A stretch of 64,000 bases of DNA from Synechococcus sp. PCC 7502. Lineage in GTDB: Bacteria > Cyanobacteriota > Cyanobacteriia > Pseudanabaenales > Pseudanabaenaceae. The stretch lies in contig NC_019702.1 of assembly GCF_000317085.1 (NCBI RefSeq), positions 3,006,394 through 3,070,393 of the forward strand, written 5' to 3'. Each line of letters begins with the position of its first letter. Within the stretch, counting starts at the first letter, position 1. Shown in pieces: positions 1 through 64,000 of the stretch. The position numbers were made by a program, and so were the translations under genes. The notes beneath the pieces were generated by a model. It was given only the letters and a program-made list of their open reading frames with translations. It searched no databases and was not told where the DNA came from.

Positions 1-376
1 TATGTCCCCAACCATTCCAACTAAAGGTTACCGTTCCTAGTTCTTTTTTGGTTTCTTCAATTAAATCTTTCGTTATTTCTTTAGTTGATTTTTTATTTAA
101 GAAAATTGGCGCAATATCTCGCATCCAAATGTCACCGTAGGGAATTGAATGAAATCTCGCAGAAGTTCCCACAAGAAGTTGACGGGCGATCGCTTCAGTT
201 TCTAAATTAGCCACAAGAAGCTCCAACTGTTCTGAATAGCCAATTACTTTTGCTAAATCCACAAATTCCGCTTGTGCCGCTTCTAAATTCTCTAACCACA
301 GGGAGCGATCGCTGGGGAAAGCTAACCAACAAGCACTATGAGGCTGCCATTCCGCAGGCTGAATATAACCTAACAT
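1..376 (-). CDS. Agmatine / peptidyl-arginine deiminase family protein (partial)
   Basis: The gene starts at 376 and runs off the left edge, so only about the first 125 residues are visible. The reading shows an early PAEWQPHSACWLAFPSD stretch, then GDIWMRDIAPIF and FSWNGWG, the N-terminal motifs of the agmatine deiminase / PAD family, which hydrolyses agmatine to N-carbamoylputrescine and ammonia. An AAAGGAG ribosome binding site lies just upstream of the ATG, supporting the start. It follows surE by 15 bp on the same strand, so the two are probably cotranscribed. The catalytic cysteine would lie outside the window, so activity cannot be judged. Substrate is inferred from family only. Confidence 0.8.
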   Translation of the reverse strand, partial: MLGYIQPAEWQPHSACWLAFPSDRSLWLENLEAAQAEFVDLAKVIGYSEQLELLVANLETEAIARQLLVGTSARFHSIPYGDIWMRDIAPIFLNKKSTKEITKDLIEETKKELGTVTFSWNGWGH

Positions 377-391
377 GATTTAATTTCTCCT

Positions 392-1171
392 TTATTGCAG
401 TTGTAGGTGGGTTTTAGACCAGTCAGTAATCAAAGGTAAGGCTGAATCTAAAGTGAGGTCATACTTTAAGGGTGTAATCGTGATGAAATTATTTTTAATC
501 CCCTGTACATCCGTATCAACAGCAGCTTCTTCTTCTATCACTACTCCCGCTAACCAGTAATAAATTTTTCCCCTTGGGTCAACTCTTTTCTCAAACACAT
601 CTTTCCATTTTCTAATGCCTAGTTTTGCCACCATCACCCCACAAATATCGATCTCAGGTATAGCTGGAACATTAACATTTAAGAGCATAGATTCAGGTAA
701 GGGATTATAGGCGATCGCCTGCACTAACTTCTGAGCAAAACTCGCCGCCGCACTAAAATCAAGGGAAGCGAAGCTTGTTAAACTAAAGGCAATACTGGGT
801 AAGTCTTCCAAAACCCCTTCCATAGCAGCGGATACCGTACCTGAATACAGCACATCAGTTCCTAAATTAGAACCTCGGTTAATTCCTGACAATACCAAAT
901 CTGGACGAGTCGTAACGATCGCATCTAAAGCCAACTTCATCGAATCACTGGGTGTACCTGAACAAGCCCAAGCACTAACATCAGGGTGAAAATAGTCTTT
1001 AATTTGATCAACTCGCACGGGTTCTTGCAAAGTTAAAGCGTGACCTGTGGCAGAGCGTTCGCGATCGGGACAAACCACGGTAATTTCATATTCACTACCA
1101 CTTAAAGCATCAGTTAATGCCTTAACTCCAGGGGCATAGATGCCATCATCATTACTAATTAGAATGTGCAT
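392..1171 (-). CDS. surE: 5'-nucleotidase SurE
   Basis: This 259-residue protein is a full-length SurE, a metal-dependent nucleoside 5'-monophosphate phosphatase of the cytoplasm, linked in other bacteria to stationary-phase survival. The metal-binding NDDG is at residues 7-10, the DRERSATG segment at 36-43 and the SGINRG segment, with the third metal-ligand Asn, at 95-100. Length agrees with the family (about 250-270). The start ATG opens directly onto the first beta strand (MHILISNDD), so no earlier start is needed. It is the upstream partner of the agmatine deiminase gene. No regulatory site is evident in its leader. Confidence 0.95.
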   Translation of the reverse strand: MHILISNDDGIYAPGVKALTDALSGSEYEITVVCPDRERSATGHALTLQEPVRVDQIKDYFHPDVSAWACSGTPSDSMKLALDAIVTTRPDLVLSGINRGSNLGTDVLYSGTVSAAMEGVLEDLPSIAFSLTSFASLDFSAAASFAQKLVQAIAYNPLPESMLLNVNVPAIPEIDICGVMVAKLGIRKWKDVFEKRVDPRGKIYYWLAGVVIEEEAAVDTDVQGIKNNFITITPLKYDLTLDSALPLITDWSKTHLQLQ

Positions 1172-1285
1172 AACTAACTTTAAGGTTTCTTACGAGCTTT
1201 CATATTTTAGCTACGGATGTTGCCGAAAATCTGGTCTTATTTCAGGTATCTCCGTCGATGAATTATTGAGCAATATGTTGTTAAT

Positions 1286-1454
1286 TTAAGGCTGGGCAAA
1301 CTCCAATTTGGCAGACATTGAGTGAAAGATGTAACGGTGAATGTAATCACCATCCCAAGCCAAGTAACTATCACCAAGGATAATCTTAAACGGTGTACCA
1401 TAGTGACTACTTTACTAGGGGCAATTCAGCAAGCTGACGGTACTGGATGCCCAT
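1286..1454 (-). pseudogene. Probable remnant of an unidentified protein gene
   Basis: Between surE and the Hsp70-like gene, the minus strand reads MGIQYRQLAELPLVK from an ATG at 1454 and then stops; in another frame it reads HYGTPFKIILGDSYLAWDG and onward to a TAA at 1286-1288. The two pieces together look like protein-coding sequence broken by at least one frameshift. I do not recognise the family. The alternative is chance coding potential in a 295-bp spacer. Confidence 0.3.
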
Positions 1455-1466
1455 AATTTAATCCAA

Positions 1467-3185
1467 TTAATGAAGTTCAGCGATCGCTTGATCCGTAAAG
1501 AGTTCAATATTTGTTTCTAGGTCAATTACCGTTACTATTAGCTGTCTCCGTTCATTAATTTGAAAGATTAACCGTAGGCGATCGTTACCGATTTGTCCAA
1601 GGGGTTGCAAGGGAATTACTAACTGAGGAGTCTCAGCATCGATACCATTTAGAGGTACAAAGTTGGTGATCACTTTATTATTAACTTCTGAAACTAGGAG
1701 ATCGCCCTGAAATATCACTTCCACCGATGTACTTGTGCGCTTTTCCAACTCGCCAATTACTAAATCAATATGGGACTGATCCGGTTGAGAGGCACGCAAA
1801 ATTAACTCGAATGGATATTTGGTAGGATATGCCTGTCCCTTGAGAAATAGGGGCTGATATTGCCACTCGGCGTTATTATTATCCTTACAGGAGTTGGGTA
1901 AGTAGCGAATTGCATAGTCATGAAACAAATGATCTCTGATGCCTAAACCTTGATTCAGTCGCAAAGCTCCATAGATTACTGCCTCGAAGGGGCGATCGCC
2001 ATAAACCTTGGCACGGGGAAAAGCATTCCTAATTAAAGTTTGCACCGAGGGAATTAAGCTAGAGCCTCCAACTAAAACTATATGCTTGAGGTCGATTTTT
2101 AAGATGCCTTTAGCTACTGCCCGATTGATAACTTCATCGATCGCATTTTGTAGAACTTGATAAAAGCCCTTGCTGTGGAGAATTTTCTCTAGTTGACTGC
2201 GGCTGTAGCAAATATCGAACGCCTGAACAGTTTGGGCATCATAGAATACCTCCGTAGCAGTGTCTTGGGTACTGAGGGCAACTTTAATTCGTTCCATCAA
2301 GTTGAGTAAGATGGCGGTAGCCTCTGGATTTAGCTGAGTTTTAGGTTGAATAGAATTATGATGACTCATAAAATCTGCCAATAACCACGCATCTATATCG
2401 GCACCACCCAAAGACTGACCAGTTTTAGCAATAACCTCGACTTGTTGATCCTTAGATTGATCTTTCCAGCTAGATTCACTGTTTGGATCATCTTCAGATT
2501 CATTAATGATTAATTGGTAGCGATCGCCAATGGTTTCTCCCCATGTATTTAAGTTTTTTGCCTTGGGAGTTCTGACTAAACAAATATCGAGGGTACCACC
2601 ACCAAAATCTATTACCAAAATTAGCGAATTCGGCTCCGTGAGCGCATAACCTAAAGCCGCCGCCGTAGGTTCGTCAATAATGCGAATATCTCCCGCAAAA
2701 TCTGAGCCACTCGTTAAGTCATCCATTAAGTCTGGACTACAGGATTCTAGCCAGCGTAAATAGCGTTCATACGCCTGCACAGGTGCCGTAAAAATAAGAT
2801 CGGTAACTTCAATATTTTGCGATCGCAACTGTTTAAATATCTGCCGCAAAAATAATTTCCCCGCCAGTTGAGCATTAACAGGTAGTCCGTTAATTACATA
2901 TTCTGGAGTGTTATCCACTAATAAGCTACGCTTAATCTGAGCAAAATAGCGGCGATCGCTTGGACTATAACCACCTGCAATTACCTGATTACCAACAGCA
3001 AGGCGAAGTATTCCACTATTAGCACTATCAGGAGCAGCATCACGAAAATACAGCACCGAAGGAATTAGAGAAGTATGTGGGGTGGATATTGCATCTAAGG
3101 TTAAAATTTCTGGAGATTGAGTTACCTCATTCCACTGTCCGATTAGGGTATTACTACTGCCAAAATCAATGGCGATCGCACTCAT
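1467..3185 (-). CDS. Hsp70/DnaK-like ATPase
   Basis: The protein has the actin-like ATPase fold of Hsp70: phosphate-1 loop DFGSSNT at residues 7-13, EPTAAALGY at about 172-180, phosphate-2 loop DFGGGTLD at about 193-200, and the adenosine motif VLVGGSSLIPSV near 370. At 572 residues it is shorter than DnaK, and its C-terminal part does not look like the standard substrate-binding domain with a helical lid and EEVD-type tail. It belongs to the divergent Hsp70-family proteins common in cyanobacteria; its client is unknown. I place the start at the ATG at 3185 (MSAIAIDFGSS) rather than at a TTG two codons upstream. It diverges from the Fur-family gene. Confidence 0.85.
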   Translation of the reverse strand: MSAIAIDFGSSNTLIGQWNEVTQSPEILTLDAISTPHTSLIPSVLYFRDAAPDSANSGILRLAVGNQVIAGGYSPSDRRYFAQIKRSLLVDNTPEYVINGLPVNAQLAGKLFLRQIFKQLRSQNIEVTDLIFTAPVQAYERYLRWLESCSPDLMDDLTSGSDFAGDIRIIDEPTAAALGYALTEPNSLILVIDFGGGTLDICLVRTPKAKNLNTWGETIGDRYQLIINESEDDPNSESSWKDQSKDQQVEVIAKTGQSLGGADIDAWLLADFMSHHNSIQPKTQLNPEATAILLNLMERIKVALSTQDTATEVFYDAQTVQAFDICYSRSQLEKILHSKGFYQVLQNAIDEVINRAVAKGILKIDLKHIVLVGGSSLIPSVQTLIRNAFPRAKVYGDRPFEAVIYGALRLNQGLGIRDHLFHDYAIRYLPNSCKDNNNAEWQYQPLFLKGQAYPTKYPFELILRASQPDQSHIDLVIGELEKRTSTSVEVIFQGDLLVSEVNNKVITNFVPLNGIDAETPQLVIPLQPLGQIGNDRLRLIFQINERRQLIVTVIDLETNIELFTDQAIAELH

Positions 3186-3279
3186 AGTCAAGTACTAATT
3201 AAATTCATTATCAATTCATACCTAGGCTAACCTAAGATGTAAGTAAAGTAGATGTAGATCAAATCGAAATTTCAGTTCT

Positions 3280-3681
3280 ATGAAGCTTACGCGCAGTCAG
3301 CAAAAAGTCTTAGATTTACTCCAACACCTGAGTCAAGCTATTTCCGCCCAAGATATATACACTCAGTTGCGGCAGCGATCAGAAAGTATGGGATTAGCTA
3401 CAGTCTATCGGTCTTTGGAGGTACTAAAAACCCAAGGTTTAATTAAAGGGATTACCCTACCCAATGGTGAAGCCATCTATAGCCCTATGCCCAGCGATCG
3501 CCATCACTTAAATTGCTTAAACTGTGGGGCATTAATTCAAATAGATAGCTGTCCTCTGCATAATCTTAATAGCAGCCTAGAACAAAGCTACAACTTCAAG
3601 ATTCAGTATCACACCCTAGAATTTTTTGGACTATGTAGCCAGTGTGAGGCAACAATAACCAAAGAAAAAATAGAAAAATAA
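3280..3681 (+). CDS. zur: Fur-family regulator, probably Zur (FurB)
   Basis: A 133-residue Fur-superfamily repressor. The N-terminal winged helix carries SMGLATVYRSLEVLK at about 36-50. The dimerisation half has RHHLNCLNC at 74-82 and LCSQC at 118-122, giving two CxxC pairs (C79/C82, C119/C122) for the structural zinc, and an HTLEFFG segment at 111-117. Overall wording resembles, from memory, Anabaena FurB, which acts as the zinc uptake regulator Zur; assignment to Zur rather than Fur or PerR is inference. It is divergent from the Hsp70-like gene and is followed after 9 bp by a gvpG-like gene, so the two are probably one transcript. Confidence 0.85.
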   Translation: MKLTRSQQKVLDLLQHLSQAISAQDIYTQLRQRSESMGLATVYRSLEVLKTQGLIKGITLPNGEAIYSPMPSDRHHLNCLNCGALIQIDSCPLHNLNSSLEQSYNFKIQYHTLEFFGLCSQCEATITKEKIEK

Positions 3682-3690
3682 ATAAAACTA

Positions 3691-3927
3691 ATGCTCCTTA
3701 AACTTTTGACATTTCCTGTAGATAGTTTTATCTGGATTGCCGAACAGGTGCAGGATCGAGTCCTAACCGAATTGGAAGATCAAGAAAACCTGAGCAAGAA
3801 ATTAACCAAACTTCAAATTCAGTTCGATCTAGGTGAAATTGAAGAAGAGGAATTTATGATCCTAGAACAGGACTTATTAGAACGGATGGAAGCACAAATC
3901 ATCGCCCAAGATACCCGAGAAGATTAG
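3691..3927 (+). CDS. GvpG-like gas vesicle accessory protein, orphan
   Basis: This 78-residue acidic protein has the GvpG layout: a short hydrophobic start (MLLKLLTFPVDSFIWIAEQV), a helical middle, and FDLGEIEEEEF near residues 47-57 followed by an LLERMEAQI helix. GvpG is a minor gas-vesicle assembly protein normally encoded among gvp genes. None of gvpA, C, F, J, K or N is visible in this window. It lies 9 bp after the Zur-type regulator gene, without a clear Shine-Dalgarno, implying translational coupling. It ends 24 bp before the convergent sufB. The family call rests on sequence pattern; a role in gas vesicles here is unproven. Confidence 0.7.
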   Translation: MLLKLLTFPVDSFIWIAEQVQDRVLTELEDQENLSKKLTKLQIQFDLGEIEEEEFMILEQDLLERMEAQIIAQDTRED

Positions 3928-3951
3928 GTAATAAATTAAATAATAATCGAT

Positions 3952-5388
3952 CTATCCAACACTACCTTCAAGTTTAAGAGCCAATAACTTATCTGCTTCT
4001 ACGGCAAATTCCATCGGTAGAGCATTAAATACATCTTTGCAGAAGCCACTAATAATCATGGATACGGCATCCTCAGGCGCAATTCCCCGTTGGGCAAAGT
4101 AAAACAGTTGTTCTTCGCCAATTTTCGAGGTAGAAGCTTCATGTTCAACTTTAGCAGTACTATTTTGAACTTCAATATAGGGGAAAGTATTTGCTTGTGA
4201 GTCACTACCAATTAACATGGAGTCACACTGAGAGTAATTTCTAGCTCCTACTGCCTTGGGACTAACTTTGACTAAACCACGGTAGCTATTTTGCGACTTG
4301 CCTGCCGAAATTCCCTTAGAAATAATTTTACTACGGGTATTTTTACCGATATGCACCATTTTTGTGCCAGTGTCTGCCTGTTGCTTATTATTAGTTAATG
4401 CCACAGAGTAAAACTCACCTACAGAGTTGTCACCAACTAAGACACAACTAGGATATTTCCAAGTAATAGATGAGCCAGTTTCCACCTGAGTCCAAGAAAT
4501 TTTAGAATTTACGCCTTGACATAAACCTCGCTTGGTTACAAAGTTATAAATTCCACCCTTACCTTCCTTGTCCCCTGCATACCAGTTTTGGACTGTAGAA
4601 TATTTAATTTCGGCATTATCCATAGCTACCAGTTCAACGACGGCGGCATGAAGTTGATTCGTATCAAAGGCGGGGGCTGTACAACCTTCCAAATAGCTAA
4701 CATAACTACCTTCCTCTGCCACAATTAGGGTACGTTCAAACTGTCCTGAATCACCATTATTAATGCGGAAATAGGTGGACAAATCCATGGGACAGCGCAC
4801 ACCTTTAGGAATATAGCAAAATGATCCATCGGTAAATACGGCGGAATTTAAGGCGGCGTAGTAATTATCGGCAATGGGAACCACACTCCCCATGTACTTT
4901 TTAACTAACTCCGGATAATCATGCAGTGCTTCAGAGATCGAGCAGAAAATCACTCCTACCTTTGCTAAATCTTTTCTGAAAGTAGTAGCAATGGAAACAC
5001 TATCAAAAATTGCATCCACAGCTACATTAGAGAGCCTTTTCTGCTCTGAAATGGGAATACCTAGCTTTTCAAAGGTATCTAGGAGTTCAGGATCAACTTC
5101 ATCAAGGCTTAATTTTTTCTTGGATTGCTTAGGGGCAGAATAGTAAACAATATCTTGGTAATTAATCTTGGGAAAATCCACATTTGCCCATTTAGGCTCA
5201 GTCATTTTTAACCACTGACGGTATGCCCTTAATCGAAACTCCAGCATGAATTCCGGCTCATTTTTTTTAGCGGAAATCATCCTAACTACTTCTTCACTTA
5301 ATCCCCTAGGAATAGTGTCTGACTCAATGGGGGTAACAAATCCATACTTATAAGGTTGGTTAACTAATGCCTGTACCGTTGCGGTCAT
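3952..5388 (-). CDS. sufB: Fe-S cluster assembly scaffold protein SufB
   Basis: SufB is the core scaffold of the SUF system, which builds Fe-S clusters in the cytosol with SufC and SufD. The 478-residue length fits the family (about 470-495). Recognisable segments include the cyanobacterial/plastid-like N-terminus ([16 protein letters not shown]), [20 protein letters not shown] near the middle, [13 protein letters not shown] and the C-terminal [19 protein letters not shown]. It stands alone: downstream are convergent gvpG/zur genes and upstream a divergent DUF4330 gene, so sufC, sufD and sufS are not adjacent. In many cyanobacteria sufBCDS is one operon with sufR divergent; neither partner is seen here. 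Confidence 0.96.
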
Positions 5389-5609
5389 GATTTTTATAAG
5401 ATTTTTTTAGGGGATGTTTAAGCTAGAAAGAAGAAAATTAGACTAAAACAACAAGTTTGTTTCTTAATGTTTAGTTTAAGGTATTTCTTTGTTAGTTAGC
5501 AATATTCAAGTATTAATTTTCTGCTTTGAATTTTAGGAAATAATCTCAGGGAATAAATTCAGGAAAATAAGTAGCTATAATCTTGAAGTTTGCATTAGGT
5601 AGTTTTTAT

Positions 5610-6131
5610 ATGGCAATTTTAGATCAACAAGGGCGATTGTTTGGCAAGCTTAGTATTGTCGATGTGGGAGCGATCGCTGTAATTTCCGTAAGTCTAGTTG
5701 GACTATTTCTAGTACCTTCCAATACTGGTACCTCGATCGCTCAAATCGTCACTGCCGAAACCAAGCCCGTAGAAGTAGAAATTATGGTTAGGGGCTTAAC
5801 GGTAGTTGATGCAGATAATCTGATCAAGGCAGGGGAAAGACCCAATATTATTATTCGGAATCAGCCCCGAGGACAAGTCACTGTTAAGGCAGTAAAAGTG
5901 CTAGTTCCTAAAATTCCCGTACCTAAAGCAGATGGCACTGTTAACATCATCACCGATCCTCGACTAGAGGAAACCTATTCCCGTGATTTCGCAGTCACCC
6001 TAGGCGCAAATGCCAAAATTACTAGCGATGGTGTGATTTTAGAAAGTGAGAAGGTAAAGGTGGGTACCCCAATTGAAATTGAAAGTGCCAAATATATCAT
6101 GCGCGGCAGTGTGATGGCTGTACGTTACTAA
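5610..6131 (+). CDS. DUF4330 family membrane-anchored protein
   Basis: The protein starts MAILDQQGRLFGKLSIVDV and has one hydrophobic segment at about residues 17-36 followed by a soluble domain of beta-strand character (VEIMVRGLTVVDADNLI, then MRGSVMAVRY at the end). This matches cyanobacterial DUF4330, a family of unknown function; the topology suggests a single anchor with most of the protein outside the cytoplasm. I prefer the ATG at 5610 over a TTG at 5583, because homologous starts begin at the ILDxxGRLFGK motif. It is divergent from sufB across about 220 bp. No function is assigned. Confidence 0.8.
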   Translation: MAILDQQGRLFGKLSIVDVGAIAVISVSLVGLFLVPSNTGTSIAQIVTAETKPVEVEIMVRGLTVVDADNLIKAGERPNIIIRNQPRGQVTVKAVKVLVPKIPVPKADGTVNIITDPRLEETYSRDFAVTLGANAKITSDGVILESEKVKVGTPIEIESAKYIMRGSVMAVRY

Positions 6132-6232
6132 AACACCAACTACCTGTGATCTCAATACGCTTGCTTTAAATTGGTTTAAAGATAACATCGTGTATGCTTA
6201 TTAATTGAATTAACTAATCTAAATTAAGATAG

Positions 6233-7552
<1,320 letters not shown>

Positions 7553-7641
7553 TTTGATTATCAATGATGATATGGTTATAAATACTTGCAGCCAATTCAG
7601 TAAAACCCCAAAAAAAATTAACGGCATAGTCATAGAATGAC

Positions 7642-8508
7642 ATGGTAATAAATAAAAACACTAACAATAGCAATCAACAAAATACTGATTTGCCCGAACT
7701 AATCATTGAAGCAGGGCGGAGTGAAAAGCAATATTGGCAGGATTTGTGGCACTATCGTGAGTTATTTTACTTTCTTGCATGGAGAGATATACTAGTCCGC
7801 TATAAACAAACAGCTATCGGAATTGCTTGGGCTTTAATTCGACCATTTTTAACAATGGTAGTATTTACAGTGGTCTTTGGAAAGCTAGCTAAATTGCCTT
7901 CAGATGGTGTGCCATATCCTATTTTGGTATTTTCAGCGATGTTACCTTGGCAGTTTTTCTCTAATTCCTTGTCGGAGTGTAGCAATAGTCTAATTAGTAA
8001 CTCCAATTTATTATCTAAGGTCTATTTCCCTCGACTAATTGTGCCAACAAGTGCCATCGTAGTCAGCTTTGTCGATTTTATGATTTCGGGAATGATATTA
8101 CTAGCGCTAATGGCTTGGTATAACTTCGTTCCTAGTTGGCAGATTTTAACCTTACCATTGTTTATTCTTATCGCTTGCGCCGCATCTATGGGTGCAGGTT
8201 TATGGCTAGCGTCATTGAATGTTCAATATAGAGATTTTCGATTTATTGTTCCCTTTATTGTTCAGTTTGGTTTGTATATTTCTCCTGTGGGCTTTAGTAG
8301 TAAGATTGTTCCTGAAAACTGGCGATTTATCTATTCATTAAATCCAATGGTAGGTGTAATTGACGGGTTTCGATGGGCGGTTTTAGGTGGAAATTTTCAA
8401 ATATATTTACCAAGTTTTTTAATATCAATTGTAATAGTGATTTTATTGCTAGTTAGTGGTATTTGGTATTTTCGAAAAATGGAACGGACTTTTGCTGACG
8501 TGATTTAG
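7642..8508 (+). CDS. Polysaccharide ABC exporter permease (Wzm/TagG-like)
   Basis: An ABC-2 type permease of 288 residues with about six membrane segments. The family-typical cytoplasmic N-terminus YFLAWRDILVRYKQTAIG is followed by AWALIRPFLTMVVFTVVFG, and later segments include NPMVGVIDGFRWAVLG, a strong marker of O-antigen or teichoic-acid exporters. It would translocate a lipid-linked glycan across the plasma membrane together with the ATPase encoded 82 bp downstream. It opens the polysaccharide locus. The exported glycan cannot be deduced from sequence. Confidence 0.92.
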   Translation: MVINKNTNNSNQQNTDLPELIIEAGRSEKQYWQDLWHYRELFYFLAWRDILVRYKQTAIGIAWALIRPFLTMVVFTVVFGKLAKLPSDGVPYPILVFSAMLPWQFFSNSLSECSNSLISNSNLLSKVYFPRLIVPTSAIVVSFVDFMISGMILLALMAWYNFVPSWQILTLPLFILIACAASMGAGLWLASLNVQYRDFRFIVPFIVQFGLYISPVGFSSKIVPENWRFIYSLNPMVGVIDGFRWAVLGGNFQIYLPSFLISIVIVILLLVSGIWYFRKMERTFADVI

Positions 8509-8590
8509 TTTTTGAAAAAAAGCAAATAAAACATTTTTCATACAATTGGCTTCTAATGTTTACATTGTTATTTAAATAAAGATTTGAACT

Positions 8591-9883
8591 ATGACTGATA
8601 CTGTGATCCGTGTTGAAAACCTATCAAAAAAATACATCCTTGGTCATCAACGGCAGGAACGCCATACAGCTTTACGGGATGTAATTACTGATAAGATGAG
8701 ATCGCTGGGTCAAATATTTAATCATAATGGCAGCCAAGAGGATACTACCCATGAAGAGTTCTGGGCTCTTAAGGATGTATCCTTTGAAATTAAACAGGGA
8801 GATAGAGTTGGGATTATTGGTCGTAACGGGGCTGGCAAATCAACGCTCTTAAAGATACTTAGCAGAATTACAGAACCAACCAAAGGACTTATTAATATTA
8901 AAGGTCGAATTGCGAGTTTACTGGAAGTAGGTACAGGATTTCACCCAGAATTAACAGGCAGAGAGAATATTTATCTGAACGGGGCAATCCTAGGCATGGG
9001 TAAATTAGAGATTCAACGAAAGTTTGATGAAATTGTGGCATTTTCTGAGGTCGAAAAATTTTTAGATACCCCAGTCAAGCGATATTCTTCAGGGATGTAT
9101 GTGAGACTGGCATTTTCAGTAGCAGCACATTTAGAACCAGAGATTTTAATTGTGGATGAAGTTTTAGCTGTTGGGGATGCTCAGTTTCAGAAGAAGTGTT
9201 TGGGGAAAATGGAAGACGTTTCTCAAGAAGAAGGTAAAACAGTTTTATTCGTAAGTCATAACATGGATGCAATCCAAAGATTATGTCCTCAATGTGTAAT
9301 GCTAGAACGTGGACAACTAAAGTCTCAAGGAAATACAAACAGTATTATCTTAAATTATATGTCTAATAATTTTATCAAAGCACTACCTAATGTATGGATT
9401 GATGTATCGCAAGTCAGTCGAAAAGCTGGAACAGGAAAAGCTAAGTTTGTAAACATTAAATATAGTAGTCTTAATGAAACTGTTGCATTTCAACCATACT
9501 CAAATGGAACCCTAGAATTTTTATTAGAAATTAAGTCAGATTCAGTTGCAAAAGTTGGGAGCATTGCTGTAACAATTTATGACAAATTTGGTAATAAGTT
9601 AGTTAATCCTGACTCTATTTCAATTGGTGAAGTTGCAACTCTTCAAAAGGGAAAAAATGTTGTCAAAATAAGCATTAAAAAACTATATCTAAATCCAGGA
9701 GTTTATGTTGTTGGGTTTTGGCTCGCCGATCCTTTAAATAGTGTTGTCTTTGATTTTTCCGATTCAGCATTTGAAATTGAGGTTATAAATATTCAAAATA
9801 AAGGATTAGGCATTAGTCCAAGCTCTGATGGTTTGGTGACATGTGACGTAGAGTTTATGCAAATGAACGATTTCATAAGATAA
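8591..9883 (+). CDS. Polysaccharide ABC exporter ATPase with C-terminal glycan-binding domain (Wzt-like)
   Basis: The N-terminal half is an ABC ATPase: Walker A GRNGAGKST at 77-85, signature YSSGMYVRLAFS near 165, Walker B ILIVDEVLAVGD near 184-195 and the switch-region HNMDA. Residues from about 280 to the end form a beta-rich extension like the Wzt C-terminal domain, which in known systems recognises the terminal modification of the finished glycan. That architecture predicts export of a polymer assembled in the cytoplasm and capped before export. It pairs with the permease just upstream. The gene ends 30 bp before the left end of an IS element, which separates it from the glycosyltransferase genes. 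Confidence 0.92.
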   Translation: MTDTVIRVENLSKKYILGHQRQERHTALRDVITDKMRSLGQIFNHNGSQEDTTHEEFWALKDVSFEIKQGDRVGIIGRNGAGKSTLLKILSRITEPTKGLINIKGRIASLLEVGTGFHPELTGRENIYLNGAILGMGKLEIQRKFDEIVAFSEVEKFLDTPVKRYSSGMYVRLAFSVAAHLEPEILIVDEVLAVGDAQFQKKCLGKMEDVSQEEGKTVLFVSHNMDAIQRLCPQCVMLERGQLKSQGNTNSIILNYMSNNFIKALPNVWIDVSQVSRKAGTGKAKFVNIKYSSLNETVAFQPYSNGTLEFLLEIKSDSVAKVGSIAVTIYDKFGNKLVNPDSISIGEVATLQKGKNVVKISIKKLYLNPGVYVVGFWLADPLNSVVFDFSDSAFEIEVINIQNKGLGISPSSDGLVTCDVEFMQMNDFIR

Positions 9884-9913
9884 AAAGTAATTGCTCACCC
9901 CCCTTAAATCAAA

Positions 9914-10815
9914 AGACCTCTTGCGCAACTATTAAGATAAAGTAAAAACATAAAATATAGTGAAACTAATTTATGCTTTACATTGAATTAAGTAAAAAGC
10001 CATTAGAAGAGTTCAAAAGGTATTGTGGAGTGCAAAAAGATACATTCTTAAAAATGGTACGAATTGTAACCAAAGCTAAGCGGGGCAGTGCAGGAGTACA
10101 TTCAAAACTATCAATACCTAACCAAATCTTACTAACATTAGAGTATCACAGAGAATACCAAACACTATTTCACATTGCTGGGGACTTTGGCAGCAGTGAA
10201 TCAGCAGCTTGTCGTACAGTAAAAAGAATTGAAAATATGCTGATAGAATCAGGAGAGTTTTCGTTAGCATCTCACCGAAAATTACAGGAAATAACACAGA
10301 TATTAAAACAGTTGCAGTAGATATAGTGGAGGTAGAAATCGAACGTCCCAAAAAAACAAAAGAGGTGTTACAGCGGTAAACAAAAGTGCCACACATTAAA
10401 AGTACAAGTAGTAATAAATATAGAAACCAAAGAAATAATTTGTACCAAATTCGATAAAGGGAAAAAGCATGACCTTAAATTATTCAAAAAAAGTAGAACG
10501 TATATCAGTAGTAACATTGGGTTAATTGCTGATAAAGGATACCAGGGTATAAAGAAGCTTCATAAAAACAGTAAAACCCCAGATAAAAAGCCAAGGGGTA
10601 AAGAATTAACAAAGGAACAAAAGCAATCTAATCGAACTTTAGCTAGGGAGAGAATTGCTATTGAACATACTTTTAGGAAACTAAAAATATTTAGAATATT
10701 ATCGGGAAGATATCGCAATCGAAGACAACGTTTTGGGCTAAGGTTTAACTTGATTGCTGGTATCTATAACTATGAGTTGGAATTAAAACAATCCTCTTAA
10801 ATACGCAAGAGGTCT
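9914..10815. mobile_element. IS5-like insertion sequence, decayed
   Basis: A segment of about 0.9 kb is bounded by a 12-bp perfect inverted repeat, AGACCTCTTGCG at 9914-9925 and its complement at 10804-10815. It holds a transposase coding region (9973-10800) with compensating frameshifts. The coding pattern matches small DDE transposases of the IS5 family (IS1031/IS427-like). I see no convincing target-site duplication next to the repeats. It sits between the exporter genes and the glycosyltransferase genes. Confidence 0.8.
9973..10800 (+). pseudogene. IS5-family transposase, interrupted by two compensating frameshifts
   Basis: The first 115 codons end at a TAG at 10318-10320. Conceptual translation continues in the -1 frame from about 10308 (TVAVDIVEVEIERPKK, holding the first catalytic Asp of the DDE triad) and returns to the original frame at the A7 run 10350-10356 (QKRCYSGKQKCHTLK), reading through LIADKGYQG, IEHTFRKLKIFRILSGRYR and LIAGIYNYELE to a TAA at 10800. 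Two single-base changes at A4 and A7 runs explain it. Some IS5 relatives use one programmed shift, but needing two with net zero effect points to decay. Confidence 0.78.
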
Positions 10816-10928
10816 AATGGTATGAACCCTGGGGCAAGCCTTGACTGTTATTCCGCCCCAAGGGGCGGGGCATTTACACTCTTTCTCGAATAAATACAGC
10901 CTTTTGAGGGATTGTGTAGTACGGGTTT

Positions 10929-10962
10929 AGGGGTGAAACCCCTGCGTGGGGCGCAGCCCCAC
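10929..10962. repeat. Twin-hairpin intergenic repeat, copy 1
   Basis: Two perfect hairpins lie back to back: AGGGGT-GAA-ACCCCT (10929-10943) and GTGGGGC-GCA-GCCCCAC (10946-10962). Flanking AGGGAT (10907-10912) and ATCCCT (10973-10978) are inverted around them. A similar twin hairpin with different stem bases occurs at 57995-58030. Confidence 0.7.
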
Positions 10963-11111
10963 ACCCCACTGTATCCCTTGATTGTTCAACAAGCTGTAAA
11001 TATAATTATTTAGAGTTAAAGATGAAAGACCTGCCAAACCTATGTCACTTTAACATGGGGGACTAAGATGCCATAGTCATGGAACTATTGACAAGGAATC
11101 AAAGGTTACTA

Positions 11112-11224
11112 AGTAGGTAAACATAAGTAATCTAAAAATAGAAAGGGTCGCAGGGCGAAGCCCCGTAATAGTTTTTAGTTTTTCTGCTCTCAAAAAGTGT
11201 TTACTTTTCTTTGGATTACCTACT
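11112..11224. repeat. MITE-like element with short inverted ends
   Basis: A 113-bp unit has 9-bp perfect inverted ends (AGTAGGTAA at 11112-11120, TTACCTACT at 11216-11224) and a central hairpin GGGC-GAA-GCCC (11153-11163). The inner flanks are also loosely inverted (GTAATCTAAAAAT against the complement of TCTTTGGATTAC). It codes for nothing. No target duplication is evident, so insertion is inferred from the ends only. Confidence 0.45.
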
Positions 11225-11404
11225 GACAGGAAATATCAGAACAAAAACCAGTAAAAATGATAAAATTTGTCCATGCTTCTCTACATTAAGTGCGACCTTT
11301 GTTACCTTTGCTGAAAGGAGATTTTCTTGATCTTGCGTAATCGTAAGACTAGTTGAGGAGCAATTTTATTCATTGCAAAATTAATAAATAGGATTTAAGT
11401 ACTT

Positions 11405-12319
11405 ATGACTTTTTCAACTCATATAAGCGTTATTATTTGTACTCACAACCCTCGACCAAATTATCTAAGCCGTGTGTTACAGGCGCTTGACTCTCAAACC
11501 TTATCTAAAGAATCGTGGGAGTTATTATTAATTGATAATGCCAGTGAAAAGATACTTTCAAAAGAAATTGATATAAGTTGGCATCCCAACTCTCGTCATA
11601 TTCGAGAGGAACAATTAGGTTTAACTCCTGCAAGATTAAAAGGGATAAAAGAATCAGTAGCTGAAGTTCTGGTATTTGTGGACGATGATAATATTTTAGA
11701 TACAGATTACCTAGAAGCTGCCTTAAAAATAAGTAAAGATTATCCCTTTATTGGGGCATGGGGTGGGAAAATTAGACCTGAATTTGAGGAAGTACCTCCA
11801 GATTGGACAAAACCCTACTGGCCACTATTGGCACTTAGAAATTTTGATAAGGATCAGTGGTCAAACCTGATTCACCAAAATAATACAACTCCCTGTGGAG
11901 CAGGGTTGTGTGTGCGTAAAATTGTGGCTGAGAAATATGTGGATTTAGTAAGTCAAGATAGTAGAAGAGCTAATCTTGATCGTAGAGGCAATTTATTAAC
12001 ATCTTGTGGTGATACAGATTTAGCTTTTACTGCTTGTGATATTGGTTTGGGTACGGGACAGTTCATATCTTTGGGATTAACTCATTTAATTCCAGCAAAT
12101 CGCGTTCAAGAGGAGTATTTACTCAAACTCGTTCAAGGAATCGCTTATTCAGGGACTATTTTGGCAGCACTATGGGGAAAATACCCAAATCAAGCATGCA
12201 GAAGTCAAAAAATATTTCAAAGTTATACGCGCTTGCGAATGCCATCCCGAAATAGACATTTTTATGATGCATCAGAAGAAGGTAAGAACTTAGCTTTAAA
12301 AGAAATTGCCAAGTGGTGA
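11405..12319 (+). CDS. Glycosyltransferase family 2
   Basis: The 304-residue protein begins with the GT-A nucleotide-binding fold (ISVIICTHNPRPNYLSRVL), has LLLIDNASE near 41-48 and a metal-binding FVDDDN at 91-96. GT2 enzymes transfer a sugar from a nucleotide donor to a growing glycan at the cytoplasmic membrane face. No membrane segment is obvious. It is the first gene after the repeat-rich gap and probably heads the glycosyltransferase operon. Sugar and linkage cannot be predicted. Confidence 0.88.
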   Translation: MTFSTHISVIICTHNPRPNYLSRVLQALDSQTLSKESWELLLIDNASEKILSKEIDISWHPNSRHIREEQLGLTPARLKGIKESVAEVLVFVDDDNILDTDYLEAALKISKDYPFIGAWGGKIRPEFEEVPPDWTKPYWPLLALRNFDKDQWSNLIHQNNTTPCGAGLCVRKIVAEKYVDLVSQDSRRANLDRRGNLLTSCGDTDLAFTACDIGLGTGQFISLGLTHLIPANRVQEEYLLKLVQGIAYSGTILAALWGKYPNQACRSQKIFQSYTRLRMPSRNRHFYDASEEGKNLALKEIAKW

Positions 12320-12399
12320 GATGTTTCACGTTGTAAAATTGCCATTAATCAAAAATAAGTACTATCCTTATTAAATTCTTAAAATCATCTGATATATCC

Positions 12400-13332
12400 A
12401 TGAAAGTTTCTGATTTACCTAGAATTAGCATAATTACTCCATCTTATAATCAAGGATATTTTATTGAGGAAACTATTTGCTCTGTCTTAAATCAAAACTA
12501 TCCAAATCTTGAATACATCATTATTGATGGGGGTAGTTCAGATAATACAGTTGAAGTTATTAAAAAGTATGAAAAGTATTTAACTTATTGGGTAAGCGAG
12601 TCAGATCGCGGACAGACTCACGCAATTAATAAAGGATTAGCTCTAATTACAGGAGATATTTGGAGTTATCTTAATAGTGACGATTTGCTATGTCCAGGAT
12701 CATTACAGCGAATCGCAGAGGTTTTCCACGATCCTCAAGTTAATTGGGTTGGTGGTGTTTCCAGTATTATCCAAGATAATCAAGATCGAGTAATAGGCTA
12801 TATTGAACCTAAAAATCCTTCAAATATAATAGATTATTTATTACCTTGGAGTCGTAATATACAGTATCTTTTTCCCTGTTCTAATGTTTGTTTTATGCGA
12901 AAAGAAATATTAGAAAAATGTGGTTTTTTTGATGAAACTTATAACTACGGGATGGATATTGAATATTACATAAGAAGCATTTTCATAGGTAACTTTTTCC
13001 CATATTTCATTACTGATATCTTAGGAAAATGGCGATGGCATTCTGAAAGTAAAACAATGAAACTAGGATTAGCTTTTGGATTCAGATCTGATGAAATTAA
13101 AATGGCTAATCAATATAAAGAATATCTAGATTTGCCTAACAAACAAAAATTAGAACTGGAAATTCTTGTGCAAGAGAAATGGATAGTCCTTAGAAAAGCA
13201 GGTTTTTATAAACAAGAGGGATATAGGAATAAAGCATTCATTTACTTATTTAAAAATCTCAAAACCTATCCTTCACTAATCTGGTTTCGCCCTTGGATAA
13301 GTGCAATTGGAAAATTAATTTTGGGGTTGTAA
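12400..13332 (+). CDS. Glycosyltransferase family 2
   Basis: A second GT2 protein, 310 residues. It has ISIITPSYNQGYF at about 9-21, IDGGSSDNT at 42-50, SDRGQTHAINKGL at about 68-80 and the metal-binding LNSDD at 91-95, the classic pattern of family 2 inverting transferases of polysaccharide loci. It lies 80 bp after the previous GT2 and 21 bp before the acyltransferase gene, in the same direction. Base composition is more AT-rich than the housekeeping genes, common for glycan loci and compatible with horizontal exchange. Donor sugar unknown. Confidence 0.9.
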   Translation: MKVSDLPRISIITPSYNQGYFIEETICSVLNQNYPNLEYIIIDGGSSDNTVEVIKKYEKYLTYWVSESDRGQTHAINKGLALITGDIWSYLNSDDLLCPGSLQRIAEVFHDPQVNWVGGVSSIIQDNQDRVIGYIEPKNPSNIIDYLLPWSRNIQYLFPCSNVCFMRKEILEKCGFFDETYNYGMDIEYYIRSIFIGNFFPYFITDILGKWRWHSESKTMKLGLAFGFRSDEIKMANQYKEYLDLPNKQKLELEILVQEKWIVLRKAGFYKQEGYRNKAFIYLFKNLKTYPSLIWFRPWISAIGKLILGL

Positions 13333-13353
13333 TCATTATTTATACTATATCTC

Positions 13354-14451
13354 ATGAAAAGGTATTTAGAACTTGATAGTCTTAGAGGGTTAGCTGCATT
13401 TGCAGTATTTGTAACTCACGCATTTGGTTTAATTTGGAATACCTCAATTAAAATTCCCATTCTCAGCTTTATACTGGACTCAATCTCGCCCATTCAAATA
13501 TTATGGAATGGTTCCGCAGCAGTAGATTTCTTTTTTGTACTTAGTGGATTTGTATTAGCTTTACCTTTTTTATCTCAGAACAAGCAAGTTAACTATCTGG
13601 ATTTCTTGAAAAGGAGATGTTTTCGTATCTATCCTACATATTGGATTGCAATGTTAATCGCTGTATTTATGAGGTTATTCTATGAGCATGGTAGTTTATT
13701 CGGCTTGAGTGATTGGATTAATGATTATTGGCAAGATGTGCTTACTACAAAGGAAATTATTAAACAAACAATCTTACATATCTTCTTAATTACTCCATTT
13801 CTAGAACCTGATACAAGGTTAATAAATCCTGTGATTTGGACTCTAAGTGTGGAGCTTAGGATATCCCTAATCTTTCCATTTTGTATTATGTTAATGTCTA
13901 CAATAGATAAAAAGAGAGTTAGTGTATTGTATAGTTTGATTATGTTTACCCTGTCTAATATATTTTCTCTATTATTTCCTTATTTTACCTATCTACCAAT
14001 ATTTATAATAGGCGGTCTTACATGTCTATATAAAGATCAATTATTAATGTTTTTAGAAAAATACTCAAAAATCAGTTTTATTAAATACTATTTTTTAATA
14101 TTAGGATTATATTTGTATGGCTCAAGATATTTTTTAAGCTATGTCAATGACTATGGACAACATATCATATCAGCTATTGGTAGCTGCTTGTTAATACTGA
14201 TCTCTATCTCAACTTATAAAGTATCAAGATTTTTATTGTTATCTCCTTTACAATTTATGGGAAAAATATCATATAGCTTTTATCTGATACATTTACCAGT
14301 TATGATTTTTGTATCATCTTTTGTATATCCCTTGACAAAATCAGTATTATTATGTTGGATGGTTTCCCTTATAATATCTATCATCACTGCTTATTTGCTA
14401 GGAATCATGGTTGAAATCCCCTCTCAAAAACTAGCTAAGAAGCTATCATAA
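13354..14451 (+). CDS. Acyltransferase family 3 (membrane O-acyltransferase)
   Basis: A 365-residue integral membrane protein with about ten hydrophobic segments. The start, RYLELDSLRGLAAFAVFVTH, is the hallmark of the acyltransferase-3 family, including the catalytic-region His at the end of the first segment; FFVLSGFVLALPF follows. Members O-acetylate exported sugars or peptidoglycan at the plasma membrane. Placement between glycosyltransferase genes predicts modification of the locus glycan. The gene is notably AT-rich. It ends 11 bp before the next gene, so is part of the same operon. Confidence 0.88.
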   Translation: MKRYLELDSLRGLAAFAVFVTHAFGLIWNTSIKIPILSFILDSISPIQILWNGSAAVDFFFVLSGFVLALPFLSQNKQVNYLDFLKRRCFRIYPTYWIAMLIAVFMRLFYEHGSLFGLSDWINDYWQDVLTTKEIIKQTILHIFLITPFLEPDTRLINPVIWTLSVELRISLIFPFCIMLMSTIDKKRVSVLYSLIMFTLSNIFSLLFPYFTYLPIFIIGGLTCLYKDQLLMFLEKYSKISFIKYYFLILGLYLYGSRYFLSYVNDYGQHIISAIGSCLLILISISTYKVSRFLLLSPLQFMGKISYSFYLIHLPVMIFVSSFVYPLTKSVLLCWMVSLIISIITAYLLGIMVEIPSQKLAKKLS

Positions 14452-14462
14452 ATAAAAAAATT

Positions 14463-15365
14463 ATGGGTGTATTAGGTAAATTTGCATTAAAGATAAAACA
14501 AAAATATGAACATGGTCTAAGAGCAGCTTACTATCGAGATAACGTAAGATACAAAATTCTTAATACTAAGCCCATTACTAATACAACAGATCAAACTACA
14601 GAAATTCATGTCCTTACTTATACTAACGACTGGCTGAATTTAATTTGGGCATTAAAATCTTTTTATTATTTTTCCAAACGGCAGTATGCTTTATGTATTC
14701 ATGAAGATGGTAGTTTGACTAGCGAAAATATTGCTACCTTGCAATTTCATTTTCCTAATGCAAGAATTATTACTAGAAATGATGCTAATAAAGAAGTTCT
14801 GGAACAACTAAAATCTTATCCCCGTTGCCTGGGACTAAGGAAGACTAATAATTTGTCACTTAAAGTATTTGACTTTCTTTTATATTTACAAAGCGATCGC
14901 TTACTGCTTCTGGATAGTGATATTTTATTTTTTCAAGAGCCTATTGACTTACTTCATCGGATTGAAAATTCAGACTATATTCTTAATACCCTCAATGCTG
15001 ATGTAGATAGTGCATATACAGTTAAACCAGAAGTAGTAAAAAGTCATCTTGGTTTTGATTTAGCTCCAAGGGTAAACTCGGGGCTAGGATTAATTCATAA
15101 AAGTTCATTAAACCTGCAATGGATAGAAGAATTTCTAGCTTTACCAGATATCATTGGACATTTTTGGCGGATTGAACAAACTATTTATGCTTTGTGTAGT
15201 TCTCGTTTTGGGGTAGAGCTTTTACCACCAGCATACGACGTACATTTAGAAGGAAGTATTAATGGGTCTCCTTCTCGCCACTATGTAGGAAAAATTCGAC
15301 ATTTGATGTACAGCGAGGGAATTCGCCATTTAGTACAAAATGGATTTCTTAAGGAGTTACAGTGA
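14463..15365 (+). CDS. Putative glycosyltransferase (DxD type)
   Basis: The 300-residue protein carries LLLLDSDILFFQEP around the DSD at 151-153, a GT-A metal-binding motif typical of GT8/GT24-like enzymes, after an HVLTYTNDWLNLIWALKS start. Later NSGLGLIH and HFWRIEQTIYAL resemble acceptor-side segments of such transferases. I cannot place it in a named family with confidence. It is in the polysaccharide operon: 11 bp after the acyltransferase, and its TGA overlaps the start of the next gene (TGATG), indicating translational coupling. Confidence 0.7.
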   Translation: MGVLGKFALKIKQKYEHGLRAAYYRDNVRYKILNTKPITNTTDQTTEIHVLTYTNDWLNLIWALKSFYYFSKRQYALCIHEDGSLTSENIATLQFHFPNARIITRNDANKEVLEQLKSYPRCLGLRKTNNLSLKVFDFLLYLQSDRLLLLDSDILFFQEPIDLLHRIENSDYILNTLNADVDSAYTVKPEVVKSHLGFDLAPRVNSGLGLIHKSSLNLQWIEEFLALPDIIGHFWRIEQTIYALCSSRFGVELLPPAYDVHLEGSINGSPSRHYVGKIRHLMYSEGIRHLVQNGFLKELQ

Positions 15366-16468
15366 TGAGTTCTGTCCACTCTCCCGCAGAACCTATTAAA
15401 GTTTTAATGATGCCAGATTACAGGGTCATTAATCCCTATCAAGAACTTTTGGCTAAGGCATTAGAAAATCATGGAGTGAATGTATCAATTCCACTTGGTT
15501 ATCTTAGGGTATTCCCTATTTTTAGGGCTATCAAGTCTAGCGGAGAGAATATTAGCATTCTCCATCTACATTGGTTAAGCCCTTATCTGAAGGGACAGAA
15601 TACGCTAACAAAGATAACTTATGCTGTTAAGTTTGTAATTGATATTCTAATTACTAAATTAGCAGGGGTAAGACTAGTCTGGACAATTCATAATTATTTA
15701 TCCCATGATTCTAAGTTTCCAAATATTGAGAGATTTACTCAACAAGTTTTAATCAAGTTGGTGGATAAAGCTATTTTCCATAGTTCTTCAGCCCTTCAGG
15801 ATTTTACAAAAATTTATAAGTTTGATATTTCAAAAGCTGAAGTTATACCTCATGGACACTACAGAGGGGTTTATAGTAGCAAAATTGACCAAACAGAAGC
15901 CAGAAAATTTTTAGAACTCCCACTATCTGGGCGGATTTTCCTAAACTTGGGAGTGTTGCGACCCTATAAAGGTATTGAAAGCCTTTTACAAGTCTGGCAA
16001 GAAAACGGTGAATTTTCAAAAGAAAATACCCTTTTGATTGCGGGGAAAGCATTAGATCAAGAATATTTACAAAAATTGACCAAATTGGCTGCTTCTATGA
16101 ATGGAGTTATTATTCGCCCCAGTTTTGTAGAAGATAGTAGAATACATCTTTTTTATAGTGCTGCTGATGTGGCGGTATTGCCATTTGAGAAGATTTTAAC
16201 ATCTGGCAGTCTGATTTTAGCGATGTCTTATGATAAATCGATCATAGCTCCTCGTAGTGGTAGCATAGTTGAAACTTTAGGTGCAGCAAATTGGCTACTT
16301 TATGAATGCCAAGATAATCAAGGATTAGTTAAATCATTAAAAGCAAGTAATGAAATTGATTTGAATCAATTAAGCGATTTGGTGAGAAATGAATGCGATA
16401 AATTATCATGGGATGATATTGGTATCAAAACTAAGCAGCTTTATAACAAATTATTGATAGTTTCTTAA
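15365..16468 (+). CDS. Glycosyltransferase family 4-like
   Basis: A GT-B type glycosyltransferase of 367 residues. LHLHWLSPYLKG and VWTIHNYLSHD lie in the N-terminal domain; the C-terminal nucleotide-sugar domain has FLNLGVLRPYKGIESLL, LLIAGKALD and LPFEKILTSGSLILAMS, equivalent to the family-4 donor-binding region. I take the ATG at 15365, which overlaps the upstream TGA, over a GTG one codon earlier. A single base separates its stop from the next gene. It would add a sugar with retention of configuration; the donor is unknown. Confidence 0.85.
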   Translation: MSSVHSPAEPIKVLMMPDYRVINPYQELLAKALENHGVNVSIPLGYLRVFPIFRAIKSSGENISILHLHWLSPYLKGQNTLTKITYAVKFVIDILITKLAGVRLVWTIHNYLSHDSKFPNIERFTQQVLIKLVDKAIFHSSSALQDFTKIYKFDISKAEVIPHGHYRGVYSSKIDQTEARKFLELPLSGRIFLNLGVLRPYKGIESLLQVWQENGEFSKENTLLIAGKALDQEYLQKLTKLAASMNGVIIRPSFVEDSRIHLFYSAADVAVLPFEKILTSGSLILAMSYDKSIIAPRSGSIVETLGAANWLLYECQDNQGLVKSLKASNEIDLNQLSDLVRNECDKLSWDDIGIKTKQLYNKLLIVS

Positions 16469-16469
16469 T

Positions 16470-17657
16470 ATGATAAATATTGGAATAGTTGGTTGTGGCT
16501 ATGTATCTGATTTATATGCAAAAAACTCAAGATCATATTCAAATCTGAGGATTAAAGGGGCATTTGACTTAAATCCACTGAACCGAGAACGCTTCTGTCA
16601 ATACCATGGAGTTACCCCTCACCAAACGATGGAATCATTATTAGAGGATCAATCGATTCAATTAATATTAAATTTAACTAACCCTCGTAGTCACTATGCA
16701 GTGTCTAAATCCTGCCTAGATGCTGGTAAGCATGTATATACAGAAAAACCTGTTGATATAGATATTTCCCAAGCAAAAAACCTAGTGAACTACGCAAACA
16801 CGAAGGGTTTACGGATTGGTTGCGCTCCTTGTAACCTGCTTGGGAATACTGTTCAGACCGTATGGAAAGCTGTGAACGAAGGACAGATCGGTAAAGTACG
16901 CCTGATATATGCTAACTATGATGACGGCATGATTGCCCCTCAGATGCGTCCGTGGGAGTGGCACAATAGCTTCGGAGTACCATGGCCTGCTAAAGATGAG
17001 TTTGAAGTAGGCTGTACCTATGAGCATGCAGCTTATTTCTTATCTTGTCTTAATGCCATATTTGGTCCAGCTCGCTGTGTAACTTCTTTTTCCTCTTGCC
17101 AAATTCCTGATAAGGGCATAGTTGTTGAGTCAATGGCACCAGATTTTAGTGTTGGCTGTATTGAATATGATGATGGCGTTGTGGCAAGGGTAACCTGTGG
17201 TCTAGTTGCTCCGCAAGATAAGTCATTATTGATTGTGGGTGATGACGGTTATCTTTTTGTTCGTTACCTTCGCAATGATACAGAACCAGTTTTTTTACGT
17301 AGAAATACTATTCCTGTAAATGTGAAGCGTGTTGAGAATATGGTTAATCGGATTCGCTCTAAACTAAAAAATTTTGAGCAATTTATCCCTTGGCCCATTG
17401 ATGAGTTTCAGATATATGAAAGACTGCCTTTTGCATTACCGCAGTCAATCGTTCAAGCATCTGTAGATAAACGTGTAGACTTTATGCTTGGACCCAATGA
17501 GATGGCTAATGCAATTCTAGAAGGAAGAAATCATAGGTTGTCAGGAGATTTTGGCATTCATTTACTAGAGCAAATTGAGGCTTTGCAGCATCCAGAACGC
17601 TTCAACTACAAGCGCAAAATTGAGACAACTTTTTTACCCATAGAACCCTTACCATAG
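16470..17657 (+). CDS. Gfo/Idh/MocA family oxidoreductase
   Basis: The 395-residue protein has an N-terminal Rossmann motif (IGIVGCGYVSDLY, residues 4-16) and the family EKP motif (TEKPV at 91-95), then a C-terminal beta-sheet domain. These enzymes oxidise or reduce sugars and sugar nucleotides using NAD(P). The position one base after the GT4-like gene strongly suggests a role in making a modified sugar for the glycan. A second, divergent family member follows after 52 bp, which suggests sequential or reversible steps, for example oxidation then reduction. Substrate is inference only. Confidence 0.87.
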   Translation: MINIGIVGCGYVSDLYAKNSRSYSNLRIKGAFDLNPLNRERFCQYHGVTPHQTMESLLEDQSIQLILNLTNPRSHYAVSKSCLDAGKHVYTEKPVDIDISQAKNLVNYANTKGLRIGCAPCNLLGNTVQTVWKAVNEGQIGKVRLIYANYDDGMIAPQMRPWEWHNSFGVPWPAKDEFEVGCTYEHAAYFLSCLNAIFGPARCVTSFSSCQIPDKGIVVESMAPDFSVGCIEYDDGVVARVTCGLVAPQDKSLLIVGDDGYLFVRYLRNDTEPVFLRRNTIPVNVKRVENMVNRIRSKLKNFEQFIPWPIDEFQIYERLPFALPQSIVQASVDKRVDFMLGPNEMANAILEGRNHRLSGDFGIHLLEQIEALQHPERFNYKRKIETTFLPIEPLP

Positions 17658-17709
17658 ATTTGAAGACTATTGCTAAATTCTTATTAACTTAAGTTAGGAA
17701 ATATCATCA

Positions 17710-18747
17710 GTGCAAAAAATTGAGAGAAATCAAATAATTAAATGGGGAATTCTAGGCACAGGAAAGATTGCCGAGCAGTTTGCTGAACAATTAGTTAAAA
17801 TTAAAGCCGCTAAGTTGATAGGAGTAGCATCTAGGCAGTTTGAGAATGCTCAAAAGTTCTGTCAGAAGTTTGAGGGTGTAAAAGCACATAATAGTTATGA
17901 ATCTCTGTGCCAAGATATAGAGATTGACGTTGTTTACGTCTCTACTCCAACTCATATGCACTCTTATCATTGTCATCTTGTATTAGACGCAAATAAAGCT
18001 CTTCTGTGTGAGAAACCCTTTACCTGTAGTTACGACGAAGCTCTAGCTGTTATTCGCAAGGCTCAGCAGAAACAACTTTTTTGTATGGAAGCAATGTGGA
18101 TGCGTTTTAACCCTTGTATTCAGATGGCTAAACAAGCAATTGATGAAAATAAGATTGGGAATATCCGCACGTTACATGCTGAACTTGGGTATCAAAAAGA
18201 CCCGAATCTTTTAGATACTCGATTGAAAGGTCGTGGAGCTTCTCTTGCGTTTGGTTGTTATACAGTTTCCTTAGTCATATATTTTTTTGGCAAACCAGAT
18301 ACCGTATCTTCACATATCATTCCCAATTCTCAAGGAGGTGATGAAACTGGGGCATTGCTGCTTAACTATCCAGATAAAGTTGCCAGTGTGTTTTACAGTG
18401 AAGGTGCTACTTTATCCAATAAGGTTTCTATCTATGCTCAAGAAGGTAGCCTGCATATTGATGACTCATTTATAAATGCCCCTTCTCTTGATATTGTTAG
18501 CCTGAAGGATATTCAATCACGATCTATTACTGAGCGGTTACAAATTAGACTTAATAGAATATTTAATAAAATAAATTCGATTATTAATCACGGTAATTCT
18601 GTTAATAAATATAATAATATTGGCTTTCGATCTGAAGCGGAAGAAGTGATTAAATGCTTATATTTAGGATTACTAGAAAGTAAAACTATGCCTTTAAATG
18701 AGACGTTGTCTACCCACCATATTTTAGATCGAATCTTAATTTATTAG
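17710..18747 (+). CDS. Gfo/Idh/MocA family oxidoreductase
   Basis: This 345-residue protein starts at a GTG. It has WGILGTGKIAEQFAEQL (residues 12-28) for NAD(P) binding and CEKPF at 100-104, with MEAMWMRFNP following, a pattern shared with trans-dihydrodiol / glucose-fructose oxidoreductase-like members. It is the last gene of the polysaccharide locus; beyond it lies a decayed response-regulator gene on the other strand. Its sequence is quite unlike the preceding oxidoreductase, so it is not a recent duplicate. Substrate unknown. Confidence 0.85.
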   Translation: MQKIERNQIIKWGILGTGKIAEQFAEQLVKIKAAKLIGVASRQFENAQKFCQKFEGVKAHNSYESLCQDIEIDVVYVSTPTHMHSYHCHLVLDANKALLCEKPFTCSYDEALAVIRKAQQKQLFCMEAMWMRFNPCIQMAKQAIDENKIGNIRTLHAELGYQKDPNLLDTRLKGRGASLAFGCYTVSLVIYFFGKPDTVSSHIIPNSQGGDETGALLLNYPDKVASVFYSEGATLSNKVSIYAQEGSLHIDDSFINAPSLDIVSLKDIQSRSITERLQIRLNRIFNKINSIINHGNSVNKYNNIGFRSEAEEVIKCLYLGLLESKTMPLNETLSTHHILDRILIY

Positions 18748-18839
18748 AGCATTCACTAATTTGAGTTATCGAGGTAAATAATCTTAATTAGTTATGGATT
18801 TGTATTCTTAAATGTACCTTTTGGGTCTCAACAGAATTG

Positions 18840-19374
18840 TTACTGAAAAAATGCTGAAGATGCTAGTTGTTTGAGGCATTGAGTTAATTCTTCTTCGACA
18901 AAGGGTTTACTAAAGTATGCTGCTGCGCCTAGGCTTAAAACTAATTCACGATGTTTATCTCCACTAAGAGAAGTAAGTATAGCTACAGGTAAGTTCTGGA
19001 GGCAGGGATCATTCTTGATCTGTGTAAGCAATCCATAGCCATCCAGTCGGGGCATTTCTACATCTGATAAAACCACATTTACTGAAATAGTTTAGCGATC
19101 GCTTCTTCTCCATCCTTTGCCTAATCTACTTTAAATCCAGCTTTTTTTAGGAGCAATGCTAGGTAACGACGGACATTAATGGAATCATCTACGACTAGGA
19201 TAGAATTTTCGGAGGTAGGAGAACTAATTTCTTGTTTATTAGTAGGCTTTGAGGGACTAGAATTTTGTCCGAAGATTTGCATATTTAAAATGGGAACAGT
19301 TTGCCCGTTAGCAGCGATCGCAACCCTAATTTCAAAGCTTACTGATAAATTCAAAGATTCTGAATCTAATTGCT
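18840..19374 (-). pseudogene. Decayed C-terminus of a hybrid CheA-type histidine kinase
   Basis: Reading on the minus strand from about 19372, the fragment shows a CheW-like tail (RVAIAANGQTVPILNMQIF), a linker, and a response-regulator receiver domain: SILVVDDSINVRRYLALLL, then a TAG at 19121-19123 where Gln is expected, then AKDGEEAIAKLFQ, then a frameshift near 19080, and VVLSDVEMPRLDGYGLL through YFSKPF to a stop at 18840. The Asp phosphoacceptor (SDVEMP) remains. The kinase core is missing, with galT on the far side. One nonsense change, one frameshift and a truncation make this a clear relic. Confidence 0.82.
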
Positions 19375-19430
19375 AAGGCGTAGTAGTTGTTTGTTAACCT
19401 TAGGTATATTGGAACTTAATCTTACAGATT

Positions 19431-19443
19431 GGAGAACTTAATG
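19431..19443 (+). promoter_or_regulatory. Ribosome binding site fixing the galT start
   Basis: GGAG at 19431-19434 lies six bases before the ATG at 19441. This spacing favours that ATG over an in-frame TTG at 19429. Confidence 0.6.
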
Positions 19444-20472
19444 AGTGGTAGCCATATCAGATTAAATCGAGCTACCCGTGAATGGGTTATCTATTCACCA
19501 GTTCGCCGTAAACGTCCCCAAGAATTTCAGAATAATCACTCGGAATTAGTTGAAGCAGTTCATAACGAACACCAGCACCCTGATAATACATCTAGTGATC
19601 ATTGTCCATTTTGTCAGCCCGATATGGATGAATCAATCTTACTGGAAATTCCTGACTCTACAGGTACTACAGGAAGTAATTGGCTAACTCGCATTGTGCA
19701 AAATAAATATCCTGCGCTATCCCCAGATGTTGACCCCAAGCGATCGCACTCAGGAATTTACATGGAACTGCCCGGTTATGGGCATCACGAAATGGTGATC
19801 GAAAGTCCAGACCATAATCAAACCCTAGCTACCATGTCTCTAGAAGCAGTGACGGCTGTGATTGAGAGTTATCATCAACGCTACCTAAAACTAATTCAAT
19901 TTCGCAAAAACCTCTTTATTATGATTTTTCGGAATCATGGCAAAGCAGCAGGGGCTTCTCTCCATCATCCCCATTCCCAGATTATTGCCACCCCTATTGT
20001 GCCTCGAAGACAGCGTTGGTTAGAGGATGAGGCTCAGCGTTATTTTGACGAATGGGGAACCTGTGCTTACTGCGATATGTTGGAATTTGAAATGAGCGAT
20101 CGCCATCGGGTTATTGCTACTAATGATGAGTTTTTAGCATTTATTCCCTATGCGGCTGAAGTCCCCTTTGAAATCCTGATTTTACCCCGATTACATAGTG
20201 CTGATTTTGGTAATATCTCTCCATCCCAAACTCTTGCTTTTGCCCAAATTCTGAAAGAGGTGCTATCCCGACTCTATATCAAGCTGAATAATCCTGCCTA
20301 TAACTATGCGATCGTTACTGCTGCCCGATTTAAGGTCAATGAGCCGCATTTGCATTGGTACTGTCAAATTCGCCCTTACCTAACCACGCCTGCGGGTTTT
20401 GAAATGGGGTCTGGGATCAGAATTAATCCCTCCTTACCTGAAGCCGATGCGATTTTTTTGAATGCAATTTGA
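19441..20472 (+). CDS. galT: Galactose-1-phosphate uridylyltransferase
   Basis: GalT of the HIT superfamily, 343 residues from the ATG at 19441. Seen are RATREWVIYSPVRRKRPQEF at the N-terminus, the zinc-site CPFCQP, and HHPHSQIIATP containing the His-x-His nucleophile that forms the uridylyl intermediate. A second Cys pair (CAYCDM) and HLHWYCQIRP follow. The enzyme exchanges UDP between glucose-1-P and galactose-1-P in the Leloir pathway. Its neighbourhood beside a polysaccharide locus suggests supply of UDP-galactose, but it has its own leader over the decayed kinase fragment. Confidence 0.93.
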   Translation: MSGSHIRLNRATREWVIYSPVRRKRPQEFQNNHSELVEAVHNEHQHPDNTSSDHCPFCQPDMDESILLEIPDSTGTTGSNWLTRIVQNKYPALSPDVDPKRSHSGIYMELPGYGHHEMVIESPDHNQTLATMSLEAVTAVIESYHQRYLKLIQFRKNLFIMIFRNHGKAAGASLHHPHSQIIATPIVPRRQRWLEDEAQRYFDEWGTCAYCDMLEFEMSDRHRVIATNDEFLAFIPYAAEVPFEILILPRLHSADFGNISPSQTLAFAQILKEVLSRLYIKLNNPAYNYAIVTAARFKVNEPHLHWYCQIRPYLTTPAGFEMGSGIRINPSLPEADAIFLNAI

Positions 20473-20725
20473 ATACATTTGCAGAAGGATATTTAGAGGT
20501 TTGCAAAGCTAAAATAAAGCCTGAAACTTATAATCCAAACGGGATACGATACGATTGCGTATAACATCTTAGGTACTTAGCATGACAAAGTAGCTCTTGG
20601 TTACTTCTAGACCTTATTGGAAATAGCGGGGAGTCAAGAGCAAACATATTTCCCTATTGTTACTGTCAAGTTAAGCAACCCTCACATAATCTAGGGAAGG
20701 ATTAGTCTACATTCTAAGTTCATAT

Positions 20726-21673
20726 TTAAACTTTTTGAACAAATATCTTTCCCAACAACCCTTGAGGACGCACCAACAGCACTATAAATAAAAAACCAAA
20801 GGCGATCGCTTCTTTATATCCCGAATATTCTGAAGGTACAAATGCCTCAGCTAAACCAATCACTAAGCCCCCAAGTACAGCACCGGGAACATTACCTAAA
20901 CCTCCTAAAACAATCACCCCTAATCCTTTTAAGCCCATGGAAATTCCCAAATACGGAGTAATTCCAGCACTAGAGCCAACTAAGGTTCCAGCTACTCCCG
21001 CCAGAAACCCACTAAGGAAAAAAGTAAAAATGATAATCCCTTCTGTATTGATCCCTAATAGTTGAGCCGTAGTTGCATCTTCAGCCACAGCTTGTAGTGC
21101 TTTACCCAACTTTGTCAACTTAATAACGTAGGTCAGGACAGAAACAATTATGGCTGAAATTACAAAAATAATGATCTGGACAGTGCGAATACTAATGGGG
21201 CGATCGCTAGTCCCAAAGTTAACAGCCGCAGGCAAGTTCCCATAAATATAACTAGGAAAGGTATAAATCTCGGAGCCTACTAGATTTTGAATGAGATTGA
21301 CGATAACTACGGCTATGCCTAAACTCGATACCAAAGTTAGTAATGGATCACTATTTTGGAGTCGCAATGGTCTAAAAGCTAAGAACTCTACTACTACTGC
21401 CGCAAATCCTGCCAATAGGCTACCCAAAACCAAGGCGATCGCAAAAGGAAAACTAAAAGGTAAAGCCAAATTTGCCAATAAGCCATTAAACCCAAATTTC
21501 CCACCCGCAAGCACATAGGTAAAGTATGCTCCTAGGGTAAAAACTGCACCATGGGCAAAGTTAATCATTCCTAAAACTGAAAATACTAAGGTATAGCCAA
21601 GGGCAAAAATTGCATAGACACTGCCAATCGATATGCCATTCAGAAATTGTTGAAAAAATGCTGTAGTATCCAT
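20726..21673 (-). CDS. livH: Branched-chain amino acid ABC transporter permease (LivH/NatD type)
   Basis: A membrane protein of 315 residues from MDTTAFFQQFLNGISIGSVY. The GYTLVFSVLGMINFAHGAVF segment and GLKGLGVIVLGGLGNVPGA loop are diagnostic for LivH-type permeases, which form half of the membrane channel for branched-chain or neutral amino acids. In cyanobacteria the equivalent of the N-I system is NatD. I use the ATG at 21673 in place of a TTG twelve codons upstream. UrtB of urea transporters is related but longer. No LivM, LivF, LivG or binding protein gene is adjacent, so the transporter is dispersed. Confidence 0.9.
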   Translation of the reverse strand: MDTTAFFQQFLNGISIGSVYAIFALGYTLVFSVLGMINFAHGAVFTLGAYFTYVLAGGKFGFNGLLANLALPFSFPFAIALVLGSLLAGFAAVVVEFLAFRPLRLQNSDPLLTLVSSLGIAVVIVNLIQNLVGSEIYTFPSYIYGNLPAAVNFGTSDRPISIRTVQIIIFVISAIIVSVLTYVIKLTKLGKALQAVAEDATTAQLLGINTEGIIIFTFFLSGFLAGVAGTLVGSSAGITPYLGISMGLKGLGVIVLGGLGNVPGAVLGGLVIGLAEAFVPSEYSGYKEAIAFGFLFIVLLVRPQGLLGKIFVQKV

Positions 21674-21717
21674 TCTCGGTTTGATTATTAATGATAGAGA
21701 TTCAGGCAAAGCTTATT

Positions 21718-22461
21718 CTAATAAGTAATTTGCAAAGTCACCGAGGCATCGACCTTTTGTTCCCCGCCCAAAATAGGTATAGAATTAGCAACCTTAGCCA
21801 ATGTTTCTGCTTGGATAACGGGAAAAGCGATCGCTGAATTACTGATCGTAATAGTTTTGATAGATTTAGGCGTAAAACCTAGAGTCTTTAAAACAGTATT
21901 AGACTGAGTTTGGGCATCTTTGACCGCATCTTGGAGGGCAAGTTGTTTGGCATCATTTAATTCTTGATCTGTGGCAATGAAGCTAAGTTGGTCAATTTGG
22001 TTTGCCCCAGAGGCAACTGCGGCATCAAGGGTTACACCTGCTTTTTCGATCGCTACTAAAAAACTGACACTAGTTTGTCCCGTAAATCCATCCTGACGTT
22101 GACGATTGTTTTCATAGACATATTTGGGACTAAGTTGAATGCTGGTGGTTTGTAGTTTTTCAACGCCCAGTTGTTGTAATCGGGAAATAATACTATTGGC
22201 TTGACGTGCTACTTCTGTTTGAGCGGCGATCGCTGTTTTTGCCTCAATATTTACCCCAATCTGAATGCGGGCTTTAGTGGTTTTAACTGCCCTTTCGCCT
22301 CGACCCGAAACCGTTAGAATCCGCTCATTTTTACTGTCTGCATTTACTTGTAACCTATCCTGTGCATAAATTTGTGAATTATCTTGAGCCTTTACGGATG
22401 TGGCGATCGGTAAGCTGATCCAAACAGCCAAACTCAGAATAATTGGAGTTAAGTAGCGCAT
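21718..22461 (-). CDS. SIMPL-domain (DUF541) secreted protein
   Basis: The 247-residue protein has an N-terminal signal peptide (MRYLTPIILSLAVWISLP, cleavage likely after VKA near residue 25) and a SIMPL domain: TVSGRGERAVKTTKARIQIG near 50, TTSIQLSPKYVYE near 105 and a C-terminal VDASVTLQITY. Family members are periplasmic or envelope proteins of unclear biochemical role, some linked to oxidative stress. It lies upstream of the livH-type gene on the same strand, so the two may be cotranscribed. Confidence 0.87.
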   Translation of the reverse strand: MRYLTPIILSLAVWISLPIATSVKAQDNSQIYAQDRLQVNADSKNERILTVSGRGERAVKTTKARIQIGVNIEAKTAIAAQTEVARQANSIISRLQQLGVEKLQTTSIQLSPKYVYENNRQRQDGFTGQTSVSFLVAIEKAGVTLDAAVASGANQIDQLSFIATDQELNDAKQLALQDAVKDAQTQSNTVLKTLGFTPKSIKTITISNSAIAFPVIQAETLAKVANSIPILGGEQKVDASVTLQITY

Positions 22462-22560
22462 ATAATCAAATTCCTAAAAAAATTTTCTTTGTCTTAAAAT
22501 ATCAACTATATCAAGCCTACCTTGGCGCAGTTTCACTTTCAGAAACAAAGGCTAAAACCC

Positions 22561-23517
22561 TTAATTAACTTGGCGTAAATAAATAAATGGATGCTCTACC
22601 TCCGCCTGCCAACCTCCTGCCAAAGGAGAACTATGGGAACGATTTGGGGCAGATAGCAATAGTATTAATCTCTCCACATGACTAAAATCTGGACTGCGCA
22701 GTAGAAAGTAGCTTAAAAACTGATGAATGGCACGGCGTTGAATCGCTTTTGCTTGCTGTTGTAATTCAACCCGATTGATTTTAGGTTCCCGCTCTTGCCA
22801 AAATTTATGAGCTTGAGCCTCAAGGTACTCAACATCAGCACTTAAAAGTTCTGCCGTTTGGGACAAAGCTTTTTCTACAGCAGGATTAAAATACTGGCAT
22901 AGGTAGGGAATAAGTTCTTCACGAATCCGATTCCGTTTATAGCAAAGACTATGATTGGTACTGTCTTCCCATATTGCCAGCTTAAGCTCTTGACAGAAAT
23001 CTGCTGTCTCTTGGCGACTAATATTTAATAAAGGTCTAACCAATTGCATATCAGAACTTAAAGGACGTTGCCATCCCAAAGACTGTAAGCCATCGGTACC
23101 ACTGCCACGCACGAGATTATATAAAAGTGTTTCCGCCCGATCGCTAGCCGTATGCCCAGTCACCACAACCTGACAATTTGCCTCTCTAGCCATCTCCGCC
23201 AACATTTGGTATCTCCACTCTCGGGCTTTTGCTTCGCTTTCAATCTGGATTTTTGCGGTGCGTAAATAAAAAGGTACCCCCCAATCCGTTGCCAATTTCT
23301 GCACATGTAGGGCGTTATCCCTCGAATCAAGTCTCCACCGATGATCACAATGGGCGATCGCTAACTGCCATTGCCATTTAATCTGAGCAAAGATTAGGAG
23401 TTGGGCTAGACATAAAGAATCCTGCCCCCCAGAAACGGCAATTAAAATATGTGATGACTTGGGTAGAAGTTGGGGTATTACCCGATTTAGTTTAACCCTG
23501 AGAATTTTTCTAAGCAC
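22561..23517 (-). CDS. tilS: tRNA(Ile)-lysidine synthase
   Basis: TilS ligates lysine to C34 of tRNA-Ile(CAU), converting its decoding from AUG to AUA; it is essential. The 318-residue protein shows the PP-loop SGGQDSLCLAQLL at about 29-41, CDHRWR near 57, VVTGHTASDRAETLLYNL and RNRIREELIPYL. It lacks the long C-terminal domain of the E. coli enzyme, the usual short cyanobacterial form. The protein starts MLRKILRVKLNRV. Neighbouring genes on the same strand are unrelated. Confidence 0.94.
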   Translation of the reverse strand: MLRKILRVKLNRVIPQLLPKSSHILIAVSGGQDSLCLAQLLIFAQIKWQWQLAIAHCDHRWRLDSRDNALHVQKLATDWGVPFYLRTAKIQIESEAKAREWRYQMLAEMAREANCQVVVTGHTASDRAETLLYNLVRGSGTDGLQSLGWQRPLSSDMQLVRPLLNISRQETADFCQELKLAIWEDSTNHSLCYKRNRIREELIPYLCQYFNPAVEKALSQTAELLSADVEYLEAQAHKFWQEREPKINRVELQQQAKAIQRRAIHQFLSYFLLRSPDFSHVERLILLLSAPNRSHSSPLAGGWQAEVEHPFIYLRQVN

Positions 23518-23578
23518 ATTTTTACCGATCCCTCATACTGACTGAATCTACCAATACACTAATCAACTTAGTGGCAGT

Positions 23579-24115
23579 TTAGCGGCGGCGTTGGGTTACC
23601 TGATCAGCAATACTAATTAAGCTTATGGGCATATTTGCTCCTGTCAAAATAACATCAACTTGACGTGGACGATTAGTTAAGGTCTCTATAATTTCGGACT
23701 GGGAAACCAGCGATCGCTCCACAGCTAAATTTAGCTCATCTAAAATAATCAACTCATAGTCTCCAGTAGCAATATGCTCTTTAACATGAGTCCATAAATC
23801 TAAAATAGCAGTGCTTTCAAGCTCTGTTAACTGCATATCAGCTTCAATACTCCGACTGAGATTGCCCCGAAACCATGTCAAGTTTTGACCTAATTTACGT
23901 GGTGAGTCAACTCCTTGATTTATGCCACCTTTAAAAAATTGGGCAATTAACACCGATCTTCCCTGTCCTCCCAGTCGCAAAGCCTGAGCAAATACATCCA
24001 CATAAAATGTACGTTCAGGAGCAGTAAAGATTTGCACTAATCCTTGACTAGCAGACATAGATAATTTCTTCGCAGTTGGTTTAAGATCGGGGGTAGTTTG
24101 GATTTGGGCAACCAT
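23579..24115 (-). CDS. CobO/BtuR-like protein with degenerate P-loop
   Basis: The protein follows the layout of ATP:corrinoid adenosyltransferases of the CobO/BtuR family: QALRLGGQGRSVLIAQFFKG, then LIILDELNLAVERSLV and a C-terminal VDVILTGANMP. However, the Walker A loop expected before the first helix (GNGKGKTT-like) is replaced by TAPERTFYVDVF. ATP binding in the usual manner is therefore doubtful. I choose the ATG at 24115 (MVAQIQTTPDLK); an upstream GTG at 24166 would add 17 residues with no ribosome site. It may be a regulatory or corrinoid-binding relative. Function not assigned. Confidence 0.7.
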   Translation of the reverse strand: MVAQIQTTPDLKPTAKKLSMSASQGLVQIFTAPERTFYVDVFAQALRLGGQGRSVLIAQFFKGGINQGVDSPRKLGQNLTWFRGNLSRSIEADMQLTELESTAILDLWTHVKEHIATGDYELIILDELNLAVERSLVSQSEIIETLTNRPRQVDVILTGANMPISLISIADQVTQRRR

Positions 24116-24385
24116 AGGATTACATAAATATAGTGTGTCGCTGGCTATTGAGCTAACATCAAACACTAGATATGCTAATAAGTCAATATGTGTCTATGCT
24201 CAGATTTGTAAGAATATTGCCTAGGATTCTTTATTAATTCTTTAAGAAAACCGCCCCAAAATCTTTTATATTATGATTTATCTCTATAAAATATCGTGAT
24301 AGACTCTCATCACCAATTTCTAAGCTTTAGCGTCAAGCTCTTTAACACTAAGCTAAAATCCGTTTTTAATATTCATTAAAAGTCC

Positions 24386-25018
24386 ATGCCATCTCCTAGC
24401 TCGTCTCTCAGAAATACCTTTGCTCGGACTGAGTCCAGAAGACTCCAAGATTTGTTGCCTCCAGAATTACAAGCATGGGTCAAAATCATTCCAGCAGATG
24501 GTGTTCGCCCTCCTTTAATTACCTGTGAAGAGGCTGGCGGAGACGAAGTTGTAATCCTGATAGATATGTTGAGATGGGAGCGTATTGCTCAAGATCAAGC
24601 AAATTTATTGTTTTGGCATGAGGTCGCCCGCATTCAAAATGACAGTGTGCCTAGAGATGGCTGGGAAATTGCTGCCCTTGCCGTAGGCTTAGGCGGTGCT
24701 GTAGGTGAACTATGGGTGCAAAATGGCGTTCTATTCATGGCAGCTTTGGCAATTTGTGGGGTGGCGGGTTTTCAACTTTGGCGCAAAGGAACAAGCAAAA
24801 AAGACTTAAAAACCTTAGTAGAGGCAGATCAAGGCGCAATTAAATTAGCAGTACGCAATGGTTACTCTCTACCCAATGCCTATAAAAGTCTAGGCAGTGC
24901 ACTCAAAATATTACTCAGTGACTCTAAAAAAGGTAGAAGTAGAAAACAAATAGAAACAAGACTAGAGTCTCTAAAAAACGAAGCTGCTCGCGCAAGACGG
25001 AATTATGAAACTAGATGA
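24386..25018 (+). CDS. DUF3318 family protein
   Basis: A cyanobacteria-restricted family of unknown function. The 210-residue protein has a conserved start (ESRRLQDLLPPELQAWVKII), LLFWHEVARIQND near the middle, a hydrophobic stretch at about 105-135 and a basic coiled C-terminus (KNEAARARRNYETR). The hydrophobic region suggests membrane attachment. It is followed by the DUF1517-like gene on the same strand after 87 bp. Role cannot be deduced from the sequence. Confidence 0.78.
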   Translation: MPSPSSSLRNTFARTESRRLQDLLPPELQAWVKIIPADGVRPPLITCEEAGGDEVVILIDMLRWERIAQDQANLLFWHEVARIQNDSVPRDGWEIAALAVGLGGAVGELWVQNGVLFMAALAICGVAGFQLWRKGTSKKDLKTLVEADQGAIKLAVRNGYSLPNAYKSLGSALKILLSDSKKGRSRKQIETRLESLKNEAARARRNYETR

Positions 25019-25114
25019 TTGGTAGTAGGGGAATCACCCCACAGTATTAACCCTATGTATTCTGTCTAGAGATTAAAATAGTTAAAAATTACTAATCTGA
25101 TCGATTTGATAGAT

Positions 25115-26056
25115 ATGAATAAGTTTAAAAAAACAATTAAAAAGTATGCTCCGTGGTTGCGATCGCTAATCGTATTCATTTTAGTTGCCATGATCGTGTT
25201 TACCCATCCTACAGAAGCACAAGCAAAAAGAGCAGGCGGTAGAATTGGTGGGACTTCGTTCAGAGCAGCCCCCAGACGCTCCGTACCTAGCCCTGTAACC
25301 AGAAGCTACCCAACTAATTCCTATGGTTTTGGCGGTGGTGGTTTATTTTTTCTCCCCTTCTTTATCGGTGGCGGTGGGGGTAGTTTAATTGGTCTTTTGG
25401 CTCTAGCAGCGATCGCAGGTCTAGTAATTCAAACTGTTCGCAACTCTGGGATTGAAAATTTACTTGGTAATAAAGGTACTGCTAATAACATCACCGTATC
25501 CAAAATTCAAATTGGACTTTTAGCCTCGGCACGCCAGTTACAAAAAGACTTAAACCGACTAGCAATGGAGGCTGACACCAATACATCCGATGGATTAGCA
25601 CTATTACTGCGTGAAACAACCGTCTCTTTACTACGTCACCCCGAATATTGGGTCTATGCAAATAGCAGCAGCGAAAATAGCAATCTAGAGCTAGCCGAAC
25701 AGAAGTTTAATGCTTTGGCGATGGCAGAGCGGAGTAAGTTAAGTGCTGAGGTCGTCTCTAATTTTAATAATCGTCGCTTGCAGGCAGTTAATAAAGTTAG
25801 CGATCCAGTTAGTGATTTAATTTTAGAAGCTCCTAGTGAATATATAGTCATAACTCTAATTACGGCAACCGCAGGAAGTTCCAAACTCCCCCCAGTTAGA
25901 TCAGCAGAAGAATTAAATCTTGCTCTTTCCACTATTGGATCAACCTCGGAACAGCAACTTTTAGCCGTAGAAATCCTGTGGGAGCCTCAGTCAGATAGTT
26001 ATACCCTAACTAATGATGAAGTTTTGACTGTTTACCCTAGTCTAACTAGAATTTGA
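25115..26056 (+). CDS. DUF1517 family membrane protein
   Basis: The protein starts MNKFKKTIKKYAPWL with a hydrophobic segment (LIVFILVAMIVF) and AQAKRAGGRIGG after it, resembling a signal or anchor. A Gly-rich stretch follows, then FFLPFFIGGGGGSLIGLLAL, a second membrane segment, and a soluble C-terminal domain (VSKIQIGLLASARQLQKDL; SPS-like ending VLTVYPSLTRI). This is the DUF1517 layout of cyanobacteria and plastids, function unknown. I prefer the ATG at 25115 over a TTG at 25106. The C-terminal TNDEVLTVYP motif is well conserved in the family as I recall it. Confidence 0.78.
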   Translation: MNKFKKTIKKYAPWLRSLIVFILVAMIVFTHPTEAQAKRAGGRIGGTSFRAAPRRSVPSPVTRSYPTNSYGFGGGGLFFLPFFIGGGGGSLIGLLALAAIAGLVIQTVRNSGIENLLGNKGTANNITVSKIQIGLLASARQLQKDLNRLAMEADTNTSDGLALLLRETTVSLLRHPEYWVYANSSSENSNLELAEQKFNALAMAERSKLSAEVVSNFNNRRLQAVNKVSDPVSDLILEAPSEYIVITLITATAGSSKLPPVRSAEELNLALSTIGSTSEQQLLAVEILWEPQSDSYTLTNDEVLTVYPSLTRI

Positions 26057-26142
26057 AAATGAATTTGAGATCAAAATAATTCACTTTGAAGTGTTTTATG
26101 AGTGATATACTTATAAAGCTGTAAAAAATTCACACACTTGAG

Positions 26143-26229
26143 GTTCGGGTGTTTTGGGTAACTAAGTTAGTTAGCTAATCTAGTACTAGAAATGCTCTCA
26201 GGTGTAAGGATAAACCCGAACATAAGGAG
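26143..26229 (+). promoter_or_regulatory. Structured leader of rpsB, candidate S2 autoregulatory element
   Basis: GTTCGGGT (26143-26150) and ACCCGAAC (26214-26221) form a perfect 8-bp stem that closes a 63-base internal region containing the palindrome CTAGTACTAG. The stem ends just before the Shine-Dalgarno AAGGAG (26224-26229) and the rpsB ATG at 26236. The position is that expected for feedback control by S2. No match to a named leader family can be claimed. Confidence 0.45.
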
Positions 26230-26235
26230 TTAATA

Positions 26236-27021
26236 ATGTCAGTAGTATCACTTGCTCAATTACTTGAGTCTGGTGTCCATTTTGGTCATCAAACTCGTCG
26301 ATGGAACCCCAAGATGGAACCCTATATTTTTACCGAGCGTAATGGGGTTCATATTATCGATTTAGTCCAGACCGCTCAGTATATGGAAGAAGCTTATGCT
26401 TATATGCGTAATGCTTCAGAACAGGGGCGCAAGGTTTTATTTGTTGGTACTAAACGCCAAGCTGCAGGCATAGTAGCCCAAGAGGCTTTGCGCTGTGGAA
26501 GTCATTTTGTTAACCAACGCTGGTTAGGTGGAATGCTCACCAACTGGACTACTATCAAAACTCGTATTGATCGCCTTAAAGACCTTGAACGACGGGATGA
26601 AAGTGGAGCCTTAGATCGCCTTCCTAAAAAAGAAGCATCTATGCTACGGCGGGAAATGGAAAAACTCCAGAAATATCTGGGTGGGCTAAAGGCAATGAGA
26701 AAGATCCCCGATGTGGTGGTGATTGTTGATCAAAAGCGAGAATATAACGCTGTTCAAGAATGTCAAAAGCTCGGAATTCCCATTGTTTCAATCCTTGATA
26801 CTAATTGTGATCCTGATACTGTTGATGTTCCTATTCCAGGGAATGATGATGCGATTCGCTCCGTTAAACTGATCATTAGTAAGTTGGCAGATGCGATCTA
26901 TGAAGGTCGTCATGGGCAGGTGGATGAGTATGATGCTGTTGCTGCTGATAGTGACTATGATCCCGATGCTTACGTTGATGATATTGCCGATGAAGTGACT
27001 GAAGAAGACGTTAGTGTCTAG
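26236..27021 (+). CDS. rpsB: 30S ribosomal protein S2
   Basis: Ribosomal protein S2, 261 residues, begins [20 protein letters not shown], with [12 protein letters not shown] near 93 and the family signature [14 protein letters not shown] later. The C-terminus is an acidic tail of Asp/Glu-rich residues, often seen in cyanobacterial S2. It lies upstream of tsf (87 bp), the ancestral gene order. A strong AAGGAG and a stem-forming leader precede it. It helps to assemble the small subunit head and to recruit S1. Confidence 0.98.
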
Positions 27022-27039
27022 TGACAAAATGTCGAAAAA

Positions 27040-27081
27040 TGATATGTTTGTTGGCAGTTTTTGGTAGTCAGCAACATATCA
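27040..27081 (+). promoter_or_regulatory. Stem-loop in the rpsB-tsf spacer
   Basis: TGATATGTT (27040-27048) pairs exactly with AACATATCA (27073-27081) across a 24-base loop. It has no T-run after it, so a processing site or an attenuator is more likely than a terminator. Confidence 0.4.
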
Positions 27082-27108
27082 AATTGATAAATTTTTACGG
27101 ATAAAACC

Positions 27109-27723
27109 ATGGCAGAAATAACTACCCAACAAGTTCAAGAACTCCGTGCTAAGACGGGGGCAGGCATTAAAGATTGTAAGAAAGCACTACAAGAGTCTGA
27201 TGGCGATCAAGTTAAGGCGGGTGAATACCTTCGTCAAAAAGGTTTGGCATCTGCTGTTAAAAAAGCAAGTCGTGCTGCTACTGAAGGCGTGATCGATAGC
27301 TATATCCACATTGGTAATCGCGTGGGTGTTTTAGTTGAAGTTAACTGTGAAACTGATTTTGTGGCGCGGCGGGAAGAACTGAAGGAATTGGCGCAAAATA
27401 TTGCTAAGCAAATCGCTGCTTGTGGCAATGTTGAGTATGTCAGTACGGCGGATATTCCAGCAGATATTGTTGCTAAAGAAACAGAGATCGAATCGGGTAA
27501 AGATGATTTGGGTAAAAAGCCCGCAGCAATTAAAGAAAAAATTGTCCAAGGACGGGTGGAAAAACGGCTTAAGGAACTAAGCTTACTTGACCAGCCTTAT
27601 ATTAAAGATCAATCTATTACCGTTGATGAGCTAGTTAAGCAGACAGCATCTAAGCTTAATGAAAATGTAAAGGTTAGTCGATTTGTGCGTTTTGTTTTGG
27701 GTGGCGATAATCAATCTGAGTAG
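27109..27723 (+). CDS. tsf: Elongation factor Ts
   Basis: EF-Ts recycles EF-Tu by exchanging GDP. The 204-residue protein has the N-terminal UBA-like region with [19 protein letters not shown] and the core [16 protein letters not shown] near 77-92, the signature of the family. It is of the short cyanobacterial/plastid type with one core subdomain reduced. It follows rpsB as in most bacteria. The stop TAG is followed by an A/T-rich stretch with a possible weak terminator. Confidence 0.97.
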
Positions 27724-27737
27724 AGTTTTTAATTTTG

Positions 27738-27800
27738 AACCAAGGCTAATTCAATTACTCATTTAATTACAGATGGGGATAGGAGAGGTCTTGGTTTTTT
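27738..27800. terminator. Possible weak terminator between tsf and the SUI1-family gene
   Basis: AACCAAG (27738-27744) can pair with CTTGGTT (27790-27796), and the T-run continues to 27800. The 45-base loop makes the structure weak, so confidence is low. Confidence 0.3.
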
Positions 27801-27828
27801 GGTAACTTATTTTTGATCTTAATTCGGA

Positions 27829-28155
27829 TTAACCACCACTAATTTTAGCCTTGTAGCCAAGTTTGGTTAAAATTTGCAGGATTTTTGGGGCATGATCGCC
27901 TTGGATTTCAATCTCTCCATCTTTGATTGTTCCCCCTGCACCACATTGATTTTTCAGTTGCTTTAAAAGTAACTCTAGGGTGGTGTTATCTGCTTCTAAG
28001 CCTGTAATTACAGTTACGGTTTTGCCTTTACGCCCTTTTCGGGATGCTTGGATTCTAGGACTTTGTGCTTCGGGCGATCGCAGGATATTATCAGGCTCTG
28101 GGATATTTTGAGCATTACCAAACTCTTGATAGACTAAACGATGTTGTGAAGACAT
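27829..28155 (-). CDS. SUI1/eIF1-family translation factor (YciH-like)
   Basis: A 108-residue protein with the SUI1 core: VTVITGLEADNTTLELLLK, then LKNQCGAGGTIKDGEIEIQG, then QGDHAPKILQILTKLG. Bacterial members (YciH) are related to eIF1 and are proposed to help in start-codon selection; the physiological role is poorly defined. The N-terminal 40 residues are a basic linker. It is convergent to tsf and divergent from the ammonium transporter gene. Confidence 0.9.
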   Translation of the reverse strand: MSSQHRLVYQEFGNAQNIPEPDNILRSPEAQSPRIQASRKGRKGKTVTVITGLEADNTTLELLLKQLKNQCGAGGTIKDGEIEIQGDHAPKILQILTKLGYKAKISGG

Positions 28156-28423
28156 AGATAATTTTAGGATTTGTATGTCATTAATTAATCACTACTTTTT
28201 TAAGGTGGTGTTTTTAACGTGACTATAAAGTGGTGCTTTATTATTGTCCACTTAAATTATGTAGTTAATAATATGCGGAATAAAGTCCACTGATGACTGA
28301 ATTTGTGACAAGTTTTAAGTAAAAACTAAAAATGAAGTTTTCGGTAATTTTGACTACAAAAAATAAACAGTACATAGATACAGACTATTCAATCCATAGA
28401 TTAACAAAAGGGTAAAGATAATT

Positions 28424-29875
28424 ATGCGTGGGAAGTTATGGCGACGTTTATTGGTTTTAGCGATCGCTTCTATGCTTTTGGCTATATTTGGTTCATCTGT
28501 AGTTTCTGCACCAGTAATTGCAGCCGATCCCCCCACTATGAATTCGCTGGCAAGTGGTGAACAGAATTTGCAAATTTCTATAGATACAGTGTGGGTCTTG
28601 GTTACAGGATTTTTAGTGTTTTTTATGCAGTGTGGATTTGCACTTTTAGAAGCGGGATTAGTTAGGCAAATTTCGGTAGTAAATACCCTACTAGAAAACT
28701 TTATTGATGCTGGAGTTACAGCTCTTGGATGGTGGGCTAGTGGATTTGCAATCGCCTTTGGTACAAGTGCATGGGGTTTATTTGGAACAGATAACTTCTT
28801 TTTAAGCGGTGCTACAAGTATTAGTAATGGCAATATTGTCTATACTCTGGGTGCAGCAGGTTCCAGCGCAGGCATTAGTACCTTTGCTTTATTTTTCTTC
28901 CAATTTGCCTTCGCAGCTACTGCTAGTACGATTACCACTGGAGCAATGGGAGAACGTACGGATTTTATTGGAGATTTGATCTACACTACGATTATGGGAG
29001 CGTTAAGTTATCCAATCATTGTGCATTGGGCATGGAATAGTGGGGGCTGGTTAAATAAGCTTGGCTACATGGATTTTGCTGGTAGTTCAGTTGTTCATAC
29101 AGTCGGTGGTTGGACAGCCATAGTTGGTGCTTTTTTACTGGGACCAAGACCAAATCGAACTTGGGGAGAAATTCCAGCTCCACATAACCTCTCTTTAGCA
29201 ACCCTTGGCACCTTAATTCTGTGGTTTGGTTGGTACGGGTTTAATCCAGGTTCAACTTTGGGGGTAGGCAATTACGGCTTAGTAGGATTAATCACAGTAA
29301 ATACCACTCTTGCTGGCGGAGCTGGCTCAATTTCAGCTTTATTGTATGTATTCTTCCGCACAGGTAAGTGGAACTTATTTTGCTCTCTCAATGGCTCTTT
29401 AGCAGGATTAGTTGCGATCACCGCAGGCTGTGCTTTTGTGGCACCTTGGGCATCTGTACTAATTGGCTTGGTGGCAGGAGTTTTAGTGATTGTGGCTGTA
29501 GATTTTATTGAGTCTTTGGAAATAGATGATCCTGTTGGAGCCTTTGCTGTGCACGGTACTTGCGGCATGATGGGAACGCTCGCCATAGGTTTTCTGGGAG
29601 TACCAGAGTTAACAGTTAATCAAAAAGCAGGATTATTTTTAGGTGGCGGGTTTGATTTGTTGATGGTGCAGGGACTTGGAGTTTTAGCAATTGTGACTTT
29701 TACAGCCACTTTTGCATTTGTCATGTTTTCCATCCTAAATCTATTTGGAAGACTTCGAGTTCATCCTGCTGCGGACAAAGTAGGAATTGACGTTTATGAG
29801 CATGGTGCTTCTGCTTGGCCCGATGTTTATCCAATCGATCATCTGATCGGAGAAGTTTATGAAGATGACGAATAG
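28424..29875 (+). CDS. amt: Ammonium transporter (Amt family)
   Basis: An 11-segment membrane protein of 483 residues preceded by a cleavable-looking signal sequence (LWRRLLVLAIASMLLAIFG, then ...VSAPVIAAD). The Amt core shows WVLVTGFLVFFMQCGFALLEAG, FQFAFAATASTI, DFAGSSVVHTVGGW with the first channel His, and AVHGTCGMMG with the twin-His partner. It takes up ammonium across the plasma membrane. The leader has a near match to the NtcA site, GTA-N8-TAT at 28261-28274, instead of GTA-N8-TAC, so nitrogen control is plausible but unproven. A terminator-like hairpin follows the stop. Confidence 0.96.
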   Translation: MRGKLWRRLLVLAIASMLLAIFGSSVVSAPVIAADPPTMNSLASGEQNLQISIDTVWVLVTGFLVFFMQCGFALLEAGLVRQISVVNTLLENFIDAGVTALGWWASGFAIAFGTSAWGLFGTDNFFLSGATSISNGNIVYTLGAAGSSAGISTFALFFFQFAFAATASTITTGAMGERTDFIGDLIYTTIMGALSYPIIVHWAWNSGGWLNKLGYMDFAGSSVVHTVGGWTAIVGAFLLGPRPNRTWGEIPAPHNLSLATLGTLILWFGWYGFNPGSTLGVGNYGLVGLITVNTTLAGGAGSISALLYVFFRTGKWNLFCSLNGSLAGLVAITAGCAFVAPWASVLIGLVAGVLVIVAVDFIESLEIDDPVGAFAVHGTCGMMGTLAIGFLGVPELTVNQKAGLFLGGGFDLLMVQGLGVLAIVTFTATFAFVMFSILNLFGRLRVHPAADKVGIDVYEHGASAWPDVYPIDHLIGEVYEDDE

Positions 29876-29898
29876 AGGCTGCTAGAACTTTTGGTGAT

Positions 29899-29969
29899 TT
29901 TGGTAGTTCCATGAATACTTTAGAGTATTACTTTGGGTTAATTCATAAGTGGGACTACCAAATTTTTTT
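29899..29969. terminator. Rho-independent terminator between amt and csaB
   Basis: TTTGGTAGT (29899-29907) pairs with ACTACCAAA (29954-29962), followed by seven T (29963-29969). An inner hairpin AATACT/AGTATT sits in the loop. The position suits termination of amt, and the A-rich left side may also act for the convergent csaB gene. Confidence 0.55.
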
Positions 29970-29979
29970 AGGAAAGTCT

Positions 29980-31020
29980 TTATAAGCTTAGTAATAGCTC
30001 TTGATGAATTAAGGCTCGATCTACTAACGAGCTAATTTGATCGTTAGATAGGGGATCACCGTTAGCAAACTGCTCAAGCCATTGGTTAGAAATTTCTTGG
30101 GGATCAGTGGGTAGATTTTCAAGTTCCCAGCCAGATATATTTAAGTCTGACATCAACCGTGAGACTTTAGGATCATAGCTAATTGCTGAACATTTACATC
30201 CCTCAGATGCTGCCATAATTAGTCCGTGATAACGCATAGCGATTGCCATCTCTACTCCTTTGAATATACCTTTGAGCAAACGGGGATTGGTTTCGGTAAT
30301 TACGGCACTGAGGTTTGCATTTTCACCTAAACTCCAATGAATTCGCTTGGCAATGTCTCGATCATGACTGGGTTGAAATGGGATTAATAGTATGTAAGCA
30401 CCCGTGGATTTTTGCAGATTTTTAATAGCTGTAATTAAGCAGGTAATTCGATTAGTAGTGAGTTGAGGATGCGATCGCAGCATAATGGCAATACGGGGAG
30501 CGTGTTTTGTCCATAGTCCTAGTAATGATTCGGATTTTAATGCCCACACTGGATCAGGAGCGATTACAGATTTAATTTGCCAATTTGCCAATAACTGAGC
30601 AGAGCCGCTATCTCTAACACTGACGCGATCGCATTTCGCAAAGGCTTTCTTAGTAATCCAACGGGTCAAGTTCCGATTAAGTGGACCAATCCCCTGCGCC
30701 CAAGCTACAGTTTTTAAGCCCATGCCTTGAGCTAAACCCATTAAGCCCCCGTAGTAAATTGGATTGCGGAAACTCGTAGCATCCTGCATGAGGCTACCAC
30801 CACCCCAAATGAAAATATCTGATTGTTTTAGGGTTTTAATAATGGAGATTACAGAGCGGCGATCGCTAGCTTGAACTTGATGCAGATTTTCAGTTGCCTT
30901 GGGATTAGCAGACAAGACTACAGGCTGAATTTGAGCAGGTAACATTTGCAGTAATGCCGACAAAAGTGCTTCATCACCGCCATTACCCATGCCATAGTAG
31001 CCGCATAAAACTGCTCGCAT
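29980..31020 (-). CDS. csaB: Polysaccharide pyruvyl transferase CsaB
   Basis: The 346-residue protein has the N-terminal GYYGMGNGGDEALLSALL segment and the IFIWGGGSLMQDATSFRNPIYY block that mark CsaB-type polysaccharide pyruvyl transferases, with a MRYHGLIMAASEG motif near 255. In Bacillus such enzymes ketal-pyruvylate a cell-wall polymer so that S-layer proteins can bind. In cyanobacteria a similar surface role is likely but unproven. It is 11 kb from the polysaccharide locus and convergent to amt. Confidence 0.92.
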   Translation of the reverse strand: MRAVLCGYYGMGNGGDEALLSALLQMLPAQIQPVVLSANPKATENLHQVQASDRRSVISIIKTLKQSDIFIWGGGSLMQDATSFRNPIYYGGLMGLAQGMGLKTVAWAQGIGPLNRNLTRWITKKAFAKCDRVSVRDSGSAQLLANWQIKSVIAPDPVWALKSESLLGLWTKHAPRIAIMLRSHPQLTTNRITCLITAIKNLQKSTGAYILLIPFQPSHDRDIAKRIHWSLGENANLSAVITETNPRLLKGIFKGVEMAIAMRYHGLIMAASEGCKCSAISYDPKVSRLMSDLNISGWELENLPTDPQEISNQWLEQFANGDPLSNDQISSLVDRALIHQELLLSL

Positions 31021-31249
31021 CCGTTAATATCCTTACTAAAAATCCATAAACTTCCAGACTAAAGTACCACAGGAACTAATGTGAAAACATCATTAAGTTT
31101 ATTTTTTATTTGGGATCGCTAAAAGCATTGTCTGAACTAAGTTTGAATTGATATTCCCCCAAAACTCGATCCCAGATAATTAATCTATTAATAAAGCTTT
31201 TTTACTTTTTCATTTTTAATACTTCATTTTTAGTATCCGTAGGTTTACC

Positions 31250-31534
31250 ATGCTAAATTCCCACAATTTAGGTATTTCTGCCTGTCGATTTTGCACACAC
31301 TATACCCCAGAAGGTAGACGAGGTGGTAATTGTAGTATGCTTGCAGCCTCGGTAAGTGGAGATTGGCAAGCCTGTTCTTTATCAGCACCTTTTTTTACTA
31401 ATAATGAAAGTGAATCTAAATCGATACAAGTCCACACCCTTGAACATGAATTCATGATTACAACAACAGTGACTAGTATTGTTCACGTTTCAGGCAATTT
31501 GATTCAAAATCGAAATAGTCCCAAATCCTATTAA
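31250..31534 (+). CDS. Small Cys-rich conserved hypothetical protein
   Basis: A 94-residue protein with CRFCTHYTPEGRRGGNCSML at residues 12-31 and GDWQACSLSAPFF at about 37-49. The four Cys (CxxC plus two singles) resemble a metal-binding or redox knuckle; I recognise this pattern from uncharacterised cyanobacterial proteins but know no function. The last 15 codons overlap the 3' end of the convergent ccdA gene, so the true C-terminus may be a recent extension. The start ATG at 31250 has no strong ribosome site. Confidence 0.65.
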   Translation: MLNSHNLGISACRFCTHYTPEGRRGGNCSMLAASVSGDWQACSLSAPFFTNNESESKSIQVHTLEHEFMITTTVTSIVHVSGNLIQNRNSPKSY

Positions 31535-32227
31535 GATAATTCCACTTAACCATGTCAGACCACCTGACCATTGCCGCAGCTTTAATAATTGTTTGATTGC
31601 GCCAGTAAAAGTTCCTGCAATTACTACGGGCAGTACCGAACCGATCGCATAGGCAAGTAAGAGCATAGTCCCAAGCAATGGGTTATTGGTGGTAGAAATA
31701 TAGGCAAGTAAAGTAATTAACACAGGAGTACTACAGGGAGAGGCAACCAAGCCAAAGCTTAAACCAATTAAATATGATCGCAGATTTTTAGGTAGAGTTT
31801 GACCGATTTCAATACTGCCCCAATTCGGGAGTTGCAAGGGGATTAACTCCAGTAAATATAGTCCCATGGCGATCGCTATAATACCGAGAATGATAGATAA
31901 ACCACTACCTACCTGTCCATAGATTTTGCCAAATAAGGCGGCAGCCAGTCCTAAGCCACACAAAGTTGTCGCAAAGCCCAAGGCAAACCACATAGATTGC
32001 CAAGCGGAACTGAGAGTATTTTTCGATTCAAATCCACCAATATAGCCAATAGTTAAGGGCAACATTGATAAAGTGCAGGGAGTTAAGCTGGTAATTAATC
32101 CTGCTAAAAATACTAAGCCAACGCTAAAAATTGATAAATGTGCTAATTGGGTTTTGACAATGCCATCGGCAAAATTTTCAATTTGATATAGCCATAGTTG
32201 TAGAGATTCCCAACTTAAATTAATCAT
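31490..32227 (-). CDS. ccdA: Cytochrome c biogenesis protein CcdA
   Basis: A 245-residue, six-segment membrane protein of the CcdA/DsbD family. The redox pair lies in LAGLITSLTPCTLSMLPL and LVASPCSTPVLITLL. CcdA passes reducing equivalents across the thylakoid or plasma membrane for haem attachment to c-type cytochromes such as cytochrome f. Its ATG overlaps the stop of the upstream PH-domain gene by 4 bp. Its 3' end overlaps the convergent small Cys-rich gene by 45 bp. No ccsA or ccs1 gene is adjacent. Confidence 0.92.
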   Translation of the reverse strand: MINLSWESLQLWLYQIENFADGIVKTQLAHLSIFSVGLVFLAGLITSLTPCTLSMLPLTIGYIGGFESKNTLSSAWQSMWFALGFATTLCGLGLAAALFGKIYGQVGSGLSIILGIIAIAMGLYLLELIPLQLPNWGSIEIGQTLPKNLRSYLIGLSFGLVASPCSTPVLITLLAYISTTNNPLLGTMLLLAYAIGSVLPVVIAGTFTGAIKQLLKLRQWSGGLTWLSGIILIGFGTISILNQIA

Positions 32228-32661
32228 TCATTAACCTCACGATAATAGCCTCGCCGACCATGTTTGGACTGCTGCACAGATTGACGTAACTGCTCATAGA
32301 GTTCCCTAACATCTAGGGGTAATCTGACAAGGCGCAGCACAGGATTAGAATGATCTTGTCCAATTAAAGTAATATTACCCGTCCCCATTAATCGCTGTCC
32401 AAAGGGCTTATCTAACTCGATATCATTCACCAAATATAGTTCGAGGGTATCTATTCTTCGGGAAAAAATCCCAGACTCCACCACTACCCGTTGCGAAGTG
32501 ATTAAATATTTAATGTTATTTGACTGAATCCAAAAATATATTGCTCCTAGTCCCAAAGTAGCGATCGCTATGACTAAGCGACTGACACTACCAAATAGGG
32601 CGGGATGACCATCAAATAATACTGTCTCAGCAAAATTTACGGGTTCAGATGGCGCATTCAT
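32224..32661 (-). CDS. Bacterial PH-domain membrane protein
   Basis: A 145-residue protein with one or two hydrophobic segments near residues 25-47 (SRLVIAIATLGLGAIYFW) and a bPH2-type PH domain: KYLITSQRVVVESGIFSRR, DTLELYLVNDIELDKP and GNITLIGQD. Such YdbS-like proteins are found in many bacteria; their role is unknown. It overlaps ccdA by four bases, so it is translated from the same transcript. Confidence 0.8.
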   Translation of the reverse strand: MNAPSEPVNFAETVLFDGHPALFGSVSRLVIAIATLGLGAIYFWIQSNNIKYLITSQRVVVESGIFSRRIDTLELYLVNDIELDKPFGQRLMGTGNITLIGQDHSNPVLRLVRLPLDVRELYEQLRQSVQQSKHGRRGYYREVNE

Positions 32662-32891
32662 AGCTTTGATGGGATATTTGTATTTCTAATCGATGTTATA
32701 TCAATGTTTACATACCTGTACATAATTTGATCCATTGCTTCCTAGCACGATCTTCAACTCGCAAAAATAGGGCAAAGAAATAATGCTTCACCCCAATTTA
32801 CTTACATCTAAAATTGCTCTACTTAACTAAATACCTTTATTGCGGCTGTCATAGGAAATAGCATAGTTTTTAATTCATGACTTTTAACTCT

Positions 32892-34262
32892 TTACTTGGA
32901 TGAGGTTAGGTTCTTAAATTTGGTAAATTGCGGTTCAAATAATAGCTTGACCGTACCTGTGGGACCATTACGATGTTTAGCAATAATAATTTCCGCAATG
33001 CCGCGATCGGGTGTGTCAGGGTTGTAGTATTCGTCCCGATATAAATTAATTACTAAATCCGCATCTTGTTCAATGCTTCCACTTTCTCTCAAATCAGAAA
33101 GCATGGGACGTTTGTTAGTTCTGGCTTCTACGCCTCGGCTCAGTTGGGAAAGGGCAATCACTGGTACTGATAATTCCCTTGCCAACCCTTTGAGCGATCG
33201 CGTGATTTTTGATAATTCCTGCACACGGTTATCACTACTGCCTTCCATTAGCTGCAAGTAATCAATTAGGATTAAACCTAAAACACCTCCTTTTTCTGAT
33301 TGTAAACGGCGAGCTTTGGAACGTAATTCATTAACGGTGGGATTAGCAGTATCGTCTATATACAAAGGAATTTCCGAGAGCCGACTGATGGCATTACCTA
33401 TACCTGCCCATTCATTTTCACTCACATTCCCTGATCGCAGGCGACTACTTTCAATTCTTGCTTCATTGGCTAACAGACGATAAACTAGCTGCTCCTTAGA
33501 CATTTCAAGGCTAAATACTGCCACGGGCAAACGATGAAGTTGCGCCATGTTATAGGCAACTCCCAAGCTAAAGGCGGTTTTACCAATGGAAGGACGACCA
33601 GCAATAATAATTAAGTCCGATCGCTGAAACCCTTGGGTCATAGCATCCAGATCATAAAAACCTGTGGCCAGTCCGGGTAAATTTGTCTCTCCTGAACCGA
33701 GATTATTAAATCGCTTTTCTAATTCAAACCAAGCATTAGTTAAGACATCACCCGCCGAAGTTAAACCCTGCTGAGCACGGGATTGGGTCACGGCAAATAT
33801 CTTTTGCTCCGCTTGATCTAGTAATTGGGGTAGTTCTAATTCATTATTAAAACTAATATCAACAGTTTCTCGACCTGCTTCGGCTAGCTTGCGGCGCGTG
33901 GATTTGTCAGCAACCAGTTGGGCATAGTAATCAACATTCACAGCACTAATGGTGCGATCGCAGAGTTGGACGATTTTACTTTGTCCACCAATTTTCTCTA
34001 GTAAATCCCGATCACTTAACCAAGTTGCCACACTCATCATATCCGTGGGGCGAGATTGGTTATGCAGCATTAAACAGGCACGAAATATCTCTTGATGGGC
34101 TGCCACATAAAACATCTCTGGGCGTAAAGTATCTATGACTCTGGAGATTGCCTCTGGATCAAGTAAGATTCCGCCTAAAATTGCCTCCTCAGCTTCAATA
34201 TTTTGGGGTGGTAAACGCATACCATCATCGGATGGGCTGGTATATTTAGACTCATTACTCAT
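32892..34262 (-). CDS. dnaB: Replicative DNA helicase DnaB
   Basis: Full-length hexameric replicative helicase of 456 residues. The N-terminal domain begins RLPPQNIEAEEAILGGIL; the RecA-like core has Walker A AGRPSIGKTAFS, SLEMSKEQLVYR, and LILIDYLQLMEGS as Walker B, and SDLRESGSIEQDAD as the loop region. Many cyanobacterial dnaB genes carry an intein at the P-loop; this one does not. It unwinds DNA at the fork and interacts with DnaG. It is divergent from the arrestin-like gene pair. Confidence 0.97.
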   Translation of the reverse strand: MSNESKYTSPSDDGMRLPPQNIEAEEAILGGILLDPEAISRVIDTLRPEMFYVAAHQEIFRACLMLHNQSRPTDMMSVATWLSDRDLLEKIGGQSKIVQLCDRTISAVNVDYYAQLVADKSTRRKLAEAGRETVDISFNNELELPQLLDQAEQKIFAVTQSRAQQGLTSAGDVLTNAWFELEKRFNNLGSGETNLPGLATGFYDLDAMTQGFQRSDLIIIAGRPSIGKTAFSLGVAYNMAQLHRLPVAVFSLEMSKEQLVYRLLANEARIESSRLRSGNVSENEWAGIGNAISRLSEIPLYIDDTANPTVNELRSKARRLQSEKGGVLGLILIDYLQLMEGSSDNRVQELSKITRSLKGLARELSVPVIALSQLSRGVEARTNKRPMLSDLRESGSIEQDADLVINLYRDEYYNPDTPDRGIAEIIIAKHRNGPTGTVKLLFEPQFTKFKNLTSSK

Positions 34263-34399
34263 GGCGATCGCCCGTTGGAAACGACAGGCTACAATTTATC
34301 ACATGAATTATCTAATTAATGACTAAGTGTAATTACTAAATAAAGCTTTTAAGTAGTTTATGAACTAATAGTTAGATCAATAGCTCAATCTGGTTTTCA

Positions 34400-35122
34400 A
34401 TGTTATCAATCCCAAATTCTAAGCAAAATCATAGACAGAATATTAAACAAGTTCCAGAAGGCTACTTACTGGTTGAAGAAAGTTCTAGCTATCACTCTAA
34501 GCTAATAATGAGTCTGGCTGTTAGCTGTGGCAGAGCTTTCTTAACTATTGGTATATTTGCCCAATTTGTATTGATCTTGCAGCGATCGCAAATGCTTAAC
34601 CTGTTTTTTGCCAGACTGGTGGTTGTATTGATTGCTATGGGAGGCTTAATTTGGTTATATAACTGGGCTAAGTTAGTTTATGCCAGCATTGATAAAATTT
34701 TAATTAGTCTTAATTTTCTTCCCTCCGAATTAATTTTTAATAATTACCCGCTTAGTTTGGGAGAAGAGGCTTCAGTTTTGTTTAGGCGGCGACTGCGTTC
34801 AGGGAAAATTATCAAAACGGCAGGAACGGTTAATGCGAAAGTTATCTGTGAAGAAGAAGCAATTTCAGGGAAAAATGATAATCCCACAATCACTACCGAA
34901 AAAGTCTTAACTATGAGCCTTCCTGAAGTGTTAGTGCCTGCCTATGAGTCGGCGATCGAAGTTATATTTAAGCTTAAAATCCCTCAAACTGCACCACCTA
35001 GCTTTGATGCCACACACAATCAAATTAGATGGATATTGGAAGTAAGTCTGGATTTTCAGATGTTAAAAGAAAGTTCTAAGTTCTATTTTCAAGTTCAGCC
35101 TCAGATCATTTCAACAAACTAA
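34400..35122 (+). CDS. Membrane protein with arrestin-like C-terminal domain
   Basis: A 240-residue protein with two hydrophobic segments near 40-60 and 68-88 (SLAVSCGRAFLTIGIFAQF, LVVVLIAMGGLIWLY) and a soluble domain of beta-strand type. The domain contains VIFKLKIPQTAPPSFDATH and IRWILEVSLDF, which repeat the motif seen in the next gene. The pattern (two strands, PPS-Y/F, I-x-W) is that of arrestin / Spo0M-like beta sandwiches. No function is assigned. It is 22 bp upstream of its partner. Confidence 0.6.
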   Translation: MLSIPNSKQNHRQNIKQVPEGYLLVEESSSYHSKLIMSLAVSCGRAFLTIGIFAQFVLILQRSQMLNLFFARLVVVLIAMGGLIWLYNWAKLVYASIDKILISLNFLPSELIFNNYPLSLGEEASVLFRRRLRSGKIIKTAGTVNAKVICEEEAISGKNDNPTITTEKVLTMSLPEVLVPAYESAIEVIFKLKIPQTAPPSFDATHNQIRWILEVSLDFQMLKESSKFYFQVQPQIISTN

Positions 35123-35144
35123 AGGAATTATAAAGACTAGAGCA

Positions 35145-35531
35145 ATGCTAATTAGTATTGATTTTGAGCTTGAAACCCCAGAAGTAGAACTAGGACAGGT
35201 CGTAACTGGAAACTTTATTTGGCAAGGTTCGACCGCAAGAAAATCTATATCTGTTGATATTGCGATTGGTTGGTGTACTCAAGGTAAGGGTTATCAAGAT
35301 CAAGATACAGTCTGCCATCAGGTATTTAATGAAGTGGAACCAGATGTGATTATGCCGTTTGCGATCGCTTTGCCGCTAAATGCTCCACCTTCCTATAGTG
35401 GTAAATTAATCAAAATTATGTGGAAAGTGACAACTACGATCTATATCCAAGGGTTTTTAGGCAAGTTTGGCAATCAAAAAGAAGAGTTCTCTCGACCAAT
35501 TAAGGTTTTGCCATACCGAGTTGTGCCATGA
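35145..35531 (+). CDS. Small arrestin-like domain protein
   Basis: A 128-residue soluble protein of beta character: LISIDFELETPEVELGQVV, VIMPFAIALPLNAPPSYSG and KLIKIMWKVTTTIYIQG. The PPSYSG-K-I-x-W arrangement matches N-terminal arrestin-like and Spo0M-like domains. It shares the motif with the preceding gene, so the two may form a complex or derive from duplication. Its TGA overlaps the ATG of the transporter by four bases. Nothing in the sequence reveals a ligand. Confidence 0.6.
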   Translation: MLISIDFELETPEVELGQVVTGNFIWQGSTARKSISVDIAIGWCTQGKGYQDQDTVCHQVFNEVEPDVIMPFAIALPLNAPPSYSGKLIKIMWKVTTTIYIQGFLGKFGNQKEEFSRPIKVLPYRVVP

Positions 35532-36733
35532 GTATAATCCGTGCTGTGGTTTTAGGGGCGGGCTATATTTTTCTAGCGATCGGTTTTGTCCCTGGATTAC
35601 GCATGAATCGAGCCTCGATCGCTTTAGTTTTTACAGCTACATTAATTGGGATCGGGGCAATTAGCCTCAATGAAGCATGGGTAGCCATTGATAGTTCGAC
35701 CATTGTGTTTTTGCTGAGCATGATGATAATTAATGCCTATCTGAGTTATGCAGGATTTTTTCAGCTAAGCCTTACCTACTTACTCTCCATTAGTCGTAGT
35801 CCTTTGGGGATATTAGTGCTATTGACCGTAGGAACTGGAGTACTTTCAGCATTTTTCCTCAATGACACTCTAGCTATTGTTGCTACTCCCATAGCTTTGC
35901 AGCTTACCCGATGTCTGTGTCTAAACCCGATTCCTTACCTCTTGGCGATCGCAGGAGCTACGAATATTGGCTCATTGGCTACTTTAAACGGAAATCCCCA
36001 AAATATTCTGATTGGGTCTTTTTCAGGAATTAGCTATCTTAGTTTTATCAAGGCACTAACTCCCATTGCTATTGCAGGCTTAATCATCCAAATCGGATTA
36101 CTGATAATTCTTTATCCCGAAGTGCGATCGTTGGTACCTCGTTCACCAAGTGTGATGCTCCGTCGCCGTATTCATCGTCCTTTGCTCATTAAAAGTGTAG
36201 CTGTTACGGTGATTCTGTTAGGAGCTTTTACCTTAGGATTCCCACTAGCCGAGTCAGCCTTTGCCGCAGCAGCAGTACTACTAGTAACTCGGCGGATTAA
36301 GTCAAGTCGAGTCCTGTTAAGCGTAGATTGGTCGCTATTAGTAATGTTCTCTGGACTATTTATTTTGACCCGATGTGTACAGTCCTTGGATAATCTACAG
36401 TATATTTTGCAGGTACTAAAAATTGGGGTGCAAGACCCCTTAGGGCTATTCAGCATTACCGCCATTCTCTCTAATTTAATTTCTAATGTTCCTACGGTTC
36501 TGTTGTTAAAATCCTTAATTGCTCCTAGTTCCGATCAGGCATGGCTATTACTGGCAGCAAGCTCTACTTTAGCAGGAAATTTAACCCTGTTTGGGTCGGT
36601 GGCTAACTTGATTGTAGTTGAAGCGGCTTCTAGAGAGAGCGTAAATTTAACATTTATGGAACACATAAGGTTTGGCATCCCGCTAACATTAATTACCTTA
36701 GGAATAGCCTATGGCTGGATTATCGGACACTAA
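35528..36733 (+). CDS. SLC13/ArsB-type anion or Na+/H+ transporter
   Basis: An 11-12-segment membrane protein of 401 residues. The N-terminal ILGAGYIFLAIGFVPGL-like start, FLLSMMIINAYLSYAGF, the FFLNDTLAIVATPIALQL segment with the Asn-Asp pair, and GATNIGSLATLNGNPQNI are typical of the IT superfamily (SLC13, ArsB, NhaD). Substrate could be sulfate, dicarboxylate, arsenite or Na+; the sequence does not decide. The start codon overlaps the arrestin-like gene stop. It is the third gene of a compact operon. Confidence 0.85.
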   Translation: MSIIRAVVLGAGYIFLAIGFVPGLRMNRASIALVFTATLIGIGAISLNEAWVAIDSSTIVFLLSMMIINAYLSYAGFFQLSLTYLLSISRSPLGILVLLTVGTGVLSAFFLNDTLAIVATPIALQLTRCLCLNPIPYLLAIAGATNIGSLATLNGNPQNILIGSFSGISYLSFIKALTPIAIAGLIIQIGLLIILYPEVRSLVPRSPSVMLRRRIHRPLLIKSVAVTVILLGAFTLGFPLAESAFAAAAVLLVTRRIKSSRVLLSVDWSLLVMFSGLFILTRCVQSLDNLQYILQVLKIGVQDPLGLFSITAILSNLISNVPTVLLLKSLIAPSSDQAWLLLAASSTLAGNLTLFGSVANLIVVEAASRESVNLTFMEHIRFGIPLTLITLGIAYGWIIGH

Positions 36734-36877
36734 ATCTAAATTATGAGGGTTGTATTCTCTAATGCTCTCACTTATCAACCGTGATAAATATCACAAGTTA
36801 ATTGAACTAACTATCACATTGAATATTTTCAGTTTAAGAGATAGTTAATTCATAGAAATTAGCTCTCACATAAAGTT

Positions 36878-37030
36878 ATGAACGACACATTAGGCAAGGT
36901 AAAAAAACAATCTTTAAGCGAACAAAAAGAATCGTTATCTAAACTGATCTCTAGTCCTACAAAAACTAAGCTATTTGCTTCATGGGTAAAGATCGACGGT
37001 AAGTTGGTTTGTCGGTGGATTTCTGAATAG
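36878..37030 (+). CDS. Small conserved cyanobacterial-like protein (50 aa)
   Basis: A 50-residue frame from an ATG at 36878 ends at a TAG at 37028-37030. The C-terminal half reads SWVKIDGKLVCRWISE, a hydrophilic domain pattern I recognise from short cyanobacterial proteins; the first half is Lys/Ser-rich. It is small and easily missed. It lies 144 bp after the transporter and 96 bp before a secreted protein gene. The pattern and the intact frame support it, but function is unknown. Confidence 0.55.
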   Translation: MNDTLGKVKKQSLSEQKESLSKLISSPTKTKLFASWVKIDGKLVCRWISE

Positions 37031-37126
37031 CTTGCTGCATTTGATAACCCTTACTTCAAGGCATTCAGCAGTTGCCTAAGATAAATCTTTCTGATATATT
37101 GACGTGCAAATCTTCATCTTAGCTAA

Positions 37127-37465
37127 ATGATTAAAAACGCCTTACGCAGTCTTGCTCTCAGCACTACAATCCTATTTGCTATTCAGCCTGCTTTTGCTGA
37201 TCAACGGGACTTTAGGGTATTCAACAAAACTTCTGTAGATATTAAGCATTTGTATGTATCTCCCAGTGGTGCTAAAAGTTGGGAAGAAGATGTTTTAGGG
37301 CGAGATACCTTAAGTTCGGGTGATTCCACCAAAATTTATTTTCAGGGTAATGCTGCCACCTGTCGCTACGACATTAGGGCGGAGTTTGATGATGGTGATG
37401 TGGTCGAAGATTATAAAATTAATCTCTGTACAACTGGCTCGTACACCTTTCGGGAAGGTAAGTAA
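37127..37465 (+). CDS. Secreted hypothetical protein
   Basis: A 112-residue protein with a signal peptide (MIKNALRSLALSTTILFAI, cleavage likely after AFA at residue 24). The mature part, with FRVFNKTSVDIKHLYVSPSG, DVLGRDTLSSGDS and CRYDIRAEFDDGD, matches a widespread small periplasmic family with two Cys that could form a disulfide. Family members are of unknown function. It is convergent to the ABC ATPase gene across eight bases. Confidence 0.75.
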   Translation: MIKNALRSLALSTTILFAIQPAFADQRDFRVFNKTSVDIKHLYVSPSGAKSWEEDVLGRDTLSSGDSTKIYFQGNAATCRYDIRAEFDDGDVVEDYKINLCTTGSYTFREGK

Positions 37466-37472
37466 AGTTAAT

Positions 37473-38444
37473 TTAATTAGGCTGTGCCTGAATTTGGCTA
37501 ATAAAAAATTCCTCTAGGGTTTGCCGAGATAGGTTCATGCTCACTAAACTAGCGTTAATTTCAGGCAGGAATTTAAGAAATGCTTGGGGATCAGCACTCA
37601 AGGTGCCATGCCAGCTATTGTTCTGCAACTCTAGATGTTTAATCCAAGGTTGCAGTTTCTCTATACTGCCTCCATGCCCAGACACCTGAAAGGTTTGATC
37701 TGTACCTAGCAGTTCATTCAGAGTTCCGATCGCAATTAATTCACCTCTATGCAAAATGCCAATGCGATCGCAGATTAGTTCAACGTCGGATAGAATATGG
37801 CTATTAAAAAATACCGTTTTTCCCTGTTGTTTAAGGGTGAGAATAATTTCCCGAATTTGATAGCGTCCAACGGGATCGAGTCCAGACATGGGTTCATCTA
37901 GGAAGACAAGTTCAGGATCATTAATCAAAGCCTGTGCTAAGCCGATCCTTTGCACCATGCCCTTGGAATATTGGCGAATTTGTTTCTTACGGGCTGTTAA
38001 TTGGGACAAACCCACTAAGTCTAGTAACTCGGCAATGCGATCGGTTCTGTGACGGGCAGCAATCCCAAACATACTACCCATAAAATCTAGGAGTTCCCAC
38101 CCAGTTAGGTAGTCATAGTAGTAGGCATTTTCGGGTAAGTAGCCAATTTTTTGTCTTGAGAGGCGATCGCCCAGATCATGCCCTAACAAACTTGCTGTTC
38201 CAGAGGTGGGTTGGATAATGCCTAATAATAATTTGAGAAGGGTAGTCTTACCTGCACCATTAGCCCCAAGCAACCCAAAGGTCTCGCCTGTTTGTACTGT
38301 TAAAGAACAAGCTTTGAGCGAATTAACCTGTTGATTCAACCAAAAACCAGTGCGATAGGTCTTAGTCAGGTTCTCAACTGTAATAGCAGGAATAGCGGGG
38401 GTAGTAGCTGGAGGATTTAATATCTCTGAACTCTCTGTAGTCAT
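37473..38444 (-). CDS. ABC-2 type transporter ATP-binding protein
   Basis: A 323-residue ABC ATPase: Walker A GLLGANGAGKTTLLKLLLG, signature YSKGMVQRIGLAQAL, Walker B LVFLDEPMSGLDPVG and the switch His in FFNSHILSD. The C-terminal extension (about 230-323) is like that of NatA/DrrA exporters. It would power a separate permease, which is not adjacent. Downstream and upstream genes are unrelated, so substrate is unknown. Confidence 0.9.
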   Translation of the reverse strand: MTTESSEILNPPATTPAIPAITVENLTKTYRTGFWLNQQVNSLKACSLTVQTGETFGLLGANGAGKTTLLKLLLGIIQPTSGTASLLGHDLGDRLSRQKIGYLPENAYYYDYLTGWELLDFMGSMFGIAARHRTDRIAELLDLVGLSQLTARKKQIRQYSKGMVQRIGLAQALINDPELVFLDEPMSGLDPVGRYQIREIILTLKQQGKTVFFNSHILSDVELICDRIGILHRGELIAIGTLNELLGTDQTFQVSGHGGSIEKLQPWIKHLELQNNSWHGTLSADPQAFLKFLPEINASLVSMNLSRQTLEEFFISQIQAQPN

Positions 38445-38564
38445 ACTTATTGTAAAGAATGTTAAATTTCAGCCTGAGGAATAATTATGAATCCTAACTG
38501 TAGTGGATTTTAAGACTCTTAGGTTGATAGAATATTTATAAACAATTTTTTACCAAATATCTAT

Positions 38565-38705
38565 ATGGAATTTCTTGACGGTCTTACTACGTTTTTGGTA
38601 GGTATTAACTTTAAGCTCATCTTTCAGCTTACCTGTTTGGCTCTAGTTGTGGTTTCTGGTCCTGTAGTAATTTTTCTACTGGCGGCAAAGGGTGGAGATT
38701 TGTAA
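38565..38705 (+). CDS. psb30: Photosystem II reaction-centre protein Psb30 (Ycf12)
   Basis: A 46-residue one-helix membrane protein, too short for most gene callers. The frame runs from an ATG at 38565 to TAA at 38703-38705. The helix NFKLIFQLTCLALVVVSGP, then VVIFLLAAKGGDL, matches the Psb30/Ycf12 pattern (IFQLTSLALIV-GPVVIFLLA-G), a small subunit at the edge of the photosystem II core near PsbJ and cytochrome b559. A Cys replaces the more usual Ser in the helix. It is a single gene between the ABC ATPase and the FHA-cyclase genes. Confidence 0.85.
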   Translation: MEFLDGLTTFLVGINFKLIFQLTCLALVVVSGPVVIFLLAAKGGDL

Positions 38706-38809
38706 TTTTCTGACTTAATATCAAGGTTTCTATCAATATTTTTTAGTAATTTATAACTAGGTAGATACCCAAGTGGCGATCGCCTAGTTTTATTTTTTAA
38801 GATTTATTT

Positions 38810-39781
38810 TTAACTAGATGGCACTACAACTTGATCTAAAAATTTCTTAAGGTCAGCAAACTTTCCCGCAAAGGTATTAGTAGGGGTGTCATAGCCTTTT
38901 AGCATGACTTGATGCTGCTTAAATTGTAAAAGTTGAGAATCGTGACCGTAATTATAGGTAAGTTCCCCAATGGCAATATCTGCACCAATTGCTTTAGTGG
39001 CAGACTCTAGGCGAAAAGCATAATTGACCGTATCTCCTATGGCTGTGTATTCTGGGCGATTTCCTGCCCCTAATTGTCCAACGGTAGCATTACCCGTATT
39101 AATACCTGCGCCAACTCGGAGTTGCATGGGCAAAGAAAATTCTCTATTCAGATTATCTGTCATTTGATGCAGGGCATATAAAGCCTGAAATACTTCTAAT
39201 ATCTCGTTAGGATTCACTTTAATATTTTTATCAGTGGTTTTATGAACCCACACTGCCATAACTGCATCACCAATGTATTTATCGACCCAACTGCCGTAAC
39301 TATTAATAATTTCTGTAGCTTTTCCAAACCAAGTACCAATTACCTGAGATAAAACTTTTTCCTCTAATCTGCGGGCTAAAACGGTGAAATCGCGAATATC
39401 TACAACTAAAACTGTAATTAGCTGGCGATGATGAAGCATTACCGTCTTTTTTTGCTTTTGGATGGCTGGGGCTTCGATTGTGACTTGCTCTTCAAAAAAG
39501 ATATGTGACTCTGTAGTCGCAAAAGTAATTTTATCGCCGTTATTTAAAACAATGGGAATATTAACGCGTTTGCCGTTAACAAATGTACCGTTCAGGCTGC
39601 CAAGGTCAATTACATACAACTTAGACTCCATGATCTGCAAAACTGCGTGGTTGCGAGATGCCCAGGTATCATCAAGGATAATTGCACTATCTTCACTTCT
39701 CCCAACTGTCCAAGCGGTAGCATTTATTAAAGAAACTGAGCGATCGCCTTGTTCCAAATGCAATATAAGCTGGGGTTTCAT
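38810..39781 (-). CDS. FHA-domain class III adenylate/guanylate cyclase
   Basis: The N-terminal FHA domain (WTVGRSEDSAIILDD, SRNHAVLQI, DLGSLNGTFVNGKRV, about residues 24-75) binds phosphothreonine. A linker is followed by a class III cyclase domain: LVVDIRDFT with a metal Asp, YIGDAVMAVW with the second, and YTAIGDTVNYAFRLE with the Asn/Arg pair that stabilises the transition state. All key residues seem present, so it should be active. The first Asp of the substrate pocket is replaced by Glu in GNRPEYTAIG. A near-identical architecture follows upstream. Confidence 0.87.
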   Translation of the reverse strand: MKPQLILHLEQGDRSVSLINATAWTVGRSEDSAIILDDTWASRNHAVLQIMESKLYVIDLGSLNGTFVNGKRVNIPIVLNNGDKITFATTESHIFFEEQVTIEAPAIQKQKKTVMLHHRQLITVLVVDIRDFTVLARRLEEKVLSQVIGTWFGKATEIINSYGSWVDKYIGDAVMAVWVHKTTDKNIKVNPNEILEVFQALYALHQMTDNLNREFSLPMQLRVGAGINTGNATVGQLGAGNRPEYTAIGDTVNYAFRLESATKAIGADIAIGELTYNYGHDSQLLQFKQHQVMLKGYDTPTNTFAGKFADLKKFLDQVVVPSS

Positions 39782-39799
39782 AGGCAGACTAACTCCTGA

Positions 39800-40810
39800 C
39801 TAGAGGTTCATATTTTTGAGATAATGTTCTAAGTCAATTAAATTACCAGCATAGGTACTAATGCGCTTATCATAACCCTTAAGGTTGACTAAATGCTGTT
39901 TAAAGGGTAACAACAAGTGAGCATTGGGCATAGATTCATAGGTTTTCTGTCCTAGAGCAATATCGACATTGATTTCTTTGGTTACCGATTCCAGTCTAAA
40001 GGCAGCATTAACAGTATCCCCCAAAGCGGTATAGTCGGTACCACTAGTTCCCATTTGCCCAACCATGGCATAACCAGTATTTATCCCTGCCCCCACTCGC
40101 AGCGTGAATGGAAGTTGAAACTTGCGATTAAGGCTATTACTCATGATAAATAATTCCCGCAGAGCCGAAAATATTTGGAGCATTTGTTGGCTAGAAGACT
40201 GACTCAAAGACTGGTTTATGCAATTATTATTTAACTCAGGGTTATGAATCCAAATCGACATTACCGCATCACCAATATACTTATTTACGGCACTACCGTA
40301 GCTAGAAACAATCTGTCCCGCCTGATTAAACCAAGACCCAATCATTTGTGAAAGTATATTTTCATCCAGTTGTTGAGATAACCGAGTAAAGTTACGGATG
40401 TCAATCACTAAAACTGTGATCAATTGCCGTTGATGCAGCATTTCTGTCTTAGCTGTGCTGGTAGTGCTATCCTCAAATTGATTAGGCTGATGTTGAGGGT
40501 AGAAGAAATCAATGTAAGTATTACCAATGGAAATGCGATCGCCCGGTTTTAAGGCGGTGGGGACAATTACCCGTTGGGAGTTAACAAATGAACCATTCCG
40601 ACTGCCCAGATCGATCAGGGTAAAATTATCACCCAAAAGCTGAAGCAGAGCATGATAGCGAGATGTGGATTTATCTGGTAAGGCAATATCATTATCTTTA
40701 CCCCTACCGATTTTCCAAGAAGATTGCTGATCTAGGGAAACTTTAGCAGTTCCAAAGGGAGTAGTAATCAGAAGATAGGGTGAAGAAGCTAAATTTTGAA
40801 TCTTTTGCAT
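39800..40810 (-). CDS. FHA-domain class III adenylate/guanylate cyclase (paralogue)
   Basis: A 336-residue protein with the same order: FHA (WKIGRGKDNDIALPD, SRYHALLQL, DLGSRNGSFVNSQRV), then the cyclase (VIDIRNFTRLS, YIGDAVMSIW, DYTALGDTVNAAFRLE). It keeps the Asp in DYTALG, unlike its neighbour. The 18-bp spacing and shared domain order show a tandem duplication that has diverged, perhaps for heterodimer formation or different regulators. Neither protein has a membrane segment. The phosphothreonine partner and the nucleotide are not known. Confidence 0.87.
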   Translation of the reverse strand: MQKIQNLASSPYLLITTPFGTAKVSLDQQSSWKIGRGKDNDIALPDKSTSRYHALLQLLGDNFTLIDLGSRNGSFVNSQRVIVPTALKPGDRISIGNTYIDFFYPQHQPNQFEDSTTSTAKTEMLHQRQLITVLVIDIRNFTRLSQQLDENILSQMIGSWFNQAGQIVSSYGSAVNKYIGDAVMSIWIHNPELNNNCINQSLSQSSSQQMLQIFSALRELFIMSNSLNRKFQLPFTLRVGAGINTGYAMVGQMGTSGTDYTALGDTVNAAFRLESVTKEINVDIALGQKTYESMPNAHLLLPFKQHLVNLKGYDKRISTYAGNLIDLEHYLKNMNL

Positions 40811-40892
40811 CTCCTTATCTCTAATTTGCTTACTTATATTGACCTATATCAATCTATTTAGCAAGAGATGAAACCCTAGCAAATACAGGCAA

Positions 40893-41690
40893 TCAGCAAA
40901 AACAAGCAACAATTGCAAACAGAGCATCAACAAAAATAGTGCTTAACAAAGCTCCCGCAAAACTCCAACTGTGTAATTCCGATGATGCCATTGCTTTAAT
41001 CGCTATGACCGTAATTGCGATCGCCAGTACAACTCCTGAACCAATACCTCCTATGGTTTGCAATTGGGCTACAGCATCTTGAAAGATAGGTTGGATTGCC
41101 GCAAGATTACCATCCAGTTCCATGATTGCCCGCCAATGGGGAATTAAATTATTGAGATAAAAGTAAAGGTCTGTTACGGCTGTTCCTAGCAGAGAAGCTA
41201 AATAAAACCAACCACCAATTTGATGAGTACTTTTGGTTAATGCCCATACCGCCCAGGGTAGGGCGATCGCTTCAATGGGTAAATGCCACAAGGGTTCAAA
41301 CCGTAACCAACCCCAATAGGCGGTACCACATACCCAACTTAGGCTAAAGCCCCAGATTAAACTACCAAATTGCTGAGATTTGCGATCGCCACTAACATTG
41401 CCACTGACTAGGAGTATTTCCGCTATTGCCAACCACCCTACGGTTAAAATTAGGCTTAACCACGGAGCCTGCCTTACCAGTGGAGCTTGAAAAAAAACTG
41501 GAATGGATACTAAAAAAGCTGAAGCTAGCCACAGGGTGAAGTGGTCAGACCAAGTCCACCAATTTAAGCCGATCCCATTGATCTGAATTGAGCTAGTGTC
41601 CCAATTATCGTAAAACTTCAAGTTTCCTCTAGGTTTATCTGTAAAAAGGTTATTTTTAAATGGAGGTTTTAGGGTATTAAAAAAGAGCAA
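40893..41690 (-). CDS. DUF3120 family membrane protein
   Basis: A 265-residue protein with about six hydrophobic segments. The conserved start of the domain (WTWSDHFTLWLASAFLVSIP, then VFFQAPLVRQAPWLSL) and the central GTAYWGWLRFEPLWHLPIE are typical of cyanobacterial DUF3120, function unknown. The first 50 residues (to about NGIGLNWW) are not conserved in my memory of the family, so the true start may be internal. The gene stands between the FHA-cyclases and a response regulator. Confidence 0.75.
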   Translation of the reverse strand: MLFFNTLKPPFKNNLFTDKPRGNLKFYDNWDTSSIQINGIGLNWWTWSDHFTLWLASAFLVSIPVFFQAPLVRQAPWLSLILTVGWLAIAEILLVSGNVSGDRKSQQFGSLIWGFSLSWVCGTAYWGWLRFEPLWHLPIEAIALPWAVWALTKSTHQIGGWFYLASLLGTAVTDLYFYLNNLIPHWRAIMELDGNLAAIQPIFQDAVAQLQTIGGIGSGVVLAIAITVIAIKAMASSELHSWSFAGALLSTIFVDALFAIVACFC

Positions 41691-41792
41691 AGCTATAAAA
41701 GTATTAGTTATTAATATTAAATATATTACTAAATCTTACGAAATATTACGGAATAATTTTGCTAAATCTTCCCACTATCGAACACTCAACGA

Positions 41793-42158
41793 TCAAGTTT
41801 CTAAAAGATGAGCCATTTTACTCAGTAATCGAGGTAAATCAATGGGCTTTGTATCATAGTCATTACATCCTGCTGCTAGTGCTTTTTCACGATCGCCTGC
41901 CATAGCATGGGCTGTAAGTGCAATAATTGGAATATGGGCGGTACTAGGATTTGTTTTTAACTGTTGCGTAGCTGTCCAACCGTCAATAATTGGTAAGCTC
42001 ATATCCATAAGAATAATATCAGGTTTACTTTCTAGTCCCATAGAAACACCTTCAGCCCCATCAACCGCAATCAAAACCTCATAGCCTTTGCGCTCTAGGC
42101 GGCGTGAGAGCATATCTCGATTCATCTCATTGTCTTCAACAAGTAAAACTTTAGTCAT
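41793..42158 (-). CDS. Single-domain response regulator (CheY-like)
   Basis: A 121-residue receiver domain alone: VLLVEDNEMNRDML with the acidic pocket, phosphoacceptor D52 (ILMDMSLP), the switch Thr in IIALTAHAMAGD and a Lys in the DTKPIDL loop. I use the ATG at 42158 with a GAGAG just upstream, not a TTG four codons earlier. It lies 80 bp downstream of the hybrid kinase on the same strand, so the kinase is the likely phosphodonor. It has no output domain. Confidence 0.92.
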   Translation of the reverse strand: MTKVLLVEDNEMNRDMLSRRLERKGYEVLIAVDGAEGVSMGLESKPDIILMDMSLPIIDGWTATQQLKTNPSTAHIPIIALTAHAMAGDREKALAAGCNDYDTKPIDLPRLLSKMAHLLET

Positions 42159-42238
42159 ACTAACTCTCAATCATTGTCAATATTTTAAGATTTAAGGATT
42201 TGTTTGGGAAAATCATTTTTAATGGGCAAAAATTTTAG

Positions 42239-45172
42239 TTAAATTACCTGCTGCAGAAGTTGTCGCACTTCTTTTAATAAATCTTGGCGGTTATATGCTC
42301 CTTTTTGCATTATTCTTTCTGCGTAGCTATTTAAGTATTGGCGATCAGATTCTGTTAAATCTTTAGCCGTAATAACTATGACAGGAATTTCTCGCCAGTG
42401 CTGATGTTGGTGCATTTGATTAATTACCTCAAACCCATCAACTTCAGGCATCATTAGGTCAAGTAAAATTAAGGCTGGTGTATTTTTCTCCAGTTGAGCT
42501 ATAGCATTACGTCCATTATCTGCTTCGATGACAATCCAATCCTCTTTTTCTAATTGTCGCCGCATCAGACTACGATTATTGGCGTCATCATCAACCACAA
42601 GAATTAACCGAGAAGATAATTTAGACTTATATCTATCCAAAATTTCCTTAAGTTGTTCCTTTTGGATTGGTTTAGTTAGATAACCTGTGGCACCTAGGGT
42701 ATAGCCAATATTTTGATCATCCAATACCGTTGCCATAATCACAGGAATGGAAGCAAGTTCTGGATCGGATTTGAGCCGAGTTAGCACCGCCCAGCCATCT
42801 ATTTTGGGCATAATTACATCTAAAATAATCCCATCAGGATGTTGTTCCTTTGCCCAGCGCAATCCTTCTTCAGGGTTAGTAGTAGCAATAATTTCAAATC
42901 CTTCAGGTTCAAGAAAGCTGCGAATCATGTCATGGGTGGTGGGGTCATCATCAATTACTAAGATTTTTTTGCCATGAAAGACTGCGGATACGCCAGCGAT
43001 CGCTATATTAGAATCGTCCAGATTATTTTTAGTGGGATCAATAACTTGGGCAGGTAACTTAATGGTAAAAGTTGTACCAACGTTGAATTCACTCTCAACA
43101 AAAATCGCTCCTCCCATCATTTCCGTAAATTTTTTGGTAATTACTAAGCCAAGTCCTGTACCTCCATATTTGCGCGTGGTGGAAGCATCAGCTTGAGAAA
43201 ACTCTTGAAATAGCTTACCAACTTGCTCTGGAGTCATGCCAATTCCAGTATCTTGAACTGTAAAGGTAATCCAATCTTGTTGATTTTGGTTTTTTTGATT
43301 TTGGACATAGCGATTAATGCTAAGGGTAATTGTGCCATTGTGGGTAAATTTACTAGCATTACTAATCAAGTTAAATAGGCTTTGTCTAACTTTAGTCACA
43401 TCGGCAAACATGATGCCTAAATCATCACCGCAGCTTAATTTTAGAGTATTGTTATTTTTTTCAGTTAAGGGCTGGATTGTGGAAATAATTTCTTCTAAGA
43501 CTGGACGAATTTCAAAGCTTTCTAAATATAAATCCATTTTCCCCGCTTCGATTTTGGATAAATCTAAAACGTCATTAATTAACTCAAGTAAATGCTTGCC
43601 TGCGCCTTGAATTTTTTTGAGGTCTTTAATAAATCCCGCTTCACCAATTTCTTCAGCCTCCTCTTGCAGCATTTCACTGTAACCAATAATGGCATTCAGG
43701 GGAGTGCGGAGTTCATGGCTCATGTTAGCCAAAAATGCACTTTTAAATTTGTTAGCTTCTTCTGCTTGTTCCTTAGCTTCCTTTAATTCACGGGTGCGTT
43801 GATCAACTCTTATTTCTAATTCCTCATTAGTTTTAGCGAGGTTATTAAAGGATTCCTGTAACTGCTGAGACATGTGATTAAAAAGGTATGCCAGACGACC
43901 TAATTCATCTCTGCGATTAATATCTAATTTAATATCAAGATTTCCTTTGGCGATCGCTTCTGTAGCATCCATTAAATGATCCAGAGGTGCTGAAATTTGA
44001 CGACGCATAATATAAATTAAAATCAGAATTTCCGTAAATAGTGACAGAAACCCCAATAGAACAATCAATTGGGCTGTATCAATCGCCTTTTTTTGTAAAA
44101 ATGCTTGAGGAATAACAGTGACTAAATACCAATTAGGTCCATTAATTTTAGTAACTACAAGATATTCATTATTTTTGACATTATTAATAATTTCATTATC
44201 ATTTTTTTCTGTAGTAACAGCATTAAAAATATTAATTAAATTTTGTTTACCACTTTTTAAAATATTGAAATCACCATTAGTTTTAGTGATCTGTTCCATA
44301 AATTGAGGATGGGCAATTAAATCACCATTAGCCTGAAAAATGAGATTATAGGTTCCTTCTAAACTGACATTAATAGTTCTTGATCGTAGTTCATCAATAA
44401 AAATATCATGTCCAATAGTGCCAATATGTTTGCCATTTAAATCAAATGGAGTTACACAGGAAACCATCCACTGTTTAGCAACTTGATCATAATAAATACC
44501 AGTCCAAACAGTTTCTCTTTGAGGATTATTAATCTTCCTTGTAATTTGAAAAGATTCGTCATCAGTAACCCGAAAAGCTTTTGTTGATGGAGCATTTTGT
44601 GCCCAAGCATAGCTAGGCATATAGATAACAATCCCATTTTCTGGAACTTGAATATAAGTATTAACAAAGTTTTTCTGCCAAGCTGGTCCAAAGTTTTTAA
44701 GCAGATCAAAATAGATAGAAATACGTTGTTTCATCTCTGCATCAATCTTAACATTTGCTCCTAAAAATACACCCGAAGTCCATTCAAGATTAAATTTTTC
44801 GGGACGATTTCGAGTTGTGCCATCGAGCATAGTTATAAACTCTTGATCAAAGCTTCTACTAAAGCTAGTTTGGGAGTTTGTTTGAGAATTCTCTTTAAAT
44901 GTTTTTAATAGGGCATTTTTAAGAATATTATTATCATCTTTTGCTCCAACAAAAACCACACTTTCTCGCTTTCCTCGTAATTTAATATATTCATCAGTTC
45001 TAGCCAATTCTTCATTGGTAATTTTTTGAACTAGATATAAATAACCACAGGCTGTAGAGGCAAGAATTACCGCACCAATCCCTAGCGCAGTTTTAATAAG
45101 GGTACTGCGAATTAAGGATTGTGTTTCCTTGGGATAATTTTGCTGATTAGGAGAAGTATTAGAGTTACTCAT
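42239..45172 (-). CDS. Membrane hybrid histidine kinase (dCache-HAMP-HK-REC-REC)
   Basis: A 977-residue sensor. Membrane segments lie at about 26-47 and 367-389, flanking an extracytoplasmic double-Cache-like region ([24 protein letters not shown] near 251-262). A HAMP linker follows (about 390-445), then HisKA with [20 protein letters not shown] and phospho-His 486, a HATPase with [10 protein letters not shown] and GTGLGLVIT, and two receiver domains ([13 protein letters not shown] with [23 protein letters not shown] with [10 protein letters not shown]). It likely senses a small molecule outside the cell and phosphorylates the single-domain regulator after it. The ligand is unknown. Confidence 0.93.
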
Positions 45173-45370
45173 TTTTGATAATAAGTTTCAAAATAATTTC
45201 TGTTATCTTTTGGGGATTTAAATATTTATTTGCCAACTAGAATTTTTTAACATCTGATTAAACATCATGAAAAGATTAAATTTTATTTTACGCTTTTTAC
45301 AATTTGTCTTAGTACGTTTATTATTCCAAAAGTATAACTTTATTTTTAACAAACTTTTAATCATCACTTA

Positions 45371-46306
45371 ATGTTTATGAATAACAAATTAAATAACAAA
45401 TTTAAATCCTTTAATTCCTTATTGCTCAAGTTGGGATTTGCTATTTCTCTAAATCTAGTTGTTACTTTGTTAGGGGATCATGGCTTTGCTTTAGCTACCC
45501 CTAATGAGGCACAATTGGCAAATACCTTAAATAGACAGCGATCTAATTTTATTTTGTGTCCACAGGACTGCGATCGCTCTGAGTTTTATATTGGTTATAA
45601 CAGAACTAATACGGTGCGTTTAGGGCAGAAGGTAGTGTCTTCAGTGATCACTAAAACTAAGTTTCTTCTGAATATCGCAAATCTAATGTTGCAAACTAAG
45701 CTGCCTAATGTGGATGTGGCGACAGTTGATAATCGTGATGGTAATTTTGTTAGCTCTATTCACAGAATTGAAAGTTTACAGATTGGATTTTCAGAAAAAA
45801 GCGAGTTATTGCAAGTTTATACTCGAATAGCTAACACGGCGGCGGAGGCAACTGTTAAGTTATTTTGGGGAGATACGTTTATAATCACTTCGTCACAATT
45901 GCCCAAGGGGACACCAGTGAAAGTCATTGTGGAAAGAGCTTTAGGTGGGTTTGGTAATCCTGTTACGGAAAATGCGTACTATCAGGCGATCGCTAAAACC
46001 TATGTTAGTCAAAGGCAGATTAGTAATTTAGATTTTTCCGTTACCAAAAAACCAGGAACGGGGGAAACAGACCAAGTTTCAGGCAAAGATACAATTAGCT
46101 ATATTTTAGATACAAAAGTCGGAGAGAAGTTTACGATCGAGTCTTCTTTGCAGGTATTAGATGGCTTAAAGGGAAGTAATTCTGGCAACCAGATTCTAAA
46201 TGGGGCTGACTCAGTTATGTATAAAATTAATCTGACTGATGAATTTAGGAAAAATGCCTGCTTAAAATCTGCGAGTAAGACCTTTGTTTCAGGGAGTTGT
46301 CAATGA
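45371..46306 (+). CDS. Secreted hypothetical protein
   Basis: A 311-residue protein with a signal peptide (LGFAISLNLVVTLLGDHGFALA, cleavage likely after ALA near residue 42). The mature part is rich in polar residues with a Cys pair (CPQDCDRSEF) and a C-terminal CLKSASKTFVSGSCQ that could close a disulfide. I do not recognise the family. Its 3' end overlaps the convergent NRPS-like gene by seven bases. It is divergent from the hybrid kinase, so could be under its control, which is speculation. Confidence 0.6.
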   Translation: MFMNNKLNNKFKSFNSLLLKLGFAISLNLVVTLLGDHGFALATPNEAQLANTLNRQRSNFILCPQDCDRSEFYIGYNRTNTVRLGQKVVSSVITKTKFLLNIANLMLQTKLPNVDVATVDNRDGNFVSSIHRIESLQIGFSEKSELLQVYTRIANTAAEATVKLFWGDTFIITSSQLPKGTPVKVIVERALGGFGNPVTENAYYQAIAKTYVSQRQISNLDFSVTKKPGTGETDQVSGKDTISYILDTKVGEKFTIESSLQVLDGLKGSNSGNQILNGADSVMYKINLTDEFRKNACLKSASKTFVSGSCQ

Positions 46307-49300
46307 ATAGAAATTGGGTTGGGCGATCGCAAATTAGTTGGTAAATTCATGGGCTTAAATATATTTTGGAGTAAATCATGGACTGAAGGACAGCTAATTC
46401 CTAGTTCATCTAGGTCAGAGGATGTTTGGTTTTTCGTAAAATGAAATGCCCCGAGAGAACGTTGCACAAAATTAGGATGGGCTAAGGGTAAGATTAGGGG
46501 ACTCAGGGAAATTCCCACATTTTGGCTAATTAATTGGTCGAGTTGTCGGTACCAAGTTTGATGAGATACCAGTTGCAGAGGATAGCCCCGTTGATTGAGC
46601 CACTGGACTAATTCAATCCACGAAATTGGTTGAGTATTTACTAAATGAAAGGCTTTTCCTGTGCTTCCTTTTACCTGAGAGAGTGTGACAATTGCCTGAC
46701 TTACATAATTAACTGGTACAAGATTAACACAAGCCTCTAGGTTGGGAGCAGTTCCCATTTGGATGCAACTCTCTAACATTTTGGCGATAAAGCCATTGGA
46801 AATCAAGCCCGATGCCACGGTACCGATAATATTGCTGGGACGGTAAATGGAAATAGGGAGACTTCGGTTATAAGCTGCCATCACTAATTTTTCGGCGATC
46901 GCCTTACTTTCTGCATAGCCACTACATAAATGCACTTGTCTAATCGCATCCTGTTCTGTAATTTTTCTGATGCCAGTGGAGGGAAAAACATCTACAGTTG
47001 AAACAAAATGAACTGGTTTGATTCGATCTAAGCAGGCAAGACGGAGAACTTCTAGGGTGCCTTTGACATTAGTTTCCCTTAACAGCGTATAGGGATAGAC
47101 AATATTTACCCAAGCTCCACAGTGATAAATTTGATCAATTCTCTTAGTTAGGTATTCATATTCTTGGGACGACAACCCTAATCTTGGTTCGGCTAAATCT
47201 CCTAAAACGGGAATAATTCGATCTTGCCACTGTTCCTGATATAGACACTGCTGCCGTAAATGAGTTTCAATGCGGGATAAGCCTACCTCTACAGTTTTCG
47301 CGCGAACTAAGCAATAGATTTGAGCAGAGGTTTGCTGTAATAGCTCATGGAGTAAATGCACTCCTAATATGCCTGTTACCCCAGTTAAGAGAATTGCTTG
47401 TGGTAAATCTTGAAGTGAAATGAGATCAAAAGATGATTGGGGATTAATATCTGAGGGCAGGATGGCATCATCAGGATAATCTAGGGTTGAGTGGGATGAC
47501 AGGAAATGATTATTTTGATTATTGTTGTGATTAAAAGAAGCGATCGCAGTTGCTAAGTTAGCGATGGTTGGCTGCTCTAGGAAATAGGCAAAGGATACTT
47601 CGATCCCAAATACTTTAAGAAGGCGATACAACATCTGGGCAACTAATAGAGAGTCACCACCTAAATCAAAGAAAGAATCTGCAATCCCAATTTTCTCGGT
47701 TTTTAAGAAATGCTGCCAAATTTTGACTAATTGACTCTCTAACGATGTATTTGGGGGAATATAAGTATCTAATGCTGTCTTTTGCCAATTCGGTAGAGGT
47801 AAAGCATTGCGATCTATCTTCCCAGTCGGGGTTAACGGAAATTGCTCCATCACCATAAAGTAATATGGGATCATGTAATGGGGCAGTTTTTCCTTGAGAA
47901 AGTTTTTGATATGCTGTAGAGAAATTTTAGAACTAGGCTCATTGGGAATGATATGGGCAATTAGCTGTTGCTCTTCTATCACAAATTCTTGAGACACGGA
48001 TTCTTGAGAAAGGGACTGTACGGAGACAATTGCTTGATTAATATCTGAATTTTCCTCTAATACTGCTTCGATTTCCCCCAATTCGATCCGAAATCCTCGT
48101 AACTTAACTTGATGATCGATTCTGCCTAAAAATTGATAATTGCCATCGGGCAACAACACTCCTAAATCACCCGTTTTATATAATCTTGTCCCAAATTGAT
48201 CTGCGAAGGGATTAGGGATAAATTTTGCCTCGGTAAGTTCAGGACGGTGGAGATACTCCCTTGCCAATCCAGCCCCCGCAATATAAATTTCGCCTTCAGT
48301 ACCTTGGGGTACAGGTTGATAATCGGAATTGAGCAAGTAAATTTCAGTTTCGGCGATCGCTTTGCCAATAGGTGGAATGCCCGTAAAATCCTTAGAAATA
48401 AGGGCAACCGTAGAATAGGTCGTATCTTCTGATGGTCCATAGAGATTAAAAACCTGTTGAATATGTTCTAACTGATAAAGACCATGTACAAGCTTTGCCG
48501 ATAGAGCTTCTCCCGCTAAATTGATAGTAAGAACTGAAGTGGGAATCCCTTTAATCTTTAAAAGAGTAGCGATTGCCGAGGGGACTGTATTAATTAAAGT
48601 AACTGCATTAGCAAAGGGAAGATGGGGTAACTGTAAAGCATTATCAGCCAGAATTGCCTTCCCACCACAACTTAAAGTTACAAACAATTCAAAAATGGAT
48701 AGATCAAAACAGATGGAAGTGGAAGCTAAAACCCCTGCCAATGTTGATTGAGGATAGAAACTTTGTGCCCAGTTAATAAATGCCACCGTACTGCGATGTT
48801 CGATCGCTACGCCCTTCGGTTTACCCGTGGAGCCAGAGGTATAGATTATATATGCCAGATTTTCGGATGTGGCGATTGAGGGTAAGTTATCAGTGGGAAA
48901 CTGGGTGATCGCTTCCTGTTCTTGATCAAGACAAATCAATGGTACGGAAATTTTAGGGAAGAGACCTTGTAAGGACTTTTGAGTAAGTAAGCAAAAAATT
49001 CCAGCATCATGGATTGTAAAATTAAGCCTCTCTTGGGGATAACAGGGATCAAAGGGAACGTAACCACCACCTGCTTTAAGAATTGCCAACAAAGCAATCA
49101 CCATCTCGGCAGACCGTTCTAGGCAGACTCCAATCAGCACTTCCTGTTTAACCCCCAGAGATTTAAGGTAGCTGGCTAGTTGATTAGCTCTTTGATTAAG
49201 TTCTTGGTAGGTGAGACTTCGATTTTGATCAATAACAGCGATCGCTTGAGGTTGTTCCGAGACTTGCTGCTCAAACAGGTGATGAATACAAGAACTCCGA

Positions 49301-49308
49301 TTTTCCAT
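46300..49308 (-). CDS. NRPS-like enzyme: adenylation - PCP - thioester reductase
   Basis: A 1002-residue three-domain protein. The adenylation domain has YTSGSTGKPKG at 156-166, NLYGPSEDTTYSTV near 288-301 and LYKTGDLGVLLPDG; the carrier has LGGDSLLVAQ with the pantetheinylated S553; the reductase starts with LLTGVTGILGV at 641-651 and has a SGYAESKAIAE active site. No condensation domain is present, so it would activate one acid and release it as an aldehyde or alcohol, like carboxylic acid reductases. The pocket residues read as D-L-F-N-N-A-L-T-Y-K, which resembles an alanine code. It is downstream of the STAS gene. Confidence 0.9.
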   Translation of the reverse strand: MENRSSCIHHLFEQQVSEQPQAIAVIDQNRSLTYQELNQRANQLASYLKSLGVKQEVLIGVCLERSAEMVIALLAILKAGGGYVPFDPCYPQERLNFTIHDAGIFCLLTQKSLQGLFPKISVPLICLDQEQEAITQFPTDNLPSIATSENLAYIIYTSGSTGKPKGVAIEHRSTVAFINWAQSFYPQSTLAGVLASTSICFDLSIFELFVTLSCGGKAILADNALQLPHLPFANAVTLINTVPSAIATLLKIKGIPTSVLTINLAGEALSAKLVHGLYQLEHIQQVFNLYGPSEDTTYSTVALISKDFTGIPPIGKAIAETEIYLLNSDYQPVPQGTEGEIYIAGAGLAREYLHRPELTEAKFIPNPFADQFGTRLYKTGDLGVLLPDGNYQFLGRIDHQVKLRGFRIELGEIEAVLEENSDINQAIVSVQSLSQESVSQEFVIEEQQLIAHIIPNEPSSKISLQHIKNFLKEKLPHYMIPYYFMVMEQFPLTPTGKIDRNALPLPNWQKTALDTYIPPNTSLESQLVKIWQHFLKTEKIGIADSFFDLGGDSLLVAQMLYRLLKVFGIEVSFAYFLEQPTIANLATAIASFNHNNNQNNHFLSSHSTLDYPDDAILPSDINPQSSFDLISLQDLPQAILLTGVTGILGVHLLHELLQQTSAQIYCLVRAKTVEVGLSRIETHLRQQCLYQEQWQDRIIPVLGDLAEPRLGLSSQEYEYLTKRIDQIYHCGAWVNIVYPYTLLRETNVKGTLEVLRLACLDRIKPVHFVSTVDVFPSTGIRKITEQDAIRQVHLCSGYAESKAIAEKLVMAAYNRSLPISIYRPSNIIGTVASGLISNGFIAKMLESCIQMGTAPNLEACVNLVPVNYVSQAIVTLSQVKGSTGKAFHLVNTQPISWIELVQWLNQRGYPLQLVSHQTWYRQLDQLISQNVGISLSPLILPLAHPNFVQRSLGAFHFTKNQTSSDLDELGISCPSVHDLLQNIFKPMNLPTNLRSPNPISIH

Positions 49309-49399
49309 GATGCTTTTGCAGAATAATTGAATAGAAATTCTATTTTATCCTCTGCATATTGTGATCTTAATGAGTTCCCTAAATAGACTCCAGTTTAAA

Positions 49400-49720
49400 T
49401 TAATCCTCATATTTATCCACAAGAATCACGCTCTGAGCAAAGCCTGTTTTTTCCAGAGTTTCTAAAATAAATTCCTGCGCTCCCACTACATAAATATCCA
49501 CATCTACTCCCATTTTTTGCTTAGAGAAAAGTAAGACCCGCAAACCTGCACTAGCCATATATTCTAAGTCATGGGCAAATAAAACTAATTTTTTTACCTT
49601 ATGTTCGGCTGCCTTCTCAACTTCTACTTTTAAAACTGGGGCTGTTGCCGCATCTAATTCTCCTGCTAGGGTAATCTTGGCGACATCATCAATAATTTCT
49701 AAAGTTGCGGTAAAAGTCAT
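49400..49720 (-). CDS. STAS-domain anti-sigma factor antagonist (slr1859-like)
   Basis: A 106-residue STAS protein: AKITLAGELDAATAPVLKVE near 14-33 and LEYMASAGLRVLL near 52-64. The Ser in MASAG is residue 57, the phosphorylation position of partner-switching antagonists. From memory, Synechocystis Slr1859 is phosphorylated on the same position by the kinase encoded in the icfG cluster. It follows glgX by 51 bp and is itself followed by the NRPS-like gene. Its partner kinase is not in the window. Confidence 0.92.
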   Translation of the reverse strand: MTFTATLEIIDDVAKITLAGELDAATAPVLKVEVEKAAEHKVKKLVLFAHDLEYMASAGLRVLLFSKQKMGVDVDIYVVGAQEFILETLEKTGFAQSVILVDKYED

Positions 49721-49771
49721 GATTATAAGTCCTTGTAAATGATTAGGGATTGTCCGAAATTAAGAGAAAGT

Positions 49772-51889
49772 TTACTTGCCGACTAAAATCACCACAGAGC
49801 GATCGCCAACTAATAAACCCGATTGATGATCTAGCACAGGTTCAGTCCCCGGTAAATAGCTTGAAGGGAAAATTGCACCCGTATTAGCAAATATATGCCA
49901 CTGCAAAGACTGAGGTAAGCTTGGGATCTCAAACCACTGCGTTTGCCAATGCATATTCATCGCCACATAAATATAATTATCCTCGACGGTTCCCCCTTTA
50001 GCATGTTTTCCACAGAGCATAAAAGCGATCGCCCGATTCTCCTCTGACCAGTCCGCATTCCAGGCTTTAGTACCATGCCAAGTAATATCAGCATAACCAC
50101 TACCCACATAATCTTGATTACGGAAATGGTTAGGATTACGCAGAACGGGATGCGATCGCCGAAAAGCTATACAGTGTTTAACAAAATCTAATATGTCAGA
50201 ATTTTTAGTTTGCAGATGCCAATCCAACCAACTTAGTTCATTATCGTGACAGTAGGTATTGTTATTTCCGTTTTGAGTGCGACCAACTTCATCACCCATG
50301 AGCAACATCGGTACACCTTGACTAACCATAAGCATGGCGATCGCATTTTTGATCTGACGACGACGCAGGGCATTAATCGCTACATCATCGGTTGCTCCTT
50401 CCCAACCACAGTTCCAACTATCGTTATCATTACTACCATCATTGTTATTTTCACCATTGGCTTCATTATGTTTGTGGTTATAGGAAACCAAATCCATTAA
50501 GGTAAAACCATCATGGGCAGTAATAAAATTAATTGAAGTAGCAGGAGCCCTTCCCGCCCAGGCATAGAGGTCTGGAGAACCTTGTAAACACTGAGCAATC
50601 TGTCCTACGGTGCCATCTCCCTTAAGAAATTTACGAATGCCATCTCGGTACTTACCATTCCACTCCGCCCAACGACCGTAGGCAGGGAAAGAACCCACTT
50701 GATATAATCCACCTGCATCCCAAGCTTCGGCAATCAGTTTACACTTTGCTAAAATTGGATCAAAAGCCAACGACTCTAATAATGGAGGATTTGCCAACGG
50801 ATAACCCCAAGGGTCTCGTCCCAGAATCGAAGCCAAATCAAACCGAAATCCATCAATATGATACTCAGCTGCCCAATAGCGTAAACAATCTAAAACTATA
50901 TTCCGCACGATAGGATTATTACAATTAATCGTATTACCACAACCACTAAAGTTAAAGTAATAACCCTCTGGAGTCATCATATAGTAGGTCTTATTATCAA
51001 TACCTCGAAAAGAAATAGTCGGACCACGCTCATTTCCCTCTGCCGTGTGGTTAAAGACCACATCCAAAATTACTTCAATCCCATTTTTATGCAGTTCCTT
51101 GACAAGGTTTTTTAACTCATCAACCTGCATGCCAAATTTACCCGTAGCAGCATAACCCGCCTTCGGGGAGAAAAATCCTACGGTACTATAGCCCCAGTAA
51201 TTATAGAGAGTTTCTCCTGTTTGGGGATTGGGACGGGAATTTTCAAATTCATCAAACTCGTAAACAGGCATTAACTCAACGGCATTAACACCCAATTCTT
51301 TTAGGTAGGGAATTTTATCGCGAATGCCCGCAAAGGTACCTCGATGATTTTTCTTAATTCCTGAAGATTCATGGCGCGTAAAGCTCCGCACGTGCATCTC
51401 GTAGATAATTTGATCCTCTGGTGGAATCTCTAAGGCACGGTCATTGCCCCAATCAAAATCATCAAAGGCAATTCTGCCCCGATGGTGATAAATATCCTCC
51501 CAATCAGGTGTTACCCCCCACACATCTCGCCCACCAATAATTTTGGCGTAGGGGTCTAGTAAAATTTTACTAGGATCAAACCAATGCCCCTGCTGGAAAT
51601 TATTAGGACCATCCATGCGATAGCCGTACTCTAGATTTTCATAATCAAGATCAAATACAACCATGCAATAGACATTCCCAATCCGAAACTCATCGGGGAA
51701 AGGTATCTCTGCTAAGGGGGCTTTAGCATGTTTTTTAAATAAAACTAAAGTACAGGAAGTAGCATGACTGGAGAAAATGGAAAAATTCACACCCCCAGGA
51801 ACTATAGTTGCTCCAAAGGGTTGTGGCTTTCCTAAGCGTAATTTAAAGCTCTCATAGGAATGAGTTGGATGAATATCAATACGTTCCAT
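49772..51889 (-). CDS. glgX: Glycogen debranching enzyme GlgX (isoamylase type)
   Basis: A 705-residue GH13 enzyme that cleaves alpha-1,6 branches in glycogen. An N-terminal CBM48-like part starts GKPQPFGATIVPGGVNFSIF; the catalytic barrel has DVVFNHTAEG, GFRFDLASILGRD with the nucleophile Asp, LIAEAWDAGG with the acid Glu, and FITAHDGFT. It sits between two STAS genes, the same order as in the Synechocystis icfG cluster as I recall it. Short spacings (16 bp to the upstream STAS gene, 51 bp to the next) imply one operon. Regulation by the STAS proteins is suggested by context only. Confidence 0.96.
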   Translation of the reverse strand: MERIDIHPTHSYESFKLRLGKPQPFGATIVPGGVNFSIFSSHATSCTLVLFKKHAKAPLAEIPFPDEFRIGNVYCMVVFDLDYENLEYGYRMDGPNNFQQGHWFDPSKILLDPYAKIIGGRDVWGVTPDWEDIYHHRGRIAFDDFDWGNDRALEIPPEDQIIYEMHVRSFTRHESSGIKKNHRGTFAGIRDKIPYLKELGVNAVELMPVYEFDEFENSRPNPQTGETLYNYWGYSTVGFFSPKAGYAATGKFGMQVDELKNLVKELHKNGIEVILDVVFNHTAEGNERGPTISFRGIDNKTYYMMTPEGYYFNFSGCGNTINCNNPIVRNIVLDCLRYWAAEYHIDGFRFDLASILGRDPWGYPLANPPLLESLAFDPILAKCKLIAEAWDAGGLYQVGSFPAYGRWAEWNGKYRDGIRKFLKGDGTVGQIAQCLQGSPDLYAWAGRAPATSINFITAHDGFTLMDLVSYNHKHNEANGENNNDGSNDNDSWNCGWEGATDDVAINALRRRQIKNAIAMLMVSQGVPMLLMGDEVGRTQNGNNNTYCHDNELSWLDWHLQTKNSDILDFVKHCIAFRRSHPVLRNPNHFRNQDYVGSGYADITWHGTKAWNADWSEENRAIAFMLCGKHAKGGTVEDNYIYVAMNMHWQTQWFEIPSLPQSLQWHIFANTGAIFPSSYLPGTEPVLDHQSGLLVGDRSVVILVGK

Positions 51890-51905
51890 AATAGTCCTAA
51901 ACTTC

Positions 51906-52238
51906 CTAAGCTAAAGTGGCTAAGCCCTCTTCTTGGCTTGATGTGGTAATAAAGAAATCCAAAAAACCTGTGACGGACATGGTGTCAACTAATTCTTCAC
52001 TTAACCCAACTAAGACCACCTTTCCTTCTTTGGTTGTGATTTGTCGATACAGGGAAAGGAGGGTGCGTAAGCCTGCACTAGACATGTAGGGAACCTTAGT
52101 CATATCCAATAGTAAGCGAATATGGGGCTTCACCAACTCAGACACAAACTTAGTGACATCGGGGGCAGTACTGGCATCAATATCACCATCTAGCTCGACC
52201 ACCTGAATTTCTCCTACGGATTTTAGTTTAATATCCAT
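51906..52238 (-). CDS. STAS-domain anti-sigma factor antagonist (slr1856-like)
   Basis: A 110-residue STAS protein: IQVVELDGDIDASTAPDVTK near 11-30 and VPYMSSAGLRTLLSLYRQ near 49-66. The key Ser is S54, matching the site I recall for Synechocystis Slr1856. It would be kept inactive by phosphorylation and freed by an IcfG-type phosphatase. It lies between the disrupted epimerase gene (49 bp after its end) and glgX. It is similar to but distinct from the other STAS protein, so the two are old paralogues. Confidence 0.92.
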   Translation of the reverse strand: MDIKLKSVGEIQVVELDGDIDASTAPDVTKFVSELVKPHIRLLLDMTKVPYMSSAGLRTLLSLYRQITTKEGKVVLVGLSEELVDTMSVTGFLDFFITTSSQEEGLATLA

Positions 52239-52287
52239 TCAGCATATCCTTTTAGTGTGGTTACTCTTAGAAATTAAGTAGTAGAAA

Positions 52288-54131
52288 TTAAGCAGTGGGA
52301 ATAATTTGAACCTTAATTTTCACTCGCTCCTGAGTATCAGGAAGTTTAACGGTTAATCCCAACGCATCAAAGTCGGCATAGGGTTGCCCATCAATTTCTA
52401 CAGAGCTAATTTTAATACTACCAGGGGGCAGAATATCTGGAGAAACTCGTAAAATGCCATCGGGGAAACCTTTAGGAAATGGTTTGAAGTATAAATCTAA
52501 AGGCTGTTTGGTAATCAGAAGATTAGTATAAACTGCGGATAAATAGCATAACTCCGTAGAATGATAGGCTGACATGGAGTGAGACCCTTTATATCTCTCT
52601 GTTCCCATCAAAAATGGCGTACCATTTGCCAGAACATTAAAATAAACAGCACCGTCATCATGGTCGAGGAAGAAGGCATTATAGAATGCCGCGACCTCAC
52701 GGGCATGTTTTAGATAATCTTCACTAGGCAGTAGTCCATGGAGGATTAAATAGGCAAGGACAGCCTGTTCCTGTTGCCACCAAGCTTTACGATCATGCCA
52801 GACAAAGCTAAAGAAATCTTCACCTGGTTGTTTGGTGCGTTCAACCACGTCGTACCAGCCTCCCCGTTGGCGATCGCTACCTGCTTCTGGCATTAGTTCG
52901 GCAATTTTTTGAGCAAGGGACACATAGCTATCCTTGGGTTTGAGACTTTGCATCCGCATTAAATTCCAAGCGATTTTGAGGTTATGTCCAACTACAGCCC
53001 GATTTTGCTGCCATCCCCAAGATTGATCTTTATCCCAATTTTCAAAGAATTTTTCTTGGACAAACGGGCTATTTTCATAGTCTTGGAAATACTTTTCAAT
53101 GGTGTCAAAGGTGTCTTCCAACATATCTGCATATTCTTGACGACCAGTGCCTAAATACAGATTTATTAAATAGGCAGGAGCGTGATCACCGACAGAATTC
53201 CAGTTTTTACGCGCCTGATTCCGTCCCATAGATGCCGCCCGTGGGTCGAGAGTCAGAGGATCAATATGGGAAAAATAGCCGCCTTGTTCTTGATCTAAGT
53301 AAAACTTATTAAATAGATCGATAGTCATCTCCGCATCTTTTAAAATGCGTGGATCACCTGAAATTCGATAGGTTTGATTCGATAGGTTTGAATAGGTCCA
53401 GCCAAGGCATAGATTTGTTCATAGGCGGGGATGCAATCGTAGTCATCATCAAATTCAGAGGTTAACAACTTTTGTTCTCGATTTCCCGTTACCTTAACGC
53501 CGTGATACCAGTAAATTAGGTCTTCATCTGGATCATAAAACCGCATGTGGTCGCGTAGATATTCTGTCCCCAGTTCCGCCCCTTCTAAAAATCGATCTTC
53601 GCCAGTTAATAGAAATGCCGAGGCAAATCCATATACCAATCGAGAAACTGTATCTGTTTCCTGTAAGTAGTCGTCCTTTTGTTTCTCCCCCGTTAACTTC
53701 AGCATTGTGCGATATTCTCGGTAGTCAATGGGCTGATTTGGGTAATTAAATTGCCACTTTAGATATTTGTCGGCGATCGAACGGATTTGCTTAATCCACC
53801 AGTCTGGTTCTTCATGGCGGTACTTATCAGGGGCATCTCCGGGAAAAACAAGGGATTTAGCTTCAAATTTATGATCGTCTCCCTTGGGGTAAAAAACACC
53901 ATAGGCAAAAATGTGTTGACCGGGCTTCAATAACTCGTTTAACTGTCCAGTGGCATCAATGTACCCTTCCTCTAAGTTTTGACTAATGCGACCATAGGTG
54001 GTTGAGCCAAGGTAGGCTGTATATTCACGTCCTTCAGAAGTTTTGATACCGAAACTTTTATCACTGCGATTAAAGTGAGTAACATAGCCTGTGATAAGGT
54101 CTGAAAAAGAAAAGGGAATCTGACTTGGCAT
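52288..54131 (-). pseudogene. AGE-family epimerase/isomerase split by a 14-bp tandem duplication (slr1855-like)
   Basis: Two frames together make one AGE (N-acylglucosamine 2-epimerase-like) protein. The N-terminal part (54131 to about 53340) ends out of frame after AGPIQTYRI; the C-terminal part continues with DLFNKFYLDQEQGGYFSH and DRKAWWQQEQAVLAYL. At the junction ATTCGATAGGTTTG is present twice in tandem (53363-53376, 53377-53390). Removing one copy restores one frame of 609 residues through ISGDPRILKDAEMTIDLF. Such a change is recent by appearance and could revert by slippage. The domain order and the operon with glgX and the STAS genes match the icfG-type cluster. Confidence 0.88.
53363..53390. 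repeat. 14-bp perfect tandem duplication
   Basis: ATTCGATAGGTTTG occurs at 53363-53376 and again at 53377-53390. Fourteen is not a multiple of three, so it shifts the AGE-epimerase frame; losing one copy repairs it. Confidence 0.95.
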
Positions 54132-54522
54132 TGTTTTTCCTAAGTAAAACTAAAATCGAGAGAATATAAGGATCGATGACAAATAGAGTTAAAAGAGTTA
54201 AGTCTTAAGGTATTTGATATTTGGAGTTAATTTTGACTTAGCTAATATCTGCTTTCCCAAAAATGTAAGTATTTTTTTATAAGTTGGCTCCACTGTTACT
54301 CTATTTTTGGGGATTAACTTAACAATACTATGCTCCCAGCTTTTTAAACAATTTTCCATAAGTTAGAATGGCTGTAGAGATTAAGTTCTATGTCAGATTC
54401 CTACAAATTGTTTTAGAATTTAATAGTTACCTGACAATTTACCTATAAATTAGGTTTACAGTGAACATTATCCGAAACCTTAGATTTAGAGTTTAGTCAA
54501 AAACTCAAAGTACGTAAGCAAC
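54132..54522. other. Intergenic region without a gene
   Basis: These 391 AT-rich bases lie between the divergent epimerase operon and folE. They hold no open reading frame of note and no repeat that I can match elsewhere. The promoters of both transcripts must lie here, but no site is clear enough to mark. Confidence 0.5.
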
Positions 54523-55290
54523 ATGACAACATCTCCAACTCGATCGCCTGCTGTCAAGAATACTGATAAAGACTCTAAAAATGATAATAATATTCTATCA
54601 ATCAGTGCCAAAAAACCAATTTCTCACACTATTAGGGAAAGACTAGAGATTGCAGGTGCGCCATACCTTGCCAATGATTCTATTGCTGATCATTTATCAG
54701 ATGCGGAGCGAGAAGAGTTAAAGCTAGAGATTGAAGGTAAGTTGCAGAGCCTATTTGACTCCATGATCATAGATACAAAAAATGATCACAATACCCGTGA
54801 AACTGCCCATCGTGTTGCCAAGATGTATGTGGATGAAGTATTTAAGGGACGTTATCACCCCATGCCCAAGGTTACAGATTTTCCTAATGCCAAAGAATTA
54901 GATGAAATTTATACCCTCGGTCCAATTACAGTGAGGTCTGCCTGTTCTCATCATTTTGTGCCGATTGTTGGGCAAGCTTGGGTGGGAATTTTACCTAGCG
55001 ATCGCGTTATTGGCATTTCTAAGTTTAATCGCATTATTGATTGGGTGCTGAGTCGTCCCCATATCCAAGAAGAAGCTGCAGTTATGGTTGCAGATATTAT
55101 TGAAGACCTAATTAAGCCCAAGGGTATAGCGTTTGTGATTAAGGCACAACATATGTGTATGAGTTGGCGTGGGGTTAAAGAACCAGAAACTCGGATGGTT
55201 AACTCGGTAGTTAGAGGGGCATTTAGGGCTGATCCCTACCTCAAAAAAGAATTCTTTGACCTAATTCGTTCCCAAGGTTTTGGCGAATAG
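54523..55290 (+). CDS. folE: GTP cyclohydrolase I
   Basis: GTP cyclohydrolase I converts GTP to dihydroneopterin triphosphate, the first step of folate and pterin synthesis. The 255-residue protein has the zinc ligands C141 and H144 in SACSHHFVPIVGQ and C212 in QHMCMSWRGVKEPETRM. The first about 50 residues (TSPTRSPAVKNTDKDS and on) are an unstructured extension. The length is longer than E. coli FolE (222) because of it. Its stop is one base before the start of the photosystem I factor gene. Confidence 0.96.
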   Translation: MTTSPTRSPAVKNTDKDSKNDNNILSISAKKPISHTIRERLEIAGAPYLANDSIADHLSDAEREELKLEIEGKLQSLFDSMIIDTKNDHNTRETAHRVAKMYVDEVFKGRYHPMPKVTDFPNAKELDEIYTLGPITVRSACSHHFVPIVGQAWVGILPSDRVIGISKFNRIIDWVLSRPHIQEEAAVMVADIIEDLIKPKGIAFVIKAQHMCMSWRGVKEPETRMVNSVVRGAFRADPYLKKEFFDLIRSQGFGE

Positions 55291-55291
55291 T

Positions 55292-55834
55292 ATGAAACGT
55301 ATTTGGCTTTGTTTAGTTTTAGTTGTATTAGTTGGAATATTAGGGTTTTCTAGTCCTACCTCTGCTAGTCTCCGAGACGATCGCTACGATGGCAATATTT
55401 TTGCTTTGTATGGAGGCAATGGTTCCCTAATTCCGCCCAGAGTTACTCTATCTCAGTCATTAAATGAGTTAAATCGTCCTGCACTATTAGTGTTTTATGT
55501 AGATGATAGCTCTGACTGTAAACTCTATACCCCTTTGCTCAATCAAGTTCAGGCTTTCTATGGCAAAACCATCAGTATTATTCCCGTTATTGTGGATAGC
55601 CTAAAGTTAGATCAACCCACTACTGATCCAACCCAAGAGGCGTTTTACTATCGAGGATTTGTACCGCAAACTGTGCTTATTAGTAGCGATCGCCAAGTAA
55701 TGTTTGATCAAGAAGGTAAACCAGATTTTGAAGATTTAGAAATACCCATTCGTAAAGTGCTTAATTTACCGCCCAAGGTTACCACTCAACAACGAGATGC
55801 TAAGGTCAGACAAATTAATGAGGTTAATCCTTAG
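55292..55834 (+). CDS. Thioredoxin-like thylakoid PSI accumulation factor (slr1796-like)
   Basis: A 180-residue protein with an N-terminal signal/anchor (MKRIWLCLVLVVLVGILGF) and a thioredoxin fold. The region ALLVFYVDDSSDCKLYTPLL holds one Cys where thioredoxins have CxxC, so it is not an ordinary oxidoreductase. The DGNIFALYGGNGSLIPPRVT start after the signal resembles, from memory, Synechocystis Slr1796 of the photosystem I accumulation factor family. I use the ATG at 55292 over an upstream TTG. It is coupled to folE. Confidence 0.75.
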   Translation: MKRIWLCLVLVVLVGILGFSSPTSASLRDDRYDGNIFALYGGNGSLIPPRVTLSQSLNELNRPALLVFYVDDSSDCKLYTPLLNQVQAFYGKTISIIPVIVDSLKLDQPTTDPTQEAFYYRGFVPQTVLISSDRQVMFDQEGKPDFEDLEIPIRKVLNLPPKVTTQQRDAKVRQINEVNP

Positions 55835-55874
55835 TTATTAAAAAAGTTAGAGCCTATTTAATGATTAAGAAATA

Positions 55875-55909
55875 CGTTGGGGTGTCGGGCTGCTCCCCTA
55901 TAACCCGTA
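55875..55909. repeat. Degenerate copy of the twin-hairpin repeat
   Basis: On the minus strand the segment reads TAGTACGGGTTATAGGGG then GCAGCCCGACACCCC, similar to 10917-10966 (TAGTACGGGTTTAGGGG and GCAGCCCCACACCCC). The first hairpin is lost. It lies in the convergent spacer after the slr1796-like gene. Confidence 0.5.
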
Positions 55910-55948
55910 CTATATAAACCCACAAAAGACTGTATTAAAAATAAAAAG

Positions 55949-56197
55949 CTACTTTGCTTTGTTTTGAAAGTTATTTTGTAACTTGCCAATGATCCCGCTT
56001 AAAATTGCTCCCGCCATCATAATCCCCAGTACAGGCTGAATTAAGGGCTGCCATAACGACTGCCACACAGATAAGCCTAAATGTAGATGTAGCTGCTCAG
56101 CAATTACTGCTGCCATAAACCATGCAAAAAAGAAAAATACCAGAAATAAATCCAGCATTAGTGCTTTATTCAACCAAAATCCTAATTTATCGATCAT
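55949..56197 (-). CDS. Small membrane protein, hypothetical
   Basis: An 82-residue protein with two hydrophobic segments (ALMLDLFLVFFFFAWFMAAV near 12-31 and IQPVLGIMMAGAILSGIIG near 53-71) and a basic tail. It resembles uncharacterised small cyanobacterial membrane proteins. It is the last gene of the operon headed by rne, starting 12 bp after the preceding gene. No function is assigned. Confidence 0.6.
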   Translation of the reverse strand: MIDKLGFWLNKALMLDLFLVFFFFAWFMAAVIAEQLHLHLGLSVWQSLWQPLIQPVLGIMMAGAILSGIIGKLQNNFQNKAK

Positions 56198-56209
56198 AAT
56201 TTACGTTTT

Positions 56210-56800
56210 TTATGCCTTATAGTTTACCTTCTGAGTCTGGACTTTTTCTAACTTTTGCTGAAGATCGAAATCCTCAGGGTCTTGCGAAATTTTGAACTTT
56301 AAGTAGTCAATAATTAAATCTAGAGTATTACAGGCTCTTTTATCTAAAAAATCTGTCAGTTCTTGATTAAGTTCGGAGTCTTCAGGACCGTTAGTGATTT
56401 CTTGTTCTAAGTGGGCAATGATTAAATCAAGGGTTTTACGTTCTGATACTTTAATCTTAAGGAAAGTAGCGATCGCCTGCATAATTTTGTCCATATCTAC
56501 CAATTCTGCCCAGTCATAGGAAATAGATATAGATTGATTATTAGCCAATAATAGACTAATCCAAACCATCATGTATGTGGAAACTTCAAAATCATTATCG
56601 ACAACCAGATGTAATTCCTGAATGTCTGATAAAGCGATCTGAGTTTTAGTAAAAAGGTTGTGATTAATAGTTAAAGTATTTTGGGACTTGTCAAACTTGA
56701 ATGTACGCCCCACTACAGTCAATAATACCGATGACCATAGATTGGTGGGAAGGCGATCGCAAATTACTAACTGAGTCTGATCCTGCTGAAAAATATACAT
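56210..56800 (-). CDS. Hypothetical protein with two repeated helical motifs
   Basis: A 196-residue protein I do not recognise. The N-terminal half is beta-like (LVICDRLPTNLWSSVLLTVV, LHLVVDNDFEVSTYMMVWIS). The C-terminal half has two related motifs: TLDLIIAHLEQEITNGPED (about 123-141) and TLDLIIDYLKFKISQDPED (about 157-175), so the helical segment was duplicated. It sits 16 bp after the FAD oxidoreductase gene in the same operon, with no homology cue to function. Confidence 0.6.
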   Translation of the reverse strand: MYIFQQDQTQLVICDRLPTNLWSSVLLTVVGRTFKFDKSQNTLTINHNLFTKTQIALSDIQELHLVVDNDFEVSTYMMVWISLLLANNQSISISYDWAELVDMDKIMQAIATFLKIKVSERKTLDLIIAHLEQEITNGPEDSELNQELTDFLDKRACNTLDLIIDYLKFKISQDPEDFDLQQKLEKVQTQKVNYKA

Positions 56801-56816
56801 ACGACAAAGAACATAA

Positions 56817-57944
56817 TTAAGTTTTTAATTGTTGCTTTTGCCAAGGTAAGTCACTGGTTCCCTCTAAGATTAAGTCTTTAACAATTTGAGCCGTAACTGG
56901 TGCCATGAGTACGCCATTGCGAAAATGCCCCGTGGCAACTAAGGTGTTTTTGAGATTGGGAATAAAGCCAATGATCGGTGAACCTTGGAATTTAGGTCGA
57001 GGGCGATCACCTGCCCAAGTTGATAATATTTTAGCCTTAGCAAAAGCGGGACAAAAACCTATAGCTTGCTCTAATAGTAAATCTACATTCTCAGCCCTTG
57101 GTAAAACCTCATAATCAAATTCGACCGTGGCACCGATCAGATATTGATCATTCCCCGCGGGGACAATATTCACATCTTCACAGTGAAGTACACTTTTTAA
57201 ATCAGTTTGCCAATTAGTTTTTAGTTCGGCTGGGGGTAAATAAACTTGAATTGCCTGTCCTCCCACGGGAAAAAGTACATCGGGTTTAGTTTTAGATTTA
57301 AGAACTTGTTGAATTAATGGACTAGAACCTAATCCTGCAGCAAGAATCACCCAGTCAGGAGCCAATTGATCCAACTCATTCAAGTTATGAACAGGGTGAT
57401 CGCATTTAAACTCAACGCCATTTAATTTAGCGGCGGTAACTAATGCTTGAAGCAGAATATGAGGATTAACTGATCGATCATCAAAGCTATGTAAGCCTAC
57501 TTTTGCCTGAAATTGGGGATATTGCGATCGCAAACGACTTCCATCTATCCACTCCATCCGAAATCCTTGAGATGCTCTAAGGGCAATTAAAGCCTTCCAC
57601 TTATCCTCCAGATCACCTTCCAGATTATTGATCAGCATAAAAATGCCGTGGCGATTATAGGGAATATCAATCCCAGTTTTTGCCTCTAATTCTGGGACTA
57701 AGCTTTCATACCTGCGCAAACTAGTTAAACGTAAATTTGTTAAAGCCCCATTGTGATTAGTAGTGATACTACAGGCTGCCATCATGACTCCTAAAGCAGA
57801 TTTGGTCGAACCCTGACCCACTTCAGATTGAGCTTCCAAAACAGTAATGTTTAAATTAGCAATTCCTAACTTAGAAACTTGACTGAGTTCATAGGCGATC
57901 GCTGCACCGATAATACCAGCCCCAACGATAATAATTTTGATCAT
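56817..57944 (-). CDS. FAD-dependent glycine/D-amino acid oxidase-type oxidoreductase
   Basis: A 375-residue flavoprotein of the DAO family. The dinucleotide-binding motif IIIVGAGIIGAAIAYEL at residues 4-20 is followed by LEAQSEVGQGSTKSALGVM; the FAD-end motif GVLMAPVTAQIVKDLI is near 350. It oxidises an amine of glycine or D-amino acid type; ThiO, which feeds thiazole synthesis, is one possibility but not shown. The start is one TSD before the MITE inserted at 57950-58075, so its original upstream region has been displaced from rne. Confidence 0.85.
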   Translation of the reverse strand: MIKIIIVGAGIIGAAIAYELSQVSKLGIANLNITVLEAQSEVGQGSTKSALGVMMAACSITTNHNGALTNLRLTSLRRYESLVPELEAKTGIDIPYNRHGIFMLINNLEGDLEDKWKALIALRASQGFRMEWIDGSRLRSQYPQFQAKVGLHSFDDRSVNPHILLQALVTAAKLNGVEFKCDHPVHNLNELDQLAPDWVILAAGLGSSPLIQQVLKSKTKPDVLFPVGGQAIQVYLPPAELKTNWQTDLKSVLHCEDVNIVPAGNDQYLIGATVEFDYEVLPRAENVDLLLEQAIGFCPAFAKAKILSTWAGDRPRPKFQGSPIIGFIPNLKNTLVATGHFRNGVLMAPVTAQIVKDLILEGTSDLPWQKQQLKT

Positions 57945-57949
57945 ACTTA

Positions 57950-58075
57950 TAGTACTTACGCAGTATAAAAGAAAAATCTAGGTTTAATAGGGGTTTGGGG
58001 CTTTACCCCAATTGAGGGCGTAGCCCTCAAACTCCCTTCCATTAGTACTTTGCAAATTTGAGTGCGTAAGTCCTA
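57950..58075. mobile_element. 126-bp MITE with terminal inverted repeats and 5-bp target duplications
   Basis: The element begins TAGTACTTACGCA (57950-57962) and ends TGCGTAAGTCCTA (58063-58075), inverted repeats matching at 12 of 13 positions. It is flanked by ACTTA at 57945-57949 and 58076-58080, a target duplication. It contains the twin-hairpin repeat (57995-58030) and encodes nothing. The insertion is between the stop of a small gene and the start of the FAD oxidoreductase gene on the minus strand. Confidence 0.85.
57995..58030. repeat. Twin-hairpin repeat, copy inside the MITE
   Basis: TTGGGG-CTTTA-CCCCAA (57995-58011) and TTGAGGGC-GTA-GCCCTCAA (58012-58030) are two perfect hairpins back to back. 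The arrangement equals that at 10929-10962 though stem bases differ, as expected when the structure is what is conserved. Confidence 0.75.
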
Positions 58076-58077
58076 AC

Positions 58078-58359
58078 TTAATTAGATTGCCAGATTACAT
58101 CTCGCCATTGGAGCAAAAACTCAGCAATTTTTAAAGCTTGAGACTGATTAAAAAACGGCAAACCCATCCTTTCAATTACCATCCACTCCATGTATACGAG
58201 GATTTCTGATATTTTACCCGCCTTAGTACGGACAAAGAGTTCGGGGATGTATCCTTTGTATTCATCTCGTGCTTCGGGATGCCAAGCAATACCAATTGGA
58301 TCCCAGAGGTAATGTACGACTTCATCTATGACAATCATTAGCTCTTGATCTTTATCCAT
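58078..58359 (-). CDS. Hypothetical protein of the DUF1871-like type
   Basis: A 93-residue acidic protein with VVHYLWDPIGIAWHPEARDE and a KGYIPELF segment, a layout seen in small bacterial proteins with a W-D-P-x-G...DEY motif (DUF1871-like). Function unknown; a few relatives are annotated as immunity-like proteins, which is weak. It starts two bases after rne and its stop codon TAA overlaps the right target duplication of the MITE. The pairing with rne suggests cotranscription. Confidence 0.6.
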   Translation of the reverse strand: MDKDQELMIVIDEVVHYLWDPIGIAWHPEARDEYKGYIPELFVRTKAGKISEILVYMEWMVIERMGLPFFNQSQALKIAEFLLQWRDVIWQSN

Positions 58360-58361
58360 AA

Positions 58362-60518
58362 CTAGGATCGAGTACGCTTACGCCGTGATGCAGCAGGGGA
58401 CTGAATTTTAACTTCCGCAATTTCCTCTTGATCATTTTCTGGCTTATTTTCCAGATTTTCTTCGACAACTTCAATGGGCTTTTGAATTACTGAATCTGTC
58501 ACATCTATAGGCTCTAAATCCACAGGTTCTAAATCCAGATTTGGAGTGAACTTAGTTTCTGATTCGGATTGGGATTCAGTTAATATCCGTTTTTCGGTTT
58601 TTGTCGGTTTTGCAGGTTTATCTGTAGATTTATTAAATGCGATCGCTTCCTCAATTTCAAACTTGGGCGTGTAGCTATCAGATACAATATTAGTCTCAGG
58701 CAGATCCGCAGGTGCTTCTACCATAGGCGTATTTCTGACGACAGTACCAGGTAAAGCTACCGACACGATCGCCGATTTTGTATCTTTAATTTCCCGATTG
58801 ATCAAGACTAAAGGTGAAATTCCCATGAGGGCATAGACTTCCTGTTCCTCGGTTGTCATTTCCACGGTGATCAGTTCTGGTGCCTCTAGCTTTGGACGTG
58901 GTACTGCCCGTTTGACTTTTTCAGAGATTACTTCGACCACAGGGTCAACTTCGACTTCACTGACTACAGGAATAGCAGGCAGTTTAAGTTCCTTAGGCTC
59001 AGAGCGCTTGGGTTTTTCTCTGCTTTCTCTAACTAGTTCTCGTACTTGATCTCTACCTTGATCTATGGCAGTAGAGTTGCGATCATTACCATTGCGTTCA
59101 TTATCACGCGATCGCCGCCGCCGTCTAGAGCCATTGCGATCGTTATAGCTAGGATGGCTGATTAAATTAGCTTCCGTACCTCCACTTAAGTCTGAAAAAG
59201 TATCATCACTACTCGCATCTAAATCAAGCTTAGTCGAAATCCGTAAGTCCCTAGGTAATGCTTCGGCGGACTGTAAAGCACTTTCACCTGGCAAGTGAAC
59301 CAAATGTCCTAAACCGTTACAGGTGGGACAAGGGCGACCAAATAGCTCATAGATACTTTGTCCTTGGCGTTTGCGGGTTAACTCCACTAAGCCTAATTCA
59401 GTAAGTTGGGCAATTTGGGGACGAGATTTATCTGACTGTAATGCCTTGGTAAATTCCTGCAGTAGTTGCATTTGATCACGGCGATTATCCATGTCGATAA
59501 AATCAACCACAATTACACCCGCAATATTGCGTAACCGCAGTTGTCGAGCTACTTCTACCGCAGCCTCACAATTTGTCCATAGTACGGTTTCACGGGAAGT
59601 TTGAGATTGCGTAAATGAACCAGAGTTAACATCAATGACAGTTAAAGCCTCAGTCGGCGCAATGATAATATATCCACCCGAAGGTAAATCTACCCTTGGG
59701 CGTAGGGATTCACGGATAGCGGCATTAACCCGAAAGTACTCCAAAATAGAAGTTCGTTCCTTATGTAGGTCGATCGCAATACTGGCAGGAATATTGCCAT
59801 CTGCCCAACTAAGTAAATGCTGCTTAACCCGTTTTAGCCCTTCGTTGGTATCAGTAACAATGCGATTAACATCATCGGAATAGGTATCCCGTAGTACCTT
59901 TTGAATAAAATCATTATCCCGATTTAATAAATTAGGATGACGGGTGGTATTTGCTTCCTGTTGAATGGCTTCCCATTGTTTTTGCAAGTTACCCAAGTCT
60001 TCAATAATCATTTCTTCAGGCATATCCTCTGCCTCGGTGCGGATTAATAAACCCATACCCGATGGCTTAGTTAAAATTCCCAAGGCTCTTAGTCGATTAC
60101 GTTCCGCCTCGTTTTTTATGCGCTTAGATAGGCTAACCCCACGACCAAAAGGCATTAACACCACATACCGACCAGGCATGGAGATATTACCCGTTAGCCT
60201 TGGACCTTTGTTCCCCGTTGGCTCTTTCATCACCTGAACTAGTACTCTTTGTTTGGGAGTCAGTAGTTCACTAATTGAGCCACCCGATCGCCTAAGTTTT
60301 AATGGTCCTAAATCGGTAATATGAATAAATCCGTTGCGATCGCCATCCCCAATATTGACAAATGCAGCATCAATACTGACAAGGATATTTTCGACAACTC
60401 CCATGTATATATCACCGACTTGATGGGTACCTGTGGCTACAATAATCTCTTCAATCCGATCTTCACTAAATACAGCAGCCGTTCTGTACTGCTCCGCAAT
60501 AATAATTTGCTTGGGCAT
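58362..60518 (-). CDS. rne: Ribonuclease E/G
   Basis: A cyanobacterial RNase E of 718 residues that starts RNA decay and processing. The S1 domain (VGDIYMGVVENILVSIDAAF) is near 35-54; the 5'-sensor and DNase-like core includes VIDVNSGSFTQSQT and VVDFIDMDNRRDQM with the catalytic Asp residues; CPTCNGLGHL is the zinc link. The C-terminal 300 residues are a low-complexity linker with an Arg-rich segment (RRRRRSRDNERN) and end SRRKRTRS, a typical cyanobacterial PNPase-binding tail. It has a 500-bp upstream region shared with a divergent gene. Confidence 0.97.
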   Translation of the reverse strand: MPKQIIIAEQYRTAAVFSEDRIEEIIVATGTHQVGDIYMGVVENILVSIDAAFVNIGDGDRNGFIHITDLGPLKLRRSGGSISELLTPKQRVLVQVMKEPTGNKGPRLTGNISMPGRYVVLMPFGRGVSLSKRIKNEAERNRLRALGILTKPSGMGLLIRTEAEDMPEEMIIEDLGNLQKQWEAIQQEANTTRHPNLLNRDNDFIQKVLRDTYSDDVNRIVTDTNEGLKRVKQHLLSWADGNIPASIAIDLHKERTSILEYFRVNAAIRESLRPRVDLPSGGYIIIAPTEALTVIDVNSGSFTQSQTSRETVLWTNCEAAVEVARQLRLRNIAGVIVVDFIDMDNRRDQMQLLQEFTKALQSDKSRPQIAQLTELGLVELTRKRQGQSIYELFGRPCPTCNGLGHLVHLPGESALQSAEALPRDLRISTKLDLDASSDDTFSDLSGGTEANLISHPSYNDRNGSRRRRRSRDNERNGNDRNSTAIDQGRDQVRELVRESREKPKRSEPKELKLPAIPVVSEVEVDPVVEVISEKVKRAVPRPKLEAPELITVEMTTEEQEVYALMGISPLVLINREIKDTKSAIVSVALPGTVVRNTPMVEAPADLPETNIVSDSYTPKFEIEEAIAFNKSTDKPAKPTKTEKRILTESQSESETKFTPNLDLEPVDLEPIDVTDSVIQKPIEVVEENLENKPENDQEEIAEVKIQSPAASRRKRTRS

Positions 60519-61020
60519 CCAAGTTCCTCAAATGTTTTTAAACAGGTTTTGATTAATCCAAAAAGCCTAAGAATATAGCTAGATACTTTTTAAACTAGAT
60601 ACCCTTTAAAGTAGAAAAATATCCAGAAAAAATATCTAGTTGATTAAAAACTACCCATGCAGGTCTATACATCTGTAACATCTTCAGCTTCTAGGACTAA
60701 ATACTTAGAAGATAGCTGTGTTAAAGGAGTATGTGGAAAGCTCTGCTGTGTTTGGCAAAACTGATACTCAAGATGCTAGTGACTTATAGTAAGGTGCTTG
60801 GGCACAATTTGGGAAATTTCCAATTAGACAAGCGCAATCTAATTCTTAGACCGAATGCTTAATTTATGAACAAACAATTAACATCACTGAGCTTTTGTTT
60901 GGTTAGCACTCTTAGGAAATATTATATCCTAATATCCTAGGATTTGACTATCACTGATTTTTTTAGATGTGGTGATGACTAGATTTCCGATAATATAGTT
61001 GTGCAAGTTCTAGCTAAATT
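60519..61020. other. Divergent intergenic region upstream of rne, possible long leader
   Basis: These 502 AT-rich bases lie between rne (minus) and the histidine phosphatase gene (plus). A long rne leader would allow autoregulation, as in other bacteria. A frame of 43 codons from 60731 (MWKALLCLAKLILK start, TAA at 60860-60862) has an AAAGGAGT too close to its ATG (one base) and no family pattern, so I do not call it a gene. Confidence 0.5.
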
Positions 61021-62382
61021 TTGGAGTTTTATCTGATTACTCGTGTTATTTTAGTCCGTCATGGAGAAAGTACTTCTAATAGTGCTGGAATGGTGCAAGG
61101 TCGTGGCAATAGTGATCGGCCCGATTTACAACCACCACTAACTCAGAAGGGACAACAACAGGCAAAACTAGCTGGGCTAGCTTTGGCAAACTTAGCTATA
61201 GATACGGCTTATTGTAGCCCCCTTGTCAGGGCTAATCAAACAGCAAACTTGATCTTAGAAAATAGATCAATCAACTTAAATACTCACGAAAATCTACGGG
61301 AAATTAATTTACCGCAATGGGAAGGTCTAACCTTTGGTGAGGTGCGATCGCAATATCCCGAACAATACAATAATTGGCACCATGCCCCAGAGCAGCTAGA
61401 GATGTCCCGACCAACGGGGGAGAAATTTTATCCTGTTTTAGATTTATTTGAGCAGGCACAATCAGTCTGGGCGGAAATTTTACCTAAACATGATGGGCAG
61501 ACAGTTTTACTTGTGGCACATAGCGGTATTAATCGAGCTTTAATTGCCTCCGCCTTGGGCATCGCCCCATCCCGTTACCATTATCTGCATCAATCTAACT
61601 GTGGTATTAGTATTTTGAATTTTAGGCAATCAGGCGAGACCTATACTGCCCAATTAGAGTCTTTAAATTTAGTTAGTCATTTACAAGCGATCAGTGGCGA
61701 TGTTTTACCCCCGACCAAAAAAGATCATGCTGGTATTAGATTGTTATTAGTTCGTCATGGTGAAACCAACTGGAATCGAGATCAACGCTTTCAAGGACAA
61801 ATTGATATTCCCTTAAATACTACAGGCGAGCAACAGGCACAAAAAGCCGCCGACTTTCTAGCACAGGTAAAAATTAATCAAGCCTTTAGTAGTTCGATGT
61901 TGCGTCCGAAACAAACTGCCGAGATTATCCTCACTAAACATCCCCACCTTTCCCTACAGTTAACCGATTTACTCAAAGAAATTTCCCACGGCAAATGGGA
62001 GGGCAAATTAGAAACAGAAATTGAAGCCGAGTTTCCCGGAGAGTTACAAAGATGGCAAAGTACACCTGAATCTGTGCAAATGCCTGAAGGTGAAAACTTA
62101 AATGATGTATGGGCAAGGGTAAAAATAGCTTGGCAACAAATTATTGATGCTGTACCCCAGGGAGAAACGGCAATGGTGGTCGCCCATGATGCGGTCAATA
62201 AGGCAATTCTTTGTCAGTTATTTAATCTAAGTCCTGCTAGTTTTTGGGCATTTAAGCAGGGTAATGGGGCAGTATCAGTGATTGATTACCCCCATGGAGA
62301 TGTGCCAGTCCTGCAATCTATGAATATTACTACCCATTTATCTAATAGTGTCTTGGATAGTACAGCCGCAGGAGCTTTATAG
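61021..62382 (+). CDS. Double-domain histidine phosphatase (phosphoglycerate mutase-like)
   Basis: The 453-residue protein has two tandem phosphoglycerate-mutase-type domains. Each has the phospho-His RHG motif: LVRHGESTSN near 12-21 and LVRHGETNWN near 242-251, each followed by an active-site helix and a VVAHD or VAHSG His pair. Such proteins in cyanobacteria are annotated as phosphatases acting on small phosphate esters or proteins. No ATG lies before the first motif: the frame opens at a TTG at 61021, with GGAG at 61023-61026 in front of CTG at 61033 or ATT at 61036. The start codon is therefore uncertain. Confidence 0.88.
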   Translation: MEFYLITRVILVRHGESTSNSAGMVQGRGNSDRPDLQPPLTQKGQQQAKLAGLALANLAIDTAYCSPLVRANQTANLILENRSINLNTHENLREINLPQWEGLTFGEVRSQYPEQYNNWHHAPEQLEMSRPTGEKFYPVLDLFEQAQSVWAEILPKHDGQTVLLVAHSGINRALIASALGIAPSRYHYLHQSNCGISILNFRQSGETYTAQLESLNLVSHLQAISGDVLPPTKKDHAGIRLLLVRHGETNWNRDQRFQGQIDIPLNTTGEQQAQKAADFLAQVKINQAFSSSMLRPKQTAEIILTKHPHLSLQLTDLLKEISHGKWEGKLETEIEAEFPGELQRWQSTPESVQMPEGENLNDVWARVKIAWQQIIDAVPQGETAMVVAHDAVNKAILCQLFNLSPASFWAFKQGNGAVSVIDYPHGDVPVLQSMNITTHLSNSVLDSTAAGAL

Positions 62383-62519
62383 GTTATTGACATGGCAACT
62401 CTAGGCTGATAATGCGAGACTACGCACACTCAGAACTTGATTGAGGATATTAAGTATGTTTTCATCGGTAATAATGGCACTACCAAATACCGATAGATTG
62501 AATTATAGAGACAGTATAT

Positions 62520-64000
62520 TTATCTGGCTTGTAAAGCAATTTTGGCTTCCTCTCGATCATCAAAATGGATTTTCTCAGTACCAATAATTTGATAATCTTC
62601 ATGTCCTTTACCTGCTATTAAAACTGTATCTCCAGCCTCTGCTTTGGCGATCGCTTCTTTAATACAAATTCTCCGATCTATTTCTACCTTCGCATTTACC
62701 TGTTCAGGAACTCCCTTAAGAATATCTTGAAGAATCAATTCGGCATTTTCAGTGCGAGGATTATCGGAAGTGATATAAACCCGATCCGCTAACCGTGCGG
62801 CAATTTCTCCCATAATTGGTCTTTTTGTCCGATCACGATCGCCGCCACAACCGAACACACAAATCAATTCTCTTTTTGTAAATGGACGCATTGCCTTCAG
62901 TAAATTCTCTAGGCTATCGGGAGTATGGGCATAGTCCACAACCACCGTAATATCTTGATCTTCACTAATTTGCACTTGCTCGACTCGACCTGGCACACTC
63001 TTAAATTTGGGTAATCTCTCCACTATTTCTCTTAAGCTAATACCTAATTCTACAGCCGTAGCGATCGCTGCTAGGACATTAGCTAAATTAAAACTACCCA
63101 CTAAAGGCGAACTAAACGCTATGGCACCAAGGGGTGTATGTAAAGTCGCAGTTACACCATTAGAACTATAGGTAAGATTATCAGTGAAAAAATCCGCCTC
63201 AGAATTAGTTAAGCTGTATGTCCATACGGGTTGTTTACGAGATCGACAATCTGCTATTAACCGCACACCATAGGCATCATCGAGGTTAATAACTGCTTTC
63301 CCTTTCAGATAATCGGGAGTGAATAATAAAGCCTTCGCTTGAAAATAATCTTCTAAATTCAGATGATAATCTAAATGATCTTGAGTGAGATTAGTAAAAA
63401 CCGATACGCCAAAGGGACAAGTCCATACCCGCCGTTGAGCCAAAGCATGGGAACTAACTTCCATTACCATCACTTCTTGATTTTGATCCACAGCCTGCTT
63501 AAATTGTGCCTGTAAATCTACAGCAAAGGGCGTAGTGTGAGTAGAAATATGTTCGTAGCCTTGCCAACGGGTATAGAGAGTTCCCATTAAACCAGTGGCA
63601 TATTTATCTTTTAGTAAAAATTCAATGAGGTGAGTAGTCGTAGTTTTCCCGTTTGTTCCAGTTACACCTACTAATTTCAGTTTTTGGACTGGATGATCAT
63701 AAAAACTAGCAGCAATCTCAGCACAGGCAGTAATAACATCGGGAACGGCGATAACTTGAGGATGGGGTTCTAAGTTACTAGAGCGATCGATAATGGCAGC
63801 GATCGCTCCGTTTGCTAATGCTTGGGATACATATTGACTACCATCTGCCTTACTTCCGATCATGGCAATAAATAAATCCCCTGCTTGAACAATGCGCGAA
63901 TCAGTAACTATTCTCAGGATCAGGTCGTTATCATAACTGGAATTTTGAACTTGATTTTTATATCCTGCTCCACTTAAAAGTTCTGATAATGGAACTCCAT
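62520..64000 (-). CDS. murE: UDP-MurNAc-tripeptide synthetase MurE (partial)
   Basis: MurE adds meso-diaminopimelate to UDP-MurNAc-L-Ala-D-Glu in the cytosol. The reading extends to the right edge of the window, so the first few residues are missing (visible from GVPLSELLSGAG). It has the ATP-binding VGVTGTNGKTTTTHLIEFLL, VMEVSSHALAQRRV and CGGDRDRTKRPIMG, and the DNPRTE motif that selects diaminopimelate. A start at MIGSKADGSQ (63863) would drop the conserved N-terminal domain and is unlikely. It is convergent to the histidine phosphatase gene across 137 bp. Confidence 0.95.
   Translation of the reverse strand, partial: GVPLSELLSGAGYKNQVQNSSYDNDLILRIVTDSRIVQAGDLFIAMIGSKADGSQYVSQALANGAIAAIIDRSSNLEPHPQVIAVPDVITACAEIAASFYDHPVQKLKLVGVTGTNGKTTTTHLIEFLLKDKYATGLMGTLYTRWQGYEHISTHTTPFAVDLQAQFKQAVDQNQEVMVMEVSSHALAQRRVWTCPFGVSVFTNLTQDHLDYHLNLEDYFQAKALLFTPDYLKGKAVINLDDAYGVRLIADCRSRKQPVWTYSLTNSEADFFTDNLTYSSNGVTATLHTPLGAIAFSSPLVGSFNLANVLAAIATAVELGISLREIVERLPKFKSVPGRVEQVQISEDQDITVVVDYAHTPDSLENLLKAMRPFTKRELICVFGCGGDRDRTKRPIMGEIAARLADRVYITSDNPRTENAELILQDILKGVPEQVNAKVEIDRRICIKEAIAKAEAGDTVLIAGKGHEDYQIIGTEKIHFDDREEAKIALQAR

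Follow-up and report, generated by a model that had tools for sequence, protein, structure and literature searches.

In Synechocystis the icfG cluster connects sigma-factor control with the use of inorganic carbon and of glucose (PMC12329169). The cluster of Synechocystis PCC 6803 (slr1856-slr1861; PMC12329169), a partner-switching carbon-regulation operon, contains genes in the order STAS, isoamylase/GlgX, STAS, and the same order is found at the locus described here, which lies in the 64 kb stretch of the Synechococcus sp. PCC 7502 chromosome that we analysed (the window). Null alleles caused by frameshifts have become fixed in laboratory substrains of Synechocystis, examples being those of glcP, which encodes a glucose transporter, and of spkA (PMC10068330).

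Organization of the locus

The genes that adjoin the broken AGE-family gene of the window are all on the minus strand. They encode a STAS-domain anti-sigma-factor antagonist (51906..52238, in an Slr1856-like position), a glycogen debranching enzyme/isoamylase, GlgX (49772..51889, Slr1857-like position), and a second STAS-domain protein (49400..49720, Slr1859-like position). The preliminary description of this DNA had considered the flanking operon genes to be intact, which is right for STAS, GlgX and STAS. It had also called the locus an icfG-type cluster. That name fits the type, in that the STAS-GlgX-STAS genes directly adjoin the AGE gene, but icfG itself and the anti-sigma gene are not part of the cluster, which in this genome consists of the AGE-STAS-GlgX-STAS block only. 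Neither a PP2C phosphatase (IcfG) gene nor an anti-sigma kinase gene adjoins the block at the window locus. The nearest counterpart of the IcfG phosphatase, with 85% identity over the PP2C part, is encoded at C3:1675765-1676598, approximately 1.4 Mb from the cluster, and the nearest counterpart of the anti-sigma gene, with 82% identity, lies at C3:421311-421721, also far from the window. The locus thus differs from the Synechocystis icfG cluster in having its PP2C and anti-sigma genes elsewhere in the chromosome and in having a broken AGE gene upstream.

Comparison of 85 AGE loci indicates that the linkage itself is widespread. In 84 of the 85 the AGE gene has a STAS gene after it, and GlgX is present in 83. 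Of the same loci 66 include an anti-sigma kinase and 45 an IcfG-like PP2C; contig ends clip some of them. The AGE-STAS-GlgX linkage spans Cyanobacteria, Chloroflexota, Bacteroidota, Pseudomonadota and others, and the full order AGE-STAS-GlgX-STAS, often accompanied by an anti-sigma kinase and a PP2C, is seen in several phyla. In a genus-mate of the window's cyanobacterium neither an AGE nor a GlgX match was found. The PCC 7502 genome is unusually small among Pseudanabaenales, and SAG 2387 is named as the sister of this strain (PMC12961181).

Several observations were made on the surroundings of these genes. The nearest homologue found for the AGE gene comes from a genome of another genus in the same family (G015), and the PP2C domain at C3:1675765-1676598 is fused to an N-terminal part unlike that found in G015. 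An 88% DNA match at 43726-44030 was considered as a possible degraded icfG gene within the window and was rejected, as it belongs to an intact hybrid histidine kinase of 977 aa. Over approximately 300 bp that surround the HAMP region, this kinase has 88% identity to the IcfG-like gene in G015, and outside this stretch the two differ far more, which points to domain shuffling. Contig C77 of G015 carries blocks that are 82-91% identical to at least two widely separated regions, the window at 49.4-54.2 kb and C3:1.66-1.68 Mb, together with an anti-sigma gene that matches a third region of the window's chromosome; these matches may be due to horizontal transfer or to misbinning of the contig. Positions 46300-49308, immediately downstream of the second STAS gene, encode an intact A-PCP-reductase protein of 1002 aa (AMP-binding, PP-binding and NAD_binding_4), which possibly makes a small aldehyde and for which a long match was found in none of the other clusters examined.

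The duplication and the interrupted reading frame

As the preliminary description had reported, a 14 bp sequence is present twice in tandem at positions 53363-53390. Read on the plus strand, the 14-mer is ATTCGATAGGTTTG, the two copies (53363..53376 and 53377..53390, within the gene on the minus strand) are exactly identical, and the base at 53391 also matches, as the 29th. The second copy is without a counterpart in any homologue examined. Within the window no other perfect tandem repeat reaches a period of 10. Among 60 dinucleotide-preserving shuffles of the window the mean number of perfect repeats of period 10 or more was 0.12, with none having a period of 14 or more, and the perfect tandem 28-mer is therefore beyond chance expectation. 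A second 14 bp tandem duplication, near-perfect (about 93% matching) and diverged, lies 1.1 kb away in the AGE-STAS spacer (52268..52296, minus strand); the corresponding sequence is single-copy in G015.

The two perfect copies lie within a coding gene and have a period that is not a multiple of 3. The AGE-family gene is broken at this point, as had been proposed, being split into frames of 263 and 346 residues. The 5' fragment (53340..54131, minus strand, read from 54131 to 53340) encodes the N-terminal beta domain and the first barrel helices, crosses the repeat out of frame, gains the 11 residues KPIEFQVIHAF and terminates, so that its 263 aa end in GPIQTYRIKPIEFQVIHAF. The 3' fragment (52288..53328, minus strand) comprises 346 aa when counted from the first in-frame ATG, and its match to the Pfam GlcNAc_2-epim model spans profile positions 152-328 only. 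When one repeat copy is deleted in silico, the stop-free stretch across the repeat lengthens from 376 codons to 615. The one-copy version had been predicted to encode a protein of 609 residues, and the intact orthologue in G015 is exactly 609 aa in length.

Family and fold of the interrupted protein

The protein belongs to the AGE superfamily, as judged both from PF07221 (GlcNAc_2-epim), for which the 3' fragment scores 39.7 bits and an intact homologue 51.5 bits against a curated cut-off of 23.4, and from its fold. Foldseek matched AGE-fold enzymes with E values down to 3e-13, the best solved structural matches being the Runella glucose-2-epimerase (8h1k) and cellobiose 2-epimerases. With these enzymes it shares, by sequence and predicted structure, the same (alpha/alpha) barrel, but it is about 200 residues longer than the solved AGE enzymes, has about 19% identity to them and carries an N-terminal beta domain to which no Pfam model matches. 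Assignment to a functionally named subfamily (GlcNAc 2-epimerase or cellobiose 2-epimerase) was not obtained, as the NCBIfam equivalog scores are 24-27 bits compared with cut-offs of 600-800.

A close homologue was examined as an AlphaFold model (mean pLDDT 82), in which the N-terminal beta domain leads into a helical barrel. In this model the break (residues 248-253) falls between barrel helices 233-250 and 253-270, and for this reason neither fragment is predicted to hold the whole barrel. A backup AGE paralogue was considered and rejected, since no AGE-family match besides this gene came up when the Pfam model was run against the genome. The Synechocystis counterpart of the gene is presumably the one named Slr1855. 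Among the papers searched this term occurs in two, once in each and under titles on other subjects, and the icfG literature describes the regulatory genes; the function of the AGE protein from STAS-GlgX clusters seems unstudied.

Comparison with homologues

The nearest homologue, that of G015, has 91.6% DNA identity to the window gene, carries one repeat copy and is intact. At the aligned position six more whole-genome relatives are likewise single-copy. Scanning named genomes yielded 80 AGE loci with 66-82% identity in the best segment. An insertion at the repeat site is found in none of these 80 and in none of the seven whole-genome relatives, and a homologue sharing the duplication, which the earlier description had named as evidence against its reading, is thus absent from this set. 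A single full-length open reading frame is present in 79 of the 80 named-genome homologues; the remaining one, on a metagenome-assembled contig, is broken near residue 513, away from the repeat site.

The break sits inside the near-invariant sequence YEQIYALAGPxQTYRxTGDP, a segment with some of the strongest conservation in the family. Since 14 bp do not make up whole codons, the frame is lost within this motif. The location of the break bears on whether the two frames might still yield a working protein, either by frameshifting in their overlap or as a two-piece enzyme restarted at the ATG at 53328. Both frames are open together for about 75 bases and the ATG of the second lies 12 bases downstream of the stop of the first, an arrangement that would suit such a rescue. 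However, the overlap lacks an X XXY YYZ slippery heptamer, on which ground programmed frameshifting was rejected, the restart product would be without the 16 residues that follow the break, the barrel is cut in a motif conserved in every homologue, and none of the homologues examined is split at the same point. Given the lack of a slippery heptamer and the position of the break in an invariant motif, we regard translational rescue as extremely improbable. The function of the AGE protein is instead predicted to be lost, a prediction which follows from the break within the modelled barrel and within this motif.

Age of the break

Comparison with G015 gives dN/dS values of 0.043 before the break and 0.041 after it. 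The intact neighbouring genes have values of 0.038-0.086 in the same comparison, a range that includes both halves of the AGE gene. Among 240 columns with conservation in 95% or more of homologues, none shows a deviation private to the window gene, and the five deviations that this gene does have at conserved columns are all common to G015. By these measures both halves of the gene show undiminished purifying selection. A gene long in disuse would be expected to have gained changes at conserved sites, and on a time scale of that kind the duplication is accordingly best regarded as recent. The preliminary description had thought that the change looked recent; the undiminished selection in both halves supports this view and indicates that the break is very recent. 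The data appear to fit years in culture and thousands of years in nature alike.

The same observations may be turned to a different account, in which the real sequence has one copy and the second is an error of assembly or consensus, since every homologue is single-copy and the gene is without decay. We consider this unlikely because the whole repeat, at 28 bp, is shorter than ordinary reads, and an exact duplication is not something that an assembler would readily create. Furthermore, the assembly comprises 3 contigs and 3.58 Mb and is 99.93% complete, and the diverged 14 bp duplication 1.1 kb away, with its single copy in G015, shows that such events are real in the lineage.

Tandem repeats elsewhere in the chromosome

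Repeats were surveyed in 800 kb of the same chromosome in addition to the 64 kb window, about 864 kb in all. The 800 kb contain 72 perfect tandem repeats with a period of at least 9. Over the approximately 864 kb, the period is divisible by 3 in 18 of the 19 such repeats that lie well inside open reading frames. The exception is a perfect 14 bp repeat at C3:1911037-1911064, where the gene frame is intact with both copies; the gene encodes a phycobiliprotein which, from a reading of its sequence, looks allophycocyanin-beta-like. Three more repeats that were flagged automatically are positioned at gene edges. The AGE gene is the only gene broken by a short tandem duplication in the sample. A genome-wide set of switches was rejected, as the flagged repeats of this survey are at gene edges or in an intact frame. 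It would seem that short tandem duplications recur in the lineage and are tolerated mostly where they are harmless.

These results are relevant to the proposal that the duplication acts as a reversible on/off switch, in which the two-copy sequence would be the OFF state of a contingency locus and loss of one copy by slippage would restore the epimerase in a part of the population. Such a mechanism has precedents: spontaneous tandem duplications in pneumococcal capsule genes are reported to cause reversible phase variation (Waite 2001, 2003, cited in PMC4022640), and the same is described for a tetranucleotide repeat of icaC in S. aureus (PMC4117637). The identical copies, the out-of-frame period and the complete lack of decay would all fit a gene that is ON often enough for selection to act. 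Against this, there are two copies only, no repeat tract is found at the site in relatives (80 of 80 homologues are without an insertion), no comparable gene-breaking repeat occurs elsewhere in the approximately 864 kb, and the product is an intracellular enzyme-like protein of a carbon-regulation operon, not a surface structure. For its longest (9 bp) insertion PMC4022640 expects reversion at no more than about 1e-5, and recency alone accounts for the lack of decay. We therefore consider a contingency locus to be quite unlikely, and it is more doubtful still that the duplication represents one state of a reversible switch for an AGE enzyme linked to a partner-switching carbon-regulation operon. 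By analogy with the pneumococcal genes, reversion of the duplication is conceivable; a selected or working phase switch is possible but unsupported.

Origin and consequences of the allele

The preliminary description had left a choice between a fixed loss, a strain-level mutation, an artefact and a reversible switch, and among these options the comparative data favour a recent null mutation at the level of the strain. In our view it is quite probable that the sequence records a recent spontaneous 14 bp duplication which is a null allele of the sole AGE-fold gene found in the genome and which most likely arose in the strain or in culture. Replication slippage or misaligned repair would have produced the tandem duplication in the AGE gene. 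Translation would then leave the frame in the conserved motif, add 11 wrong residues and stop, giving a 263-residue fragment in which the N-terminal domain is followed by no more than the first helices of the (alpha/alpha) barrel, while the remaining 346 codons would at best be translated via re-initiation. The allele is thus expected to be null for the epimerase/isomerase-like protein; the STAS-GlgX-STAS genes downstream are intact. Slippage between the identical copies could in principle delete one of them and restore the gene.

If this is correct, the strain probably represents a naturally occurring knockout of a little-studied gene with recurrent linkage to STAS and GlgX, and it would provide a convenient comparison for learning the role of the AGE protein in the operon. 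It also serves as a warning that those who study carbon use in this strain may be working with a mutant without recognising it. The type of mutation is ordinary, and we regard it as a strain-level event, possibly self-reverting, rather than as a new biological system.

Comparison with known systems

The frameshifts described in laboratory Synechocystis PCC 6803 (glcP, spkA and slr1916; PMC10068330) are the same kind of culture-level null mutation that we propose here, and they include carbon-use genes. The substrain mutations are mostly 1 bp insertions and were confirmed between substrains, whereas the present case is a 14 bp duplication seen in one consensus sequence. The pneumococcal genes cap3A, cap8E and tts (Waite 2001, 2003, cited in PMC4022640) are reported to resemble the AGE gene in that a short duplication within the open reading frame shifts the frame and inactivates a gene of sugar metabolism in a precisely revertible manner. 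They differ in that both reversion and phenotype are reported to have been observed in pneumococcus, while the gene reported here is represented by one consensus sequence and encodes a cytoplasmic AGE-fold protein.
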